Shown: piece by piece, positions 1 through 64,000 of the stretch | Layout: each line of letters begins with the position of its first letter | Position numbering within the stretch: position 1 is the first letter of the stretch | Assembly (NCBI GenBank): GCA_946185285.1 | Contig: CAMHIS010000003.1 | Coordinates: forward strand, 1 to 64,000 | Length of the DNA stretch: 64,000 nt | Direction: 5' to 3' | From: an uncultured Prevotellaceae bacterium | Lineage (GTDB): Bacteria; Bacteroidota; Bacteroidia; Bacteroidales; Bacteroidaceae | Translations under genes and position numbers: made by a program | The notes under the pieces: model-generated | Database searches by the model: none | What the model was told of the DNA's origin: nothing | What the model saw: only the letters and a program-made list of their open reading frames with translations

Positions 1-58
1 CGCAACATAGACGGGCAACTCGTTACTTCCCTCCATCGGTTACGCCGAAAAGCGGATG

Positions 59-66
59 CAAAGGTA
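59..66 (-). promoter_or_regulatory. Bacteroidetes -7 box (TACCTTTG on minus strand) preceded by heptad repeats
   Basis: revcomp of CAAAGGTA; four GTGAAAA heptads at 76-103 lie immediately upstream on the minus strand. Confidence 0.45.
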
Positions 67-157
67 CAAAAAAAAGTGAAAAGTGAAAAGTGAAAAGTGA
101 AAAATTTGCTTAAAAGACAGCTTTTTTGTATCTTTGCCCCGTCAAAATCTAAAAATT

Positions 158-925
158 ATGAGGAAAAACCATCTTATTTGCGGTGTTCTTCCCTTGTTGG
201 CCATGACTGCTTGTGCCCCGAAACATTACCAGCTGACAGGAGTAGAACGTACCAGAATAATCGTTGACAACCGTTACGACCAGAACCCTGACGAAGCGGC
301 TGCCAAGTACATAGAACCGTTCAAACGGGTAAACGACAGCATCATGGGGCCTGTCATGGGGCGGGTGGCACATAACATGCATGTTGAGAGACCAGAAAGC
401 GACCTGTCCAACCTTCTGGCTGACATACTGATTTGGGCAGCAAAGGACTACGGGGAACAGCCTGTGTTTGCTGTCTATAACATCGGCGGCATACGTGCTG
501 ATTTGACGAAAGGCAACGTCACTTACGGCGACGTGCTCGACATTGCGCCATTCGAGAACAAGATTTGCTTCGTCACTCTGACCGGCGAGCATCTCATGGA
601 ACTGTTTTCGCAGATTGCCAGTACCGGCGGCGAGGGCGTTAGCCGTGGTACGCAGTTGGTTATCACCCCTAATGGCAAGCTCGTCTCTGCACGTTTGCAC
701 GGAGAAGAAATTGACCCGAAGCGCGAGTATCGTGTAACCACTATCAATTATCTCCTTGAGGGCAATGACAAAATGACTGCTTTTCTAAAGGGCACCAATA
801 AGGTTGCTCCCTCGGAGGCGAATAACAACACGCGCTATCTCATTATGAACTATTTCAAGGAAAAGCAAGCCAAAGGTGAGATTGTTGATGCTAAAGTTGA
901 AGGACGTATCAAGTTAAGTGAATAG
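158..925 (+). CDS. 5'-nucleotidase C-terminal domain lipoprotein (UshA C-half)
   Basis: Lipobox-like LLAMTAC; NIGGIRADLTKGNVTYGDVLDIAPFENKI typical of 5_nucleotid_C; the TTG start at 134 lies in the promoter, so ATG 158 is preferred. Confidence 0.85.
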   Translation: MRKNHLICGVLPLLAMTACAPKHYQLTGVERTRIIVDNRYDQNPDEAAAKYIEPFKRVNDSIMGPVMGRVAHNMHVERPESDLSNLLADILIWAAKDYGEQPVFAVYNIGGIRADLTKGNVTYGDVLDIAPFENKICFVTLTGEHLMELFSQIASTGGEGVSRGTQLVITPNGKLVSARLHGEEIDPKREYRVTTINYLLEGNDKMTAFLKGTNKVAPSEANNNTRYLIMNYFKEKQAKGEIVDAKVEGRIKLSE

Positions 926-929
926 TGTT

Positions 930-1775
930 ATGAAACGTTTATACCTTATTATTTTAATAGCTGTGTTGACGGGCATGACCGCAACAGCTAAGAAAGAGAA
1001 AGAATTGGTCATTCTGCATACCAACGACACACATTCGTGCATCATGCCCCTTAACGAGAACCTTGACAACAAGGAGATTGCCGGCCGGGGGGGATTCTTG
1101 CGTCGGGTGGCCATGGTTAAAGAACAGCGCCAACAGCACCCCTCGCTGTTGTTGCTCGACAGCGGCGACTTTTCGCAAGGCTCGGGCTACTATACCTTGT
1201 TCAAGGGCGAGGTGGAGATTGGATTGATGAACCAAATGGGCTATGATGCCGCCACCATCGGCAACCATGAGTTCGACTTCGGACTTGATAATATGGCTCG
1301 CATTTTCCGGATGGCCAACTTCCCCATTGTCTGCTCAAACTACGACTGCACGGGTACCGTGCTCGAAGGGCTTGTGAAACCCTACATTACACTGAAGCGC
1401 GAGGGGCTGAAAATAGGAATCTTTGCCCTGGCCCCCAGGATGAAGGGTCTCGTGTTCGACGGCAACTGCGAAGGCATCGTCTTTCTCGATCCCGCTGAGA
1501 CAGCCCAGAAATATATCGACTTGCTGCGCAATCAAGAGAAGTGCGATCTTGTTGTCTGCTTGAGCCACTTGGGTTGGGGAAAAGGTGACCAGCCTGACGA
1601 GTGGATGATAAGACAGACTGAAGGCTGCGACCTTGTGCTCGGTGGCCATACTCACACATATATGCCGACGTTAGAGTTCACACCCGACAAAAATGGAAAA
1701 CTGATACCCGACGACCAGAATGGCAAGCATGGCGCCTTTGTCGGTAAGCTGGTGTTAAAGTTAGAAAGAAAATAG
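930..1775 (+). CDS. Metallophosphatase, 5'-nucleotidase N-terminal half
   Basis: ILHTNDTHS, GNHEFDFG and GGHTHT calcineurin-like motifs; adjacent to the C-terminal-half gene. Confidence 0.85.
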   Translation: MKRLYLIILIAVLTGMTATAKKEKELVILHTNDTHSCIMPLNENLDNKEIAGRGGFLRRVAMVKEQRQQHPSLLLLDSGDFSQGSGYYTLFKGEVEIGLMNQMGYDAATIGNHEFDFGLDNMARIFRMANFPIVCSNYDCTGTVLEGLVKPYITLKREGLKIGIFALAPRMKGLVFDGNCEGIVFLDPAETAQKYIDLLRNQEKCDLVVCLSHLGWGKGDQPDEWMIRQTEGCDLVLGGHTHTYMPTLEFTPDKNGKLIPDDQNGKHGAFVGKLVLKLERK

Positions 1776-1956
1776 AAAAGGGGGCGGAATATGTGGCATA
1801 TCCCCGTGTTTTAGCTCCAAAAAGAGTTTTGTGAGACAAATAGAAAAGCAAATGTGACAAATGCAAAGGTCTGCATTTGCTTTTTTTTATACCTTTGTAG
1901 GCGAAATGCTTTTAACAAACATTACAGACCAATAATAAACTTAAACTTTAAAAGGT

Positions 1957-3078
1957 ATGAAACAAAAAAAGAGTTTTATCGTGTTGGCAGCATTAGCATT
2001 GTCTGCAACCGCTTTTTATTCGTGTACCCAAACCGACAATCCCGCTCCCTATGTGGCTCCTCCAGTGGTTGACCCCTTTGATGAAGGTAACATGGTCAAA
2101 AACGGAAGCTGTGAGGGTACCAATGTGGCCAACTTCTTCGCCAACGACTACATTGACGGCGTGAAGGAGGGTACGACATCTGCCAGAATCGTGGAGGATC
2201 CTGCTGATCCAACCAACCATTGCATCATCGTCACTTCAAACGACAATCCTTCAGCTGATTGGGATAGTCAGTTCTTCGTAACTATCGACGAGCCTTTAGG
2301 CGTTGGCGACGAGGTTAAGTTCTCTATGCGCGTCAAAGCTGACAAGCCTGCCGTTGCCTCTTCACAGGCTCACGCCTTGCCCGGCCAGTATCTGATTTAT
2401 TATATGGTGGGCGACGTGAACTTCACTGAGGAGTGGACTGACGTTGAATGGACAGGCAAGATTGACGGCTCGCAGGCAGGTATGCAGACCATCGCCTTCA
2501 ACCTCTCTCAGAACCCGAAGGAGGCTACAAACTATTATTTCGACAATATCCGCTTCGAGATGATCAAGAAGGCTCCTATTCCCACATGGAAGAACCTGGT
2601 GGTTAACGGTGACTGCGAAGGAACTGACGTGACCTGCCTCGTGGGTAAGGACGGTGACGATGGCGGTAATTTCATTACAAAGATTGTAGACGGCGCTGGT
2701 GTTGACGGTTCACGTGCTGTCGTTGTTACGAGCCATGCCGGTGCTGCTCAAGGTTGGGACACGCAGTTCTTCGTAACTGTTGACCATGTGTTCCAGCAGG
2801 GCGAGCAGTTCCTGTTCAAGATGAAGTATCGTGCTGACGATGCTGCTTCAGCTTCCACCCAGGCTCACACCACCCCGGGCAATTATAAGCATTGGGATAT
2901 GGTCGGAACGGTCAACTTCACCACAGATTGGCAGACTTTCGAGAAGCGTGGTTCCATCTCTTCTGAACAGGCTGGCATCAGCACGATTGCCTTCAACCTG
3001 AATGACAACAAGGATCTGGCTACCAAGTTCTACTTCGACGACATCGAGTTCTGCGTCGAAGAGTTAGTGGAGCAATAA
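1957..3078 (+). CDS. Secreted lipoprotein with two tandem carbohydrate-binding-like domains
   Basis: Signal peptide with YSC lipobox; internal duplication (NGSCEGTNV.../NGDCEGTDV..., STIAFNLxxN...YYFDNI/FYFDDI). Confidence 0.7.
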   Translation: MKQKKSFIVLAALALSATAFYSCTQTDNPAPYVAPPVVDPFDEGNMVKNGSCEGTNVANFFANDYIDGVKEGTTSARIVEDPADPTNHCIIVTSNDNPSADWDSQFFVTIDEPLGVGDEVKFSMRVKADKPAVASSQAHALPGQYLIYYMVGDVNFTEEWTDVEWTGKIDGSQAGMQTIAFNLSQNPKEATNYYFDNIRFEMIKKAPIPTWKNLVVNGDCEGTDVTCLVGKDGDDGGNFITKIVDGAGVDGSRAVVVTSHAGAAQGWDTQFFVTVDHVFQQGEQFLFKMKYRADDAASASTQAHTTPGNYKHWDMVGTVNFTTDWQTFEKRGSISSEQAGISTIAFNLNDNKDLATKFYFDDIEFCVEELVEQ

Positions 3079-3098
3079 ATTCAGACTTAAATATTGCA

Positions 3099-3130
3099 AT
3101 AGGCAGGCACATTCCGATGTGTCTGCCTAT
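3099..3130 (+). terminator. Hairpin downstream of the CBM-like lipoprotein
   Basis: ATAGGCAGGCACAT / ATGTGTCTGCCTAT stem (one G-T wobble); no strong T-run. Confidence 0.45.
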
Positions 3131-3140
3131 ACTTATCACC

Positions 3141-4115
3141 ATGTTATTGAATATTGTATTGATTGTCATCGGCGTGGCGCTCGTGCTTTGGGGCGCCGAC
3201 AGACTGACGGAAGGAGCATCGGGACTGGCTCGGCGGATGAACGTGCCCGAGATAGTGATTGGACTGACGATTGTGGCGGCGGGCACGTCGGCACCTGAGC
3301 TGTTCGTCAGCTTAGTGTCAGCCTTGAAGGGCACGCCCGACATGGCGCTGGGTAACGTTGTCGGCTCGAACACTTTCAACACGCTGCTCATCGTGGGCTG
3401 CGCGGCGATGGTGGCTCCGATGGTGATTGCGAAATCGACGGTGAAGAAGGATATCCCGTTTACAGTCGTTGCCTCTGTGCTGCTGTTGGCGGCCTGCATG
3501 GACTTCCTGCCGACGGGCAACATCAGCGGTCATGAGCTCAGCCGCATGGACGGGCTGCTGCTGTTGGCGGGGTTCGCCGTGTTTATGTTTTATACGTTCA
3601 GGGTGGCTGCGACAAAGTCGCAGCAAACGAGAGAAGGGGAGGAGGACGGTGCTGTCACGACGATGGGCGTCTGGAAGGGCGTGCTGTTTGTGGTGATTGG
3701 ACTGGCGTGCCTGATCTTCGGCAGTAACCTGTTTGTGGATTCGGCCACCGACGTGGCCCGCGAGTTGAACATCAGCGAGGGCGTCATTGGTCTGACCATC
3801 GTGGCCGGCGGCACGTCGATGCCCGAACTGGCCACGAGCGTGGTGGCAGCCCGCAAGGGGCAGTCGGCCATCGCCATCGGCAACGTCATCGGCTCAAACG
3901 TCTTCAACATCCTGCTCATCCTCGGTCTGACGGCTACCATCAGTCCGATGGCGATACAGGGCATCACCTTGGTCGACCTGTTGGTCATGCTGGCCAGCGT
4001 GCTGATGGTCTGGGGCTTCTCCTATACAAAATACACGGTCGCCCGTTGGGAGGGCGCCGTGCTTGTTTTGGTGTTCTTAGGCTATATGGCCTGGCTCTGG
4101 CAGTCTATCGCCTGA
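3141..4115 (+). CDS. Calcium/sodium antiporter (YrbG-type)
   Basis: Two alpha repeats: GLTIVAAGTSAPELFVS...GNVVGSNTFN and GLTIVAGGTSMPELATS...GNVIGSNVFN; ATG 3141 preferred because ATG 3117 is inside the hairpin. Confidence 0.9.
   Translation: MLLNIVLIVIGVALVLWGADRLTEGASGLARRMNVPEIVIGLTIVAAGTSAPELFVSLVSALKGTPDMALGNVVGSNTFNTLLIVGCAAMVAPMVIAKSTVKKDIPFTVVASVLLLAACMDFLPTGNISGHELSRMDGLLLLAGFAVFMFYTFRVAATKSQQTREGEEDGAVTTMGVWKGVLFVVIGLACLIFGSNLFVDSATDVARELNISEGVIGLTIVAGGTSMPELATSVVAARKGQSAIAIGNVIGSNVFNILLILGLTATISPMAIQGITLVDLLVMLASVLMVWGFSYTKYTVARWEGAVLVLVFLGYMAWLWQSIA
3606..3641. repeat. REP-like element inside the Na+/Ca2+ antiporter gene
   Basis: GCTGCGACAAAGTCGCAGCAAACGAGAGAAGGGGAG matches the RAYT-associated REP. 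Confidence 0.85.
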
Positions 4116-7100
4116 CGACTTTCCGCGTCTTTCCGCCGTTGGTCTCGATGACGATGCCGCGCTTTCCCGTGGCTCGCTGACCGCCCAGCGTATAGGCCAC
4201 GCCGGCGTTATCGTTAAGGTTAACGTTAACGTTAGTATAGTCGCTATCGGTGATGGGCATCGTCATGCCTGCCCAGCTGTCGAGCTCGGTCATGTCGTCG
4301 AGCTTGTAGATAATGGCTTCGTAGGAGACGAGTGCTGGACGCGTCGATACCACACGGCACCAAGTGTCGCCCATCAGCACGTAAGAATCGACGGGAGCCT
4401 TGCCTGTAGCCTCGAAGAAGCCGCGCAGGTTGTTCTCGTTCTTGTAGTTGCTGGGCGTTTTCACCTTCTCGCCATATTCGCTGAATATCAGCCTGTCGGC
4501 CTCAGCCAGGAAGATGACGGGCTTGCCGGCCTCGACGGTCGTGGCGCTGATTTCCTCCAGGCAGATTTTCGAGTGGTCCTTCAGAATACCGGCTATCTGG
4601 TAGAACTTGGCACCGGCGGGCACGTCATAGGCATAAGGCAGACAGACGGTACCCCACTGTCCGGCAGCGGTGGTCATCTTCTTCATCGGGTGATAGAGCA
4701 GACGGAAATCGGTGGCGCACCACCAGCCTTCGCGGCGGTCGCCATTGTTGCCCGTCTCGCCGAAGGGGTGCCAGGCATTGTTGACTGCGCCCTCCTTAGA
4801 GCCTTGGAAACCGATGGTGACAGTGCCGCCGTCCTCGACATAGACGGGCGGCGTGGTCAGCGTCTGCCAGATGTTGCCGACAGTGGGCAGGTCCATGTAG
4901 TCGGCGGTGAGCGGCGGCGTGACGAGCGTCTCATTATTATAAATAAGGTAGCCGTGCTGGTCGGTCACGCAGTAGTGCTGCGTCGAGCCCTTGCACTCTA
5001 AGGCATAGAGGCCTTCGGGTAGCTTTTCTATTTTCTGGCGGATAGCCATCGTCTGCTTGGCGCCGACGGAGGCGTTGACGTTTGCCCACCAGGCATTCCA
5101 GCAGTTCTTGCCGCCGTAGGTGTTGGTGCGCTGGTCGCCGCCAGTGTAGGTGCCGACCTTCGTCTCCCAGCCCTTGTCGCTGGCGAATGAGGGCGACTGC
5201 GGCTGCACCTCGGCGTCGATGAAACGGTATTCGTCAACGGCCTCCTGGATTTCCAGACGACACTTGCGGTAGGTCGCAGCGCTGATTGGCAACGCTTCCT
5301 CCAAGGCACGTATGTTGACTCCTGCCAAGGCGAGGGCGCTATAGACAGTGCTCAACGAGTCGATGGCCGCACAGTCGTTGAGTGCCTGCAGCAGTTCGGC
5401 GATGGCGGTCTTGCCCTGTGCGAGGGCGTCGTCGTCAGCCGTGGTTATGGCGTCTAAGCGCTGCTGCAGTTCAGTGTTCAGCGCAGCCAGCTCGGGTGCG
5501 GCGTTGTAGGCCATGACGGCCTTGGCCTCTATGCGCAGTTTCTCCATGCCGTCGGCCACAGCCTCGTTGCGGGTGGTGAAGAGCTGTCGCAGTTCCATCT
5601 TGTCAAACTGTGCTTTGGCCTGCAGCGTGTTGAAGGCGATGAGGACGTAGTTCTTGTCGCCGCTGTTGAAGGTCACCGACTGCATGTTCCAGTCGGAGGT
5701 GTTCTTCAGGCGCGTCACGAGCGAGCCTGCCGACTTGTCGTCGGCACTGAGGTTCAGCTGCTGGTTGCTGCCGCCGTTACGCGAGGCACAGCGGAAGATG
5801 TAGTCGGTATTGGGCTGCACGGCGACGTAGCGCTTCAGCGACTGCACGGTGTTCATGGCTGCCGAGCCGTAGGCCTGCAGGTAGCTGCCGCCGTCGATGC
5901 CGCCGACGGGCACCACCTGGAAGTAAGGCTGACCGATGGCGGCACCCGTACCAGCAGTCCAGTCGAGCGTGCCGAGGTCGAAGTCGCCATTCGTCAGCAG
6001 GTTGCCGCCGACGTAGCGCGTCTCGCCTTCAGTGGTCTGCACGGCGTCGCCGGCATCCATGTCGTTATTTGTGTAGTAGCTTGTTCCGTTGAGGTCAATC
6101 AGGTGCAGGCGGTACTGGGCACCCTCGGGGGCATTCGCGTCCTTGTAGGTGTAGCTGGAGGCCTGCTCCTTCTGCTCGATGTCGGCCAGCAGTTCCCACT
6201 GTCCGCCCTTCAGCTTGCGCTCCAGTTGCATCAGCTGGTTGTACTCGCCATTCTGGTCGCGCCACTTGATGGTGGCCGTGCCGTCGGCAACCGTTACCGA
6301 GAAGGCTGAGGGCGCATACTGACGCGGCGTGGTGGGCACGAAGTCGTACCTGCCATTGTAGCCCAAGCCGGAGTTCATCGAGGCATAGTATTCGCCGGCA
6401 GGCGTCAGCTTGCCGTCTTTGTAGAGTTTCGACGGGTCGCGCTCGCTGTTCCAATAGTAGTAGCGCTCCACGTAGTTCCAGTTGTTCAGGTTGGAGCAGA
6501 TGCGCTGCAGGGCAGCCTTCACCTGGGCCTCGGTCGTTCCGCTGGCAAAGGAACCGTTATTGCTCCACGAAGCGCCCCAGCACCACTCTGAAATCCATAT
6601 CGGGCGCTTGTACTTATCGCTCCAGTTGTGGATGTTGTTGAACTTGTTTTCAGGCCAGTAGCAGTGCAGGTCGATGATGTCGCAACGCCATCCGCGCGCA
6701 TCGATAGAGTCCAGGAACTGAGCCAGGAAGCCCGTTGCGTTGTCATAGTCGCTGCCGTCCCATGAGGCCGGCGAGCAGAGACGCAGGCCAGTGCGCATCA
6801 TGTTCTCCCAGTTGCCAAGGATGGTAGCCAAGTCCTGCGGGTGGTCGTCGGACGAGTTGCGCGGCTCGTTGTTGTTCTTGGTGTGGGGCGACTGCGAGGT
6901 ACCGCCAATGGTGGCCGACGACGGCCAGTCCTCATAGATGTGGTTGGGCACCCACTCATAGTCGGGCAGCAGACTGCCGTTGCCCTGTCCCCAGTCGTAG
7001 CAGCTCTGCACGTTGAGGGCAGAGAGTGCGGCGGTTTGCGTGTTGTTGGCCAGCTGTTTCTTTCCCGTGTCGTACCACTTAAACACGCGATAGGACGAGA

Positions 7101-7701
7101 TGCGCTGGTCGAGCACATCGGGCAGCGAAGCCATCTCCACATCCTTGTCGGCGGCAATGAAGCAGCGGCTGTAGCCGCGACCGCTGGGCAGTGTTGAGAA
7201 GGTGACCATATAGCCGCGCTTCAGCTTGAACGAGCGTATCTTGTTGTTCAGCTTGGCCGCTGTGAGGGTGTTCATGTAGCCGCCGCTGTTCTCAGTGCCG
7301 AAGTCATTGACAGCCGTGCCGCCGAAGTCGGGCTCCGAGTAGACGGTCAGCGGCTTGGCGCTGTTGCCGTAGGGCAGGATGATGGCACCACGGTTGTAGA
7401 TCTTCACCTGGCAGTTGTTGTTGTTTGCAGCCTTGACACCGTTAATCTTCACGTAGTTGGCCAGCATCTTGATGGCTGCCGAGGGCTTCACGGCGTTCAG
7501 GATGATCACGGCGTGGTCGGTGTTGACGATGTCGACGGAGGCTCCTTCGGCGAAGGGCGTTGCTGACGAGATGATATAGTCCACATCTTCAGTCAGTGTT
7601 ACTGCTTCCGTCACCTGCGTTACAGTGGTTCGCTTATTAGCAGCTACTGTCATCGTGAAGGTCACTGATGCCAGCAGCAAAGTAGTTAGTATTCTTCTCA
7701 T
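4105..7701 (-). CDS. Large secreted glycoside-hydrolase-like protein
   Basis: Signal peptide; DIIDLHCYWPENKFNNIHNWSDKYKRPIWISEWCWGASW resembles glycosyl hydrolase catalytic core; C-terminal YTLGG...RGIVI motif. Confidence 0.6.
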   Translation of the reverse strand: MRRILTTLLLASVTFTMTVAANKRTTVTQVTEAVTLTEDVDYIISSATPFAEGASVDIVNTDHAVIILNAVKPSAAIKMLANYVKINGVKAANNNNCQVKIYNRGAIILPYGNSAKPLTVYSEPDFGGTAVNDFGTENSGGYMNTLTAAKLNNKIRSFKLKRGYMVTFSTLPSGRGYSRCFIAADKDVEMASLPDVLDQRISSYRVFKWYDTGKKQLANNTQTAALSALNVQSCYDWGQGNGSLLPDYEWVPNHIYEDWPSSATIGGTSQSPHTKNNNEPRNSSDDHPQDLATILGNWENMMRTGLRLCSPASWDGSDYDNATGFLAQFLDSIDARGWRCDIIDLHCYWPENKFNNIHNWSDKYKRPIWISEWCWGASWSNNGSFASGTTEAQVKAALQRICSNLNNWNYVERYYYWNSERDPSKLYKDGKLTPAGEYYASMNSGLGYNGRYDFVPTTPRQYAPSAFSVTVADGTATIKWRDQNGEYNQLMQLERKLKGGQWELLADIEQKEQASSYTYKDANAPEGAQYRLHLIDLNGTSYYTNNDMDAGDAVQTTEGETRYVGGNLLTNGDFDLGTLDWTAGTGAAIGQPYFQVVPVGGIDGGSYLQAYGSAAMNTVQSLKRYVAVQPNTDYIFRCASRNGGSNQQLNLSADDKSAGSLVTRLKNTSDWNMQSVTFNSGDKNYVLIAFNTLQAKAQFDKMELRQLFTTRNEAVADGMEKLRIEAKAVMAYNAAPELAALNTELQQRLDAITTADDDALAQGKTAIAELLQALNDCAAIDSLSTVYSALALAGVNIRALEEALPISAATYRKCRLEIQEAVDEYRFIDAEVQPQSPSFASDKGWETKVGTYTGGDQRTNTYGGKNCWNAWWANVNASVGAKQTMAIRQKIEKLPEGLYALECKGSTQHYCVTDQHGYLIYNNETLVTPPLTADYMDLPTVGNIWQTLTTPPVYVEDGGTVTIGFQGSKEGAVNNAWHPFGETGNNGDRREGWWCATDFRLLYHPMKKMTTAAGQWGTVCLPYAYDVPAGAKFYQIAGILKDHSKICLEEISATTVEAGKPVIFLAEADRLIFSEYGEKVKTPSNYKNENNLRGFFEATGKAPVDSYVLMGDTWCRVVSTRPALVSYEAIIYKLDDMTELDSWAGMTMPITDSDYTNVNVNLNDNAGVAYTLGGQRATGKRGIVIETNGGKTRKVVRR

Positions 7702-7704
7702 GTT

Positions 7705-7783
7705 TTCGTTATTGTTTCCGTTAGGGTTATCGTTAGGGTTATCGTTAGGGTTATCGTTAACGTTAGCGTTATCGTTTCCGTTG
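7705..7783. repeat. Degenerate hexamer tandem repeat (GTTAGG/GTTATC/GTTAAC units)
   Basis: TTAGGGTTATCG repeated three times plus degenerate flanks, read directly. Confidence 0.9.
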
Positions 7784-8821
7784 TTCCTTCATCAGGTAGA
7801 CCACGGTGGGCAGGTGGTCGCTGTAGCCGTTGAGCCAGACACCGCCGGCATGCGTACGCAGGGTGTTGCCCTTGTAGCGGCCGTCCTTCTGGAAGAGGTA
7901 GTCGCGGCGGAATATCTGGTGTCTTCTCAGTTTCAGCGTGTTGTAGTCGTTGGCTCCTTCCTGATGCAGCAGGTTCTGGCTCAGGATAATCTGGTCGAAC
8001 AGGTTCCACTTGCCGTCATACTGCAGGGTGCCCGTTCCCGAAGCCAGCACGTCCCACCACGGGTTGTAGAGGCCGTTTTTCGGCACATCCTTAATCTTAC
8101 GCTTGGCACCGAGGGCCACGGCCATCGACTTGTCCTGAGGGTCGTCGTTCATGTCGCCCATGATGATGATCTTGACATTGGGGTCTTGCCTTTGTATCCG
8201 CTCCTTCAGTTCACGGACCTGACGGCCGCCTTCTTCGCGATAGAACGACTCGGCACCGCGTGACGGCAGGTGGCAGACGATGATGGACACGTTCTCGCCA
8301 GCCAGCACACCGTTCACCAGGAGGAATCCACGGGTGGCACGTCCGGCGTCCTTGGCCTGTGTATATACATAAGGTACGAGCTCCTGGCTGCGCACGCGGA
8401 AGAGCGACGGGTTGTAGAGCAGGGCGCAGTCAACGCCGCGCTGGTCGGGACCCTCGATGTGGACGAACTTGAAGTTCTTGGCCTTCAGCGGCGGCTGGTT
8501 GCAGAGGTCGGTCAGACATCTGGCATTCTCGACCTCGCTGACGCCGATGGCGGCACATCCCACTTCAGGCAGCCAGTCGGTGCCCATCTCGGAGAGTACG
8601 CGCGACATATTCTTCAGCTTGCTGTTATACTTCAGCTCCGTCCACTTGTTGGTGCCGTCGGGCAGATACTCATAGTCGTTCTTACCGGCGTCGTGCTTGG
8701 TGTCGAAGAGGTTCTCCAGATTATAGAACCCTATACCATAAACCGAATACCGCGTCTGGGCGCGGGTTGTGCTCGTTGCCAATAGCAGGACGAACACCAG
8801 GAATGTCATGCTTCTTTTCAT
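7769..8821 (-). CDS. Endonuclease/exonuclease/phosphatase family protein (secreted)
   Basis: FYNLENLFDTKHD, VSEVENARCL, IIMGDMNDDP, GYSDHLPTVVYL EEP motifs. Confidence 0.88.
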   Translation of the reverse strand: MKRSMTFLVFVLLLATSTTRAQTRYSVYGIGFYNLENLFDTKHDAGKNDYEYLPDGTNKWTELKYNSKLKNMSRVLSEMGTDWLPEVGCAAIGVSEVENARCLTDLCNQPPLKAKNFKFVHIEGPDQRGVDCALLYNPSLFRVRSQELVPYVYTQAKDAGRATRGFLLVNGVLAGENVSIIVCHLPSRGAESFYREEGGRQVRELKERIQRQDPNVKIIIMGDMNDDPQDKSMAVALGAKRKIKDVPKNGLYNPWWDVLASGTGTLQYDGKWNLFDQIILSQNLLHQEGANDYNTLKLRRHQIFRRDYLFQKDGRYKGNTLRTHAGGVWLNGYSDHLPTVVYLMKEQRKR

Positions 8822-8915
8822 AGTCGGTCAGTAATAAATCTGTGCAAAGATAATGTTTTTTTCGGAAATGGTAATACTTTTTCCGAAAAAGTTTTGTCGG
8901 CTCACGTTTTTTTCG

Positions 8916-8923
8916 TAACTTTG
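8916..8923 (+). promoter_or_regulatory. -7 box TAACTTTG
   Basis: Matches TAnnTTTG, 48 bp upstream of the TonB receptor start. Confidence 0.55.
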
Positions 8924-8970
8924 CCCTCAAAGAACGAGAAATATTACAATAACCGCAAAAACGACATCCT

Positions 8971-11511
8971 ATGAGAAAGACGCTGAAATTAGTAGTGATG
9001 GGGTTATGCTGTACCACTGCCGCCGTGGCTCAGGAGCCTGTTGACTCCGTAGTCCATGAGCTGCAGGACGAGACGGCTTTCACCTTCACTGAGGCGCAGT
9101 TGGAAGATGACGAGACGGCGACTCAGAACATCACGGTCATCTCTTCCAACCGGAATGTGTATGCCAACGAAGTGGGCTACCGGTTCAGTCCGGCCCGCTT
9201 CAAGTATCGTGCGTACAATGCCCAGTACACCGATATGTACATCAACGGCAACCTTGTGAACGACATTGAGCGAGGACAGTTTGGCTACTCCTTCGTGGGC
9301 GGACTGAACAATCAGACGCGCGGCCGAGAGTCGTCGCTGCCCTTCGAGGACAACAACTACTCGATGAGTGCCCTCGGCGGCTCAGGCAACTACAATTTCC
9401 GCCCGTCGAGCTTCGCTACGGGGCAGCGGGCTTCGCTGGCACTGGCCAACCGCAGTTACAACATGCGCGCCATGTACACCTATAACTCGGGTGTCATGGA
9501 GAACGGCTGGGCGCTGACCGGAAGCCTGACCTACCGCTGGGGTAACGGCATCGGCACCATCGAGGGAACGTCGTACAACTCGCTGAGCTACTTCCTCGGA
9601 GCCGAGAAAATCATCAACAACCAGCACTCCGTATCATTGGTCACCTGGGGCAACCCGACCCAGCGAGGCGCACAGCGCGGTGCCACCGACGAGATGTACT
9701 GGATAGCCGGCACCCACAACTACAACCCCAACTGGGGTTATCAGGACGGCAAGAAGCGCAACGCCCGCATCGTGAAGGACTTCTCGCCCGCCGCCCTGCT
9801 GACGTGGGACTGGAAGATTGACGACAACACGAAGCTCATCACCACGCTCCTCGGCCGCTATACCACCTACAGCAACAGCCGACTGGCCTACAACGGCGGT
9901 ACGAACCCCGAGCCAGACTACTACTCGCTGATGCCGAGCTTCAACTTCAACGTCTGGAACCCCGAGGCCACGCTCTTCCGCGATGAGGCCGCCTACGAGA
10001 ACTGGAAGGCCGCCTACGACTACCTGAGCGCCTCGGAGGACAACCGCCAGATTAACTGGGGCCGCCTCTACTACGCCAACAGTCTGATGGCCGCCGAGGG
10101 ACAGGACGCCATGTACTACGTGCAGCGCTTCCACGACGACCAGTTGCAGTTCAACTTGGCCACGAACCTGCAGAAGCAGCTGACCACCAGTTCGGCACTG
10201 AACGCCGGACTGCAGCTGACCTCGAACACGGGCATGCACTACCAGACGATGGACGACCTGCTGGGCAATGCCAAGTTCCATAACGTCAACACCTACGCCC
10301 TGAAGGACTTCGGCTCGCTGTCGCCGAAGGTCTTCTACGACATGAACGAAGGCACGTCGCCCAAGGAGGTAAAGGTTGGCGACACCTTCGGCTACGACTA
10401 TAACATCCTCGTCAAGAAGGCACAGGCGTGGGCTTCTTATTCGAAAGACCTGCGGTTCACCCACCTGTTCGTTTCGGGCCGCGTGGCTGGCACTACCATG
10501 CAGCGCGACGGTAAGATGCGCAACGGTATGGCTGCCGACAACAGCTACGGCAAGAGCGGCACGGCCAGGTTCCTTGATGGAGGCGGCAAGGCCGGTGCCA
10601 ACATCAACATAGGTAAGGGACATGCCATCGCCCTCGGCATCGGCTACGAGTGGAAGACCCCCACTCCGCGTACATCCTTTGCTGCCGCACAGATCAACAA
10701 CGATTTCGTGAAGGACCTGAAGCAGGAGAAGATCTTCTCGGGCGAGTTCGGCTACCAGTGGAAGAACGCCCTGCTGAGCCTCAGCCTGAACGCCTACTAC
10801 GCCGAACTGAAGGATGTCACCGAGCAGAGCCTCTTCTACAGCGACATCGAGAGCTCGTTTGCCTACGTTTCGCTGTCGAATATCCAGAAGAAGTACTACG
10901 GTGTTGAGCTGGGAGCCAACGTCAGGGCTACTGAGTGGCTGAACGTCAAGTTGTTGGGCACCGTCAGCGAAGCCAAGTACACGAACAATGCCGACATGCG
11001 CATGCTGCTCTCCAACAGCGGCACCTACGTCGACGAGCTTTGTATCATCGACGGCATGCGCGAGGGCAGCACCCCGCTGAACGCTTTCAGCATCGACCTG
11101 GCCTACCACAAGAACTTCTGGTATATCGACCTCATCGGCAACTACTACGACAATATATATATGTACTTTGCACCCATCTCGCGCCGCGAGACCGAGGTGC
11201 CCAAGAGCCTCGTCAACGGCGTGAAGACCTTCGACAGCCCTGACCAGAGCAAGGGCGACGGCGGCTTCATGCTCGACGCCTCTATCGGCAAGACGTTCCG
11301 CCTGAAGCAGGGCCGCCGCATCGGCTTCAACCTGATGCTGACCAACATTCTGAACAACATCAAGATCTGTACCGGCGGTATGGAGCAGAACCGTCTCGAC
11401 ACCAAGCAGGAGGAGGAGCGCACCAACAATGCCTACCGCTTCCAGCAGAGTCCGCGTAAGTTCTATGCCAACGGCATCAACGGTATGCTGCTGATTAACT
11501 ACCAATTCTAA
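8971..11511 (+). CDS. TonB-dependent receptor-like outer-membrane protein
   Basis: Signal peptide; plug-like MYINGNLVNDIERGQ; many beta-barrel aromatic strands; C-terminal MLLINYQF. Confidence 0.75.
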   Translation: MRKTLKLVVMGLCCTTAAVAQEPVDSVVHELQDETAFTFTEAQLEDDETATQNITVISSNRNVYANEVGYRFSPARFKYRAYNAQYTDMYINGNLVNDIERGQFGYSFVGGLNNQTRGRESSLPFEDNNYSMSALGGSGNYNFRPSSFATGQRASLALANRSYNMRAMYTYNSGVMENGWALTGSLTYRWGNGIGTIEGTSYNSLSYFLGAEKIINNQHSVSLVTWGNPTQRGAQRGATDEMYWIAGTHNYNPNWGYQDGKKRNARIVKDFSPAALLTWDWKIDDNTKLITTLLGRYTTYSNSRLAYNGGTNPEPDYYSLMPSFNFNVWNPEATLFRDEAAYENWKAAYDYLSASEDNRQINWGRLYYANSLMAAEGQDAMYYVQRFHDDQLQFNLATNLQKQLTTSSALNAGLQLTSNTGMHYQTMDDLLGNAKFHNVNTYALKDFGSLSPKVFYDMNEGTSPKEVKVGDTFGYDYNILVKKAQAWASYSKDLRFTHLFVSGRVAGTTMQRDGKMRNGMAADNSYGKSGTARFLDGGGKAGANINIGKGHAIALGIGYEWKTPTPRTSFAAAQINNDFVKDLKQEKIFSGEFGYQWKNALLSLSLNAYYAELKDVTEQSLFYSDIESSFAYVSLSNIQKKYYGVELGANVRATEWLNVKLLGTVSEAKYTNNADMRMLLSNSGTYVDELCIIDGMREGSTPLNAFSIDLAYHKNFWYIDLIGNYYDNIYMYFAPISRRETEVPKSLVNGVKTFDSPDQSKGDGGFMLDASIGKTFRLKQGRRIGFNLMLTNILNNIKICTGGMEQNRLDTKQEEERTNNAYRFQQSPRKFYANGINGMLLINYQF

Positions 11512-11529
11512 AGAAAGGAGGACAATCGT

Positions 11530-12381
11530 ATGAAAGCTTTCAAATATTTCACAATGGCTGTAGCCTGCCTGCTGTTCGCCGCCTGCCAGGACACCGAGTG
11601 GGACAACTACACCCCCAGCGGGGTCTCGCTCTACGGCAACAACAGCATCACCGACGACGGCATCATCACCATCGCCGAGCTGAAGCAGAAGTACCCCAAC
11701 GTGTTTGAGACCACCGACCGCAACGCCCTCGTCGAGGAGAACATCAAGATCCGCGGCCGCGTCACCGCCAACGACATCCGAGGCAACATCTACAAGCAGT
11801 TTATGATGCAGGACGAGACGGGCGCCATCATCGTCGCCGTCAACGAGAGCGGCATCAGCGGCTACTTGGCTGAAGGTCAGGAAATCATCGTCGACCTGAA
11901 GGGCCTCTACGTCGGCGGCTACTCGCGGCAGCCTGAAATCGGCGCTCCCTACAACGGCAGCAGCATCGGGCGCATGAACAAGGACGTGTTCCAGAAGCAC
12001 TTCAAGTTCACCGCCAGCGCTATCCAGCCCGTGCAGCCCATTGAGTTCGACGTGAACATGAACATGGACGAGAACTGTGCAAAGCTGGTGACCATCAAGA
12101 ACGTCACCTTCGCCGATGCCAACGGCACCAACACCTATGCTCCCGGCGACAGCAGCGTCACCATCCTCGGCGGCTGCGTCAACCGCAAGCTGTCGCAGTT
12201 CCCTGAGTCGAAGGTGGTCATCCGCACCAGCACCTACGCCAAGTTCGCAGCCAACACGCTGCCCTACGACGAGGTGAACAAGAAGCCCCTCGCTGTTGAC
12301 ATCACGGGCATTGCCACCCGCTATCGTGACACGTGGCAGGTGCTCATCCGCAAGGAGAGTGACATCGTTCCTGCCAAATAA
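11530..12381 (+). CDS. DUF5689-type OB-fold lipoprotein
   Basis: Lipobox LFAAC; TIAELKQKYP...KIRGRVTANDIRGNIYKQFMMQDETGAIIV. Confidence 0.7.
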   Translation: MKAFKYFTMAVACLLFAACQDTEWDNYTPSGVSLYGNNSITDDGIITIAELKQKYPNVFETTDRNALVEENIKIRGRVTANDIRGNIYKQFMMQDETGAIIVAVNESGISGYLAEGQEIIVDLKGLYVGGYSRQPEIGAPYNGSSIGRMNKDVFQKHFKFTASAIQPVQPIEFDVNMNMDENCAKLVTIKNVTFADANGTNTYAPGDSSVTILGGCVNRKLSQFPESKVVIRTSTYAKFAANTLPYDEVNKKPLAVDITGIATRYRDTWQVLIRKESDIVPAK

Positions 12382-12423
12382 TTGAGAATTGAGTAATTAG
12401 AACAGAGCAAAAAACATACAACT

Positions 12424-14547
12424 ATGAAGAAAATACTGTACAGCGTCATGGCCCTGGCCATCGCAGCCATGACATTCACCGCTTGTGAGGACGTTCCCGA
12501 ACCGTACCCCACACCCGTTCCAGGCCAGAAACCCGTAGTCACGTACGAAGGCGAGGGCACGCTGGAGAAGCCCTATACCGTTGCCGACGCCATCAACTAC
12601 GCCAAGTCGTTCGGACAGGCCAACTCCGACAAGGCCGTCTATATCAAGGGCTTCATCACCGCCGTTACCGAGGAGTTCACAACGAACTTCGGCAACGCCA
12701 CGTTCGAGATTTCCGACTCGAAGGATGGCGGCAACAAGTTCATCTTCTGGCGTGGCCTGTACTTGGGCAACAAGAAATACAGCAGCGGCAAGACGCAAAT
12801 CAAGGTCGGCGACGAGGTCATCGTCTATGGTAATGTCGTCAACTACAAGGGTAACACTCCCGAAACCGTGCAAGGCGAAGCCTTCCTCTACTCGCTCAAC
12901 GGCGTGGACGAAGGTGGCGGTGGCAGCGACACACCTGCCGAGGCCAAGGGCAGCGGAACGCTCGAAGACCCGTTCAACCCGGCTGGAGCCGTTGCCTACG
13001 CCAAGACGCTCGGTTCCGACGTAACATCCGACAAGGACGTCTACATTAAAGGAAAGATTGCAACTATTGCCGAGGAGTATAGCACGAACTTTGGCAACGC
13101 CACGTTCTACATTTCCGAGGATGGTGAGGACAGCAACACCTTCTATGTATTCCGTGCCATGTACTTGGGCAATAGGAAGTTCAAGAGCGGTGACACTCAA
13201 ATCAAGGTTGGCGACGATGTAATCGTCTGCGGCAAGGTGGTTAACTTTAAGGGTAATACGCCTGAGACAGCACAGAACTCCAGCTATCTCTACTCGCTGA
13301 ATGGCGTTACAGAGGGGGGCGACACGCCAGACACACCGGGAACGCCTGCCGGCAGTGGTACACAAGCTGACCCATACAATGTTGCCAAGGCCCTTCAGGT
13401 TTGTGCTGAAGTGGGAGAAGCCGGTACAGCGAACGAAGTTTATGCAAAAGGTATCGTTACAAGCATTGCTGAGATTTCCACACAGTATGGCAACGGCACA
13501 TTCGTCATCTCAGACGATGCCACTGGCAGCAATAAACTGACCGTCTACCGTGCCTATTCGCTGGGCAATGAGAAGTTTAAGGCTGAGAATGAAATCAAGG
13601 TGGGCGACGAGGTCGTTATCTACGGAAAGCTCGTTAACTTCAAGAGCAATACGCCTGAGTTCACACAGGGCTGCTACATCTACTCGCTCAACGGTAAGAC
13701 GGAGAGCAGCGGCGGCACGCCGACTCCGCAGCCTGGCGGCGAAGTCAAGACCGTCACTGTGGCCGACTTCAACGCTGCCGCCGAGAGCAACGACGTCTGG
13801 TATCAGCTGACTGGTACGGTGAAGAACCTGAAGGACGGCGACCAATACGGCAACTTCGACCTTGAAGACGCTACAGGCTCAGTCTACGTCTACGGCCTGC
13901 TCTCCGAGAAGGGAGGCGAGAAGAAGAAGTTCCAGGAGCTGGTGGCTGCCAAGGGCATCAAGAACGGCTGCACGCTGACCATCATCGGTACCCGCGGCTC
14001 CTACAATGACAAGATTGAGGTGACGAACGCCTACTTCGTCAGCATCGAGGGCGGCGACACGCCTGGTGGTGGCGGTGGTGGCGACACGCCCGGAGGTCAA
14101 GGTGGCGAAGTTAGTGGTGCTTCCATCAGCATTGCCGCTGCCGACTTTGGTTTCGAGGATAAGGGTGCTGCCACCCAGAAGACGCTCTCTGACGGCACAA
14201 AGATTGTCTTCGACAAGGGCGAAGGTTCCACAGCTCCGGCCTATTATGGTGGCAGCTATGCTTCAGTACGCATCTATGCCAAGAACACAGTAACTATTAC
14301 CGCCAGCAAGAAGATTGTGAAGATTGAGATTGAAACTACAGATTCTTCAGGGTCTACCAAATATAATGGCAATGATATGGCATACGCAGATGGCGGTAGC
14401 AAGGTGAGTATTAAGAAGGAGAGCGACACAAAGGTGTCATTCAGCAACTTGAGTGCCTCAACTGTCAAGATTGTGAACGACCATTCCGAGGCCAAGGGTG
14501 GGACGCAGCTTCGCATCAAGACACTGACCATTACTTACGCTGAATAA
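12424..14547 (+). CDS. Lipoprotein with repeated OB-fold (DUF6359-like) domains
   Basis: Three repeats containing G(T)xxxPYxVAxAxxxA...VYxKGxxxxI...KxGDEVVIYGKxVNFKxNTPE; TAC lipobox; Gly-rich linker. Confidence 0.7.
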   Translation: MKKILYSVMALAIAAMTFTACEDVPEPYPTPVPGQKPVVTYEGEGTLEKPYTVADAINYAKSFGQANSDKAVYIKGFITAVTEEFTTNFGNATFEISDSKDGGNKFIFWRGLYLGNKKYSSGKTQIKVGDEVIVYGNVVNYKGNTPETVQGEAFLYSLNGVDEGGGGSDTPAEAKGSGTLEDPFNPAGAVAYAKTLGSDVTSDKDVYIKGKIATIAEEYSTNFGNATFYISEDGEDSNTFYVFRAMYLGNRKFKSGDTQIKVGDDVIVCGKVVNFKGNTPETAQNSSYLYSLNGVTEGGDTPDTPGTPAGSGTQADPYNVAKALQVCAEVGEAGTANEVYAKGIVTSIAEISTQYGNGTFVISDDATGSNKLTVYRAYSLGNEKFKAENEIKVGDEVVIYGKLVNFKSNTPEFTQGCYIYSLNGKTESSGGTPTPQPGGEVKTVTVADFNAAAESNDVWYQLTGTVKNLKDGDQYGNFDLEDATGSVYVYGLLSEKGGEKKKFQELVAAKGIKNGCTLTIIGTRGSYNDKIEVTNAYFVSIEGGDTPGGGGGGDTPGGQGGEVSGASISIAAADFGFEDKGAATQKTLSDGTKIVFDKGEGSTAPAYYGGSYASVRIYAKNTVTITASKKIVKIEIETTDSSGSTKYNGNDMAYADGGSKVSIKKESDTKVSFSNLSASTVKIVNDHSEAKGGTQLRIKTLTITYAE

Positions 14548-14553
14548 TACTAA

Positions 14554-14659
14554 TTGCGACGGAGTCGCAATGCACGAGGGAAGGGGCGGTTTCAGTAAAG
14601 CGCCCCTTCCCTCGCTTTCCAGCCGCCCCTTCCCTCGTTTGCTGCGACTCCGTCGCAGC
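14554..14659. repeat. REP/BIME-like inverted pair 3' of the RAYT gene
   Basis: TTGCGACGGAGTCGCAATGCACGAGGGAAGGGGCGG ... GCCGCCCCTTCCCTCGTTTGCTGCGACTCCGTCGCAGC. Confidence 0.85.
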
Positions 14660-14660
14660 T

Positions 14661-15737
14661 TCACTCGCAGATGCGCCGCGCCATTTCGTTCAGCAGCAGG
14701 CACTTGTCGCGGGTGATGGGAATGCGGCCGTTATGGTGCTCCCATGGAGCCAGAATCAGCATCTGCCCACGGGCACAGGCATCGAAGCGCTTGCCGCCCG
14801 GCTTGGCGAGGTCCGTAAAACCGTTCTCTTGAAGGTAAACGATGGGAAAACCTGCGGCAAACACGGCGTGCATCACGGCCTGTTCGCCTTTTGAGATACA
14901 GGGCGACACAAAGACCGCTCCTTGGGCACCGAGAGCCAGCATCTCCTGAATCTTCTGCGCCAAGGCCACGGGCGTTATCGACCGCGAGCACTGCACCTGC
15001 ACCTTCAGCGGACGGTCGAGCAGGAAGCGGTTGCCGATAGCCGAGAACGTCATGTCGGCATACTCCAGGTTGCGCTGGACGCGGAACAGGTCCGGGTGTT
15101 CGCGCTTCACGATGAGGCGGCGCGGGTTGTCGTGCAGGTAGGCTTTCCATTTGTCCAGCGTGCTGTAGTTGTGCAGGATGCGGTCGTTGTAGCCTTTCTC
15201 CCAGAGGAGGCCGCGCTTTCGCTGCGACAAAGTCGCAGCGCACGAGGAAGGGGCGGCGGTAGCGGCGGGAGGTGCGTACGAAGTGGGGGCGGCGAGGGTA
15301 GAGGCCGCCCCTTCTCTTGTGTGTTGCGACTCCGTCGCAATAATATCGCGGTACGCCCGGTTGCAGCCCGCCTTGAATCCGCGTATGACGTGCCCCAGAT
15401 GCAGCGCCGTCTTCTCGCGGAAGTACAGGATGCCGTGGAAATGGTCGGGCATCACCTGCTGCGCTATCACCGCCACCTGAGGGTAATAGCCGCTGATACC
15501 CGTCCACTCCTTGCACACCGCCAACCCTAACGGCGACAATTCCATACGCGGCGCGTCGGCCGCACCCTCGGCGGCATCACCACGACCCACGACATGCCCC
15601 AACAGCGGCTGCCGTCCTTCCACCGCCAGCGTCACCATATAGAAACACTGGCCCGTATAGTCGTGCTCGTAACTGCGGCGTTTCATCGACGGCACCTTCT
15701 CGCCTGTGAAAGGGTTTTCGTTTTGTTTTTCGTCCAT
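14661..15737 (-). CDS. REP-associated (Y1/IS200-like) transposase with extra C-terminal domain
   Basis: QCFYMVTLAVEGR..., VMPDHFHGILYF (HUH-like), LLWEKGYNDRILH; flanking REP palindromes; ATG 15737 preferred over upstream start. Confidence 0.75.
   Translation of the reverse strand: MDEKQNENPFTGEKVPSMKRRSYEHDYTGQCFYMVTLAVEGRQPLLGHVVGRGDAAEGAADAPRMELSPLGLAVCKEWTGISGYYPQVAVIAQQVMPDHFHGILYFREKTALHLGHVIRGFKAGCNRAYRDIIATESQHTREGAASTLAAPTSYAPPAATAAPSSCAATLSQRKRGLLWEKGYNDRILHNYSTLDKWKAYLHDNPRRLIVKREHPDLFRVQRNLEYADMTFSAIGNRFLLDRPLKVQVQCSRSITPVALAQKIQEMLALGAQGAVFVSPCISKGEQAVMHAVFAAGFPIVYLQENGFTDLAKPGGKRFDACARGQMLILAPWEHHNGRIPITRDKCLLLNEMARRICE
15221..15340. repeat. REP/BIME copy inside the RAYT reading frame
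   Basis: GCTGCGACAAAGTCGCAGCGCACGAGGAAGGGGCGG ... CCGCCCCTTCTCTTGTGTGTTGCGACTCCGTCGCAA; 120 bp. Confidence 0.85.
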
Positions 15738-15857
15738 AACACTGCTTTTGGCTTGCAAAAATACCAAAAACATGGGACACAGCCAACAAAGGAGGCGAAA
15801 AGTTTGGGGAATTGGGAAAAAGTTCGTAACTTCGCAACCTAAAACAAACACTCCAAC

Positions 15858-16814
15858 ATGAAGCAACTACTCAAGTTAGATCTGCCTTTGCTGTTTGCCG
15901 CCACCATCGGCATAGCCTGTAGCGGCGATGACGACGACGGCGGATCGTCCGTTGAATACAACGCCAACCGCAACGACACCAGTCTGGAACCGGCCCTGCA
16001 GCGACTGGAGTTTCCGAAGGTGAAGGGCGGCAACAGCATCGTCATCATCCATACCACCAATGATGAGTACGGCATCAACTACAGCGTAGAGTGGGACTGC
16101 GAAAAGCGGTCGCAGCGTTGGTCGTGCTACCAGATGTACGCCGCCAACAGAGGCGGGAACAACAGCCGTGTAATCGATGGCTACCTGTTTGACGAAGACA
16201 TGCCCAACCACGACGCGAACTATGTTTCCAATGAGTACGGTGAGGTCTTTGACCCGTTCTGGTCGTCAGGATATGACCACGGGCACATCTGCCCCAATTC
16301 CGACAGGAAATACTCAAAGGAGGCTAACCGCCAGACCTTCTTCCTGACCAACATGCAGCCTCAGCGGAATATCTTCAACGCAGGCCTCTGGCTGTCGATG
16401 GAGAACAAGCTGACAAAGAACTGGTGGCCAACGTCCACCGCTGACACGTTGTATGTCGTCAAGGGTGGCACGATAGACTCCGAGGAGAATATCATCGAGT
16501 ATATCTCTAACAGGCAGCGGTCGGCAACCGCCAAGCGAGGGTTTATCCCTGTTCCCCGCTACTTCTTCATGGCCCTGCTGCGCAAGCAATATAACAAGAA
16601 ACAAGAGGCTTGGGGCTACAAGGCCCTGGCTTTCTGGGCAGAGCACCTGAATGAAGACCATAAGAACGACCCGCTCGGCAACTACGTCATAAACATCCGC
16701 GAACTGGAGCGGCGCACGGGCATCGACTTCTTCTGCAACCTGCCCGACGCTATTGAGGAGAATGTCGAGAACTCCAGCGTCGAGGAGATCAAGGAACTTT
16801 GGAACCTAAGATAA
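15858..16814 (+). CDS. DNA/RNA non-specific endonuclease (NucA type), lipoprotein
   Basis: YDHGHICPNSDRKYSKEANRQTFFLTNMQPQRNIFNAGLW. Confidence 0.88.
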   Translation: MKQLLKLDLPLLFAATIGIACSGDDDDGGSSVEYNANRNDTSLEPALQRLEFPKVKGGNSIVIIHTTNDEYGINYSVEWDCEKRSQRWSCYQMYAANRGGNNSRVIDGYLFDEDMPNHDANYVSNEYGEVFDPFWSSGYDHGHICPNSDRKYSKEANRQTFFLTNMQPQRNIFNAGLWLSMENKLTKNWWPTSTADTLYVVKGGTIDSEENIIEYISNRQRSATAKRGFIPVPRYFFMALLRKQYNKKQEAWGYKALAFWAEHLNEDHKNDPLGNYVINIRELERRTGIDFFCNLPDAIEENVENSSVEEIKELWNLR

Positions 16815-16839
16815 ATCATTAACATTAAACATACTACAA

Positions 16840-18855
16840 ATGAAACTAAAACTGATTACCTGTGCCGTAGCTCTTTCGGCTACCCTCTGTGCCTCAGCAC
16901 AAACCCATGTGATGGATGTCAACACCAAGAAACTCGGCGCCCCCGTGCAGTCGACGATGTATGGCATCTTCTTCGAGGACATCAACTACGCTGCCGACGG
17001 CGGTCTCTATGCCGAACTGGTGATGAACCGCTCGTTCGAGTTCCCCAACCACTTTGCCGGTTGGGACATCTCGGGCAAGGTGACGCTGAAGGACGACGGT
17101 CCCTTCGAGCGCAACCCCCACTACGTGCGCTTGGCTCCGTCGGGCCATAGCGACAAGCATACGATGATTGAGAACCGCGGCTTCTTCGGCATGGGCGTGA
17201 AGGGCGGCGAGGAGTACCGCTTCTCCGTCTGGGCCCGCGTGCCCGACGGCGGCAAGGCCAAGCTGTATGTCGACATCGTCGACAACGCCACGATGGACGA
17301 CGACCAGAAATTGGGCAATGCCGGCGTGGACGTCAGCGGCAAGGAGTGGAAGAAATACACCGCCATCCTGAAGCCCCGTCGCACCTTCGACAAGGCCCAT
17401 CTCCGCGTGTGGGGCGACTCCAAGGTGACTACCGACGTTGAGCACGTCAGCCTGTTTCCCGTCAAGACGTGGAAAGGCCGTGAGAACGGCATGCGCCAGG
17501 ACCTGGCACAGGCCCTCTTCGACATGAAGCCCGGCGTGTTCCGCTTCCCCGGCGGCTGCATCGTCGAGGGTACCGACCTCGAGACCCGCTACCAGTGGAA
17601 GAACTCGGTCGGCCCCGTCGAGAACCGTCCGCTCAACGAGAACCGCTGGCACTACACCTTCACCCAGCGCTACTTCCCCGACTACTACCAGTCGTACGGT
17701 CTCGGCTTCTTTGAGTTCTTCCAGCTCTGCGAGGACTTCGGCTGCGAGCCGCTCCCCGTCATCTCGTGCGGACTGTCGTGCCAGTTCCAGAACCCCGACC
17801 CGACGAAGCCCGGCGTCCACGTTCCCGTTGACCAGCTCGACGACTACATCCAGGATGCCCTCGACCTCGTGGAGTTTGCCAATGGCGACGTCACGACGAA
17901 GTGGGGTAAGGTGCGCGCTGACATGGGCCATCCCGCACCGTTCAACCTGAAGTACCTCGGCGTCGGCAACGAGCAGTGGGACTACGACGAGAAGCACGGC
18001 GGCTACGGCCCCGTCTTCACCGAGCGCCTGAAGAAGTTCAATGCCGCCCTGCGCGCCAAATACCCGACGCTGAAGCTCATCGGCACCACCGGTCCGAACA
18101 GCGAGGGCTGGGACTTCGACCTGCTGCAGCCCCGCATGAAGGAGCTGAAAGTCGATCTCTACGACGAGCACTACTACCGCAACGAGAAGTGGTTCCTCAG
18201 CCACGGCCTGCGCTACGACACGTATGACCGCAAGGGCCCCCGCGTGTTTGCCGGCGAGTATGCCTGCCACGGAGCCGGTAAGAAGTGGAATCACTTCGAG
18301 ACGTCGCTCTATGAGGCTGCCCACATGACGGGCATCGAGCGCAATGCCGACATCGTCCACATGGCCACCTACGCCCCGCTCTTCGCCCACGTCGAGGGCT
18401 GGCAGTGGCGCCCCGATGCCATCTGGTACGACAACCTGCGCTCGTTCAAGTCGGTCAGCTACTACGTGCAGCAGCTCTTTGCCATGAACAAGGGCAGCAA
18501 CGTGCTGTCGCTGACGATGGACAAGAAGCCCGTGGCCGGACAGGACGGTCAGGACGGTCTGTTTGCCTCGGCTGTCTTTGAGAAGAGCACCAACGAGGTC
18601 ATCGTCAAGGTGGTCAACACGTCGAAGCAGGCTCAGCCCGTCAGCATCCAGCTCACCGGCATGAAGGGCGAGCGCACGGCCGAGACCATCACCTTGAGCC
18701 ACAACGGTTCGATGGACGATGAGAACACGCTTGACCAGCCCGAGAAGATCACGCCGAAGACCGGCAGCCTGAAGCTCGATGCCGGCAAGAAGGCCACCCT
18801 GCTGCTCGACGACGTGCCCGCCATGTCGTTCCGCATCTACAAGGTCAAGAAATGA
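16840..18855 (+). CDS. Alpha-L-arabinofuranosidase (GH51)
   Basis: YGIFFEDINYAADGGLYAELVMNRSFE, FRFPGGCIVEG, GVGNEQWDYDEKHGGY, GEYACHGAG. Confidence 0.9.
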   Translation: MKLKLITCAVALSATLCASAQTHVMDVNTKKLGAPVQSTMYGIFFEDINYAADGGLYAELVMNRSFEFPNHFAGWDISGKVTLKDDGPFERNPHYVRLAPSGHSDKHTMIENRGFFGMGVKGGEEYRFSVWARVPDGGKAKLYVDIVDNATMDDDQKLGNAGVDVSGKEWKKYTAILKPRRTFDKAHLRVWGDSKVTTDVEHVSLFPVKTWKGRENGMRQDLAQALFDMKPGVFRFPGGCIVEGTDLETRYQWKNSVGPVENRPLNENRWHYTFTQRYFPDYYQSYGLGFFEFFQLCEDFGCEPLPVISCGLSCQFQNPDPTKPGVHVPVDQLDDYIQDALDLVEFANGDVTTKWGKVRADMGHPAPFNLKYLGVGNEQWDYDEKHGGYGPVFTERLKKFNAALRAKYPTLKLIGTTGPNSEGWDFDLLQPRMKELKVDLYDEHYYRNEKWFLSHGLRYDTYDRKGPRVFAGEYACHGAGKKWNHFETSLYEAAHMTGIERNADIVHMATYAPLFAHVEGWQWRPDAIWYDNLRSFKSVSYYVQQLFAMNKGSNVLSLTMDKKPVAGQDGQDGLFASAVFEKSTNEVIVKVVNTSKQAQPVSIQLTGMKGERTAETITLSHNGSMDDENTLDQPEKITPKTGSLKLDAGKKATLLLDDVPAMSFRIYKVKK

Positions 18856-18873
18856 GACATATTGAAAAGTGAC

Positions 18874-19021
18874 TCGCGCATGCGCGCGTAATTGCCATTT
18901 CTACTTTTTATCCCACACTTCTGACACTTCCCACACCTGGAAACAACCAAATTCAGGTGTGGGAAGTGTTGGAAGTGTTGGTTGTTTTTCCTTATCCGCT
19001 TCATAATGCGCGTGCGCGCGA
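18874..19021. repeat. Nested long inverted repeat
   Basis: Inner arms 18912-18939/18954-18981 (CCCACACTTCTGACACTTCCCACACCTG / CAGGTGTGGGAAGTGTTGGAAGTGTTGG); outer GCGCATGCGCGCGTAA / AATGCGCGTGCGCGCG. Confidence 0.85.
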
Positions 19022-19083
19022 AACAGCGCCGGTCTCCCCCGTGAAACAGCCCGGCTGATGGCAAAAGGCGCTCGGTTTTCTCC

Positions 19084-19160
19084 AAAACGTGGCGGGTTTT
19101 CCGGAAAACGTGGCGGGTTTTGGGAAAAACGCGGCGGGTTTTTGGAAAAAAGTGCTGGTT
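19084..19160. repeat. 21-bp tandem repeat, 3 units plus partial
   Basis: AAAACGTGGCGGGTTTTCCGG / AAAACGTGGCGGGTTTTGGGA / AAAACGCGGCGGGTTTTTGGA / AAAAAGTGCTGGTT. Confidence 0.9.
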
Positions 19161-19186
19161 CAAGTGCATGTTTCAATTTTTTTGTT

Positions 19187-19194
19187 TACCTTTG
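19187..19194 (+). promoter_or_regulatory. -7 box TACCTTTG
   Basis: Matches TAnnTTTG, upstream of the DUF1680 hydrolase. Confidence 0.55.
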
Positions 19195-19227
19195 CCTTGT
19201 CATTTCTTAAAACCAACAAACTAAAAT

Positions 19228-22200
19228 ATGAATATGAGGAAACATACTGTTGTCGCCCTTTTGGCTATTTGCTCGCTGGGCGCCCAGGCCCAGAGCCTGC
19301 TCTACCCGAAGCACTTCGACCTGCAGGAGGTCACCCTGCTCGACGGGCCGATGAAGACCGCCTTGGACAAAAACATCGAACTGCTGATGAAGTACGACGT
19401 CAACCGCCTGCTGACACCCTTCGTGCGCCAGGCCGGACTGGCATCGACCACCGACAAGACCAGCAAGTACTATAACTGGCTGACGAAGCACCCCAACTTC
19501 CCCAACTGGGGCGGCGACGCGGGCTTCGACCTGAGCGGCCACGTCGGTGGCCACTATGTGTCGGCACTGGCTATGGCCTACGCCGCCTCGCACGACGAGG
19601 CGCAGCGCACGAAGCTGAAGGAGCGCTTGGACTATATGCTCGAGGTACTGAAGGACTGCCAGGACCAGTACGACCAGAACACCGAGGGCCTCTACGGCTT
19701 CATCGGCGGCCAGCCCATCAACGACTCGTGGAAGGCCCTCTACAAGGGCGACCTGTCGAAGATTCAAGGCAACTGGGGCTGGGTGCCGTTCTACTGTCAG
19801 CACAAGGTGCTGGCCGGTCTGCGCGATGCCTACGTCTACGCCCATAGCGACGCGGCCAAGGAACTGTTCCACAAGATGGCCGACTGGAGTGTCAACCTCG
19901 TGGCGAAGGTGTCGGAGAGCGCCTTCCAGGGCTTCCTCGGCTGTGAGCACGGCGGCATGAACGAGACGCTGCTCGACGCCTACCTGATCTTTGGCGACAA
20001 GAAGTACCTGACGGCGGCCAAGAAATACTCGCACAAGGACATGATCAACAACATGCAGACGCTCAACACCACGTTCCTCGACGGCAAGCACGCCAACACG
20101 CAGGTGCCCAAGTACATCGGCTTTGAGCGCATCGGAGAAGTTGAGAGTGGAGAATTGAGAATGGAGAATTATGATTACCTTCAAGGCGTGCAAGCAAATC
20201 ATAATTCTCAATTCTCAACTCTCAATTCTCAATACCTGAAGGCTGCCGAGAACTTCTGGACCGACGTGGCCAAGAACCGCACCGTCTGCATCGGCGGCAA
20301 TTCTGTTGGCGAGCACTTCCTGTCGAAGAGCAACAGCAACCGCTACATCGACCAGCTGGACGGCCCCGAGTCGTGCAACACGAACAACATGCTGAAACTC
20401 AGCGAGATGCTGGCCGACCGCACCGGCGATGCCAAGTACGTCGACTTCTACGAGCAGGCCACGTGGAACCACATCCTCTCGACCCAGGACCCTGAGACTG
20501 GCGGCTACGTCTACTTCACCACCCTGCGCCCACAGGGCTACCGCATCTACTCAAAGGTGAACCAGGGCATGTGGTGCTGCGTGGGCACGGGCATGGAGAA
20601 CCACTCCAAGTACGGTCACTTCGTCTACACCCACGACGCCGACAAGACCCTCTACGTCAACCTCTTCACCCCCTCCCTTCTCGTGAGTGACGACTTCGTC
20701 GTCACCCAGGAGACCGCCTTCCCCGACCAGCAGGCGACGACCCTTACCATCGGCAAGGCCGGCCACTACACCGTGGCCATCCGCCATCCGCAGTGGGTGG
20801 GCGAGGGCTTTGCCATTGCGGTCAACGGTCAGCCCGTTGACATCACCGTCAAGCAGGGCACCGCCAGCTATGCCACCGTCAGCCGCGACTGGGCCGAGGG
20901 CGACAAGATAGAGGTCAGCCTGCCCATGGAGCTGCGCTACGAGCCGTGCCCCAACTACACCGACTATATCGCCTTCAAATACGGTCCCATCCTCTTGGCT
21001 GCCCAGACTTCCGACGGCGAGAAGCTGCAGAACGAGTATGCCGGTGCCGGTCGTATGGACCACGCCCCCGGCTCGATGGCCTCGTCGAAGAAGCTGACGA
21101 CGGCCCCGATGCTCATCGGCAACCGCGCCGACGTGCTGAGCCGCATCGAGCGTCTGCGCACGCCTGAGCTGACGTTCACAATCGACGTCAGCCGCCCCGG
21201 CGTCGACAGCTACAAGTGGTCGACGCTCAAGCTTGTACCCTTCTACAAGATCCACCACGCCCGCTACGCCTGCTACTGGTACCAGCAGACCGAGGAGAAC
21301 TTCAAGAAGAGCTCGATGGCAGCCGACGAGAATGCCGCTGCCGCACTGGCCGAGCGCACGCTCGACTTCGTGGCTCCCGGCGAACAGCAGAGCGAGGCCG
21401 GCCACGAGGTCAAGTACTCCAGCGAGTCGACCACGGGCAACTACAACGGCGAAGCCTACCGCGACGCCCGTGCCAACGGCTACATCCAGTACACGCTCTA
21501 TAATAAAAAAGGTGTGAAGGACAGCCTCGCCGTCATGCTCCGCTTTACTACAGCCGACAAGGGCCGCAAGGGCACGCTCTCCGTCGACGGCAAGAAGATT
21601 GCCGACATCACCGTGGCCTCGTCGGTGAAGGACGCCGAGAACGGTTTTTATAACGTGGAGTACGCCATACCTGCCGCATTGGCCGTCGACAATGACGGCA
21701 ACGCCAAGGAGAAGTTCGTCGTGCGCCTGACGGCCTCGTCGTCGACGCTGATTCCCGGCCTGTACTACATGCGCCTGATGAGCGGCTACGAGGAGAACCC
21801 CGACCGCTACAAGTTCGTCTGCAACCAGTGGACGACGGGCGACGCTGGCCGTGTCAGTGCCTCGAACATCACCTACGACACGAAGCAGAACATCATCCAC
21901 GTCAATGCCGGGACGGGGGCCAACAATGTGGCGCTGACGCTGAATTACGGCAACCTTGACTATACCATCGCCAGTACGCAGAATTATCTCGTCGTGCGCG
22001 GCACGAACCTGAAGACGACCACTGGCGCCAGCTACCTCTGGTGGCTCAACGGCACGAACAAGGGTTCGCAGGTGGCTCCCACCACCGTCAGCGAGGTTAC
22101 CATCGACGGCCAGAAACAGCAGGTCATCGCCTGGGACATGACGAAGAGCAACCTCTACGACAACTTCAGCGGCGACCGCCCCTCGGTATGCATGGGCCAG

Positions 22201-22419
22201 ACCATCTTCGGCCTGACCTCCACAACGGGCAAGAGCGACATCCTCGATATCCAGTTCGTTGAGGACGTGGAGCAGTACGTACAGACTGTCACGTCGGTCA
22301 GCGCAGCTGTCCGTCCATCGACTACTGACAAGACATACTACACCCTCGGCGGCGTCAAAGTTGACAGTCCGTCGAGGGGTGTCTATCTCGCAGGCGGCAA
22401 GGCCGTGCTCATCAAGTAA
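19228..22419 (+). CDS. DUF1680 (GH127/GH146-like) beta-L-arabinofuranosidase
   Basis: FDLQEVTLLDGPMKTALDKNIELLMKYDVNRLL, GHVGGHYVSALAMAYAAS, WCCVGTGMENHSKYG. Confidence 0.88.
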   Translation: MNMRKHTVVALLAICSLGAQAQSLLYPKHFDLQEVTLLDGPMKTALDKNIELLMKYDVNRLLTPFVRQAGLASTTDKTSKYYNWLTKHPNFPNWGGDAGFDLSGHVGGHYVSALAMAYAASHDEAQRTKLKERLDYMLEVLKDCQDQYDQNTEGLYGFIGGQPINDSWKALYKGDLSKIQGNWGWVPFYCQHKVLAGLRDAYVYAHSDAAKELFHKMADWSVNLVAKVSESAFQGFLGCEHGGMNETLLDAYLIFGDKKYLTAAKKYSHKDMINNMQTLNTTFLDGKHANTQVPKYIGFERIGEVESGELRMENYDYLQGVQANHNSQFSTLNSQYLKAAENFWTDVAKNRTVCIGGNSVGEHFLSKSNSNRYIDQLDGPESCNTNNMLKLSEMLADRTGDAKYVDFYEQATWNHILSTQDPETGGYVYFTTLRPQGYRIYSKVNQGMWCCVGTGMENHSKYGHFVYTHDADKTLYVNLFTPSLLVSDDFVVTQETAFPDQQATTLTIGKAGHYTVAIRHPQWVGEGFAIAVNGQPVDITVKQGTASYATVSRDWAEGDKIEVSLPMELRYEPCPNYTDYIAFKYGPILLAAQTSDGEKLQNEYAGAGRMDHAPGSMASSKKLTTAPMLIGNRADVLSRIERLRTPELTFTIDVSRPGVDSYKWSTLKLVPFYKIHHARYACYWYQQTEENFKKSSMAADENAAAALAERTLDFVAPGEQQSEAGHEVKYSSESTTGNYNGEAYRDARANGYIQYTLYNKKGVKDSLAVMLRFTTADKGRKGTLSVDGKKIADITVASSVKDAENGFYNVEYAIPAALAVDNDGNAKEKFVVRLTASSSTLIPGLYYMRLMSGYEENPDRYKFVCNQWTTGDAGRVSASNITYDTKQNIIHVNAGTGANNVALTLNYGNLDYTIASTQNYLVVRGTNLKTTTGASYLWWLNGTNKGSQVAPTTVSEVTIDGQKQQVIAWDMTKSNLYDNFSGDRPSVCMGQTIFGLTSTTGKSDILDIQFVEDVEQYVQTVTSVSAAVRPSTTDKTYYTLGGVKVDSPSRGVYLAGGKAVLIK
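20139..20232. repeat. In-frame palindromic element (ENYDY element copy 1)
   Basis: GAGAATTGAGAATGGAGAATTATGATTACCTTCAAGGCGTGCAAGCAAATCATAATTCTCAATTCTC; encodes GELRMENYDYLQGVQANHNSQFSTLNSQ. Confidence 0.9.
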
Positions 22420-22526
22420 AGTTTTCTCTTCCTTTTTTGGCGCAAAGATACGAAATTATAACCAAGGTTATAATAACCATGATTATAATTTATGCAGAAT
22501 TAACAGTTCCCCCAAGCTAAATACAG

Positions 22527-23603
22527 CTACTTCACCTGCTTGATGAAGTACTTCTGATAGTAGTTGATGAGCAGCGTGGTCATCGGCAGGGCGATAATCA
22601 TGCCGAGGATGCCGAGGAGCGAGCCCCAGATGCTGAGCGACAGCAGGATGATGGCGGAGTTGAGGCCCGTGACGTGACCCATGATCTTCGGCGTGAGGAC
22701 AGTGTCCTGAATAATCTGCACCACGGCGAAGACCACCAAGGCCATGAGCATGATGAGCCAGAAATTCTGTCCCGTATCGGCTGCCTTGACAATGGCCAAA
22801 ATGATGGTTGGAATAAAGCCGAGGAGCTGGAGGTAGGGCACCATGTTGAGCAGTCCGATGAACATACCGAGGGCGACAGCCAGCGGGAAGTCGATGATAG
22901 TGAAGCCGATACTGAAAAGGATGCCCACACAGAGTGCTACCAGAGCCTGCCCGCGGAAGTACTTGTTCATACCCTCCTCGACGTCGGCCACCAGATGCTT
23001 GGCAAACGGACGGTAACGGCGTGGCAGCAACTGCGGCCAGCCCTTGGTAATCTCCTCGTAGTCGAGTAATATAAATAAGGTATAAAGAGCTACCATCGTC
23101 AGCGAGAATACGCTCGACACGATGCTGATGCTCTGCGATATGACGGCCCACACCTTGGGGATGGCCGACTTCACCGTCTCGATGAATCCATCCTGGGTGA
23201 CGAGTTTCTTCAGCTGGTTGATGTCAATGTTGTCATGTATGAACTGCTGCACCATCCGCGGTATGTTGCTCATCGTCTCGTCGGTCTGTACGTAGTTCAG
23301 GATAAGCTGCGTCACACGCCCGCCCTCTTCAATCATCGGCGGAATCATCAGCCAGAAGACGCCCGTGGCAACACTACCCGCCACGACGAACGACAGCAGG
23401 ATGGCTGCAATGCGGAACTTCAGCCGACAGCGATACTGGAAGAACTTCACCATCGGGAACAACAGGTAGGACAGCAGCCATGCCAGGAAGAACGGCACCA
23501 GCACACTGCTGAGCCTATTGAGCAGCATGACGATGCCCACTACTACCAGGACGCCGAGGAATCCGCGCACGAACGTATCGAATGTAATTTGCTTTCTTTC
23601 CAT
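22527..23603 (-). CDS. AI-2E family transporter (PerM-like)
   Basis: Multi-TM; GFTIIDFPLAVALGMFIGLLNMVPYLQLLGFIPT, QDTVLTPKIMG; ATG 23603 preferred. Confidence 0.85.
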   Translation of the reverse strand: MERKQITFDTFVRGFLGVLVVVGIVMLLNRLSSVLVPFFLAWLLSYLLFPMVKFFQYRCRLKFRIAAILLSFVVAGSVATGVFWLMIPPMIEEGGRVTQLILNYVQTDETMSNIPRMVQQFIHDNIDINQLKKLVTQDGFIETVKSAIPKVWAVISQSISIVSSVFSLTMVALYTLFILLDYEEITKGWPQLLPRRYRPFAKHLVADVEEGMNKYFRGQALVALCVGILFSIGFTIIDFPLAVALGMFIGLLNMVPYLQLLGFIPTIILAIVKAADTGQNFWLIMLMALVVFAVVQIIQDTVLTPKIMGHVTGLNSAIILLSLSIWGSLLGILGMIIALPMTTLLINYYQKYFIKQVK

Positions 23604-23645
23604 ATCGGTTGCAAAAATAATCATTTTTCGCAGAAATCACGCGCC

Positions 23646-23701
23646 CTTTAACTTCTTTAACTTCTCTGACTTCCTTAACTCCCTTAAAAAGCGTATCTTT
23701 G
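23646..23701 (+). promoter_or_regulatory. Promoter with about 9-bp degenerate tandem repeat ending upstream of -7 box TATCTTTG
   Basis: TTTAACTTC TTTAACTTC TCTGACTTC CTTAACTCC then GCGTATCTTTG. Confidence 0.55.
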
Positions 23702-23721
23702 CAGCCCAAACCCCCATTTCT

Positions 23722-24678
23722 ATGAGCGTTACAGAGATTATCAACAAGCATCAGCGCGACAGGCAGTTTTCGTTTGAGGTACTGCCCCCACTAAAGGGGA
23801 CGGGCACCGACCGGCTGTTTGCCGACATTGACAAACTGGCCGAACTGGAGCCTGCCTTCATCAATATCACCACCCACCATTCTGAGTTCGTCTATAAAGA
23901 ACTGCCCGGCGGACAGTTTGAGCGCTGCCGCGTGCGCCGCCGTCCTGGCACCATCGCCATTGCCGCCGCCATTCAGCAGCGCTACCACATTCCCGTGCAG
24001 CCGCACGTCATCTGCAGCGGTGCCACCATTGAGGATATTGAGTATGAACTGATCGACCTGCAGTTCCTGGGTATCCACGACCTGCTGTTGCTGCGCGGCG
24101 ACAAGGCCAAGGAGGATAGCCGCTTCATGCCGACTCCCGGCGGCCATGCCCACACGACAGACCTCATCCGGCAGGTGCAGCGCTTCAACGACGGCTTCTT
24201 TGCCGACGGCTCGCCCATCAAGAACCCCGGCAGGAAGTTCGACTTCGGCGTGGCCTGCTACCCCGAGAAGCACGAAGAGGCTCCCAACCTGGAGCGCGAC
24301 ATGCAGTACCTGAAGGAGAAGCAGGACCTCGGCGCGCAGTATGCCGTGACACAGCTGTTTTTCGACAACCAGAAATTCTTCGACTTCGTGGAGAAGGCAC
24401 GGGCCATAGGCATCACCATCCCCATTATCCCCGGCATCAAGCCGATGGCGAAACTCTCGCAGCTGACGGTCGTTCCCAAGACGTTCCACTGTGACATCCC
24501 TGAGGCGCTGGCTCGCGAGATTGTGAAGTGCAGAACTGACGAAGACGCCCGCCAATTGGGTATAGAGTGGACCACAGAGCAGTGTCGCGAGCTCTACGCC
24601 CACGGTGTCAACAATATCCACTTCTACACCGTCTCGGCCGTCGATTCAGTGGTCGAAGTCACCAAGCGGCTGCTGTAA
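23722..24678 (+). CDS. metF: Methylenetetrahydrofolate reductase
   Basis: FSFEVLPPLKG, HVICSGATIEDIEYELIDLQFLGIHDLLLLRGDKAK, FGVACYPEKHEEAPN. Confidence 0.92.
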   Translation: MSVTEIINKHQRDRQFSFEVLPPLKGTGTDRLFADIDKLAELEPAFINITTHHSEFVYKELPGGQFERCRVRRRPGTIAIAAAIQQRYHIPVQPHVICSGATIEDIEYELIDLQFLGIHDLLLLRGDKAKEDSRFMPTPGGHAHTTDLIRQVQRFNDGFFADGSPIKNPGRKFDFGVACYPEKHEEAPNLERDMQYLKEKQDLGAQYAVTQLFFDNQKFFDFVEKARAIGITIPIIPGIKPMAKLSQLTVVPKTFHCDIPEALAREIVKCRTDEDARQLGIEWTTEQCRELYAHGVNNIHFYTVSAVDSVVEVTKRLL

Positions 24679-24687
24679 TCATAACAG

Positions 24688-25284
24688 TTACGGCTGTAGC
24701 ACAACAGTGACGCCGCGGGCTGCCTGGGCGCCGTAGACGAGGGCGCCTTCGATGTCGGCTGTCTTGCTGGGACCGCTGATGAATGTCCCGAACTTATACT
24801 GATGGAAGTAGTCTTCAGAGGCTGCTATTCGTTCGTAGGCCTCGTGCATGTTGTTCACGATGCCGTCGGCACGGAGCACGATGACCAGCTGTTGGGAGGC
24901 GAAGCAAATGGCTCGCTCCTTCATTGTCTGGGGAATCCAGATACAGGCATTCTCGGCAACGCCAATCTCTCCACGGACGACTCCCACGTCAACACGCTCC
25001 AACTCCTCGACAGTGGCGCTGTCGGGGTTCAGCTGTGCTGTGACTTCTGGCAGGTTGCTGGCTATCACCTTTGCTTCAGGGTAAGCCTGGCGGACAATGT
25101 CGCTTAGGTTGTCGCCCGATTTCATCTCCACCAGCCGGGCACCGGCTGTTGTGTTAGTCTTATGCTTGAACTCGGCCACAGGGTCGGCGTAGACAATGGG
25201 CTGCAGCACTGACAGGTCGGGCATGTCGTAGGTCTCGCGGGTGTTCTGCCGCAGTCTTTCCAAAATCTCTTCTTTTGTGCTCAT
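24688..25284 (-). CDS. lutC: Lactate utilisation protein C (LUD domain)
   Basis: Third gene of lutABC; VGVVRGEIGVAENACIWIP, GTFISGPSKTADIEGALVYGAQAARG; start MSTKEE at 25284. Confidence 0.85.
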   Translation of the reverse strand: MSTKEEILERLRQNTRETYDMPDLSVLQPIVYADPVAEFKHKTNTTAGARLVEMKSGDNLSDIVRQAYPEAKVIASNLPEVTAQLNPDSATVEELERVDVGVVRGEIGVAENACIWIPQTMKERAICFASQQLVIVLRADGIVNNMHEAYERIAASEDYFHQYKFGTFISGPSKTADIEGALVYGAQAARGVTVVLQP

Positions 25285-26687
25285 ACTTTCTTCTCCTTCC
25301 ATAACTGGTGGAACGACTTCTTCGGGAACTTCATCATCTTGTGCCCGTATGCCCACGGGTTGAGGCCGCTGTTCAGCAGGACACCAGGCAGCCAGTTGAC
25401 GGCGGGCGACATCCAGAGGGCGGCTTGATAGACGGCGGGACGGTCGAACAGGAAGCTCATGCCGCGCGACATCGTCTTCTTCATCGGGTCGGCCTTGCCC
25501 AGCGAGTCGAGCTGTTGGCGCCATCGGTAGACCTGACTGGAGAGGTCGACCTGTACGGGACAGACATTGTCGCACGAGCAGCAGAGCGAGCAGGCAGAGA
25601 CGTTGTCGCTGTAATTAAAGGGGTCGCGCAGCATGCCGAGGTTGATGCCGATAGGACCGGGTATGAAGTAGGTGTAGCTGTAGCCCGCCGACCGTCGGTA
25701 GACGGGGCAGGTATTCATACAGGCGCCACAACGCATACACTTCAGAGTCTGCCAGTGTTCCGGATTACCGAGGATGCTGCTGCGGCCGTTGTCGACGAAG
25801 ACGATGTGCATCTCGCCGCCTGGACGCGGCCCGCGGAAGTGGCTGGTGTAGACGGTGGTCTCCTGGCCAGTGCCGTTACGTGCCAGCAGGCGCTGGAAGA
25901 CGCCCATGGCCTGATAGTCGGGGATGAGCTTCTCGATGCCCATCGAGACGATGTGCAATTTGGGAATGGATGTCGACATATCGGCGTTGCCTTCGTTGGT
26001 GCAGACGACGACGTCGCCCGTTTCGGCGATGCCGAAGTTGGCCCCCGTCATGCCGGCATCTGCCTCCATGAACTGACGGCGTAGGTGCATACGGGCTACG
26101 TAGGTCAGGAAGGTTGGGTCGTTCTTGTCGGCGGGAGAACCGCCGACCGCAGTGTAGGTGGAGGCTATCGCGTCGAAATCAGGAATAAGGCGGCGGAAGG
26201 TGTCGCCGATGTCCTCGCGGTGGACGTGGAGGGCGGGCATGACGATGTGGCTTGGCGCCAGCTTCATCATCTGGAGAATACGTTCGCCGAGGTCTGTCTC
26301 TATGACCTCGACACCGTGCTGCTCCAGGTTCTCATTCAGGTGACATTCCTCGGTCAGCATACTCTTGCTCTTCACCACCTTTCTCACGCCATGCGAAGAA
26401 AGGATGTCGCAGACAATGGCGTTGTACTCGTCGGCATCCTTGGCCCAGTGGACGTGGGCGCCGTTTTTCACGGCGTTCTGCTCAAACCGCTCAAGGTAGT
26501 CGGCCAGATGGGTGATGGTGTGCTTCTTGATTTGGCTGGCCATGGTGCGCAGGTCTTCCCACTCAGGCAGTGAATGGGCCATGTTGTCGCGCTTCTGTCG
26601 CACGCCGAAGAAGGTCTTGTCGTGGCGTTCCACCACTTCGGGTTTCTGCTGATAGGCCTCAGCAGCTTTTGAATGTCTCGTACTCAT
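25281..26687 (-). CDS. lutB: Iron-sulfur lactate utilisation protein LutB
   Basis: ETGDVVVCTNEGNADM, KCMRCGACMNTCPVYR, CSLCCSCDNVCPVQVDL. Confidence 0.9.
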   Translation of the reverse strand: MSTRHSKAAEAYQQKPEVVERHDKTFFGVRQKRDNMAHSLPEWEDLRTMASQIKKHTITHLADYLERFEQNAVKNGAHVHWAKDADEYNAIVCDILSSHGVRKVVKSKSMLTEECHLNENLEQHGVEVIETDLGERILQMMKLAPSHIVMPALHVHREDIGDTFRRLIPDFDAIASTYTAVGGSPADKNDPTFLTYVARMHLRRQFMEADAGMTGANFGIAETGDVVVCTNEGNADMSTSIPKLHIVSMGIEKLIPDYQAMGVFQRLLARNGTGQETTVYTSHFRGPRPGGEMHIVFVDNGRSSILGNPEHWQTLKCMRCGACMNTCPVYRRSAGYSYTYFIPGPIGINLGMLRDPFNYSDNVSACSLCCSCDNVCPVQVDLSSQVYRWRQQLDSLGKADPMKKTMSRGMSFLFDRPAVYQAALWMSPAVNWLPGVLLNSGLNPWAYGHKMMKFPKKSFHQLWKEKKV

Positions 26688-27418
26688 AGTCCTGCCGTTA
26701 AGATTTGTGCGACGTGGATAAACTTGATGTTAAGCTGCTCCTTTTCGGCAATACCCTGCATGTGCATCAGGCACGAGGAGTCGGGACCGGTCACGAATTC
26801 GGCTCCAGTGGCGATGTGGCGCTTCACCTTGTCGATACCCATGCGGCGGCTGACGGCTTGCTCCTCGACGGCGAACATGCCGCCGAAACCGCAGCATTCG
26901 TCGGGCCGCTCAGGCTCTACCACCTCGATGCCCTCCACTAATTGCAGAAGGTCAATTATCTTGTTGAAGCGGGGAATGTTACGCTCCGACGGCGACGACA
27001 GCCCTAACTCGCGGACGCCGTGGCAGGAGTTATGGACACTGACCTTGTGGGGAAACTTCGCCGGCAGGCTCTTCACCTTGATGACATCGTGCAGGAACTC
27101 GACGATGTCCATCGTCTTGCCGGCGGCATGGCATGACTTCTCCTTCATCAGGTTGGGATGGAAGCAGCGCACATAGGCCGCACAGCTGGCCGACGGTGCC
27201 ACAACATAGTCATAGGGGGCAAAGAGTTCGTCGAACTTCAGCGCCAGCGGTTCAGCCATGTGCTCGAAGCCTGCATTGCCCATAGGCTGTCCGCAGCAGG
27301 TCTGCCGTTCGGGATACTCTACGTCTAAGTTCAGGCTCCGCAACAACTGGTATGTCGACACGCCTACTTCAGGGTAGAGCGCGTCGACATAGCAGGGAAC
27401 GAATAGTCCTATTTTCAT
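26684..27418 (-). CDS. lutA: (Fe-S)-binding protein LutA, CCG domain
   Basis: MKIGLFVPCYVDALYPEVG, QTCCGQPMGNAGF, DECCGFGGMF. Confidence 0.9.
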   Translation of the reverse strand: MKIGLFVPCYVDALYPEVGVSTYQLLRSLNLDVEYPERQTCCGQPMGNAGFEHMAEPLALKFDELFAPYDYVVAPSASCAAYVRCFHPNLMKEKSCHAAGKTMDIVEFLHDVIKVKSLPAKFPHKVSVHNSCHGVRELGLSSPSERNIPRFNKIIDLLQLVEGIEVVEPERPDECCGFGGMFAVEEQAVSRRMGIDKVKRHIATGAEFVTGPDSSCLMHMQGIAEKEQLNIKFIHVAQILTAGL

Positions 27419-27419
27419 C

Positions 27420-28862
27420 TTACATGTCCTCGTAGGTGTCCAGATAGGTAACGTGGGTAACAAGATACTCCTCGACGCCATGCTTGCCGTCGGCACCGCC
27501 GATGCCCGACTTCTTCACGCCGGCATGGAAGCCCTGGATGGCCTCGAAGTGCTCGCGGTTGATGTAGGTCTCGCCGAACTCCAGTTCGCGGCAGGCCTTC
27601 ACGGCGACGTTCAGGTCCTTGGTGAAGATTGAGCTGGCCAGGCCATACTCGCAGTCGTTGGCCATGGCGATGACCTCGTCGAGGGTTTCAAACTCAATCA
27701 GCGGGATGACGGGGCCGAAGGTCTCCTCGTGAATGATGTCCATATCCTGACGGCAGTCGTCCAGCACGGTAGCGGCATAGAAATAGCCCTTCGTGCCTAC
27801 GCGGCTGCCACCGCAGAGCAACTTGGCGCCCTGCTTGATGGCACGCTCCACCTTCTCGGTGACGCTCTCCAGGGCGCGCTGTTCTACCAACGGGCCCATG
27901 TCCACGCTCTCGTCGGTGCAGGGGTCGCCCACCTTCACGGCCTTCATCTTCTCGACCAGAATCTTGGTGAACTCAGCCTTTACCTCTTTCTGTACGTACA
28001 CGCGCTCGGCGTTGTTGCAGATCTGGCCGTTGTTGCCGATGCGCGAGTCGACAATCCATTGTGCGGCACGCTCCAGGTCGGCATCTTTCATGACGATGGC
28101 GGGTGCCTTGCCGCCCAGTTCGAGGCTGACCTTGGTGATGTTCTTCGAGGCGGCGGCCATGATGCTGGCACCGGCGGCGACGCTACCCGTCACAGAGACA
28201 ATGTCAATCTTCGGCGAGCCGGCCATCTCGTTGCCGATGACAGAGCCCTTACCCGTGACAATGTTGATGACGCCGGCGGGAAGGCCCGTCTCAGCGACGA
28301 CTTTGGCAAACTCCGTGCAGTTCTCGGGAGTAAGCTGTGAGGGCTTGATGACGATGGTACAGCCGGCTATCAGAGCTGCACCGGCCTTGCGGGCGATGAG
28401 GAAGAACGGGAAGTTCCAGGGCAGGATACCGGCCACGACACCGATGGGCTTCTTCGTCAGCAGGATGGTCTCGTTGGGACGGTCGCTGGGGATGATTTCG
28501 CCCTCGATATGGCGTGCGAACGTGGCCATATACTCAAAGTAGGCGATGGTGGCACCCACCTCGATTGAGGCCCACGTGCGGGTTTTACCCTGTTCGCGCA
28601 TGATAATCTCCGTAAATTCCTTCTCGCGCTTCTTAATACCCTCGGCCATCTTCAGCAGATAGCCGGCACGCTCAATGGCAGGCGTCTTGGCCCAAGCCTT
28701 CTGGGCAGCGCGGGCAGCGTCGAGGGCGCGGTTCACGTCCTCAATCGTTCCTTCGGGCTGGCGAGAGATGACTTCCTCGGTTGACGGGTTCAATACGTTA
28801 ATCCACTGGCCGTTTGAGCTTTCGCAGAACTGGCCGTTGATGTACATCTGTAAGTCTTTCAT
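27420..28862 (-). CDS. aldA: Aldehyde dehydrogenase (lactaldehyde dehydrogenase-like)
   Basis: PWNFPFFLIARK, SLELGGKAPAIVMKDAD, GQICNNAERVYV; start MKDLQMYINGQ at 28862. Confidence 0.82.
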   Translation of the reverse strand: MKDLQMYINGQFCESSNGQWINVLNPSTEEVISRQPEGTIEDVNRALDAARAAQKAWAKTPAIERAGYLLKMAEGIKKREKEFTEIIMREQGKTRTWASIEVGATIAYFEYMATFARHIEGEIIPSDRPNETILLTKKPIGVVAGILPWNFPFFLIARKAGAALIAGCTIVIKPSQLTPENCTEFAKVVAETGLPAGVINIVTGKGSVIGNEMAGSPKIDIVSVTGSVAAGASIMAAASKNITKVSLELGGKAPAIVMKDADLERAAQWIVDSRIGNNGQICNNAERVYVQKEVKAEFTKILVEKMKAVKVGDPCTDESVDMGPLVEQRALESVTEKVERAIKQGAKLLCGGSRVGTKGYFYAATVLDDCRQDMDIIHEETFGPVIPLIEFETLDEVIAMANDCEYGLASSIFTKDLNVAVKACRELEFGETYINREHFEAIQGFHAGVKKSGIGGADGKHGVEEYLVTHVTYLDTYEDM

Positions 28863-29020
28863 ACGTGTAATGGTTTTTAGTTTTACGATTTGTTTGTAGG
28901 GTTTGTTCGTAATCTTTCCGCAAAAGTACGAAGAATTTATGAAATCAGCAAATTTTAGAGCATTTTTCATTCGTTTCAAGGTAAATATAAAAAAAATGTC
29001 GTATCTTTGCAGACTAAAAG

Positions 29021-30145
29021 ATGACATTCCACGAAGTGATAGGCCAGGAAGAGGTGCGTGAGCGCCTGCTGCAGATGACCCGTGAGGGCCGTCTGCCCCA
29101 CGCCATTATGCTCTGTGGGCCGCAGGGTGTGGGCAAGAAGGCACTGGCAGTGGCCTTTGCCTGTCACCTGCTTTCGCAGCATCCGGTTTTTCAGGATTCG
29201 TCGGAAAATCCTATGCTCCGCAAGCTGGAGCACCCCGACCTGCACTTCACCTATCCCACCATCAAACTGCCGTCGATGGGTAGCGACCACATGCCCGTGA
29301 GTGACGACTTCGCCAAGGAGTGGCACGAGCTGATAATGGGTGGACCCTATTTTACGATGGACGAATGGATGACTGCCATGGGCGGCGAGAACCAGCAGGC
29401 CATCATCACCGCCGGCGAGAGCGACGACCTGATGAGGAAACTCAGTCTCAAGTCGAGTCAGGGCGGCTACAAGGTGAGTGTCGTCTGGCTGCCTGAGCGC
29501 ATGAACATCGCCTGTGCCAACAAACTGCTGAAACTCATCGAAGAGCCACCCAGTCAGACAGTGTTCATTATGGTGTCGGAAGAGCCTGACAAGCTGTTGG
29601 AGACCATCCGAAGCCGCGTGCAGCGCATCGATGTCAGGCAACTGCCGATGGAAACCATCTGCCAGGCACTCGTCGAGCGTCGCGGCATCAGTGAAGAGAC
29701 AGCCCGCCGCATCAGCCGACTGGCTAACGGCTCGTGGCTGAAGGCCCTGCAAGAGCTGCAGGTGGGCACGGAGAACGAGCAGTTTCTCGACCTCTATATA
29801 TCGCTCATGCGGCTGGCCTACCAGCGCAAGATACGCGAATTGAGGAAATGGAGCGAGGTGATGGCCGGCTTCGGGCGTGAGAAGCAGAAGCGGTTCCTCA
29901 ACTATTTCCTGCGTATGACCCGTGAGTGCTTTATGTTCAACTTCAAACAGGCGGATATCGTCTATATGACACAACAGGAAGAAGACTTTGCCCGCAACTT
30001 CGCACGCTTCGTGAACGAGGCGAACGTCCTGGCTATCTACGACCTGGCCAACCGCGCCATACGTGACATAGGCCAGAATGCCAATGCCAAGATTGTCTTC
30101 TTCGACTTCGCGCTACAGACTATTGTGCTTTTACTACAAAAATAG
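29021..30145 (+). CDS. holB: DNA polymerase III delta' subunit-like protein
   Basis: HAIMLCGPQGVGKKALAVAFACHLL, ANKLLKLIEEPPSQTVFIMVSEEPDKLLETIRSRVQRI. Confidence 0.85.
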   Translation: MTFHEVIGQEEVRERLLQMTREGRLPHAIMLCGPQGVGKKALAVAFACHLLSQHPVFQDSSENPMLRKLEHPDLHFTYPTIKLPSMGSDHMPVSDDFAKEWHELIMGGPYFTMDEWMTAMGGENQQAIITAGESDDLMRKLSLKSSQGGYKVSVVWLPERMNIACANKLLKLIEEPPSQTVFIMVSEEPDKLLETIRSRVQRIDVRQLPMETICQALVERRGISEETARRISRLANGSWLKALQELQVGTENEQFLDLYISLMRLAYQRKIRELRKWSEVMAGFGREKQKRFLNYFLRMTRECFMFNFKQADIVYMTQQEEDFARNFARFVNEANVLAIYDLANRAIRDIGQNANAKIVFFDFALQTIVLLLQK

Positions 30146-30148
30146 AAT

Positions 30149-31270
30149 ATGGAGAAAGAATATGAAATACGGACCGGCTGCGACCGCGGACTCTGCCATC
30201 AGGCAGTAGGCCGGCAGGACCGCCAGCTCAACACCTACGACTGGCTGGCCGACGTACCGGGCAACCAGGAATCGACCGACCTCGTGGAGGTGCAGTTCAA
30301 GCACACCCGCAAGGGCTACTACCACAACGTGAACAACCTGCCGCTGAAGAAGGGCGACATCGTGGCCGTCGAAGCCAACCCCGGACACGACATCGGCGTA
30401 GTGACGCTGACAGGCCGCCTCGTTAAACTGCAGCTGAAGAAGGCTAACCTGAAATCGGCCGACGATATCAAACGTGTCTACCGCATTGCCCGCCAACTGG
30501 ATATGGACAAGTTTCGCGAGGCCAAGGCCCGCGAACACGAGACGATGATTGAGAGCCGCCAGATAGCCAAGGACTTGGGGCTGGACATGAAAATCGGCGA
30601 CGTGGAGTATCAGGGTGACGGACAGAAAGCCATCTTCTACTACATTGCCGACGAGCGCGTGGACTTCCGCCAGCTCATCAAGGACCTGGCAGCAGCCTTC
30701 CATGTGCGCATCGAGATGAAGCAGATCGGCGCGCGCCAGGAGGCGGGGCGCATCGGCGGCACGGGACCCTGCGGCCGAGAACTGTGCTGCGCCACGTGGA
30801 TGAAGAACTTCGTTTCTGTTTCCACCAACGCCGCCCGTTTCCAGGACATCTCCCTCAACCCGCAGAAGCTGGCCGGCATGTGTGCCAAGCTGAAGTGCTG
30901 TCTGAACTACGAAGTGGACGATTATATCGAGGCCGGACGGCGGCTGCCTGGTCGCGATGTGGTGTTGCAGACATTGGATGCCGACTATTTCCTTTTCAAG
31001 AGCGACATCCTCTCGGGAATGGTGACCTATTCCACCGATAAGAATATCGCCGCCAACGTGGAGACGATTACCGCCGAGCGCGCCCGCCAGATTGTTGACA
31101 TGAACCGTCGGGGCGAGAAACCTGAGTCGCTGTTGGAGAGCGGCAAGGCAAAGCCCCAGAAGACTCACGTCGACCTGGCCGGAGGTGACATCAACCGCTT
31201 CGACAAGGCCAAGAAGAAGAAAAAGAAAAAGAAGTCGGCTGCCGCCGGCAAGAAGGATGAGAATAAATAG
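30149..31270 (+). CDS. PSP1 / RicT (YaaT) family protein
   Basis: KKGDIVAVEANPGHDIGVVTLTG, GGTGPCGRELCCATWM, MCAKLKCCLNYE. Confidence 0.88.
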   Translation: MEKEYEIRTGCDRGLCHQAVGRQDRQLNTYDWLADVPGNQESTDLVEVQFKHTRKGYYHNVNNLPLKKGDIVAVEANPGHDIGVVTLTGRLVKLQLKKANLKSADDIKRVYRIARQLDMDKFREAKAREHETMIESRQIAKDLGLDMKIGDVEYQGDGQKAIFYYIADERVDFRQLIKDLAAAFHVRIEMKQIGARQEAGRIGGTGPCGRELCCATWMKNFVSVSTNAARFQDISLNPQKLAGMCAKLKCCLNYEVDDYIEAGRRLPGRDVVLQTLDADYFLFKSDILSGMVTYSTDKNIAANVETITAERARQIVDMNRRGEKPESLLESGKAKPQKTHVDLAGGDINRFDKAKKKKKKKKSAAAGKKDENK

Positions 31271-31727
31271 CCGACGATTGCACTTGCTGATTGTTCTTAC
31301 GGTTGCACTGGCCTTTGCCGGCTGCAACCGTAAAACCATATACCACCACTACGAGCATACCCCTGTTGCCGGATGGGAAAAGAACGACACACTGACGTTC
31401 ACCGTCAAGGCGAAGGAGAGGGCTGTCGTACAGCGCGACGTGGAACTGCGCATATCGGGCGAATACCCCTTCCAGAGGCTGAACCTCGTTATCGAACAGA
31501 CAACGTATCCCGCCGGTATAAGCCGACGGGATACGCTGAACTGTGACCTGATTGACCCGCAGGGAAACATCCAAGGACAGGGGCTGAGCCTCTACCAATA
31601 CCGCTTCCACATGACCGACATCAGTCTGAACGAGGGTGACTCGCTCTGCGTCAATATCCGCCACAACATGAAGCGTGAGCTTCTATCCGGTGTTACCGAT
31701 GTTGGACTGCGGCTGAGAACCTACTGA
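31257..31727 (+). CDS. gldH: Gliding-motility lipoprotein GldH-like
   Basis: Lipobox AFAGC; MTDISLNEGDSLCVNIRHNMKRELLSGVTDVGLRLR; overlaps PSP1 stop. Confidence 0.78.
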   Translation: MRINSRRLHLLIVLTVALAFAGCNRKTIYHHYEHTPVAGWEKNDTLTFTVKAKERAVVQRDVELRISGEYPFQRLNLVIEQTTYPAGISRRDTLNCDLIDPQGNIQGQGLSLYQYRFHMTDISLNEGDSLCVNIRHNMKRELLSGVTDVGLRLRTY

Positions 31728-31734
31728 TTCCTAA

Positions 31735-33315
31735 TTACTTGACCAAGTTGCCGAGGATGTCGCGCGTCAGTTCCTTGGTGATGGTGCGGGTGGCGGCACT
31801 GGTAGCGTTCTTCACGACCTTCTCCTTGGCCGAGGTTCTCGACTTTGTTTCCTTGCCGCTGACTTTTCCACTTACCCAAGTGCCAAGCAGGGCAGCCAGT
31901 GTCGAGGTGACTGCAGTCATCACGGCCTTCAGCACCTTGCTCATGATGCCAGCCTTCTTCTTCTCGGCTTTGCCGCCCTTGCCTTCCTTCTCTGCTTCTG
32001 CAGCCTGCTCCTCCTGGGCGGCAAGAGCTTTCTCGGCCTCCTTGGCAAGCACCTCGAAGGCACTCTCACGGTCGACAGGCGTGTCGTACTTGCCATAGAT
32101 ACGACTCTGCTTGATGATGTCGAGACGCTGACCCTCGCTGACGGCACCTATCTGACTAAGTGGGAACAGTATCTTGGCGCGCTGTACAATAGCCGGGGCA
32201 CCCTTCTCGTCAAGGAAGCTGACGAGGGCCTCGCCGGTCTCAAGGTTCATAATCGCTTCATCGGTCTTGAACACAGGATTCGGGCGGAAGGTATCGGCTG
32301 CAGTCTTCACGGCCTTCTGATCCTTCGGGGTATAGGCACGGAGAGCGTGCTGAACACGGTTGCCAAGCTGTCCGAGGATGACCTCGGGAATGTCTGTCGG
32401 GCTTTGCGTGATGAAGTAGATGCCAACGCCTTTCGAGCGGATGAGTCGGATGACCTGCTCAATCTTGTCGAGCAGGGCTTTCGACGTGCCGTCGAACAGC
32501 ATGTGAGCCTCGTCGAAGAAGAACACGAGCTTGGGCAGCGGCAGGTCGCCTACTTCGGGGAGCGTGGTGTAAAGTTCGGAGAGCAGCCAAAGCAGGAAGG
32601 TGGAATAGAGCTTGGGCTGGAGCATCAGCTTGTCGGCAGCCAGGACACTCATGATTCCCTTACCGCCTTCAGTCTGCAGCAGGTCGTAGATATCGAACGA
32701 GGGCTCGCCGAAGAAGTGGTCGGCGCCCTGTGCCTCGAGCTGCAGCAGTGCGCGCTGGATGGCACCGACGGTCTGCGACGAGATGTTGCCGTACTTCGTG
32801 GTGTACTCCTTAGCGTGCTGCGACACCCAGTCGAGCATGGAACGCAGGTCCTTGAGGTCGAGGATGAGCAGTCCGCGCTCGTCGGCAATGCGGAAGACGA
32901 TGTTGAGCACGCCGTCCTGCGTCTCGTTGAGCTGCAGCAGACGGCTGAGCAACTGCGGGCCCATCTGACTGACAGTGGCACGCATGGGATGTCCCTGCTC
33001 ACCAAAGACGTCATAGAAACGGACGGGGCAGGCCTGGAACTGCGGGTTCTCGATGCCGAACTCAGGCAGTCTTTTCTCGATGAAACCGCTCATTTTGCCC
33101 ACTTGCGAGATGCCGCTGAGGTCGCCCTTCATGTCGGCCATGAAGCAGGGCACACCTGCCTGGCAGAAAGTCTCGGCCATCACCTGTAGCGTGACGGTCT
33201 TACCCGTACCCGTGGCTCCGGCAATGAGTCCGTGCCGGTTGGCCATCTTTCCTGTAATACTGAGCGCGCCGTCGGCGCAGTGGGCGATGTAGAGCCCGCG
33301 TTCGTTGTCTAACAT
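31735..33315 (-). CDS. HerA-like helicase / DUF853 ATPase
   Basis: [46 protein letters not shown]. Confidence 0.88.
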
Positions 33316-33448
33316 GTGGCTTTTGTCGTTTTAAGTTTTTGACTTCTTGTAATACTGATGGCAAAAGTACATAAAAAAGCGTAAAAAGCCAAAGTTTTTC
33401 CGTGATATTTTGTAACTTTGCACAGTTTTTCACCATTACAGACAAACT

Positions 33449-34879
33449 ATGACAATAAGAAACTACCTACTGACCCTCTTCGTGCTGGCTGCCACAACCC
33501 TGCAGGCTGCCGACTATACGAAGTATTACCAGAATCTGCCGACGCCCGTGAAACAGGTGGAGGTCTTCACCATTCCGAAGAACGAAGTCATGCTGACGGA
33601 CTTCGGTGCCGTGGGCAACGGTCTGACGCTCTGCACCGAGGCCTTCGAGAAAGCAATTTCAAAGCTGACCAAGCAGGGCGGCGGACGAGTGACGGTGCCC
33701 GAGGGCGTATGGCTGACAGGCCCCATCCGTCTGAAGGATAACATCGAACTACATCTTGAGAAGAATGCTATCATCTACTTCTCGCCCGACAAACAGCTAT
33801 ACCTTGATGCTGAAGGCAAGTCGAGCCGCGTTGACCCATGCATACGGGCCTCGAAGGCCCGCAACATCGCTATTACCGGCAGCGGCATCATCGACGGCAA
33901 CGGCAACCAGTGGCGACCCGTGAAGCGCTCGAAGATGAGCGACGTGGAGTGGAAACAGTATACGGAAATGGGCGGTCAGTTGACCGAGAAGGGCGACCTA
34001 TGGTACCCATGGCAGCTGAAGAGCCGCTTCCCCGACATTGCCGGCACGCCGCAGAAGCAGGAGGCCATGCGCAACGACCTGGTGCGCTTCGAGCAGTGTG
34101 AGAACATCCTGCTGGAGGGCGTGACGTTCCAGAATTCGCCCCGCTTCCACGTCCATCCCTGCTACTCGCGCAACATCATCATCGACGGTATCACCGTGCG
34201 CTGCCCGTGGAACGTTCAGAACGGCGACGGCATCGACCTCTCGGACTGCCATCAGGCGCTGATTGTCAACGCAACGGTCAACGTCGGCGACGACGGGCTC
34301 TGCATGAAGAGCGGTTCGCAGAAGAAGGACTGCGACGTGTGGGGCTGTCAGGACGTGCTCATTCAGGACAACACCGTCTACCACGCGCATGGCGGCTTCG
34401 TACTGGGCAGTGAGACCATCGGCGGCATCCGCGATATGGTTGTGCGCCACAACCGCTTCCTCGGCACCGATGTTGGCCTGCGCTTCAAGAGTGCACTGGA
34501 CCGCGGCGGACGAACCGAGCGCCTCTTCATCAGCGACATCATGATGACCGACATCGCCGGCGAGGCCATCATCTTCCAGTGCGACTACGTGAACCGACAC
34601 GCCGGCGACAACGGCAAGGCGCCAACCTATACCGAAGAGCAGCGTCGCCATGCGCCCAACTTCCAGGATATCCACATCAGCCGCATCGTCTGCCGCGGAG
34701 CCAAGACGGGCATCAAGGCCGCCGGCATTGAGGGACTCGACTGCATACATGACATTGACATCAGCGAATGTTCCATTATATATAATAAGGTGGCAACCGA
34801 CATCGACGAGGCAACAGCCAAGCTGACCATGCGGGATGTCAAGACAACAGAGAATGTTTACTCAAAACCAGTACAATAA
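33449..34879 (+). CDS. Polygalacturonase-like glycoside hydrolase (GH28)
   Basis: DFGAVGNGLTLCTEAFEKAI, NGDGIDLSDCHQALIVNATVNVGDDGLCMKSG. Confidence 0.9.
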   Translation: MTIRNYLLTLFVLAATTLQAADYTKYYQNLPTPVKQVEVFTIPKNEVMLTDFGAVGNGLTLCTEAFEKAISKLTKQGGGRVTVPEGVWLTGPIRLKDNIELHLEKNAIIYFSPDKQLYLDAEGKSSRVDPCIRASKARNIAITGSGIIDGNGNQWRPVKRSKMSDVEWKQYTEMGGQLTEKGDLWYPWQLKSRFPDIAGTPQKQEAMRNDLVRFEQCENILLEGVTFQNSPRFHVHPCYSRNIIIDGITVRCPWNVQNGDGIDLSDCHQALIVNATVNVGDDGLCMKSGSQKKDCDVWGCQDVLIQDNTVYHAHGGFVLGSETIGGIRDMVVRHNRFLGTDVGLRFKSALDRGGRTERLFISDIMMTDIAGEAIIFQCDYVNRHAGDNGKAPTYTEEQRRHAPNFQDIHISRIVCRGAKTGIKAAGIEGLDCIHDIDISECSIIYNKVATDIDEATAKLTMRDVKTTENVYSKPVQ

Positions 34880-34883
34880 CGCT

Positions 34884-36185
34884 ATGAAAACAACTGTAAA
34901 CCAAAACCCGTCTTTTCTTTATTTCATATGCGCCGTGTCGGCCATGGGCGGTCTGCTCTTCGGCTACGACTGGGTGGTCATCGGCGGCGCAAAACCGTTC
35001 TATGAGCTGTATTTCGGCATCGCTGACTCGCCTGTGATGCAGGGCGTGGCTATGTCGACGGCCTTGGTGGGCTGTCTCTTTGGTGCGATGGTAGCGGGTG
35101 CTGCTGCCGACCGGTTCGGGCGCAAGCCACTGCTGACGGTGTCGGCGGTTCTTTTTACCGTTTCGGCCATCGGCACGGGTCTGTTCAACGACTTCACCTT
35201 ATTTAATATAGCCCGCTTCGTGGGCGGCATGGGCATCGGCGTAGCCTCAGCCTTGGCACCGATGTATATTGCCGAGGTCAGTCCGGCGGCCATTCGCGGA
35301 CGGATGGTAAGCCTCAACCAGATGACCATCGTGCTCGGCATACTGGCCGCACAGATTGTCAACCTGCTGCTGGCCCGCGATACGTCGGTAGCTGAGAACC
35401 AGGCGTGGAATGTCGAATGGGGCTGGCGCTGGATGTTCTGGGCCGAGACGGTGCCGGCGGCGGTGTTTCTCGTGATGAGCTTCTTCATCCCGGAGAGCCC
35501 GGTGTTCGTGCGGATGAAGGCTGCGGCGACGCCACAGCACAGCGAACAGGCGGGACTGCGAGAACTTGCTCAGGCGAAATACGGGCGGGTGCTGCTGTTG
35601 GGGCTGGTCATTGCGGTGTTCCAGCAGTGGTGCGGCACGAACGTCATCTTCAACTACGCGCAGGAAATCTTCGTGGAAGCAGGCTTCGATGTCGACGGCA
35701 TGTTCATCAACATCGTCATTACGGGCATTGCCAACGTGGTCTTCACCTTTGTGGCGCTCTATACCATCGAGCGGTGGGGCCGCCGCACGCTGATGCTCAT
35801 CGGTGCCGGTGGTCTGGGGCTGATATACCTGACCTTAGGCACCTGCTACTTCTTGGAGGTAAAGGGCTTCGCGATGGTCTGCTTAGTAGTAACGGCCATC
35901 TCGGTCTACGCCATGACGCTGGGCCCCGTTACCTGGACGCTGCTGGCAGAGATATTCCCCAACCGTATTCGCGGTGTGGCAATGGCCACGTGCACGTTTG
36001 CCCTCTGGGTAGGCTGCTGCACGCTGACGTTCTCGTTCCCCTCGATGAACGCGGCCTTAGGTAGCAGCGGCACGTTCTGGATCTACAGCGGCATCTGCCT
36101 CTGCGCCTTCCTCTACCTGCTGCGCCGCTGTCCTGAGACGAAAGGCAAGAGCTTAGAAGAACTGGAAAAAGAACTTGTGAAATAA
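34884..36185 (+). CDS. MFS sugar porter
   Basis: GGLLFGYDWVVIGGAKPFY, ADRFGRKPLL, PETKGKSLEELEKE. Confidence 0.9.
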   Translation: MKTTVNQNPSFLYFICAVSAMGGLLFGYDWVVIGGAKPFYELYFGIADSPVMQGVAMSTALVGCLFGAMVAGAAADRFGRKPLLTVSAVLFTVSAIGTGLFNDFTLFNIARFVGGMGIGVASALAPMYIAEVSPAAIRGRMVSLNQMTIVLGILAAQIVNLLLARDTSVAENQAWNVEWGWRWMFWAETVPAAVFLVMSFFIPESPVFVRMKAAATPQHSEQAGLRELAQAKYGRVLLLGLVIAVFQQWCGTNVIFNYAQEIFVEAGFDVDGMFINIVITGIANVVFTFVALYTIERWGRRTLMLIGAGGLGLIYLTLGTCYFLEVKGFAMVCLVVTAISVYAMTLGPVTWTLLAEIFPNRIRGVAMATCTFALWVGCCTLTFSFPSMNAALGSSGTFWIYSGICLCAFLYLLRRCPETKGKSLEELEKELVK

Positions 36186-36219
36186 TTCGAAAATCGAAAA
36201 TCAGTAAATCGTAAATAAT

Positions 36220-39200
36220 ATGGTGGTAAAAGCCTGGAGAGAAATGGTGACCATCCCGACCTACGAGGTGGGGAAGGCCGAGAAGAACCCGATATTCCTT
36301 GAGAAGCGGGTGTATCAGGGAAGCAGCGGTGTGGTTTATCCGTACCCCGTCATTGAGTCGATAGCCGACGAGCCGACTCCGAAGGAGTGGCAGGCTATCT
36401 GGCTGGAGAATGAGTATATCAAGGTGATGGTGCTGCCCGAACTGGGCGGCCGCATCCAGATGGCGTACGACAAGGTGAAGCAGCGCCACTTCGTGTACTA
36501 CAACCACGTCATCAAGCCGGCTCTCGTCGGACTGTGCGGACCGTGGATCAGCGGCGGCATAGAGTTCAACTGGCCGCAGCACCACCGTCCGTCGACCTAC
36601 TCGCCCGTCGACTCGCTGATTGTGGAGAACGAGGACGGGAGCGTCACCGTCTGGGTGAACGAGATGGAGCGGATGTTCCATCAGAAGGGCGCTGCAGGCT
36701 TCACGCTGCGCCCCGGCTGTGCCTATTTAGAGATTCAGGGGCGCGTCAGCAACCGCACGCCGCTGCCGCAGACGTTCCTCTGGTGGGCCAACCCCGCCGT
36801 CGAGGTGAACGACCAGTACCAGAGCGTGTTCCCGCCCGACGTGAACGCCGTCTTCGACCACGGCAAGCGCGCCGTCTCCAGCTTCCCCATCGCCACGGGC
36901 ACCTACTACAAGATGGACTACTCGGCCGGCGTCGACATCTCGAACTACCGCAACATCCCCGTGCCTACGAGCTATATGGCCGTCAACTCGAAGTACGACT
37001 TCGAGGGCGGCTACGAGAACGACTCGCACGGCGGCATGCTCCATGTGGCCAGCCACCACTTCTCGCCCGGCAAGAAGCAGTGGACATGGGGCAACGGCGA
37101 CTTCGGGCGGGCGTGGGACAGGAACCTGACGGACCCTATTGAGAATGGAGAATGGAGAATTGAGAATTATGATTACCATCAAGGCGAACAAGCCACGAAC
37201 AGTAATCATAATTCTCCATCCTCAATTCCTAATTCTCAATTAAGGAGGGGATACCGTCCCTACATCGAGCTGATGGCCGGCGTCTACACCGAGAACCAGC
37301 CCGACTTCACGTGGCTCATGCCCTACGAGGAGAAGCAGTTCGTGCAGTACTTCATGCCCTACCGCGAGATCGGAATCGTGAAGCAGGCGTCGAAGGACTT
37401 CATATTAAGCCTCTCCCCCGACCCCTCTCCAACAGGAGAGGGAAGGTCGGTTACCATCAAGGTGCTGGCTACGTCGAAGCAGGAGGTGCGCATCGTGCTG
37501 CGCCACGACGACGGCAAGGTGTACTATGACCAGATGGTGACGCTGTCGCCCGAGGAGGTCTTTCAGCAGACGGTGGATGTGAACGGCACGAAGATGGACC
37601 GCCTGACACTGACGGTGGGCAGTCTGACGTGGCACGCTGAGCCTGACGAGATACGCCCCATCCCCGACGCCGCCGAGGCCGCCCTGCCGCCTGAGGACAC
37701 GAAGACCAACGACCAGCTCTACCTGACGGGACTGCACTTAGAGCAGTACCGCCACGCCACGTGGTCGGCCCTCGACTACTACGAAGAGGCCCTGCGCCGC
37801 GACCCCAACGACGTGCGCTGCCTGAACCAGACGGGACTGTGGTACCTGCGCCGCGGGCGGTTCGACAAGGCGGAGCCCTATCTGCGAAAGGCCGTGAAGA
37901 TATGGCAGAAGCGCAACCCGAACCCCTACGACGGCGAGGCCATCTTCAACCTCGCCCTCTGTCTGAAGTACCAACGCCGCACGCAGGAGGCCTACGAGCT
38001 GTTCTGGAAGTCGACGTGGAACAAGGCGTGGGCCGATGCCGGCTACTTCGAGGCCGCCTGCATCAGCGTGAGCCAAGGCCGCTACGACGACGCCCTCGAC
38101 GAGCTGGACCGCTGTCTCATCTTCAACAGCTGCAACCACAAGGCGCGGGCGTTGAAGGCCGCCGTGCTGCGGTTGGTTGCGACGGAGTCGCAACACACGA
38201 GGAAGGCGTTCTTGGAGGAGAGCATTCTGCTTGACCGCTTTAATTATGGCTGTCGATACGAACTGTACCTGCTGACGGGGGACGAGGACGTGCTCGGCGA
38301 GATGACCACGATGATGCACGGCAACGTCTATAACTACCATGAGCTGGCGCTCGACTACGCGCAGGCCGGACTGTGGCAGGAGTGCTCGGACGTGCTGAAG
38401 CTCTGTCCGGCGGAGCATCCGCTCACCTACTATTATTTAGGGTGGGCACAGATGGGGTTGGGCGACGCCGTAGCTGCCAACGCCGCCTTCGAACAGGCAG
38501 AGCGGGTGGACAGCTACTGCTGCTTCCCCAACCGCTTAGAGGACGTCATTGTGCTGACGATGGCCAAGACGATGAACCCCGACGGGGCACGGGCGCCCTA
38601 TTACCTCGGTTGCCTGTATTACGACAAGCGGCAGTATGACGTGGCCATCGAGAACTGGGAGCTGTCGGCACGGCTCGACCCGCAGTTCCCGACCGTCTGG
38701 CGCAACCTGGCGCTGGCACGCTTCAACAAACAGGACAGGCGGGAGGAAGCATTGGCGTATATGGAGCGGGCCTTCAGCCTCGATGAGAGCGACGCCCGCG
38801 TGCTGATGGAACTCGACCAGCTCTACAAGCGCCTGCAGAAGCCCCATGACGAACGGCTCGTTTTCCTGCAGAAGTATCCCAAATTACTTCAGCAGCGAGA
38901 CGACCTCCGGCTGGAAGAGATAACCCTCCTCAATCAGGTAGGCCTCTACGGCGACGCCAAGGTGCTGCTCGACTGTCACCAGTTCCATCCATGGGAGGGC
39001 GGCGAAGGCAAGGTGAGCGGGCAGTACCAGATATGCCGGGTGGAGCTTGCAAAACAAGCTCTCACAAGAAAGGAACTGGATAAAGCCGCGCGTCTGTTGG
39101 AGGAGTGTCTTGTCTTCCCGCCACACCTCGGCGAAGGCAAGCTCTACGGTGCTCAGGACAATGACATCCTCTACTTCCTCGGGCGTTATGAGGAGGGAAC

Positions 39201-39588
39201 CGCCGGACCGACGGAGCCTGCCGCCGCCATGTACTATAACGACGCCAAGCCTGACAAGATTTTCTACGCCGGTCTCTGCTACCGCAAGTTAGGACAGGAG
39301 GACAAGGCGCGGAGCCTCTTCCACAAGCTCGTCAACTACGGCAAGCAGCACATCTTCGACCACGTCACGATGGACTACTTCGCCGTCTCGCTGCCCGACC
39401 TGCTCATCTGGGAAGACAACCTCGACACGAAGAACCTCATCCACTGTAAGTATATGCTCGCGCTCGGCTACTTGGGACTGGGCGACACAGAAAAAGCCCT
39501 GAGGTATCTCTCCGAGGTGGAAACCTTGGACATTAACCATCAGGGCATTCAACAGTTGCGAACGCTGATTGACAGCGGTCTGCTATAG
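36220..39588 (+). CDS. DUF5107 domain protein with TPR repeats
   Basis: N-terminal LENEYIKVMVLPELGGRIQMAYDK...GLCGPWISGGIEFNWPQHHRPST; TPR-like repeats downstream. Confidence 0.82.
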   Translation: MVVKAWREMVTIPTYEVGKAEKNPIFLEKRVYQGSSGVVYPYPVIESIADEPTPKEWQAIWLENEYIKVMVLPELGGRIQMAYDKVKQRHFVYYNHVIKPALVGLCGPWISGGIEFNWPQHHRPSTYSPVDSLIVENEDGSVTVWVNEMERMFHQKGAAGFTLRPGCAYLEIQGRVSNRTPLPQTFLWWANPAVEVNDQYQSVFPPDVNAVFDHGKRAVSSFPIATGTYYKMDYSAGVDISNYRNIPVPTSYMAVNSKYDFEGGYENDSHGGMLHVASHHFSPGKKQWTWGNGDFGRAWDRNLTDPIENGEWRIENYDYHQGEQATNSNHNSPSSIPNSQLRRGYRPYIELMAGVYTENQPDFTWLMPYEEKQFVQYFMPYREIGIVKQASKDFILSLSPDPSPTGEGRSVTIKVLATSKQEVRIVLRHDDGKVYYDQMVTLSPEEVFQQTVDVNGTKMDRLTLTVGSLTWHAEPDEIRPIPDAAEAALPPEDTKTNDQLYLTGLHLEQYRHATWSALDYYEEALRRDPNDVRCLNQTGLWYLRRGRFDKAEPYLRKAVKIWQKRNPNPYDGEAIFNLALCLKYQRRTQEAYELFWKSTWNKAWADAGYFEAACISVSQGRYDDALDELDRCLIFNSCNHKARALKAAVLRLVATESQHTRKAFLEESILLDRFNYGCRYELYLLTGDEDVLGEMTTMMHGNVYNYHELALDYAQAGLWQECSDVLKLCPAEHPLTYYYLGWAQMGLGDAVAANAAFEQAERVDSYCCFPNRLEDVIVLTMAKTMNPDGARAPYYLGCLYYDKRQYDVAIENWELSARLDPQFPTVWRNLALARFNKQDRREEALAYMERAFSLDESDARVLMELDQLYKRLQKPHDERLVFLQKYPKLLQQRDDLRLEEITLLNQVGLYGDAKVLLDCHQFHPWEGGEGKVSGQYQICRVELAKQALTRKELDKAARLLEECLVFPPHLGEGKLYGAQDNDILYFLGRYEEGTAGPTEPAAAMYYNDAKPDKIFYAGLCYRKLGQEDKARSLFHKLVNYGKQHIFDHVTMDYFAVSLPDLLIWEDNLDTKNLIHCKYMLALGYLGLGDTEKALRYLSEVETLDINHQGIQQLRTLIDSGLL
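37139..37242. repeat. In-frame palindromic element (ENYDY element copy 2)
   Basis: GAGAATTATGATTACCATCAAGGCGAACAAGC...GTAATCATAATTCTC; encodes ENGEWRIENYDYHQGEQATNSNHNSPSSIPNSQL. Confidence 0.9.
37409..37450. repeat. In-frame GC-rich hairpin (LSPDPSPTGEGRS)
   Basis: CCGACCCCTCTCCAACAGGAGAGGGAAGGTCGG. Confidence 0.8.
38176..38206. repeat. REP-like element inside DUF5107 gene
   Basis: GTTGCGACGGAGTCGCAACACACGAGGAAGG matches the RAYT-associated REP consensus. Confidence 0.85.
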
Positions 39589-40920
39589 CTACCCGGCTGC
39601 CGCCTTCAGAATCTCTGAGAGCGTGGGGTGAATATGTATCATGTCGCGGAGCTGCCCGAGGGTGGTTTCGCGACATATTAGTACGGAGACCTCCTGAATG
39701 ATGTCGGCGGCGTGGGCACCGTAGGCATGGCAGCCGAGGATGAGAGACTCTTCCCCAGCCCCTCCCTGCGAGGGAGGGGAGACGAAGAGCTTCAGCATAC
39801 CCTCGGTCTCGTTCATGGCGGCGGCCTTGCCGTTGGCACGCCAGAAGGACTTCTTACACTCGTAGGCGATGCCTTGAGCCTTCAGCTGGTCTTCGGTGGG
39901 ACCGACGCAGGCAGCCTCGGGGGTAGTGAAGATGGCGGCGGGCATGACGTCGAAGCGGATGTTGTCCTGCTTGCCGAGGATGTGGTTGACGGCGCGGACG
40001 GCCTGCATCTCGGCGGCGTGAGCCAGCATCTGGCGGCCGTTGCAGTCGCCGATGGCGTAGACGGCGGAGGGCTGCGGCGACGCCGCAGCACAGCCAACTT
40101 GCGGGGAAGATGCGGGCGCGGCGGGGGGCTGCGGCGACGCGGCTACTACCTGGAAGTTGTCGTCGACGGGGGTGGGGCCGTTGGGGGCGGGGGGGATGCC
40201 GGCGGCTTCGAGGTTCAGGCCGGCGGTGTTGGGCCGGCGGCCGGTGGCCATGAGTATGACGTCGGCGTCGATGTCGGCGAGCGACTGTACGGCGGTCTTC
40301 ATCCGGAAGGTGATGCTCTGTTTCTCCATCAGCTTGCGCAGACGCTTGGCAATATCGCTGTCGAGGGCGGGCAGGCACTCCTTCAGATACTCGATGACCG
40401 TGACCTCAGAGCCGAAGCGGTGGAAGACGGAGGCAAACTCCATGCCGATGACACCGGCGCCGATGATGGCCAGGCGCTTGGGCAGGGTGTCTAACTGGAG
40501 CAGGCCAGTGCTGTCGACGACGCGCGGGTCGCTGATGTCGGGCAGGGGGAGCCACTTCGTCTCTGAGCCGGTGGCGATGATGATGCTTTTGGCGGCGACA
40601 CTGTCGCCGCATAGTTGACAGACGGTGTGGGTGTCGACGAACTGGGCGCGGCTGCGGACGAGGGTGATGTTGGGATGCGAGAGGATGCCTTCAACACCTG
40701 CACGGAGTTGGGGGATGACCTGGGCCATGCGCTGGCGGGCTTCTTCGAAAGAGGCAGCGTGGACGTAGGTCTTCGTCGGTATGCAGCCGACGTTCAGACA
40801 GGTGCCGCCTACCTCGCCAGCCTCGAAGATGGTGACCTTCAGTCCCTGCTTCGCAGCATATTCAGCGGCGCGGTAGCCTCCAGGCCCCGCGCCGATGATG
40901 ATAAGATCAGTTTGTGTCAT
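39589..40920 (-). CDS. lpdA: Dihydrolipoyl dehydrogenase
   Basis: IIGAGPGGYRAAEYAAKQG, GGTCLNVGCIPTKTYVHA, VYAIGDCNG, C-terminal HIHPTLSEIL. Confidence 0.93.
   Translation of the reverse strand: MTQTDLIIIGAGPGGYRAAEYAAKQGLKVTIFEAGEVGGTCLNVGCIPTKTYVHAASFEEARQRMAQVIPQLRAGVEGILSHPNITLVRSRAQFVDTHTVCQLCGDSVAAKSIIIATGSETKWLPLPDISDPRVVDSTGLLQLDTLPKRLAIIGAGVIGMEFASVFHRFGSEVTVIEYLKECLPALDSDIAKRLRKLMEKQSITFRMKTAVQSLADIDADVILMATGRRPNTAGLNLEAAGIPPAPNGPTPVDDNFQVVAASPQPPAAPASSPQVGCAAASPQPSAVYAIGDCNGRQMLAHAAEMQAVRAVNHILGKQDNIRFDVMPAAIFTTPEAACVGPTEDQLKAQGIAYECKKSFWRANGKAAAMNETEGMLKLFVSPPSQGGAGEESLILGCHAYGAHAADIIQEVSVLICRETTLGQLRDMIHIHPTLSEILKAAAG
39748..39790. repeat. In-frame GC-rich hairpin in lpdA
   Basis: CTCTTCCCCAGCCCCTCCCTGCGAGGGAGGGGAGACGAAGAG; encodes VSPPSQGGAGEE. 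Confidence 0.85.
40071..40143. repeat. In-frame GC-rich repeat/palindrome in lpdA
   Basis: GCTGCGGCGACGCCGCAGC at 40071-40089 and GGCTGCGGCGACGCGGC at 40127-40143. Confidence 0.8.
40591..40620. repeat. CxLCGDSxAA palindromic element in lpdA
   Basis: GGCGGCGACACTGTCGCCGCATAGTTGACA. Confidence 0.85.
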
Positions 40921-42316
40921 TCTTCAGTTGCTTATAAGTAGTTATCGGATGCTTGGCGGCCAGCACGTGGTCGACGCGCCCGATGGGGGTGTTATGCGGA
41001 GCCGACTTCACCCGGTCGGGGTCGGTCTTGGCCTCCTCGGCAATCTTCCGCATCACGGCAATGAAGCCGTCGAGCGTCTCCTTCGACTCGTTCTCCGTCG
41101 GCTCAATCATCAGACTCTCGTGGAACAGCAGGGGAAAGTAGATGGTCGGGGCGTGGTAGCCGTAGTCGAGCAGACGCTTCGCCACGTCCATCGTCGTGAC
41201 GCCCGTGCTCTTGTCCTTCAGTCCGTCGAAGACGAACTCATGGCAGCAGGTGGTGTCGATGGGCAGTTCATAGACATCCTTCAGCGACTCCTTGATGTAG
41301 TTGGCATTGAGCGTAGCAAGAGGGCCGACATCCTTCACGTGCTCACGTCCTAAAGAAAGGATGTAGGCGTAGGCACGGATAGCCACAGCAAAGTTTCCGT
41401 GATAAGGCGACACCTCCGGGAAGAACGTCTCCAAGCCCTCGCGCACGCCGACAGGACCGGCACCGGGACCGCCGCCGCCGTGAGGCGTTGAGAAAGTCTT
41501 GTGCAGGTTGATGTGCATCACGTCGAAACCCATGTCGCCGGGACGGCAGACGCCGAGCATCGGGTTCAGGTTGGCTCCGTCGTAGTACATCAGTCCGCCA
41601 CAGTCGTGGATGAGTGCGGCAATCTCCGGGATATGGGTCTCGAAGAGGCCGAGGGTGTTGGGGTTCGTCATCATCATGGCGGCGATGCTATCGCCGCATA
41701 GAGAACACATGCGGTGGAGGTCGTCGAGGTCAACGGTGCCGTCGGCCTGCGACTTCACCTCGACAATCTCCAGGCCACAGACGGCGGCTGAGGCCGGGTT
41801 CGTGCCGTGGGCACTGTCAGGAACAATCACCTTCTTGCGCTGCAGGTCGCCACGCGAACGGTGGTAGTTGTCGATGACCATCAGTCCCGTCAACTCACCG
41901 TGAGCACCTGCGTAAGGCTTGAAAGTGAAGTGAGCCAAGCCCGTCAATGCACAAAGCGAACGCTCTAACAGCGTGACAACTGCCTGGGCACCCATTACCG
42001 TCGCGGCGGGCTGCATAGGATGCAGATTCTGGAACAGTGGCAGGGCGGCTATCTCCTCGTTGAGCTTCGGGTTGTACTTCATTGTGCAGGAGCCGAGGGG
42101 ATAGAAGCCCGTGTCAACGCCAAAGTTATTATTAGAAAGGTTCGTGTAGTGGCGCACCACGGTCATCTCGTCGCACTCGGGCAGTTCGGCGTCGTTCTGT
42201 CGGCGCAGTTCCTGTGGCACCTTGTAATCGCCGAAGCGGTTCTTGGGCAGACTGTAACCTTTGCGCCCCTCTTGCGACAGTTCAAAAATCAAGTTTCCAT
42301 AAAGTCGGTTGTTCAT
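40907..42316 (-). CDS. gcvPB: Glycine dehydrogenase (aminomethyl-transferring) subunit 2
   Basis: GSCTMKYNPKLNEE, PDSAHGTNPASAA, NLHKTFSTPHGGGGPGAGPVGV. Confidence 0.93.
   Translation of the reverse strand: MNNRLYGNLIFELSQEGRKGYSLPKNRFGDYKVPQELRRQNDAELPECDEMTVVRHYTNLSNNNFGVDTGFYPLGSCTMKYNPKLNEEIAALPLFQNLHPMQPAATVMGAQAVVTLLERSLCALTGLAHFTFKPYAGAHGELTGLMVIDNYHRSRGDLQRKKVIVPDSAHGTNPASAAVCGLEIVEVKSQADGTVDLDDLHRMCSLCGDSIAAMMMTNPNTLGLFETHIPEIAALIHDCGGLMYYDGANLNPMLGVCRPGDMGFDVMHINLHKTFSTPHGGGGPGAGPVGVREGLETFFPEVSPYHGNFAVAIRAYAYILSLGREHVKDVGPLATLNANYIKESLKDVYELPIDTTCCHEFVFDGLKDKSTGVTTMDVAKRLLDYGYHAPTIYFPLLFHESLMIEPTENESKETLDGFIAVMRKIAEEAKTDPDRVKSAPHNTPIGRVDHVLAAKHPITTYKQLKNDTN
41678..41708. repeat. 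CxLCGDSxAA palindromic element in gcvPB
   Basis: GGCGGCGATGCTATCGCCGCATAGAGAACAC. Confidence 0.85.
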
Positions 42317-43629
42317 AGGGCAGCAATCTTTACAAGGTTATCGATTTCTTCTTTCGAACGCTTCTCGGTGACGGCAAAGAGGAAGCCACTGCCATGACGG
42401 ACACCACCAAGGAAACCGGCATCGACGAAACGCTGGCAGAGCGTATCGGCATCGCCGTCATAGTTGACGTAGAACTCGTTGAAGAACGGCTTGTCATATA
42501 CCAGTGAAAAACGTCCCGTCTTCAGCAGTTCGTCGCAGAGATAATGGGCACCGGCGTAGCTCAGCTCGGCAGCCTCCTTCAGTCCCTGCTTACCCATGAG
42601 CGACATGTAGACCGTCACCCACAACGCCATCAGCGACTGGTTCGAGCAGATGTTCGACGTGGCCTTCTGCCGGCGGATGTGCTGTTCGCGGGCCTGGAGT
42701 GTCAGCACGAAGGCGCGCTGTCCGCGGTTGTCGACCGTCTTGCCGACGATGCGGCCCGGCATCTTGCGGATGAGCTTCTCAGTACAGCACATGTAGCCGA
42801 CGTACGGGCCACCCCACTGCATGGGAATGCCCAGCGACTGGCCGTCGCCCACGGCGATGTCAGCCCCCCACTCGCCCGGCGTCTTCAGCACGGCGAGGTC
42901 GGCGGCCACGCTGTTCACGATCAGGAGTGCCTTTTGCTGATGACAGAGGTCGGCAAACCCGCTGTAGTCCTCGACGATGCCGAAGTAGTTGGGATGCTGG
43001 ACCACCACACCGGCCACGCCGCCCTGTGCCAGCAGCGCCTCAAGGCTCTCCCTCGAGGTGACGCCGTCGACGGCAGCAACCATCTCCAGTTCGATGTCGT
43101 GGAAGTGGGCGTAGGTCTTGACGACGGCAAGCGTCTTGGGGTCGATGGTTTCAGAGACGAGCACCTTACGCTGCTTTTTTCCAGCGGCCACCGCCATCAT
43201 CATGGCCTCGGCCGTTGCGGTCGTACCGTCATACATCGAGGCGTTCGAGATGTCCATGCCTGTCAGCTCGGCCATCATCGACTGATACTCAAAGATATAG
43301 TGCAGCGTGCCCTGCGAGATCTCGGCCTGATACGGCGTGTACGAGGTCAGCAGCTCCGAGCGCTGCAGCAGATTGGGAATGACCGACGGCGTGTAGTGGT
43401 CGTAGACGCCGCCACCGGCGAAGCACACGAGCGGCTTGTTCTGCTGGCCGAGCTTCTCGAAGAGCTGGCGCACCTCCAGTTCGCTCATCTCCGACGGCAG
43501 CTTATAGTCGCCGCGGAAGCGGATGTCTTCGGGAATCTGGGGGTATAAGGCATCGAGAGAATCGATGCCTACGGTTGAGAGCATCGCCTGCAGGTCTTCC
43601 TCGGTATGGGGGAAATACTTATAGGTCAT
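42313..43629 (-). CDS. gcvPA: Glycine dehydrogenase subunit 1
   Basis: YTPYQAEISQGTLHYIFEYQSMMAELTGMDISNASMYDGTTATAEA. Confidence 0.93.
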   Translation of the reverse strand: MTYKYFPHTEEDLQAMLSTVGIDSLDALYPQIPEDIRFRGDYKLPSEMSELEVRQLFEKLGQQNKPLVCFAGGGVYDHYTPSVIPNLLQRSELLTSYTPYQAEISQGTLHYIFEYQSMMAELTGMDISNASMYDGTTATAEAMMMAVAAGKKQRKVLVSETIDPKTLAVVKTYAHFHDIELEMVAAVDGVTSRESLEALLAQGGVAGVVVQHPNYFGIVEDYSGFADLCHQQKALLIVNSVAADLAVLKTPGEWGADIAVGDGQSLGIPMQWGGPYVGYMCCTEKLIRKMPGRIVGKTVDNRGQRAFVLTLQAREQHIRRQKATSNICSNQSLMALWVTVYMSLMGKQGLKEAAELSYAGAHYLCDELLKTGRFSLVYDKPFFNEFYVNYDGDADTLCQRFVDAGFLGGVRHGSGFLFAVTEKRSKEEIDNLVKIAAL

Positions 43630-44006
43630 TTCGCGCAGAATTCTTCGTAGGCCTTAGCGTCCATCAGGTTGTCAAGCTCTGCCTTGTCGCTCATCTCCAC
43701 CTTGATAATCCAGTTCTCGTAGGCATCCTGGTTCACCAGCTCGGGCTGGTCGTCGAGGGCCTCGTTCACCTCAGCGACGGTGCCGCTGACGGGCGAAATC
43801 AGGTCGGAGGCAGCCTTCACGCTCTCCACGGCGCCAAACTCCTCGCCGGCTGTCACCTCGTCGTCAACGTCGGGCATGTCGACATACACCACATTGCCTA
43901 ATGCGTTCTGGGCATAGTCGGTAATACCAACATAGCCATACTCACCTTCTACTCTTACATATTCGTGCGACTCCGAGTAGTAGAGTCCTTCGATTACCTT
44001 ACTCAT
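43626..44006 (-). CDS. gcvH: Glycine cleavage system H protein
   Basis: GITDYAQNALGNVVYVDMPDVDDEVTAGEEFGAVESVKAASDLISPVSG. Confidence 0.96.
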   Translation of the reverse strand: MSKVIEGLYYSESHEYVRVEGEYGYVGITDYAQNALGNVVYVDMPDVDDEVTAGEEFGAVESVKAASDLISPVSGTVAEVNEALDDQPELVNQDAYENWIIKVEMSDKAELDNLMDAKAYEEFCAK

Positions 44007-45136
44007 TTTTTATAGCTTTTGTTATAGAATTGCTTCTTGACAACCGTTCCGGGGAACGTCTTCTTGCGAATCTGTATCTGCACGTCGGTGCCGAGGGTGG
44101 CGTAGGCCGTGTCGACGAGTGCCATGCAGACGCTCTTGTCGGTAGAGATGGTGTGGTAGCCCGTAGTCACCTCGCCGATGGGCTCGCCGTCCATGTTGAG
44201 TACGGTGTAGCCGTGACGGGGAATCGCCTTGTCGTGCAGTTCGATGCCGACGAGCTTGCGGCTGACGCCCTCAGTCTTCTGCTTCAGCAGGGCCTCGCGG
44301 CCGATGAACTCAGGCTTGTCGAACTTGACGAACGCGGTCAGGCCGGCCATCACGGGCGATATCTGCTCCGACAGCTCGTCGCCGTAGAGCGGCAGTCCCA
44401 CCTCGAAGCGCAGCGTGTCGCGGCAGCCCAGTCCGCAGGGCTGCACCTTGGCGGCAATCAGCTTCTCCCAGCACTCGCGGATGTAGTCGTGCGAGGCGTA
44501 CAGCTCGAAGCCGTCCTCGCCGGTGTAGCCTGTGCGACTGATGATGACGGGAGCCCCCCCTACGGCCCCCGAGGGGGCTTCTATAGTTTTGGCGGTGTAG
44601 AACACGAGGTCGGCACATGGCAGAGCGAGGACTGTCTCGACGATGTGTTCCGATTCTGGTCCCTGAATGGCTATCTGACCGTATAGGTCGCTCTGGTTCT
44701 GCAGGTCGATGTCAAATCCGGCGGCATGCTCCTGCATCCACGCCCAGTCCTTGTCGATGTTGGCGGCGTTGATGACGAGGAAGAAGTCCTGCTCGTCGAG
44801 CTTGTAGACCAGCAGGTCGTCGACCGTGCCGCCGTTGTCGTAGCACATCATGCCGTAGAGGATCTTGCCCACGGGCATGCCCGTCACGTTGTTCGTGAAG
44901 ATGTGGTTCACGTAGCGCTCGGCATCCTTGCCCTTCACGGTCACCTCGCCCATGTGCGAGACGTCGAACAGTCCGCAGTTGTTGCGCACGGCCAGGTGCT
45001 CCAGCTGGATGTTCTTGTACTGTATAGGCATCACAAAGCCAGCAAACGGAGCCAGGAAGGCACCCTCGGCAATGTGGTTCTCATACAGACACGTCCGCTT
45101 TTCTTTCTGTTTCTCTAACTCTTGTCTTATTGCCAT
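44003..45136 (-). CDS. gcvT: Aminomethyltransferase
   Basis: GLFDVSHMGEVTVKG, SRTGYTGEDGFELY, GCRDTLRFEVGLPLYGDEL. Confidence 0.95.
   Translation of the reverse strand: MAIRQELEKQKEKRTCLYENHIAEGAFLAPFAGFVMPIQYKNIQLEHLAVRNNCGLFDVSHMGEVTVKGKDAERYVNHIFTNNVTGMPVGKILYGMMCYDNGGTVDDLLVYKLDEQDFFLVINAANIDKDWAWMQEHAAGFDIDLQNQSDLYGQIAIQGPESEHIVETVLALPCADLVFYTAKTIEAPSGAVGGAPVIISRTGYTGEDGFELYASHDYIRECWEKLIAAKVQPCGLGCRDTLRFEVGLPLYGDELSEQISPVMAGLTAFVKFDKPEFIGREALLKQKTEGVSRKLVGIELHDKAIPRHGYTVLNMDGEPIGEVTTGYHTISTDKSVCMALVDTAYATLGTDVQIQIRKKTFPGTVVKKQFYNKSYKK
44552..44579. repeat. In-frame GC-rich hairpin in gcvT
   Basis: AGCCCCCCCTACGGCCCCCGAGGGGGCT; encodes EAPSGAVGGAP. Confidence 0.75.
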
Positions 45137-45140
45137 AGTC

Positions 45141-45830
45141 TTATGTTAATTGATAGTTCTTCTCCAATGCCTCTATCCCGGCAACGTCGGCTGCCGTCAG
45201 CATGCGCTCGCCGCTGCAGAGCGTCTCGCGGACGAGCGCCTTCACTTCTTCAAGGGTCAGCGGCGTATATTCTTTTAATAAGGTGATGCGCTGGCGCACG
45301 CTCTCGATGCCCTTCTTCTGCAGTTTCTCCCGGCTCGGCGTGATGGCCTGCAGCATGTGGGCCATGTTGGTGTCGTAGAGCAGCGTACTGTGTACGATGC
45401 ACCCTTGGGGCGTCGTCCTGCAAGCCGTGCCGCAGACCTTCCTGTCGCCTATCATGATGTCGTTATGACTGGTGCCCGTGGCCTCGACGCCCATCTTACG
45501 CAGCACCAGCAGAATCATGTTGACAAAGCGGTTGAAGGCGAAGTTCACGTTCTGCTCGGCGGTGACGAACGACAGCATCAGGTTGTCGCGGTCGGCATAG
45601 ACGCAGCCGCCGCCGCTCTTCCGGCGGAACACCTCGATGCCGTGCTCGCGGCAGTAGTCGAGGTTCACCTCGTTCTCCAATACCTGATTGCGCCCGTAGA
45701 TGACGGTCGGCTCCACCTGCCATGTAAAGAAGTAGTCGGGCTCGTCGAGACGGCGGGCCACATACTCCTCCATTGCTAAATGGAACGACAAACGTCGCTG
45801 TTTGTCATCGGGCAGCAGGATGTACTTCAT
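45141..45830 (-). CDS. lplA: Lipoate-protein ligase
   Basis: IYGRNQVLENEVNLDYCREHGIEVFRRKSGGGCVYADRDNLMLSF. Confidence 0.88.
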   Translation of the reverse strand: MKYILLPDDKQRRLSFHLAMEEYVARRLDEPDYFFTWQVEPTVIYGRNQVLENEVNLDYCREHGIEVFRRKSGGGCVYADRDNLMLSFVTAEQNVNFAFNRFVNMILLVLRKMGVEATGTSHNDIMIGDRKVCGTACRTTPQGCIVHSTLLYDTNMAHMLQAITPSREKLQKKGIESVRQRITLLKEYTPLTLEEVKALVRETLCSGERMLTAADVAGIEALEKNYQLT

Positions 45831-45875
45831 ACATTTCAGGTTAGCGACTGCAAATATATGAAGTTTTTATGTAAT

Positions 45876-46781
45876 CTACAAGTTTTTCTCCAAGAATTTT
45901 AGCTCGGCTTCCAACATTTCCAGTTTCGGCATGCGGAAACCGGCCTCGCGGGCTATCTCTATCGGGCGCGTATATAAATAATGTATCTCCATCGGCCGGT
46001 GGAAGTCGTAGTCGAGGCGCATCGACGGCGAGTAGGGCGTCATCTCGTCGGTCATCTGGATCATCTTCTCGACAAACGCCTCGTCGACACCGCTCACGCC
46101 CAAGGCCCGCGACGCTCCGACCACCTCCATCATCTGGTCGCGGATGAGCTGGCGCGTCGAGGGATTCTTCAGCAGCAGGTCGGTCTGCGTGTGCAGGGCT
46201 ACGGTCATGCCGTTGAAGGGCATGTTCCACACGGCCTTCTTCCAGCGTGCCTCGTGATACTCCACCAATCCCGTCTCGACACCCGCCTGCCGGAACTCAT
46301 TGACGACAGCCTGCATCAGCGACTCATCCCGGCATGAGTAGTTAGCCAGGTTGATACTTCCGTAGCACTGGTGGTTCACACGGCCCTTTTCCGTCTTCGA
46401 CGAGCAGATAAAGGCCAGACCGGCTGCCAGCTGCACACCAGGGAACATACGCTGCACGTCTTCCTCTACGCCGATGCCGTTCTGGATGAGTATCACCAGC
46501 GTCCGCTCGTGCAGCAGTGGGGGCAGCATGGTTTCCAGCTTTCTGTTGTTCACTGACTTCAGGCATACCAGCACCACGTCGCACTGGGGCATATCCTCCG
46601 TAGAGACATAAGCCTTAGCTTGAATATGGAATGAACCATCGCAGGAGTCCACCTGCAGTCCGTTTTCCCTGACATATTCATAATCTGACCGAAAGAGGAA
46701 ATGCACCTCTTGACCGGCTCGTGCCAACTTACCACCATAGTAGCCCCCAATGGCACCTGACCCAATAACAGCGTATCTCAT
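45876..46781 (-). CDS. panE: 2-dehydropantoate 2-reductase family
   Basis: MRYAVIGSGAIGGYYGGKLARAG, LIQNGIGVEEDVQ, RWKKAVWNMPFNGMT. Confidence 0.85.
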   Translation of the reverse strand: MRYAVIGSGAIGGYYGGKLARAGQEVHFLFRSDYEYVRENGLQVDSCDGSFHIQAKAYVSTEDMPQCDVVLVCLKSVNNRKLETMLPPLLHERTLVILIQNGIGVEEDVQRMFPGVQLAAGLAFICSSKTEKGRVNHQCYGSINLANYSCRDESLMQAVVNEFRQAGVETGLVEYHEARWKKAVWNMPFNGMTVALHTQTDLLLKNPSTRQLIRDQMMEVVGASRALGVSGVDEAFVEKMIQMTDEMTPYSPSMRLDYDFHRPMEIHYLYTRPIEIAREAGFRMPKLEMLEAELKFLEKNL

Positions 46782-46820
46782 TCGTCTGTCTTTTTTAGTT
46801 TTTGGGTGCAAAATTATAAA

Positions 46821-46867
46821 ATAATTATGAATTATGAATTATGAATTACGTTTTTTTTGTATCTTTG
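46821..46867 (+). promoter_or_regulatory. dxs promoter: GAATTAT heptads immediately upstream of -7 box TATCTTTG
   Basis: AATTATGAATTATGAATTATGAATTA then TTTTTTTTGTATCTTTGCACCC; panE -7 (TAATTTTG, minus) on the other side. Confidence 0.6.
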
Positions 46868-46874
46868 CACCCAA

Positions 46875-48752
46875 ATGGAAAAACAAGAATTAGGGCTACT
46901 GAATAGCATTGACTATCCGGCTGACCTTAGGAAGTTATCGATTGACCAATTGCCTGAGGTTTGTAGGGAGTTACGGCAGGACATTGTCAGGGAGCTGTCG
47001 GTGAACCCCGGGCACCTGGCCTCGAGCCTCGGTGTGGCTGAGTTGACCGTCGCCCTCCACTATGTCTATGATACGCCCAACGACCGCATCGTTTGGGACG
47101 TGGGTCATCAGGCTTACGGCCATAAGATATTGACAGGGCGCCGCGAGCAGTTTGCCACCAACCGCAAGCTGGGCGGCATACGCCCGTTCCCGTCGCCACA
47201 GGAGAGCGAGTACGACTCGTTTGCCTGCGGCCACGCCTCGAACAGCATCTCGGCAGCGCTCGGCATGGCCGTTGCTGCCAAGCGGCAGGGCGAGAACCGC
47301 AAGGTGGTGGCCGTCATCGGCGACGGCGCCATGTCGGGTGGCCTGGCCTTCGAGGGACTGAACAACGTCTCGTCGTCGCCCAACGACCTGCTTATCATCC
47401 TCAACGACAACAACATGTCGATCGACCGCTCCGTAGGCGGCATGAAGCAATACCTGCTGGGCCTCAACACCAACAAGACCTACAACAGCCTGCGTTTCAA
47501 GGCCGGCCGGTGGCTGCACGGCAGGGGCATGATGAACGACGACCGGCGGAAGGGACTCATCCGGCTGTCGAACGCCATCAAGAGTGCCCTCTCCCACCAG
47601 CAGAACATCTTCGAGGGCATGAACATCCGCTACTTCGGACCGTTCGACGGCCACGACGTCAAGGAGCTGGTGCGTATACTCCGCGAAATCAAGGACATGA
47701 AGGGGCCGAAGCTGCTGCATATCCACACGCAGAAAGGTCACGGCTACGCGCCGGCCGAGAAGGACGTCACCACCTGGCACGCACCTGGCAAGTTCAACCC
47801 TGACACGGGCGAACGGCTGGTGGACAACGACCCCGACAAGCCCCAGAAGTATCAGGACGTGTTCGGACATACGCTGCTGGAGCTGGCCAAGCAGAACCCG
47901 AAGATTGTAGGCGTGACGCCGGCCATGCCCTCGGGCTGCTCGATGAACATCATGATGAAGGAAATGCCCGAGCGCACCTTCGACGTGGGCATTGCCGAGG
48001 GGCACGCCGTCACCTTCTCGGGCGGCATGGCCAAGGACGGCCTCATTCCCTTCTGCAACATCTACTCGGCCTTCGCTCAGAGAGCCTACGACAACATCAT
48101 ACACGACGTGGCCCTGCTCGGGCTGCACGTCGTCTTCTGCTTCGACCGCGCCGGACTGGTCGGCGAGGACGGCCCCACGCACCACGGCGCTTTCGACCTG
48201 GCCGCCCTGCGACCCGTTCCCAACCTGACCATCGCCTCGCCGATGGACGAGCATGAGCTGCGCCGGCTGATGTACACCGCCCAGCTGCCCGGCCAGGGGC
48301 CGTTCGTCATACGCTACCCCCGTGGCGGCGGCGTGCTCAAGGAGTGGCGCTGCCCCCTGGAGGCCGTCAAGGTAGGCACGGGCCGATGCCTGCTCAGCGG
48401 CAACGACGTTGCCGTGCTCAGCATAGGCCCCATCGGCAACGAAGCCCTGAAGGCTGCCAAGGAGACGGGAGCCGCCATGTACGACATGCGCTTCCTGAAG
48501 CCCCTCGACGAGGACATCCTCCACGAGGTGGGCCGCAGGTTCAGCCGCGTCGTCACCGTCGAGAACGGCGTCAGGGACGGCGGTCTCGGCTCTGCCGTCA
48601 CGGAGTGGCTCTCCGACCACGGCTACTCCACGCGTGTCACCCGCCTCGGACTGCCCACCGACCACTTCGTGGAGCACGGCACCGTCGCCGAGCTGCACCA
48701 CCTCTGCGGCACCGATGCCGAGGGAATCGCAAGAGCAATTCAAGCCCCCTGA
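46875..48752 (+). CDS. dxs: 1-deoxy-D-xylulose-5-phosphate synthase
   Basis: [75 protein letters not shown]. Confidence 0.95.
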
Positions 48753-48864
48753 GTCAGGGGGTTGGGGGTCTGAACAAGCGCAGGCTCCTATCACACATAA
48801 ATACCATTAAACGGTCTGAAACTAACACGCTTGTTCAGACCCCTATCCCCCTAACTTAGGGGGC
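48743..48864. repeat. Long inverted repeat between dxs and trkA
   Basis: Arms AGCCCCCTGAGTCAGGGGGTTGGGGGTCTGAACAAGCG / CGCTTGTTCAGACCCCTATCCCCCTAACTTAGGGGGC. Confidence 0.92.
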
Positions 48865-48870
48865 AAAGAT

Positions 48871-50226
48871 ATGAAGATAGTCATTGCCGGAGCCGGGGCC
48901 GTGGGCACCCATTTGTCGAAACTGCTGTCGGGTGAGCACCAGAACTGCGTGCTCATCGACGACAACGAGGAGCGCTTGGAGGGTGTCGCCGAGTACGACG
49001 TGATGACCTACAACGCGCTGCCCACCAGTATCGGTGCGCTGAAGGAAGCCGGGGCCGACAAGGCCGACCTCTTCGTCGGTGTCACTACCGAGGAGACCAC
49101 CAACATCACGGCCTGCGTCATTGCCCACGCCCTCGGTGCCAAGAAGACGGTGGCGCGCATCGACAACTATGAATATCTCTCACCCCAAAACCAGAAGTTC
49201 TTCCAGCAGTTGGGTATCGACTCGATGGTCTACCCCGAGGTGCTGGCAGCCATCGACATCACCAACGGTCTGAAAATGTCGTGGGTGCGTCAGCGCTGGG
49301 ACGTCCACGACGGTGCCCTCGTCCTCTTGGGCATCAAGCTGCGCGAGGGCTGCGAGATTCTCAACCAGCCGCTGAAGAACCTCTGCGGCCCCGATGACCC
49401 CTACCACATAGTGGCCATCAAGCGCAATGACGATACCGTCATCCCCGGCGGTCTCGACCAGCTGCAACTGAACGACCTCACCTACTTCATGACTACCAAG
49501 GAGTACATCCCCTATATCCGCAAGATTGTGGGCAAGGAGCACTATGCCGACGTGAAGAACGTCATCATCATGGGCGGCGGCAAGACCTCCGTCCGCGCCG
49601 CGCTGACCATTCCCGACTATATGAACGTGAAAATTATCGAGAAGTCGGCCGAGCGCTGCGAGAAGCTGAACCAGTTGCTGGCTGAGAGCGACACGATGGT
49701 CATCCACGGCGACGGCCGCGACCTGGGACTGCTCGAAGAAGAAGGCATACGCACCACCCAGGCCTTCGTGGCACTGACCGGCAATGCCGAGACCAATATC
49801 CTGGCATGTCTGACGGCCAAGAAGCTCGGCGTGCGCAAGACGATTGCCATGGTCGAGAACCTCGACTACGTCTCGATGGCCGAGAGCCTCGACATCGGCA
49901 CCATCATCAACAAGAAGACCGTCGCCGCCAGCCATATCTACCAGATGATGCTCGATGCCGACGTCCGCAACCTGCGCTCGCTGATGCTCGTCGAAAGCGA
50001 GGTGGCCGAGTTCGTGGCCTCCGAAGGCTCTCGCGTGACGAAGCACTTGGTAAAAGACCTCGGACTGCCTTTCGGCGTCACCATCGGCGGACTGGTTCGC
50101 GACGGTCAGGGTATGCTCGTCAGCGGTAACTCCCAGATTCAGGCGGGCGACTCGGTCATGGTCTTCTGTCACGAGCAGAAGCTCAAGCACCTCGAGAAGT
50201 TCTTCAAAAAGTCCACCCTCTTCTAA
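48871..50226 (+). CDS. trkA: Trk potassium uptake protein TrkA
   Basis: MKIVIAGAGAVGTHLSKLLSGEHQN, two NAD-binding/TrkA-C halves. Confidence 0.93.
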   Translation: MKIVIAGAGAVGTHLSKLLSGEHQNCVLIDDNEERLEGVAEYDVMTYNALPTSIGALKEAGADKADLFVGVTTEETTNITACVIAHALGAKKTVARIDNYEYLSPQNQKFFQQLGIDSMVYPEVLAAIDITNGLKMSWVRQRWDVHDGALVLLGIKLREGCEILNQPLKNLCGPDDPYHIVAIKRNDDTVIPGGLDQLQLNDLTYFMTTKEYIPYIRKIVGKEHYADVKNVIIMGGGKTSVRAALTIPDYMNVKIIEKSAERCEKLNQLLAESDTMVIHGDGRDLGLLEEEGIRTTQAFVALTGNAETNILACLTAKKLGVRKTIAMVENLDYVSMAESLDIGTIINKKTVAASHIYQMMLDADVRNLRSLMLVESEVAEFVASEGSRVTKHLVKDLGLPFGVTIGGLVRDGQGMLVSGNSQIQAGDSVMVFCHEQKLKHLEKFFKKSTLF

Positions 50227-50252
50227 CCTCTTACCTCTTACCTCTGAATAAT

Positions 50253-51710
50253 ATGGTCAACTTCCGCATCATCAACAAGATTATCGGCTCGCTGCTCTTC
50301 ATCGAGGCCCAGTTCATGGGCTGGTGCCTGCTCATGGCCTTCTGCCATCATGAGGACGACGTGCTGGCTTTCTTGACGTCGATGCTAATGACCTTCGGAT
50401 TCGGATTCCTGTTCCTCTTCCTCGGACGCGGAGCCGAGAATACCCTGAGTCGCCGCGATGCCTACGTCGTGGTGACAGCCGTATGGGTCATCTTCTCCGT
50501 CTTCGGTATGCTGCCCTTCCTCATCCACGGCAGCATCACCAACCTCACCGACGCCTTCTTCGAGACGATGTCGGGCTTTACCACCACGGGGGCTTCCATA
50601 CTCGACGATGTGGAGTGCCTGCCCCACGGCATCCTCTTCTGGCGCTCGCTCATGCAGTGGATAGGCGGATTGGGAATCGTCTTCTTCACCATTGCCATCC
50701 TGCCGTCGCTCGTCGGCGGTAGCGTCAAGGTGTTTGCCGCCGAGGCCACCGGCCCCATCAAGGCCAAGATGCACCCGCGGCTCACCACCTCGGCCAAGTG
50801 GATCTGGTCTATCTACCTCCTGCTGACCGTCGGCTGCGGCCTCTCGTTCTGGGCCGTCGGCATGGACTGGTTCGAGGCCACCAACTATTCGATGACCACC
50901 ACCGCCACGGGCGGCTTCTCCATCCACAACAACGGTACGGAGCACTTCCATCAGCCCGCTGTCGACTATGTGGCCATCTTGTTCCAGTTCCTCTCGGGCA
51001 TCAACTTCACCTTATTATATATGAGTATCTTCAAGCTGCGCATCTCGGCGCTCTTCAAGAACTCTGAGTTCAAGCTCTACATCGCCGTCGTCGTCGGAGC
51101 CACGCTGTGGATTATGTATCTGCTGCTCACCCGCATGGACTATTCATTGGAACAGTCCTTCCGCAACGCCCTGTTCCAGGTGGTCTCGTTCATGACCACT
51201 ACGGGTATGTTCAACGACGAGGTGGGACTCTGGCCTCACATCACGTGGGTCATCCTCGGCGTCGTCATGTTCCTCGGAGCCTGTGCCGGTAGCACCAGCG
51301 GCGGCTTCAAGTGCATCCGTGGCGTCATGCTGCTGCAGGTCGTGCGCAATAACTTCCGACAGATTCTGCACCCCAACGCCGTGCTCCCCGTTCGCATCAA
51401 TGGCCAGAGCATTCCGCAGTCGAAGCTCGTGGCGCTGTTCGCCTTCTTCGTCCTGGCCATCTTCATGATGATCTTCACGGCAACGGCCATGATGGTCGGC
51501 GGCGTCGACAATACCAACTCGGTGACCATCGCACTGAGCTGCGTCAGCAACGTCGGTCCCTCGCTCGGCACCAAGATCGGCCCAGAACTGTCGTGGTCAG
51601 TACTCCCCGACGCCATCAAGTGGCTCCTCTGCCTCCTGATGCTCATGGGCCGTCTCGAAATCATGACTGTTCTCGTCCTCTTCAGCCGAGCCTTCTGGAA
51701 GGAGAACTGA
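50253..51710 (+). CDS. trkH: Trk potassium transporter TrkH
   Basis: FFETMSGFTTTGASILDDVECLPHGILFWRSLMQWIGGLGIVFF. Confidence 0.94.
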   Translation: MVNFRIINKIIGSLLFIEAQFMGWCLLMAFCHHEDDVLAFLTSMLMTFGFGFLFLFLGRGAENTLSRRDAYVVVTAVWVIFSVFGMLPFLIHGSITNLTDAFFETMSGFTTTGASILDDVECLPHGILFWRSLMQWIGGLGIVFFTIAILPSLVGGSVKVFAAEATGPIKAKMHPRLTTSAKWIWSIYLLLTVGCGLSFWAVGMDWFEATNYSMTTTATGGFSIHNNGTEHFHQPAVDYVAILFQFLSGINFTLLYMSIFKLRISALFKNSEFKLYIAVVVGATLWIMYLLLTRMDYSLEQSFRNALFQVVSFMTTTGMFNDEVGLWPHITWVILGVVMFLGACAGSTSGGFKCIRGVMLLQVVRNNFRQILHPNAVLPVRINGQSIPQSKLVALFAFFVLAIFMMIFTATAMMVGGVDNTNSVTIALSCVSNVGPSLGTKIGPELSWSVLPDAIKWLLCLLMLMGRLEIMTVLVLFSRAFWKEN

Positions 51711-51784
51711 GGCCGGGATAAAGATTTTCGGCCATTTATTTGGAGGATTCGACTCTTTTTCGTATTTTTGCCGACAGAAATACA

Positions 51785-52771
51785 ATGAATGCCATTATGC
51801 GAGGAAAATACCTGGATCCGAAGGCTGACCTGACCTTCAAGCTGATATTTGAGCACGAAGACTTGCTGATTAGTCTGCTCAACGCCCTGCTGCCCCTTGA
51901 CGAGGGCAAGCAGATAGAGCACATAGAGTACCTGCCTGCAGAGCTGGTGCCTGAGAACCCCGGCAAGAAGAACAGCGTGGTTGACGTGCGCTGCCGCGAG
52001 ACCGGCGGCCGCCATTTCATCGTGGAGATGCAGCTGAACTGGAACAACGAGTTCCGCCACCGCGTCATCTTGAATGCCGCCAAGGCAGTGGTGAAACAGC
52101 TGAAGCCCGGCGAGGAGTACAAGCTGGTGCAGCCGGTCTATTCACTGAACCTTATCAACGACACGGGGTTCGAGTCGGCCCCCGATGATTTCTACCACGA
52201 CTACGCGATAGTGGACGTGGCTCATAACGACCGCATCATCGAAGGCCTGCGGTTCGTGTTCATCGAACTGCCCAAATTCAAGCCCAAGACCATCGCCGAG
52301 CGGAAGATGGCCGTGCTGTGGCTGCGCTTCCTGACGGAGATAAACTCCACCACCGAGGAGGCTCCCGCCGAGCTGTTGGAAAATCCCGAGACGGCTAAGG
52401 CGCTCAAGCTCTTAGAGAAGTCGGCCTACAATGAGGGCCAGCTGGAGGCCTACGACCGCTTCTGGGATGCCGTCTACCGTGAGCGCGTGTTCTACGATGA
52501 CGGGTACAAGAAAGGACAAGCCGCCGGTTGGGCCGATGGCCGAGAGGCTGGCCTGGCTGCTGGCCGGGCAGCTGGAATGGCAGAAGGCCGGGCAGCTGGC
52601 CTGGCGGAAGGCCGAGAGGCTGGCTTGGCGGAAGGCCGAGAGGCTGGCCTGGCAGAAGGGACGGATAAAGCCAACCGCGACAATGCGCAGAAGATGAAGG
52701 CTAAAGGCTTTGCCGTTGAAGATATTGCTGAGATTACCGGCCTCACTATTGAAGCCATCAACAGCCTATAG
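51785..52771 (+). CDS. Rpn-family PD-(D/E)XK nuclease / putative transposase
   Basis: DPKADLTFKLIFEHEDLLISLLNALLP, DVRCRETGGRHFIVEMQ; C-terminal AEGREAGL repeats. Confidence 0.85.
   Translation: MNAIMRGKYLDPKADLTFKLIFEHEDLLISLLNALLPLDEGKQIEHIEYLPAELVPENPGKKNSVVDVRCRETGGRHFIVEMQLNWNNEFRHRVILNAAKAVVKQLKPGEEYKLVQPVYSLNLINDTGFESAPDDFYHDYAIVDVAHNDRIIEGLRFVFIELPKFKPKTIAERKMAVLWLRFLTEINSTTEEAPAELLENPETAKALKLLEKSAYNEGQLEAYDRFWDAVYRERVFYDDGYKKGQAAGWADGREAGLAAGRAAGMAEGRAAGLAEGREAGLAEGREAGLAEGTDKANRDNAQKMKAKGFAVEDIAEITGLTIEAINSL
52520..52668 (+). repeat. Intragenic tandem repeat encoding AxGRxAGLAEGREAGLAEG
   Basis: Repeated GGCCGAGAGGCTGGCTTGGCGGAA-like 24-bp units. Confidence 0.85.
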
Positions 52772-52793
52772 AACTGAGCAATGTTGTTTTAGC

Positions 52794-53095
52794 ATCCGTC
52801 ACATCCGTCATAACCTTGAAACCGCCTCATTTTCAGTACGTTCGGTGGCGACGGATTGAGGTGATGGGTGACGGATAGCCCATGCTGTCAGTGCTACCGC
52901 CACGACTGAAAAGAATCACGGCCAGTGAACAATCATTCACGGCCAGTGAACTATTGAAAAAACGAATACGAAGATGAGTAATAACGATGGCATGTTTCCG
53001 CCAAACTGCCCATCCGTCACCCGTCACAGCAATCCGTCACCACAAAACGCATTGACAGTAAAGCGATTACAAGGAAATGAAGGATGTGACGGATA
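52794..53095. repeat. Cluster of ATCCGTCAC nonamers in both orientations
   Basis: ATCCGTCACATCCGTCAT, GGTGACGGAT, ATCCGTCACCCGTCAC, ATCCGTCACC, GTGACGGAT. Confidence 0.8.
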
Positions 53096-53204
53096 TTTAC
53101 TGAACTTTTTTGGGCTTTTAGCCAGATATTCCAAAAAACGGTTAAATAATCGCTTCCCTTTGAAGATTTTCGGCAAAAGAGGAAACGGAGTCAGTTTTTT
53201 TGTG

Positions 53205-53212
53205 TAATTTTG
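53205..53212 (+). promoter_or_regulatory. -7 box TAATTTTG upstream of RM leader
   Basis: Matches TAnnTTTG, preceded by T-rich GTTTTTTTGTG. Confidence 0.5.
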
Positions 53213-53217
53213 CCAAC

Positions 53218-53520
53218 AAGTATCGCCCGTAGCCGTCGGTCTGACCATACGGCAGGACTCCCTGAGAGCAGGGTGGCGGTATGACTTTCGTGGAAAAACA
53301 ATAACAACATGAGCAGTTATTAGAAGATATAGAAACGTGAGAAATTTCTTAATCAAATCGAAATAAGGTAATTGTGAATGTTCGCGCTGATAGCGTGGAC
53401 GTCACTTATCTTTCGATTGGGCAATCTCACGGCCTCTATATCTGGTAAGGAGCGGACACGCTTTTTATCGTATATAGAGGTCTTGACGAAGCCCAAAGAG
53501 TTCCGATAAGTGCTTTTGTC
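53218..53520 (+). ncRNA. Candidate structured leader upstream of the methyltransferase gene
   Basis: Hairpin CATAC..CCCTGAGAGCAGGG..GTATG (about 53248-53284) and about 40-nt imperfect inverted repeat 53403-53441/53470-53512. Confidence 0.35.
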
Positions 53521-53540
53521 CTAAGCTATAAGCGCAAAGA

Positions 53541-55439
53541 ATGCCAGACAAAGACGCTGGTCCTTCCTGCATTGACGTCAGGGAGGACGACCTGCAGGCA
53601 TTGTCGCCAGAGGTGCTTGATACACTGCTGCGCGACCATACCACAGGACGAAACATCTTCTGGGCTACTCACGACTATGAGGCGCTTGGAAGTGAATACG
53701 GTTATCATGCTCAGATATTGCCAAAACTGATTACAGGCGAACGGGGGATGGTGATCCGCCCCCGTGTGCTGAAATCGAAGGAGGAGCAGACGGACAGGGT
53801 GAAGGACATGGCCGAAGTGTTCACACCATCGCGGGTGGTGAAGATGATGGTCGACTATGTGGACATCGACATCGGCACCCGCTGTCTGGAACTGACCTGC
53901 GGCGAAGCACCCTTTCTCGTTTCGCGCTACGATGCCACGACGGGCGAGCCTATTGCTGTCAATGAGCGTGTTGGAATACTCGACCGAAAGCTCCGAATGA
54001 TACTCGACCAGCAGCTGGGTGATGACGACTGGCTCGCTCAGGTGCGACTGGCGTTCCAGACGACCTACGGCTACGAGTGGCAGGGCGACAGTCTGCTCTT
54101 GGCACGCGAAAACCTGCTATACACTTTCATCGACCATTATGAGGCACACTATGGCAGCAAGCCCGACATTCGGCTGTTGCAGGAGTTTGCCGACATCATC
54201 TCCTGGAATCTCTGGCAGATGGACGGACTTTCCTACCGCATTCCACAGGAGAAATCGGAGGAGAAGCCGCAAGCACAGCTCTCCCTCTTCGACGAAACTC
54301 CAGCCAAGGCTCCCACACCCCCTTGTAAAATTATGGACTGGCAGAAAGGAAAGTCCATCAAAGTAAACGACATCAAGAAACGACAAACTAAAAACCAAAG
54401 CAATATGAAGTTCGATGTGATTATTGGGAATCCGCCGTATCAGGAGGAAAGTGTTGGAGACCAGAAAACTATGCAGCCCCCTGTTTATCATCATTTTATA
54501 GATGAGGCATATAAATTGTCCGACATAGTGGAACTTATCCATCCAGCTCGTTTTCTCTTTGATGCTGGTGCGACACCACATAAATGGAACATGAAAATGC
54601 TTAAAGACACTCATTTGAAAACGATTTGGTATGAGGAGAATTGTAAGGAGGTGTTCCCTAATCAAGATATCAAAGCAGGTATTGTATGTACATACCATAA
54701 TAATACGAAGGATTTTGGCCCAATAGAAATATTCACAAAATACGCAGATCTCAATACCATTATACATAAAATAAAAAATAAGGTAGGCTTTAATAGTATG
54801 TCTTCAATCGTAATTTCACGTACAGCATATCGGTTTACTAATGTAATGCATAAAGATCATCCAGAAGCAGAATCTCAGTTAAGTAAAGGACATGCTTATG
54901 ATGTTTCTACCAATATATTCGAAAGACTGCCACAAATCTTCCATGAAACAAAGCCGATAGATGGTAATGACTATATAGGTATTTATGGAAGAACAGAAAA
55001 CGATAGAACTGTAATGTATGTAAGACGTGATTACATCAAGCATGTCTCAAACTTGGATAGTTACAAATTATTTCTTCCTAAAGCCAGTGGTACAGGCGTA
55101 TTTGGCGAAGCAATAACAGTTCCCGTCATAGGGGATAAAGCTGTAGGCAATACAGAAACCTTTATAAGTATTGGTAACTTTGAAGATAAAACTCAAGCTG
55201 AATGTTGCAAACTCTATATTTGCTCAAAATTTGCAAGGACACTTTTAAGTGTCCTCAAGACGACTCAAGACATAACTCCTCAGAAATGGGCTTACGTTCC
55301 CCTTCAAGACTTCACCTCTTCCTCTGACATCGACTGGAGCAAATCTATTGCCGAGATAGACGAGCAGCTGTTCGACAAGTATGGCTTGGACGAACGTGAG
55401 CGCGATTTCATCAGGACAAAAGTAAAGGAGATGGTATGA
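53541..55439 (+). CDS. Adenine-specific DNA methyltransferase (Eco57I/N6 type) of an RM system
   Basis: FTPSRVVKMMVDY, LELTCGEAPFLVSRYD, FDVIIGNPPYQEE (NPPY). Confidence 0.88.
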   Translation: MPDKDAGPSCIDVREDDLQALSPEVLDTLLRDHTTGRNIFWATHDYEALGSEYGYHAQILPKLITGERGMVIRPRVLKSKEEQTDRVKDMAEVFTPSRVVKMMVDYVDIDIGTRCLELTCGEAPFLVSRYDATTGEPIAVNERVGILDRKLRMILDQQLGDDDWLAQVRLAFQTTYGYEWQGDSLLLARENLLYTFIDHYEAHYGSKPDIRLLQEFADIISWNLWQMDGLSYRIPQEKSEEKPQAQLSLFDETPAKAPTPPCKIMDWQKGKSIKVNDIKKRQTKNQSNMKFDVIIGNPPYQEESVGDQKTMQPPVYHHFIDEAYKLSDIVELIHPARFLFDAGATPHKWNMKMLKDTHLKTIWYEENCKEVFPNQDIKAGIVCTYHNNTKDFGPIEIFTKYADLNTIIHKIKNKVGFNSMSSIVISRTAYRFTNVMHKDHPEAESQLSKGHAYDVSTNIFERLPQIFHETKPIDGNDYIGIYGRTENDRTVMYVRRDYIKHVSNLDSYKLFLPKASGTGVFGEAITVPVIGDKAVGNTETFISIGNFEDKTQAECCKLYICSKFARTLLSVLKTTQDITPQKWAYVPLQDFTSSSDIDWSKSIAEIDEQLFDKYGLDERERDFIRTKVKEMV

Positions 55440-55447
55440 TGCAGTGC

Positions 55448-55645
55448 CTATTTCTCCACCCAGTCAACGCATTGTATGCCAGGCATCTTACTAAAATGCT
55501 TGGTGTTACGACCATCATTGCGATGCTTCATCATCTGATAATACTCTTCGCCTTCAGCATCGTCAGACCAGATACCAGCCAGACGCAAGAAACGGGCTTT
55601 ACGCTCTTCTGCCGTAAGTTCAGGCGTAGCTTCTTTAGTTGTCAT
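55448..55645 (-). pseudogene. Toxin-antitoxin remnant: antitoxin-like N-terminus fused to PIN-toxin-like C-terminal tail
   Basis: AEERKARFLRLAGIWSDDAEGEEYYQMMKHRND + NTKHFSKMPGIQCVDWVE; own minus-strand -7-like box (TATTTTTG). Confidence 0.5.
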
Positions 55646-55742
55646 AAGCCAATTTGATTATTTTGCCTGCAAAAATAAGCATTATTCTTCTAATCTCCAA
55701 ATAAACAAAGGAAAAAAACGACAGAACCTCCAAATAACGACT

Positions 55743-58700
55743 ATGATGGAAAACAAGACCCGAATCAGCAGCTACCGGCGCGTGGTGCCGATGATATATG
55801 CCTACCAGACACCCGGCTACCCCAAGCACGACGGCTGGACGAAGATAGGCGAGACCAAGAACGGCGTGGAGCGGCGCATCCACCAGCAGGTGCATACGGC
55901 CTGGATAGACTACGAACTGCAGTGGCAGGACAATGCCCTGTTCAAGGACGGCAGCGGCGAGTACTTCAGCGACCACGACTTCCATGACTTCCTGGAACGC
56001 CGCAAGAACGTGGAGCGCAATCCCGGCACGGAGTGGTTCCGGATTGACGGGCAACGGTCGCTCATGTACTTCAACGAGTTTGCCTCGCGGCAGTACCCCA
56101 AGATGACGGTCGGCTCTACATACGTGCTGCGCGACAAGCAGGAGGAGGCCGTCAGGCTCACCTTGGACTACATGCAGCAGGGGCGCGACCCCAAGTTCCT
56201 GTGGAACGCCAAGCCCCGCTTCGGCAAGACGCTCACCGCCTACGAGCTGATACGGCGCATGAAGGGCGAAAAGCCGCTCAACGTGCTCATCGTGACCAAC
56301 CGCCCGAGCATTGCCAACTCATGGTACGACGACTTTGAGCGGTTCATCGGCTGGCAGACGGGCTTCCGCTTCGTCAGCGACAATGAAGCCCTGCGCGACG
56401 CCCGCGACGTGATGAGCCGCCAGCAGTTCGTGCAGTGGATCGGCACGCCCGGAGCCCGCGACGGCTTCGACGGCCAGATATGCTTCGAGAGCCTGCAGGG
56501 ACTGAAAGGCTCCGTCTACTTCGGCGGCACGTACAACAAGCTGGAGTGGATGCGACAGCTGAAGTGGGACCTGCTCATCATCGACGAAGCCCACGAGGGC
56601 GTGGACACGCGGCGCACCGACCGCGCCTTCGACAACATCAGGCGCGACTTCACGCTCCACCTCTCAGGCACGCCCTTCAAGGCCATTGCCGGAGGGCAGT
56701 TTGCCCGGGAGCAGATCTTCAACTGGAGCTATGCCGAGGAGCAGGAGGCCCGGGAGGCGTGGGAGAGCACAGACCACAACCCCTATGAAGACATGCCCCG
56801 ATTGAACCTCTTTACCTACAGGATGAGCGACATCGTGCGCGACGAGGTCAGGAAAGGCATCAGCCTTGACGACGACGAAGACACGACGGAATACGCCTTC
56901 GACCTGAACGAGTTCTTCAAGACCGACGGCGGGCGGTTCGTCTACGAGCAGGACGTGAGGAAGTTCCTGCGTGCATTGACCACGCAGGAGAAGTTCCCCT
57001 TCTCGACAGAGGCGCTCCGCACTGAGCTGGCCCACACACTCTGGCTGCTGAACCGCGTGGAGAGCGCCAAGGCCCTGGCCCGCCTGCTCCAGGAGGAGAG
57101 CTCGGGCTTTGAGGACTTCGAGGTAGTGCTGGCGGCCGGCGACGGGCGGCTGAGCGAGGAGGCCGAGACGGCCAAGGCATATAATAAGGTGAAGGAGGCC
57201 ATCGCCCACCACCCGAAGACAATCACCCTGAGCGTAGGACAGCTCACCACGGGCGTCACCATACCGGAGTGGAGCGGCGTACTGATGCTGAGCAACATGA
57301 AGAGTCCGTCGCTCTATATGCAGGCGGCCTTCCGCGCCCAGAACCCCTGCGACATCACCCGCGACGGACAACGCTACCGCAAGGAGAATGCCTACGTGTT
57401 CGACTTCGACCCTGCCCGCACGCTCATCATCTTCGACGACTTTGCCAACAACCTGCGTACTGACACGGCAACGGGCGGCACGCCTGCCAGCAGGGAGGAG
57501 AACATCCGCCGACTGTTAAACTTCTTCCCAGTCATCGCAGAGGACGAAGAAGGGAAAATGGTGGAACTCGATGCCCGCAAGGTGCTCTCCATACCCCGCA
57601 GCATCAAGTCGCAGGAGGTGGTCAACAGGGGATTCCTGTGCAACTTCCTGTTCAAGAACATCGCCAACATCTTCGGCGCCCCGGGCGTGGTGCAGGACAT
57701 CCTGGGAAAGCTGGACAAGGCCCGCGAGGACCGGGGCCAGAACACGAACGCCACGCTCGACGAGGCCGGAAAGGTGCAGCTGGACGGCGAGGGAGCGGTA
57801 ATCGTGCCCGAGGAGATCATCATCGGACAGGAGCAGGACGTGTTCGGCGGCAAGGTGTATGAGCGTTTTGAGGCCATTCAGGAGGCCTGTACGGACATGG
57901 CCCGCGAAGACGTGATGAAAGGCATCGACAAGATTGAGGCCGACATTGCCAAGACCATCGAGGCGAGCATCGTCATGCCCGCCGCCGACAGCTACGGACT
58001 CAAGAAGAAGGAGGCCGACCGGCTGGCCAAGGAGGCCACCAAGGAGGTTCGCGACAGGATTGACAAGATACGCGGCGACTACCAGCAGCAGGCCCGCATC
58101 GCTGAGGTGAAGCGCCAGGAAGCCATGGGGCAGGCCGACAGCGAGGAGGCCGTCAAGGCCGCCGATGCCGCATTCAGACAGGAGATGGAGCAGGCCGTGA
58201 ATGACCTGACCAGCTCGCTGAACAAGCAGATAGAGGAGGTGGTGAAGGACAAACCGCGCGAAGTGATAGAGCGCATAGAGACCAACCGCGCCAACCAGAA
58301 GAAAAAGGACATCGAGGAGGAGGTGCGTGCCCACCTGCGCGGCTTCTCACGAACCATTCCGAGCTTCATCATGGCCTACGACGACGGCACACTGCGACTC
58401 GGCAACTTCGACCGGGCAGTGACGCCAGCCGTCTTTGAGGAAGTGACCGGCATCACGCTCGAGGAGTTCCGGTTCCTGCGCGACGGCGGCGACTACACGG
58501 AGGACGGACAGCAGAAGCACTTCGACGGCGACCTCTTCGACGAGGTGGTGTTCGACGACTCGATAGAGACGTTCCGACAGAAGCGCGACGCGCTGGCCAA
58601 CTACTTCGACGAGAGTCTCGGCGAGGACATTTTCGACTATATTCCGCCGCAGAAGACCAACCAGATATTTACGCCCAAATGGGTGGTCAGGAAGATGGCG

Positions 58701-59048
58701 GACCTGCTGGAACAGGAGAATCCCCACATCTTCGAAGACCCGCAGAAGACGTTTGCCGACCTCTACATGAAGTCGGGCCTGTATATCACGGAGATTGTGC
58801 GCCGGCTGTATAACAACGCGGAGATGCGCCGCCAGATACCCGACGACCGCGAGCGCATCATGCACATCCTACGCCACCAGGTCTATGGCTTCGCCCCGAC
58901 GGAAATCATCTACCGCATCGCCACCCGCTATATTCTCGGCTTCGACCCCACGCTGCAACCGGAACTGAGCCACCTGCGACAGGTGGACACTGTTCCCTAC
59001 GCCAAGGCAGGACGGATGGAAGAACTCATAGAAAAGGAGTTCGGCTAA
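55743..59048 (+). CDS. Restriction enzyme: N-terminal T5orf172/GIY-YIG nuclease + SF2 helicase + C-terminal MTase-like region
   Basis: MIYAYQTPGYPKHDGWTKIGET (GIY-YIG-like), LWNAKPRFGKTLTAYEL (Walker A), LLIIDEAHEG (DEAH), LSGTPFKA; C-term IFTPKWVVRKMADLL...ADLYMKSGLYITEIVRRLY. Confidence 0.8.
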   Translation: MMENKTRISSYRRVVPMIYAYQTPGYPKHDGWTKIGETKNGVERRIHQQVHTAWIDYELQWQDNALFKDGSGEYFSDHDFHDFLERRKNVERNPGTEWFRIDGQRSLMYFNEFASRQYPKMTVGSTYVLRDKQEEAVRLTLDYMQQGRDPKFLWNAKPRFGKTLTAYELIRRMKGEKPLNVLIVTNRPSIANSWYDDFERFIGWQTGFRFVSDNEALRDARDVMSRQQFVQWIGTPGARDGFDGQICFESLQGLKGSVYFGGTYNKLEWMRQLKWDLLIIDEAHEGVDTRRTDRAFDNIRRDFTLHLSGTPFKAIAGGQFAREQIFNWSYAEEQEAREAWESTDHNPYEDMPRLNLFTYRMSDIVRDEVRKGISLDDDEDTTEYAFDLNEFFKTDGGRFVYEQDVRKFLRALTTQEKFPFSTEALRTELAHTLWLLNRVESAKALARLLQEESSGFEDFEVVLAAGDGRLSEEAETAKAYNKVKEAIAHHPKTITLSVGQLTTGVTIPEWSGVLMLSNMKSPSLYMQAAFRAQNPCDITRDGQRYRKENAYVFDFDPARTLIIFDDFANNLRTDTATGGTPASREENIRRLLNFFPVIAEDEEGKMVELDARKVLSIPRSIKSQEVVNRGFLCNFLFKNIANIFGAPGVVQDILGKLDKAREDRGQNTNATLDEAGKVQLDGEGAVIVPEEIIIGQEQDVFGGKVYERFEAIQEACTDMAREDVMKGIDKIEADIAKTIEASIVMPAADSYGLKKKEADRLAKEATKEVRDRIDKIRGDYQQQARIAEVKRQEAMGQADSEEAVKAADAAFRQEMEQAVNDLTSSLNKQIEEVVKDKPREVIERIETNRANQKKKDIEEEVRAHLRGFSRTIPSFIMAYDDGTLRLGNFDRAVTPAVFEEVTGITLEEFRFLRDGGDYTEDGQQKHFDGDLFDEVVFDDSIETFRQKRDALANYFDESLGEDIFDYIPPQKTNQIFTPKWVVRKMADLLEQENPHIFEDPQKTFADLYMKSGLYITEIVRRLYNNAEMRRQIPDDRERIMHILRHQVYGFAPTEIIYRIATRYILGFDPTLQPELSHLRQVDTVPYAKAGRMEELIEKEFG

Positions 59049-60046
59049 GGTGTGGGAGCCAGATACTGCCTTACGTCGTCCTGTAGGCGGCGGAAGGGTT
59101 CGGACTGCAGGTAGCCGTTGTTTTTCTTGAGCATGGTCTTGACGTCCTGGAGCGAGTTTTCGTAGCAGGTCATCTCGTTACGCTTCTGCGTCTTGTGGGC
59201 CGAGGCGTGGTAGATTTCGTTCTGTCGCTCCTGACGTAGAAGGTTGCAGACCTTTGAGAGGATGGGGGCCACGATGGTGTCGAAGAGATGATGGCCCTGT
59301 ATATATAAATAGGTGGTCTGCGGCGTGACGCCGAGGGTCTTTATCTCGTCCTTCAGTGCGAGGTATTCGTCCTTGGCATCGGGGAACAGCCGCTGCAGGT
59401 CGTTAATCTTGGTGTGGACCTTGCGCCTGACGTTGGCTAACGACTTCTCGGGGTCGGCCACGTTGAAGCCGCCGGGGTCGGCGATGCGGTTGAAGTCGGA
59501 GATGGAGAATTTCGAGTAGTTGCCGTTGCGGTAGAGCATGATGCTCCAGACGAAGAGCGGGAAGATGGCCTCGCTGAAACGGGCGAAGTATTCGCGGAAG
59601 TCGAAGATGCGGTGGTCGTTGAGGGTGACGGAGACGCAGACGTTATGCAACGACGGGGCGTAGCACTGGAAGTTCTCAATGGCATAGACGTAGGTATGGA
59701 AGACATACGGGCTCTGCAGCACCTTCTTCGACTGCGCCGTACGGCCCTGGATGAGGTAGTCGTAGTCGGCATCGACACAGGCAATCATGTCGCGCCCCAG
59801 CGGCTCGCCCTCGAGGAAATTCATCAGCACCGACTTCTTGCCGCGCGTCAGGTTGGCCTTCGAGGGCAGCATCACCTCGAAATAGCGGTGGTCGTCCTCG
59901 AAGTCGCTGAGCACCGTGCGCCAGAAGTAGATGTCGTCGTAGGCCTCGACGTAGGCCACAATCCTGCGCCGTGCCTGCTTCGACTTCAGGGCGTTGGCAG
60001 CCTCGAAGTAGCGGCTGTTGATGTTATCACTCAGTTTCTTGGCCAT
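59045..60046 (-). CDS. DUF4435 protein (candidate PARIS AriB-like)
   Basis: RRIVAYVEAYDDIYFWRTVLSDFEDD, MIACVDADYDYLI; downstream of and co-oriented with AAA ATPase. Confidence 0.7.
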   Translation of the reverse strand: MAKKLSDNINSRYFEAANALKSKQARRRIVAYVEAYDDIYFWRTVLSDFEDDHRYFEVMLPSKANLTRGKKSVLMNFLEGEPLGRDMIACVDADYDYLIQGRTAQSKKVLQSPYVFHTYVYAIENFQCYAPSLHNVCVSVTLNDHRIFDFREYFARFSEAIFPLFVWSIMLYRNGNYSKFSISDFNRIADPGGFNVADPEKSLANVRRKVHTKINDLQRLFPDAKDEYLALKDEIKTLGVTPQTTYLYIQGHHLFDTIVAPILSKVCNLLRQERQNEIYHASAHKTQKRNEMTCYENSLQDVKTMLKKNNGYLQSEPFRRLQDDVRQYLAPTP

Positions 60047-60059
60047 GTTCGTCAAAAGA

Positions 60060-60133
60060 TGCAGCGGACTACAGGACTTCAGGACTTTCCCGGGGGCTTG
60101 CAACGTAGTCGTTAAGTCCTGTAGTCCGCTGCA
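60060..60133. repeat. Inverted repeat with 20-bp perfect arms between ATPase and DUF4435 genes
   Basis: TGCAGCGGACTACAGGACTT / AAGTCCTGTAGTCCGCTGCA. Confidence 0.95.
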
Positions 60134-60136
60134 AAA

Positions 60137-60943
60137 TCATATCGTGATGTCAGTTACCTCGGTGACGCTGTCTATCCAGCCGTTCATGACGACGGCGGGG
60201 GAGTGGGTGGTCAGTATGATTTGCACGTTGGGGTTCAGTTCCAGACAGAGGTCGATGAGTCGCTTCTGCCACTCTATGTGCAGGCTTACCTCCGGCTCGT
60301 CCATGAAGAGTACGTAGTGCTGGTCATCCTCGACGAGCACCGTGAGCAGGATGGCAAGCATCTGCTTTTCGCCCGACGACAGCTGATAGGGTACGAGCAC
60401 CTCGCCAATCTGCGAGAAGCGTATTTCGTTCTCCGTCCTCACAATCTTCTTGCCCGTGTCGGTGAACAGCTCGTCGACCATGTCCTGGAACCGCTTCTTC
60501 TTCAGCGACAGGTGCTGGGCGGCCTCGGCATTGCCGGCCTGCAACTCGGCGATGATGCGGTTGCCGATGTTCACCTGGTAGTCCAGGTATTTGCGCTGCA
60601 GGTGGTAGAGCTGGAAGTCGAGAGCCGACGAGATGCGGGTGTCGACATGTGCCATCGTGTCGAGGTCGAGCACCGGCGAGTCGAGCGAGCGGATGACGTC
60701 GTAGCGTATCCACTTGGCGTCTTCGGGCACGACCTCGAGCTTCACGCCCTTGAGCATGTGGCTGGGAAACTCGCCGCCGGCGGCCAGTCCTTTCACCACC
60801 TTGTTCAATATGGTGCTCTTGCCCACGCCGTTGATGCCGCTGAGAATGTTCACACGGGGCGACAGCTCCCACACGATGTGCTTCTTGCCGCTCCACAGAG
60901 AGTCAATCTCTATCCTTCTGATGTAGTCCGCATACTTTTGCAT
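60137..60943 (-). CDS. AAA (AAA_15/21-like) ATPase (candidate PARIS AriA-like)
   Basis: NILSGINGVGKSTILNKVVKGL, LSSGEKQMLAILLTVL, YVLFMDEPEVSLHIEWQ, IILTTHSPAVV. Confidence 0.78.
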   Translation of the reverse strand: MQKYADYIRRIEIDSLWSGKKHIVWELSPRVNILSGINGVGKSTILNKVVKGLAAGGEFPSHMLKGVKLEVVPEDAKWIRYDVIRSLDSPVLDLDTMAHVDTRISSALDFQLYHLQRKYLDYQVNIGNRIIAELQAGNAEAAQHLSLKKKRFQDMVDELFTDTGKKIVRTENEIRFSQIGEVLVPYQLSSGEKQMLAILLTVLVEDDQHYVLFMDEPEVSLHIEWQKRLIDLCLELNPNVQIILTTHSPAVVMNGWIDSVTEVTDITI

Positions 60944-60969
60944 AGTTCTAAGTTTTCGGCAAAGATAGT

Positions 60970-61009
60970 AAAAAATCCCGAATACCGTATCAGTATTCGG
61001 GATTTTTTT
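60970..61009 (-). terminator. Rho-independent terminator (glyS-FKBP operon)
   Basis: AAAAAATCCCGAATAC CGTATCA GTATTCGGGATTTTTTT. Confidence 0.85.
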
Positions 61010-61031
61010 ATTAAAATACTCAAAAACAGCA

Positions 61032-61703
61032 TTACCAGTGACGGCTGGCCCACGGCTCCAGACTCTCAGAACCGGTAACGAAGTCTATCAGGGCCACGTC
61101 GAATATCATGACGCTGTAGGCCGGTATGTTGAGGTAATCAGAGGTTCCGTATCCCAGCTGGTAGGGGATGTAGATACGCCAGCGGTCGTCCAGATGCATG
61201 TGCTGCAAGGCGGTGGCGAACCCGTCGCGGAAGTTGCTGACTTTATTGTCGACGATGCCCGTAGTGCTACGGCTATAGTTACCCTCGTAGGTCTCGTCGA
61301 AGACGTAGCCTTGGGGGTGGTTGGTGGTGGGTATCAGCCGACCACGGTAGCTGACGCGCACGGAGTCGGTATAGAGCGGACTCATGGTGCCATCTCCCTG
61401 CTCCAATACCTTAATATATATATAGTCGGCATTGGTCGTCGCAGTATTTTCGTCCTTGGTGAATAGCTTGATTTTCTTCCAAGCGGAGCCGCCACGGCTG
61501 AGCGAGTCTTCGAGCGTGGCAAAGTAGGCCTCGTTCCGGGCCTGCCAGTTGCTGAACTCGTTGTCCGTGACTTCGTCGGACTCGCTACAGGAAATGAGAA
61601 ATGAGCAATGAGCAATGAGCAATGCTGCGCAAAGCAACATCCTCAGTCCAACACTCTTCATTCCACACTCCTCTTTACTCTTTCCACATTTCTCATTCCT
61701 CAT
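61032..61703 (-). CDS. FKBP-type peptidyl-prolyl isomerase lipoprotein
   Basis: SVRVSYRGRLIPT...GYVFDETYEG...FATALQHMHLDDRWRIYIPYQLGYG; lipobox LISC. Confidence 0.85.
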   Translation of the reverse strand: MRNEKCGKSKEECGMKSVGLRMLLCAALLIAHCSFLISCSESDEVTDNEFSNWQARNEAYFATLEDSLSRGGSAWKKIKLFTKDENTATTNADYIYIKVLEQGDGTMSPLYTDSVRVSYRGRLIPTTNHPQGYVFDETYEGNYSRSTTGIVDNKVSNFRDGFATALQHMHLDDRWRIYIPYQLGYGTSDYLNIPAYSVMIFDVALIDFVTGSESLEPWASRHW

Positions 61704-61725
61704 TTCTCATTCCTCATTTCAAAGT
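61588..61725. repeat. Inverted heptad repeats (AAATGAG/CAATGAG) spanning FKBP 5' end
   Basis: GAAATGAGAAATGAGCAATGAGCAATGAGCAATG ... CATTTCTCATTCCTCATTTCTCATTCCTCATTTC. Confidence 0.85.
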
Positions 61726-63257
61726 TTCTTCAGTAAACTGGCAATGCTCACCTTGTCCTCGATGATGGCGTTGAGCTCGCTGATGGGCACACGCTCTTGT
61801 TCCATGGTGTCGCGGAAGCGCAGCGTGACGCAGCCGTCGTTCAGCGTGTCGTGGTCGACGGTGACACAGTACGGCGTGCCGATGGCATCCTGGCGGCGGT
61901 AGCGCTTGCCGATGGAGTCCTTCTCGTCGTACTGGCAGGTGAAGTGATACTTCAGCTGGTCGATAATCTCGCGGGCCTTCTCGGGCAGGCCGTCCTTCTT
62001 GACAAGGGGCATGACGGCACACTTGACGGGAGCCAGGGCAGCGGGCAGACGGAGCACGACGCGCGTCTCGCCGTTGTCGAGCTTCTCCTCGCAGAAGGCG
62101 TGGCACATGATAGAGAGGAACATACGGTCGACGCCGATAGAGGTCTCAATGACATACGGCGTGTACGACTCGTTGGTCTGCGGGTCGAAGTATTTGATGC
62201 TCTTGCCTGAGAACTTCTCGTGCTGCGACAGGTCGAAGTTGGTGCGCGAGTGGATACCCTCTACCTCCTTGAAGCCGAACGGCATCTTGAACTCGATGTC
62301 GGTGGCGGCATTGGCATAGTGGGCCAGCTTGTCGTGGTCGTGGAAGCGGTAGTTCTCAGCGCCGAAGCCCAAGGCCAGGTGCCACTTCATGCGCGTCTCC
62401 TTCCACTTGGGGAACCACTCTAGCTCCGTGCCGGGCTGCACGAAGAACTGCATCTCCATCTGCTCGAACTCGCGCATGCGGAAGATGAACTGGCGAGCGA
62501 CAATCTCGTTGCGGAAGGCCTTACCAATCTGGGCGATGCCAAAGGGAATCTTCATGCGGCCCGTCTTCTGCACGTTGAGGTAGTTGACGAAGATGCCCTG
62601 GGCCGTCTCGGGACGGAGGTAGATTTTCATCGAACCGTCGGCGGTGCTGCCCATCTCGGTAGAGAACATGAGGTTAAACTGGCGCACGTCGGTCCAGTTG
62701 CGGGTGCCGCTGATGGGGCAGACAATCTCCTCGTCGAGGATGATCTGCTTCAGCTCGTCGAGGTCGGGACCCTGCATGGCGGCGGCGTAGCGGGCATGGA
62801 GGGCGTCGCGCTTCTCCCTGGCTTCCTTCACGCGTTCGCTGGTGGCCAGGAACTGCTCCTCGTTGAAAGCATCCTTGAAACGCTTGCGGGCCTTCTCCAC
62901 CTCCTTCTGGATTTTCTCGTCGTACTTGGCAATCTGGTCCTCGATGAGAACGTCAGCACGATAGCGCTTCTTCGAGTCGCGGTTGTCGATAAGGGGATCG
63001 TTGAAGGCGTCGACGTGTCCCGAAGCCTTCCATATCGTCGGGTGCATGAAGATGGCCGAGTCGATACCCACGATGTTCTCGTGCAGCATCGTCATGGCCT
63101 TCCACCAGTATTGCTTGATATTGTTCTTCAACTCCACGCCGTTCTGACCGTAGTCGTAAACGGCGCCTAAACCATCGTAAATCTCACTTGAGGGGAATAC
63201 AAAACCGTACTCCTTGCAGTGGCTCACGATTTTCTTAAATACATCTTCTTGTGCCAT
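61719..63257 (-). CDS. glyS: Glycyl-tRNA synthetase
   Basis: FVFPSSEIYDGLGAVYDYGQNGVELKNNIKQYWW, YLRPETAQGIFVNY, FRNEIVARQFIFRMREFEQMEMQFF. Confidence 0.95.
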   Translation of the reverse strand: MAQEDVFKKIVSHCKEYGFVFPSSEIYDGLGAVYDYGQNGVELKNNIKQYWWKAMTMLHENIVGIDSAIFMHPTIWKASGHVDAFNDPLIDNRDSKKRYRADVLIEDQIAKYDEKIQKEVEKARKRFKDAFNEEQFLATSERVKEAREKRDALHARYAAAMQGPDLDELKQIILDEEIVCPISGTRNWTDVRQFNLMFSTEMGSTADGSMKIYLRPETAQGIFVNYLNVQKTGRMKIPFGIAQIGKAFRNEIVARQFIFRMREFEQMEMQFFVQPGTELEWFPKWKETRMKWHLALGFGAENYRFHDHDKLAHYANAATDIEFKMPFGFKEVEGIHSRTNFDLSQHEKFSGKSIKYFDPQTNESYTPYVIETSIGVDRMFLSIMCHAFCEEKLDNGETRVVLRLPAALAPVKCAVMPLVKKDGLPEKAREIIDQLKYHFTCQYDEKDSIGKRYRRQDAIGTPYCVTVDHDTLNDGCVTLRFRDTMEQERVPISELNAIIEDKVSIASLLKKL

Positions 63258-63439
63258 AATACTTATTTAATATAGAAATTTGCGTGCAAAGGTACATATT
63301 TTAATTGAAATTGCAAAAAAGTTTAGGCGTTTTTAAACCTTTCGCTTTCTGCTGCGTCAAAAGAACAGAAACAGGATAACAAACTTATCAGGATAACAAA
63401 CAATAAAATCAGGATAACAAAAAAAGAAAGGAACAAATT

Positions 63440-63799
63440 ATGAAAAAGATCATTTTGACAGTAGTAGCCGTAATGACAATGACATTAGGTTATGCAAAGA
63501 CACAGAAAACCACTGCAGTGAAGAACGTTGAGAACTACAGCATCACATTCGACCTTCGCAGGTTAGCCGTGACGCTCGACTTGACTTCCGACCAGATGGA
63601 AGCAGTAAAGGTTATCAGCGACAACATGAACGAGGAACTGACATCGGCAGCTACGGCAAGGAGATTCGAGCGCCCCGCACTCATCCAAAAAGCCATTCAG
63701 AAGGATGTACACAACATGCGCAACGTATTGAACGACAAGCAGTATGAAACCTACATGAAGCTTTTGGGTGCCACGCTCCAAAACAAAGTCAGAAGGTAA
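63440..63799 (+). CDS. Small secreted hypothetical protein
   Basis: Signal peptide MKKIILTVVAVMTMTLGYAK; helical remainder. Confidence 0.65.
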   Translation: MKKIILTVVAVMTMTLGYAKTQKTTAVKNVENYSITFDLRRLAVTLDLTSDQMEAVKVISDNMNEELTSAATARRFERPALIQKAIQKDVHNMRNVLNDKQYETYMKLLGATLQNKVRR

Positions 63800-63811
63800 A
63801 AAAAGTAGTTT

Positions 63812-63845
63812 AACGGCCGTCGCGAAGAAATTCACGACGGCCGTT
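63812..63845 (+). terminator. Hairpin terminator after small secreted protein
   Basis: AACGGCCGTCG ... CGACGGCCGTT, 11-bp perfect stem. Confidence 0.6.
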
Positions 63846-63914
63846 GAAACGTTAAAAATATATAAGCAAAGGCAACTTTTCACTTTTCACTCATCGCTTA
63901 TCACTTCTTTTTTG

Positions 63915-63922
63915 TACCTTTG
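63915..63922 (+). promoter_or_regulatory. -7 box TACCTTTG upstream of tRNA
   Basis: TTTTTTTGTACCTTTGCATCC; preceded by CTTTTCA heptads at 63876-63890. Confidence 0.55.
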
Positions 63923-63943
63923 CATCCGCTAAAGAAGAAAATA

Positions 63944-64000
63944 GGGGCATAGCCCAGTTGGTTTAGAGCGCTGCAGTCACATTGCAGAGGTCCCCGGTTC
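63944..64000 (+). tRNA. tRNA-Val (CAC), truncated by window end
   Basis: GGGGCAT acceptor, D-arm AGTTGGTTTAGAGC, anticodon arm CTGCA GT CAC AT TGCAG, start of T-arm CCCCGGTTC. Confidence 0.85.

Follow-up and report, generated by a model that had tools for sequence, protein, structure and literature searches.

How can one and the same hairpin lie in the same reading frame of two unrelated genes? The question is raised by a stretch of 64,000 nucleotides from an uncultured Prevotellaceae bacterium (the whole of the DNA analyzed, here referred to as the window), in which homologous hairpins occur in a DUF5107/TPR gene and in a GH127 gene about 17 kb from it. The initial annotation had described their common central motif, their common frame and the arms of copy 2 as heptad repeats, and we confirmed all three, the arms of copy 2 being built of the 7-nt repeats GAGAATG and GAGAATT (Table 1). 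Both copies are in frame with the ORFs of their hosts, and copy 2 is read as the peptide IENGEWRIENYDYHQGEQATNSNHNSPSSIPNSQL. The two copies are 79% identical and 16,998 bp apart. Their 23-base centre, GAATTATGATTACCWTCAAGGCG, has two exact occurrences in the window (20166 and 37164), while none is expected from shuffles. Folded as RNA, copy 2 reaches -46.8 kcal/mol with a z of -6.45, a stability that none of the shuffles attained. Seven strong hairpins were found in the window, and the only ones located in genes are copies 1 and 2. The elements also differ from their surroundings in composition, with a codon-adaptation-like index of 0.31 and 0.30 vs 0.68 and 0.77 in the hosts.

Table 1. Positions in the window of the two in-gene palindromes, their parts and their host genes.
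Feature	Position	Strand	Description
Palindromic element copy 2	37138-37240	+	103-bp quasi-palindrome; arms 39 nt, 33 paired; loop 25 nt
Copy 2 left (sense) arm	37138-37176	+	GAGAATG GAGAATG GAGAATT GAGAATT, then core TATGATTAC
Copy 2 loop	37177-37201	+	between the 39-nt arms
Copy 2 right arm	37202-37240	+	GTAATCATAATTCTCCATCCTCAATTCCTAATTCTCAAT
Copy 2 codon at the family TGA site	37147-37149	+	GGA instead of in-frame TGA
Copy 2 right-arm paired triplet	37229-37231		other strand still reads stop (TAG)
Host gene of copy 2	36220-39588	+	1122-aa DUF5107 + TPR protein, intact
Palindromic element copy 1	20141-20232	+	arm 36 nt, 32 paired; loop 20 nt
Copy 1 codon at the family TGA site	20149-20151	+	GGA in place of TGA
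Host gene of copy 1	19228-22419	+	1063-aa beta-L-arabinofuranosidase-like (GH127) protein, intact

These two hairpins belong to a family whose copies are about 85–165 bp long, with the ends ATTGAG/CTCAAT, arms of 7-nt repeats (GAGAATT type), a core TATGATTA/TAATCATA and a variable loop. The genome-wide search with the central 30-mer that the initial annotation had proposed served poorly as a probe: it gave two copies in the genome itself and none in 148 other genomes searched, besides one in the MAG RUG14573, which is the orthologue of copy 1. It was replaced by an arm-based pattern (GAGAATTATGATT...AATCATAATTCTC, loop of 8–38 nt) and a covariance model, and through arms and core the family proved real. 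The dispersed unit is the hairpin with its variable loop, rather than the central 30-mer. The arm pattern is present in 5 of 89 genomes belonging to the genus. When GTDB (84,980 species) was scanned for exact arms, matches came from 29 contigs, all of them Prevotella, Xylanibacter or Prevotellaceae records except one MAG titled only "uncultured bacterium", and no copy was found in Rickettsiales. The covariance model, built from 36 copies and used in a DNA-only search of six genomes, yielded 12–72 matches per genome, both strands counted.

The pairing of the arms is supported by 51 cells with two-sided changes vs 16 in shuffles, and slid controls fail. Both arms of intergenic copies often share deviations from the consensus, even one 8-nt unit on both sides, and therefore either one arm is copied from the other or selection maintains the hairpin. 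At three loci (L004, L006 and L007; G000 C6:2592, C21:18146 and C21:20121), GAGAATT-like heptads run directly into ATGATTACCAAAAGC, where several lipoprotein-like genes whose signal peptides are similar apparently begin, and the left arm and core resemble a translation start there.

About 50 in-gene copies were read across 18 genomes, 40 of the loci read having been picked by protein profile and used for breadth only, outside the frame statistics. Each copy would add about 35 amino acids to its protein. The hosts include TypA, PurL (at two sites), LeuRS, RNase R, UxuA (mannonate dehydratase) and an IGHMBP2-type helicase; CCA transferase, RlmD, Mfd, ClpA, DnaG, IspG, MetH, MutY, UvrA and FeoB; and a GH88-family protein, a CobQ-like protein, patatin and aspartokinase-homoserine dehydrogenase. 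Conservation of the peptide over all these copies could speak for a true protein motif or domain gained by both proteins of the window. However, the majority of the copies are intergenic palindromes with stops, the hosts are unrelated, the inserts are foreign in composition (36% G+C in both elements vs 61% in the host genes) and orthologues without the insert exist. Homology at the protein level, which the initial annotation had already dismissed, is hardly credible.

Empty sites in relatives, which had likewise been proposed as a check, were found at TypA, PurL and DUF5107. In ten relatives TypA reads VIYKE(I/V)DGxKCEP(I/V)EEL, without insert. At TypA, PurL site 2 and DUF5107, the empty alleles also deviate in a few codons next to the insertion point, and in comparing these diverged alleles we saw neither a target-site duplication nor a clean boundary. 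Some insertions are also inherited across species, being common to sister species. The GH127 insertion is common to RUG14573 (2.0 kb of aligned gene 92% identical, the insert differing by two bases), and genomes G004 and G053 have three insertion sites in common, two in PurL and one in patatin. An artefact of metagenome assembly or binning might be suspected, as the genome of the window is fragmented (180 contigs, 71% complete) and most host genomes are metagenome-assembled, but it is extremely improbable: the same structures recur in many independent assemblies, the orthologous GH127 insertion lies in a second MAG, and a related copy is present in frame in a GH2 gene of an isolate, Xylanibacter rodentium.

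Other, unrelated palindromes were observed at the same tolerant sites. A GC-rich palindromic family (APLTPPEGG...LSPSGxxGG) occurs there in other species, in DUF5107 (L050 and L063) and PurL (L343), and the DUF5107 gene of L058 carries another heptad-type palindrome. In some relatives' orthologues, a single stop lies inside the six-frame match (L045 of G051 in DUF5107; L331 and L332 in PurL).

Frame statistics, also suggested at the outset, were taken from 80 loci, which are the best-scoring matches in the six genomes and no census. An ORF, taken as a stop-free span, covers 18 of these loci and none covers the other 62; homology was checked for most, not all, hosts. Locus L235 had seemed to be an in-gene copy read in a different frame, but it was not counted because its ORF appears to be a shadow frame. 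The remaining 17 in-gene copies, at 15 independent sites, all lie in one open frame, ENYDY...NHNSQFSTLNSQL (the ENYDY/NHNSQ frame), and their host genes are intact. This single frame came from the DNA-only search.

Further properties set these copies apart. First, they are open in the sense direction in every case scored, vs 6 of 43 intergenic copies in either direction. Second, stops have been lost from the sense strand only: GAGAATT-GAGAATT heptads place a TGA in the ENYDY frame, and the in-gene sense arms read GGA (12), TCA, TCT, AGA or CGA at this site. The opposite arms have a stop there in 11/16 cases and intergenic arms in 65/98, compared with 0/16 for the in-gene sense arms (p = 3e-7). 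The loop length is a multiple of three in 15/15 in-gene copies vs 12/43 intergenic ones (p = 6e-7). These p-values and those below overstate independence, given the relatedness of copies from one genome, the orthology of two in-gene pairs and the non-independence of both arms of a copy. Of the three frames, one is closed by the ATGATT core and was open in no case scored; either of the others can be opened. The alternative to the ENYDY frame would yield a hydrophobic peptide, RIMIT...VIIILN, and this may be the reason that the hydrophilic frame alone is seen. The element had been called "dispersed, frame-respecting". Dispersed it is, and its in-gene copies keep to one frame, but the element itself does not respect frame: most copies are intergenic, their loop lengths are distributed about equally among the three phases, and stops in the frame are usual.

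We consider it probable (about 0.85) that the hairpin is a non-autonomous dispersed palindrome of Prevotellaceae, of which only stop-free copies with a 3n loop and the hydrophilic frame persist in genes, translated as an extra loop of about 35 residues. The palindrome would spread as DNA into many places, mostly intergenic, presumably by transposition or copying. Copies in genes that carry a stop, a wrong loop phase or another frame would then be lost by selection, and a surviving insert, to judge from its sequence, would be translated and folded as an extra loop of an otherwise normal enzyme. Since the in-gene copies are a minority with a 3n loop and without the sense-arm stop, selection after insertion probably creates the frame bias and explains it best. 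As a candidate mobilising enzyme, the Y1 transposase that accompanies REP/RAYT repeats (TnpA-REP; Y1_Tnp, PF01797) was found in 12 of 14 element-rich vs 4 of 11 element-poor genomes and is missing from the element-rich G241 and G171; it is somewhat commoner in element-rich genomes but apparently not required. No autonomous partner came to light in these analyses.

The insert might also be removed before or during translation, as an RNA mini-intron or by ribosome bypass of the hairpin. The hairpin is highly stable and lies within core genes, and ribosome bypass of hairpins has a precedent in yeast mitochondria. However, the open frame and the 3n loop are near-absolute in genes, and removal is very unlikely because neither excision nor bypass would need them.

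A more serious alternative is that in-gene copies descend from in-gene copies, so that the frame is the property of a coding-adapted sublineage and not only the outcome of selection after insertion. Such a sublineage would pass from one gene to the next as a hairpin that is open and asymmetric. Right arms of in-gene copies resemble one another more than they resemble arms from intergenic copies (0.156 vs 0.258; p = 0.0005 by permutation), and the CTCAACTCTC variant is present in 10/16 in-gene right arms vs 25/98 arms of intergenic copies (p = 0.006). Symmetric vs one-sided arm changes number 3 vs 158 in genes and 169 vs 424 in intergenic copies, and species-specific heptads recur in the in-gene copies of one species, for example G031. 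On the other hand, the nearest neighbour is another in-gene arm for only 4 of the 16 in-gene right arms, and the intergenic copies that are already open in the ENYDY frame imply that a simple filter suffices. This test of descent is suggestive but mixed, and we regard the sublineage as less likely than not.

Several known repeats resemble the element. Rickettsia palindromic elements (RPE; Ogata et al. 2000, 2002) are about 105–146 bp long and are found both in intergenic regions and in frame in conserved genes; their extra peptide is tolerated, target-site duplication has not been established for them, and the Rickettsia Gmk protein is reported to be made with its insert and to be active (PMC2229807). 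The Prevotellaceae element shares with RPE the dispersed palindromes of about 100–150 bp, the in-frame position in intact conserved genes and the empty sites in relatives. It differs in belonging to Bacteroidota, in its 7-nt-repeat arms and core and in its hosts, which are gut and rumen bacteria instead of obligate intracellular ones. Wolbachia palindromic elements (WPE; Ogata et al. 2005) are stop-free in-frame inserts, for example in addA, addB and priA (PMC4224334), and in this respect the conserved genes described here are alike, but WPE are of Rickettsiales and thus of another lineage and sequence. The element does not appear to belong to the RPE or WPE sequence families, judging by the exact-arm scan of GTDB, which matches only Prevotellaceae-type records.

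MITEs with ORFs (ERIC/RU-1, YPAL/RU-2 and the 107-bp form of Correia) sometimes fuse in frame to genes (PMC2229807), and therefore the Prevotellaceae element is not categorically new. Like them it is short, non-autonomous and bounded by inverted repeats. In most of those MITEs the terminal repeats are short and the target site is duplicated, whereas our element has heptad-array arms, showed no duplication and sits within core enzymes. REPs of the REP/RAYT system are also palindromic and dispersed, but they are 20–40 bp long with GTAG/CGTC tags (PMC3733652), while the Prevotellaceae copies are longer and begin and end with ATTGAG/CTCAAT. BrickBuilt, a MITE of P. gingivalis, is likewise a dispersed element of Bacteroidota with tandem repeats; its unit is 23 nt and it is always intergenic (PMC4596501), in contrast to the 7-nt repeats and in-gene copies found here. 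PARCEL repeats, tandem amphipathic modules mostly of surface proteins (PMC2996958), share the coding sequence with dyad symmetry and the apparent mobility, but the Prevotellaceae element forms single inserts in unrelated enzymes.

By its sequence, the element appears to act as RPE and WPE do, but it is distinct from them and belongs to another phylum. We found no earlier report of such an element in Bacteroidota in the open-access literature, most subscription papers lying outside that scope. Tentatively, and with more doubt than confidence, we suggest a second independent origin of protein-coding palindromes in gut and rumen Bacteroidota, together with a coding-adapted sublineage that moves between genes as an open peptide and shares tolerated sites in core enzymes with unrelated palindrome families. 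If so, these genomes would amount to a naturally occurring insertion scan of proteins that are essential. Protein-coding palindromes have so far been described mainly in Rickettsia and Wolbachia, which are reduced intracellular bacteria; many one-frame inserts in core enzymes of bacteria that abound in the rumen and gut would make repeats a more general source of new protein segments. Both states exist for study, genes with and without the insert as well as open and closed copies. Moreover, stop loss on the sense arm alone, with the ancestral base still on the opposite arm, would document selection on translation with unusual clarity.

The window contains further palindromes. The DUF5107 gene has a second short in-frame palindrome at 37410-37445, CCCCTCTCCAACAGGAGAGGG, with the peptide LSPDPSPTGEGRS, and relatives differ in sequence at this place. 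A third palindrome of the same gene, at 38176-38208, consists of GTTGCGACGGAGTCGCAAC followed by CACGAGGAAGG and belongs to the same family as the window repeats at 3606, 14553 and 15221. Intergenic hairpins of other sequence families, some with heptad-like arms, are located at 48744-48864, 14574-14638, 18915-18978 and 60060-60133.
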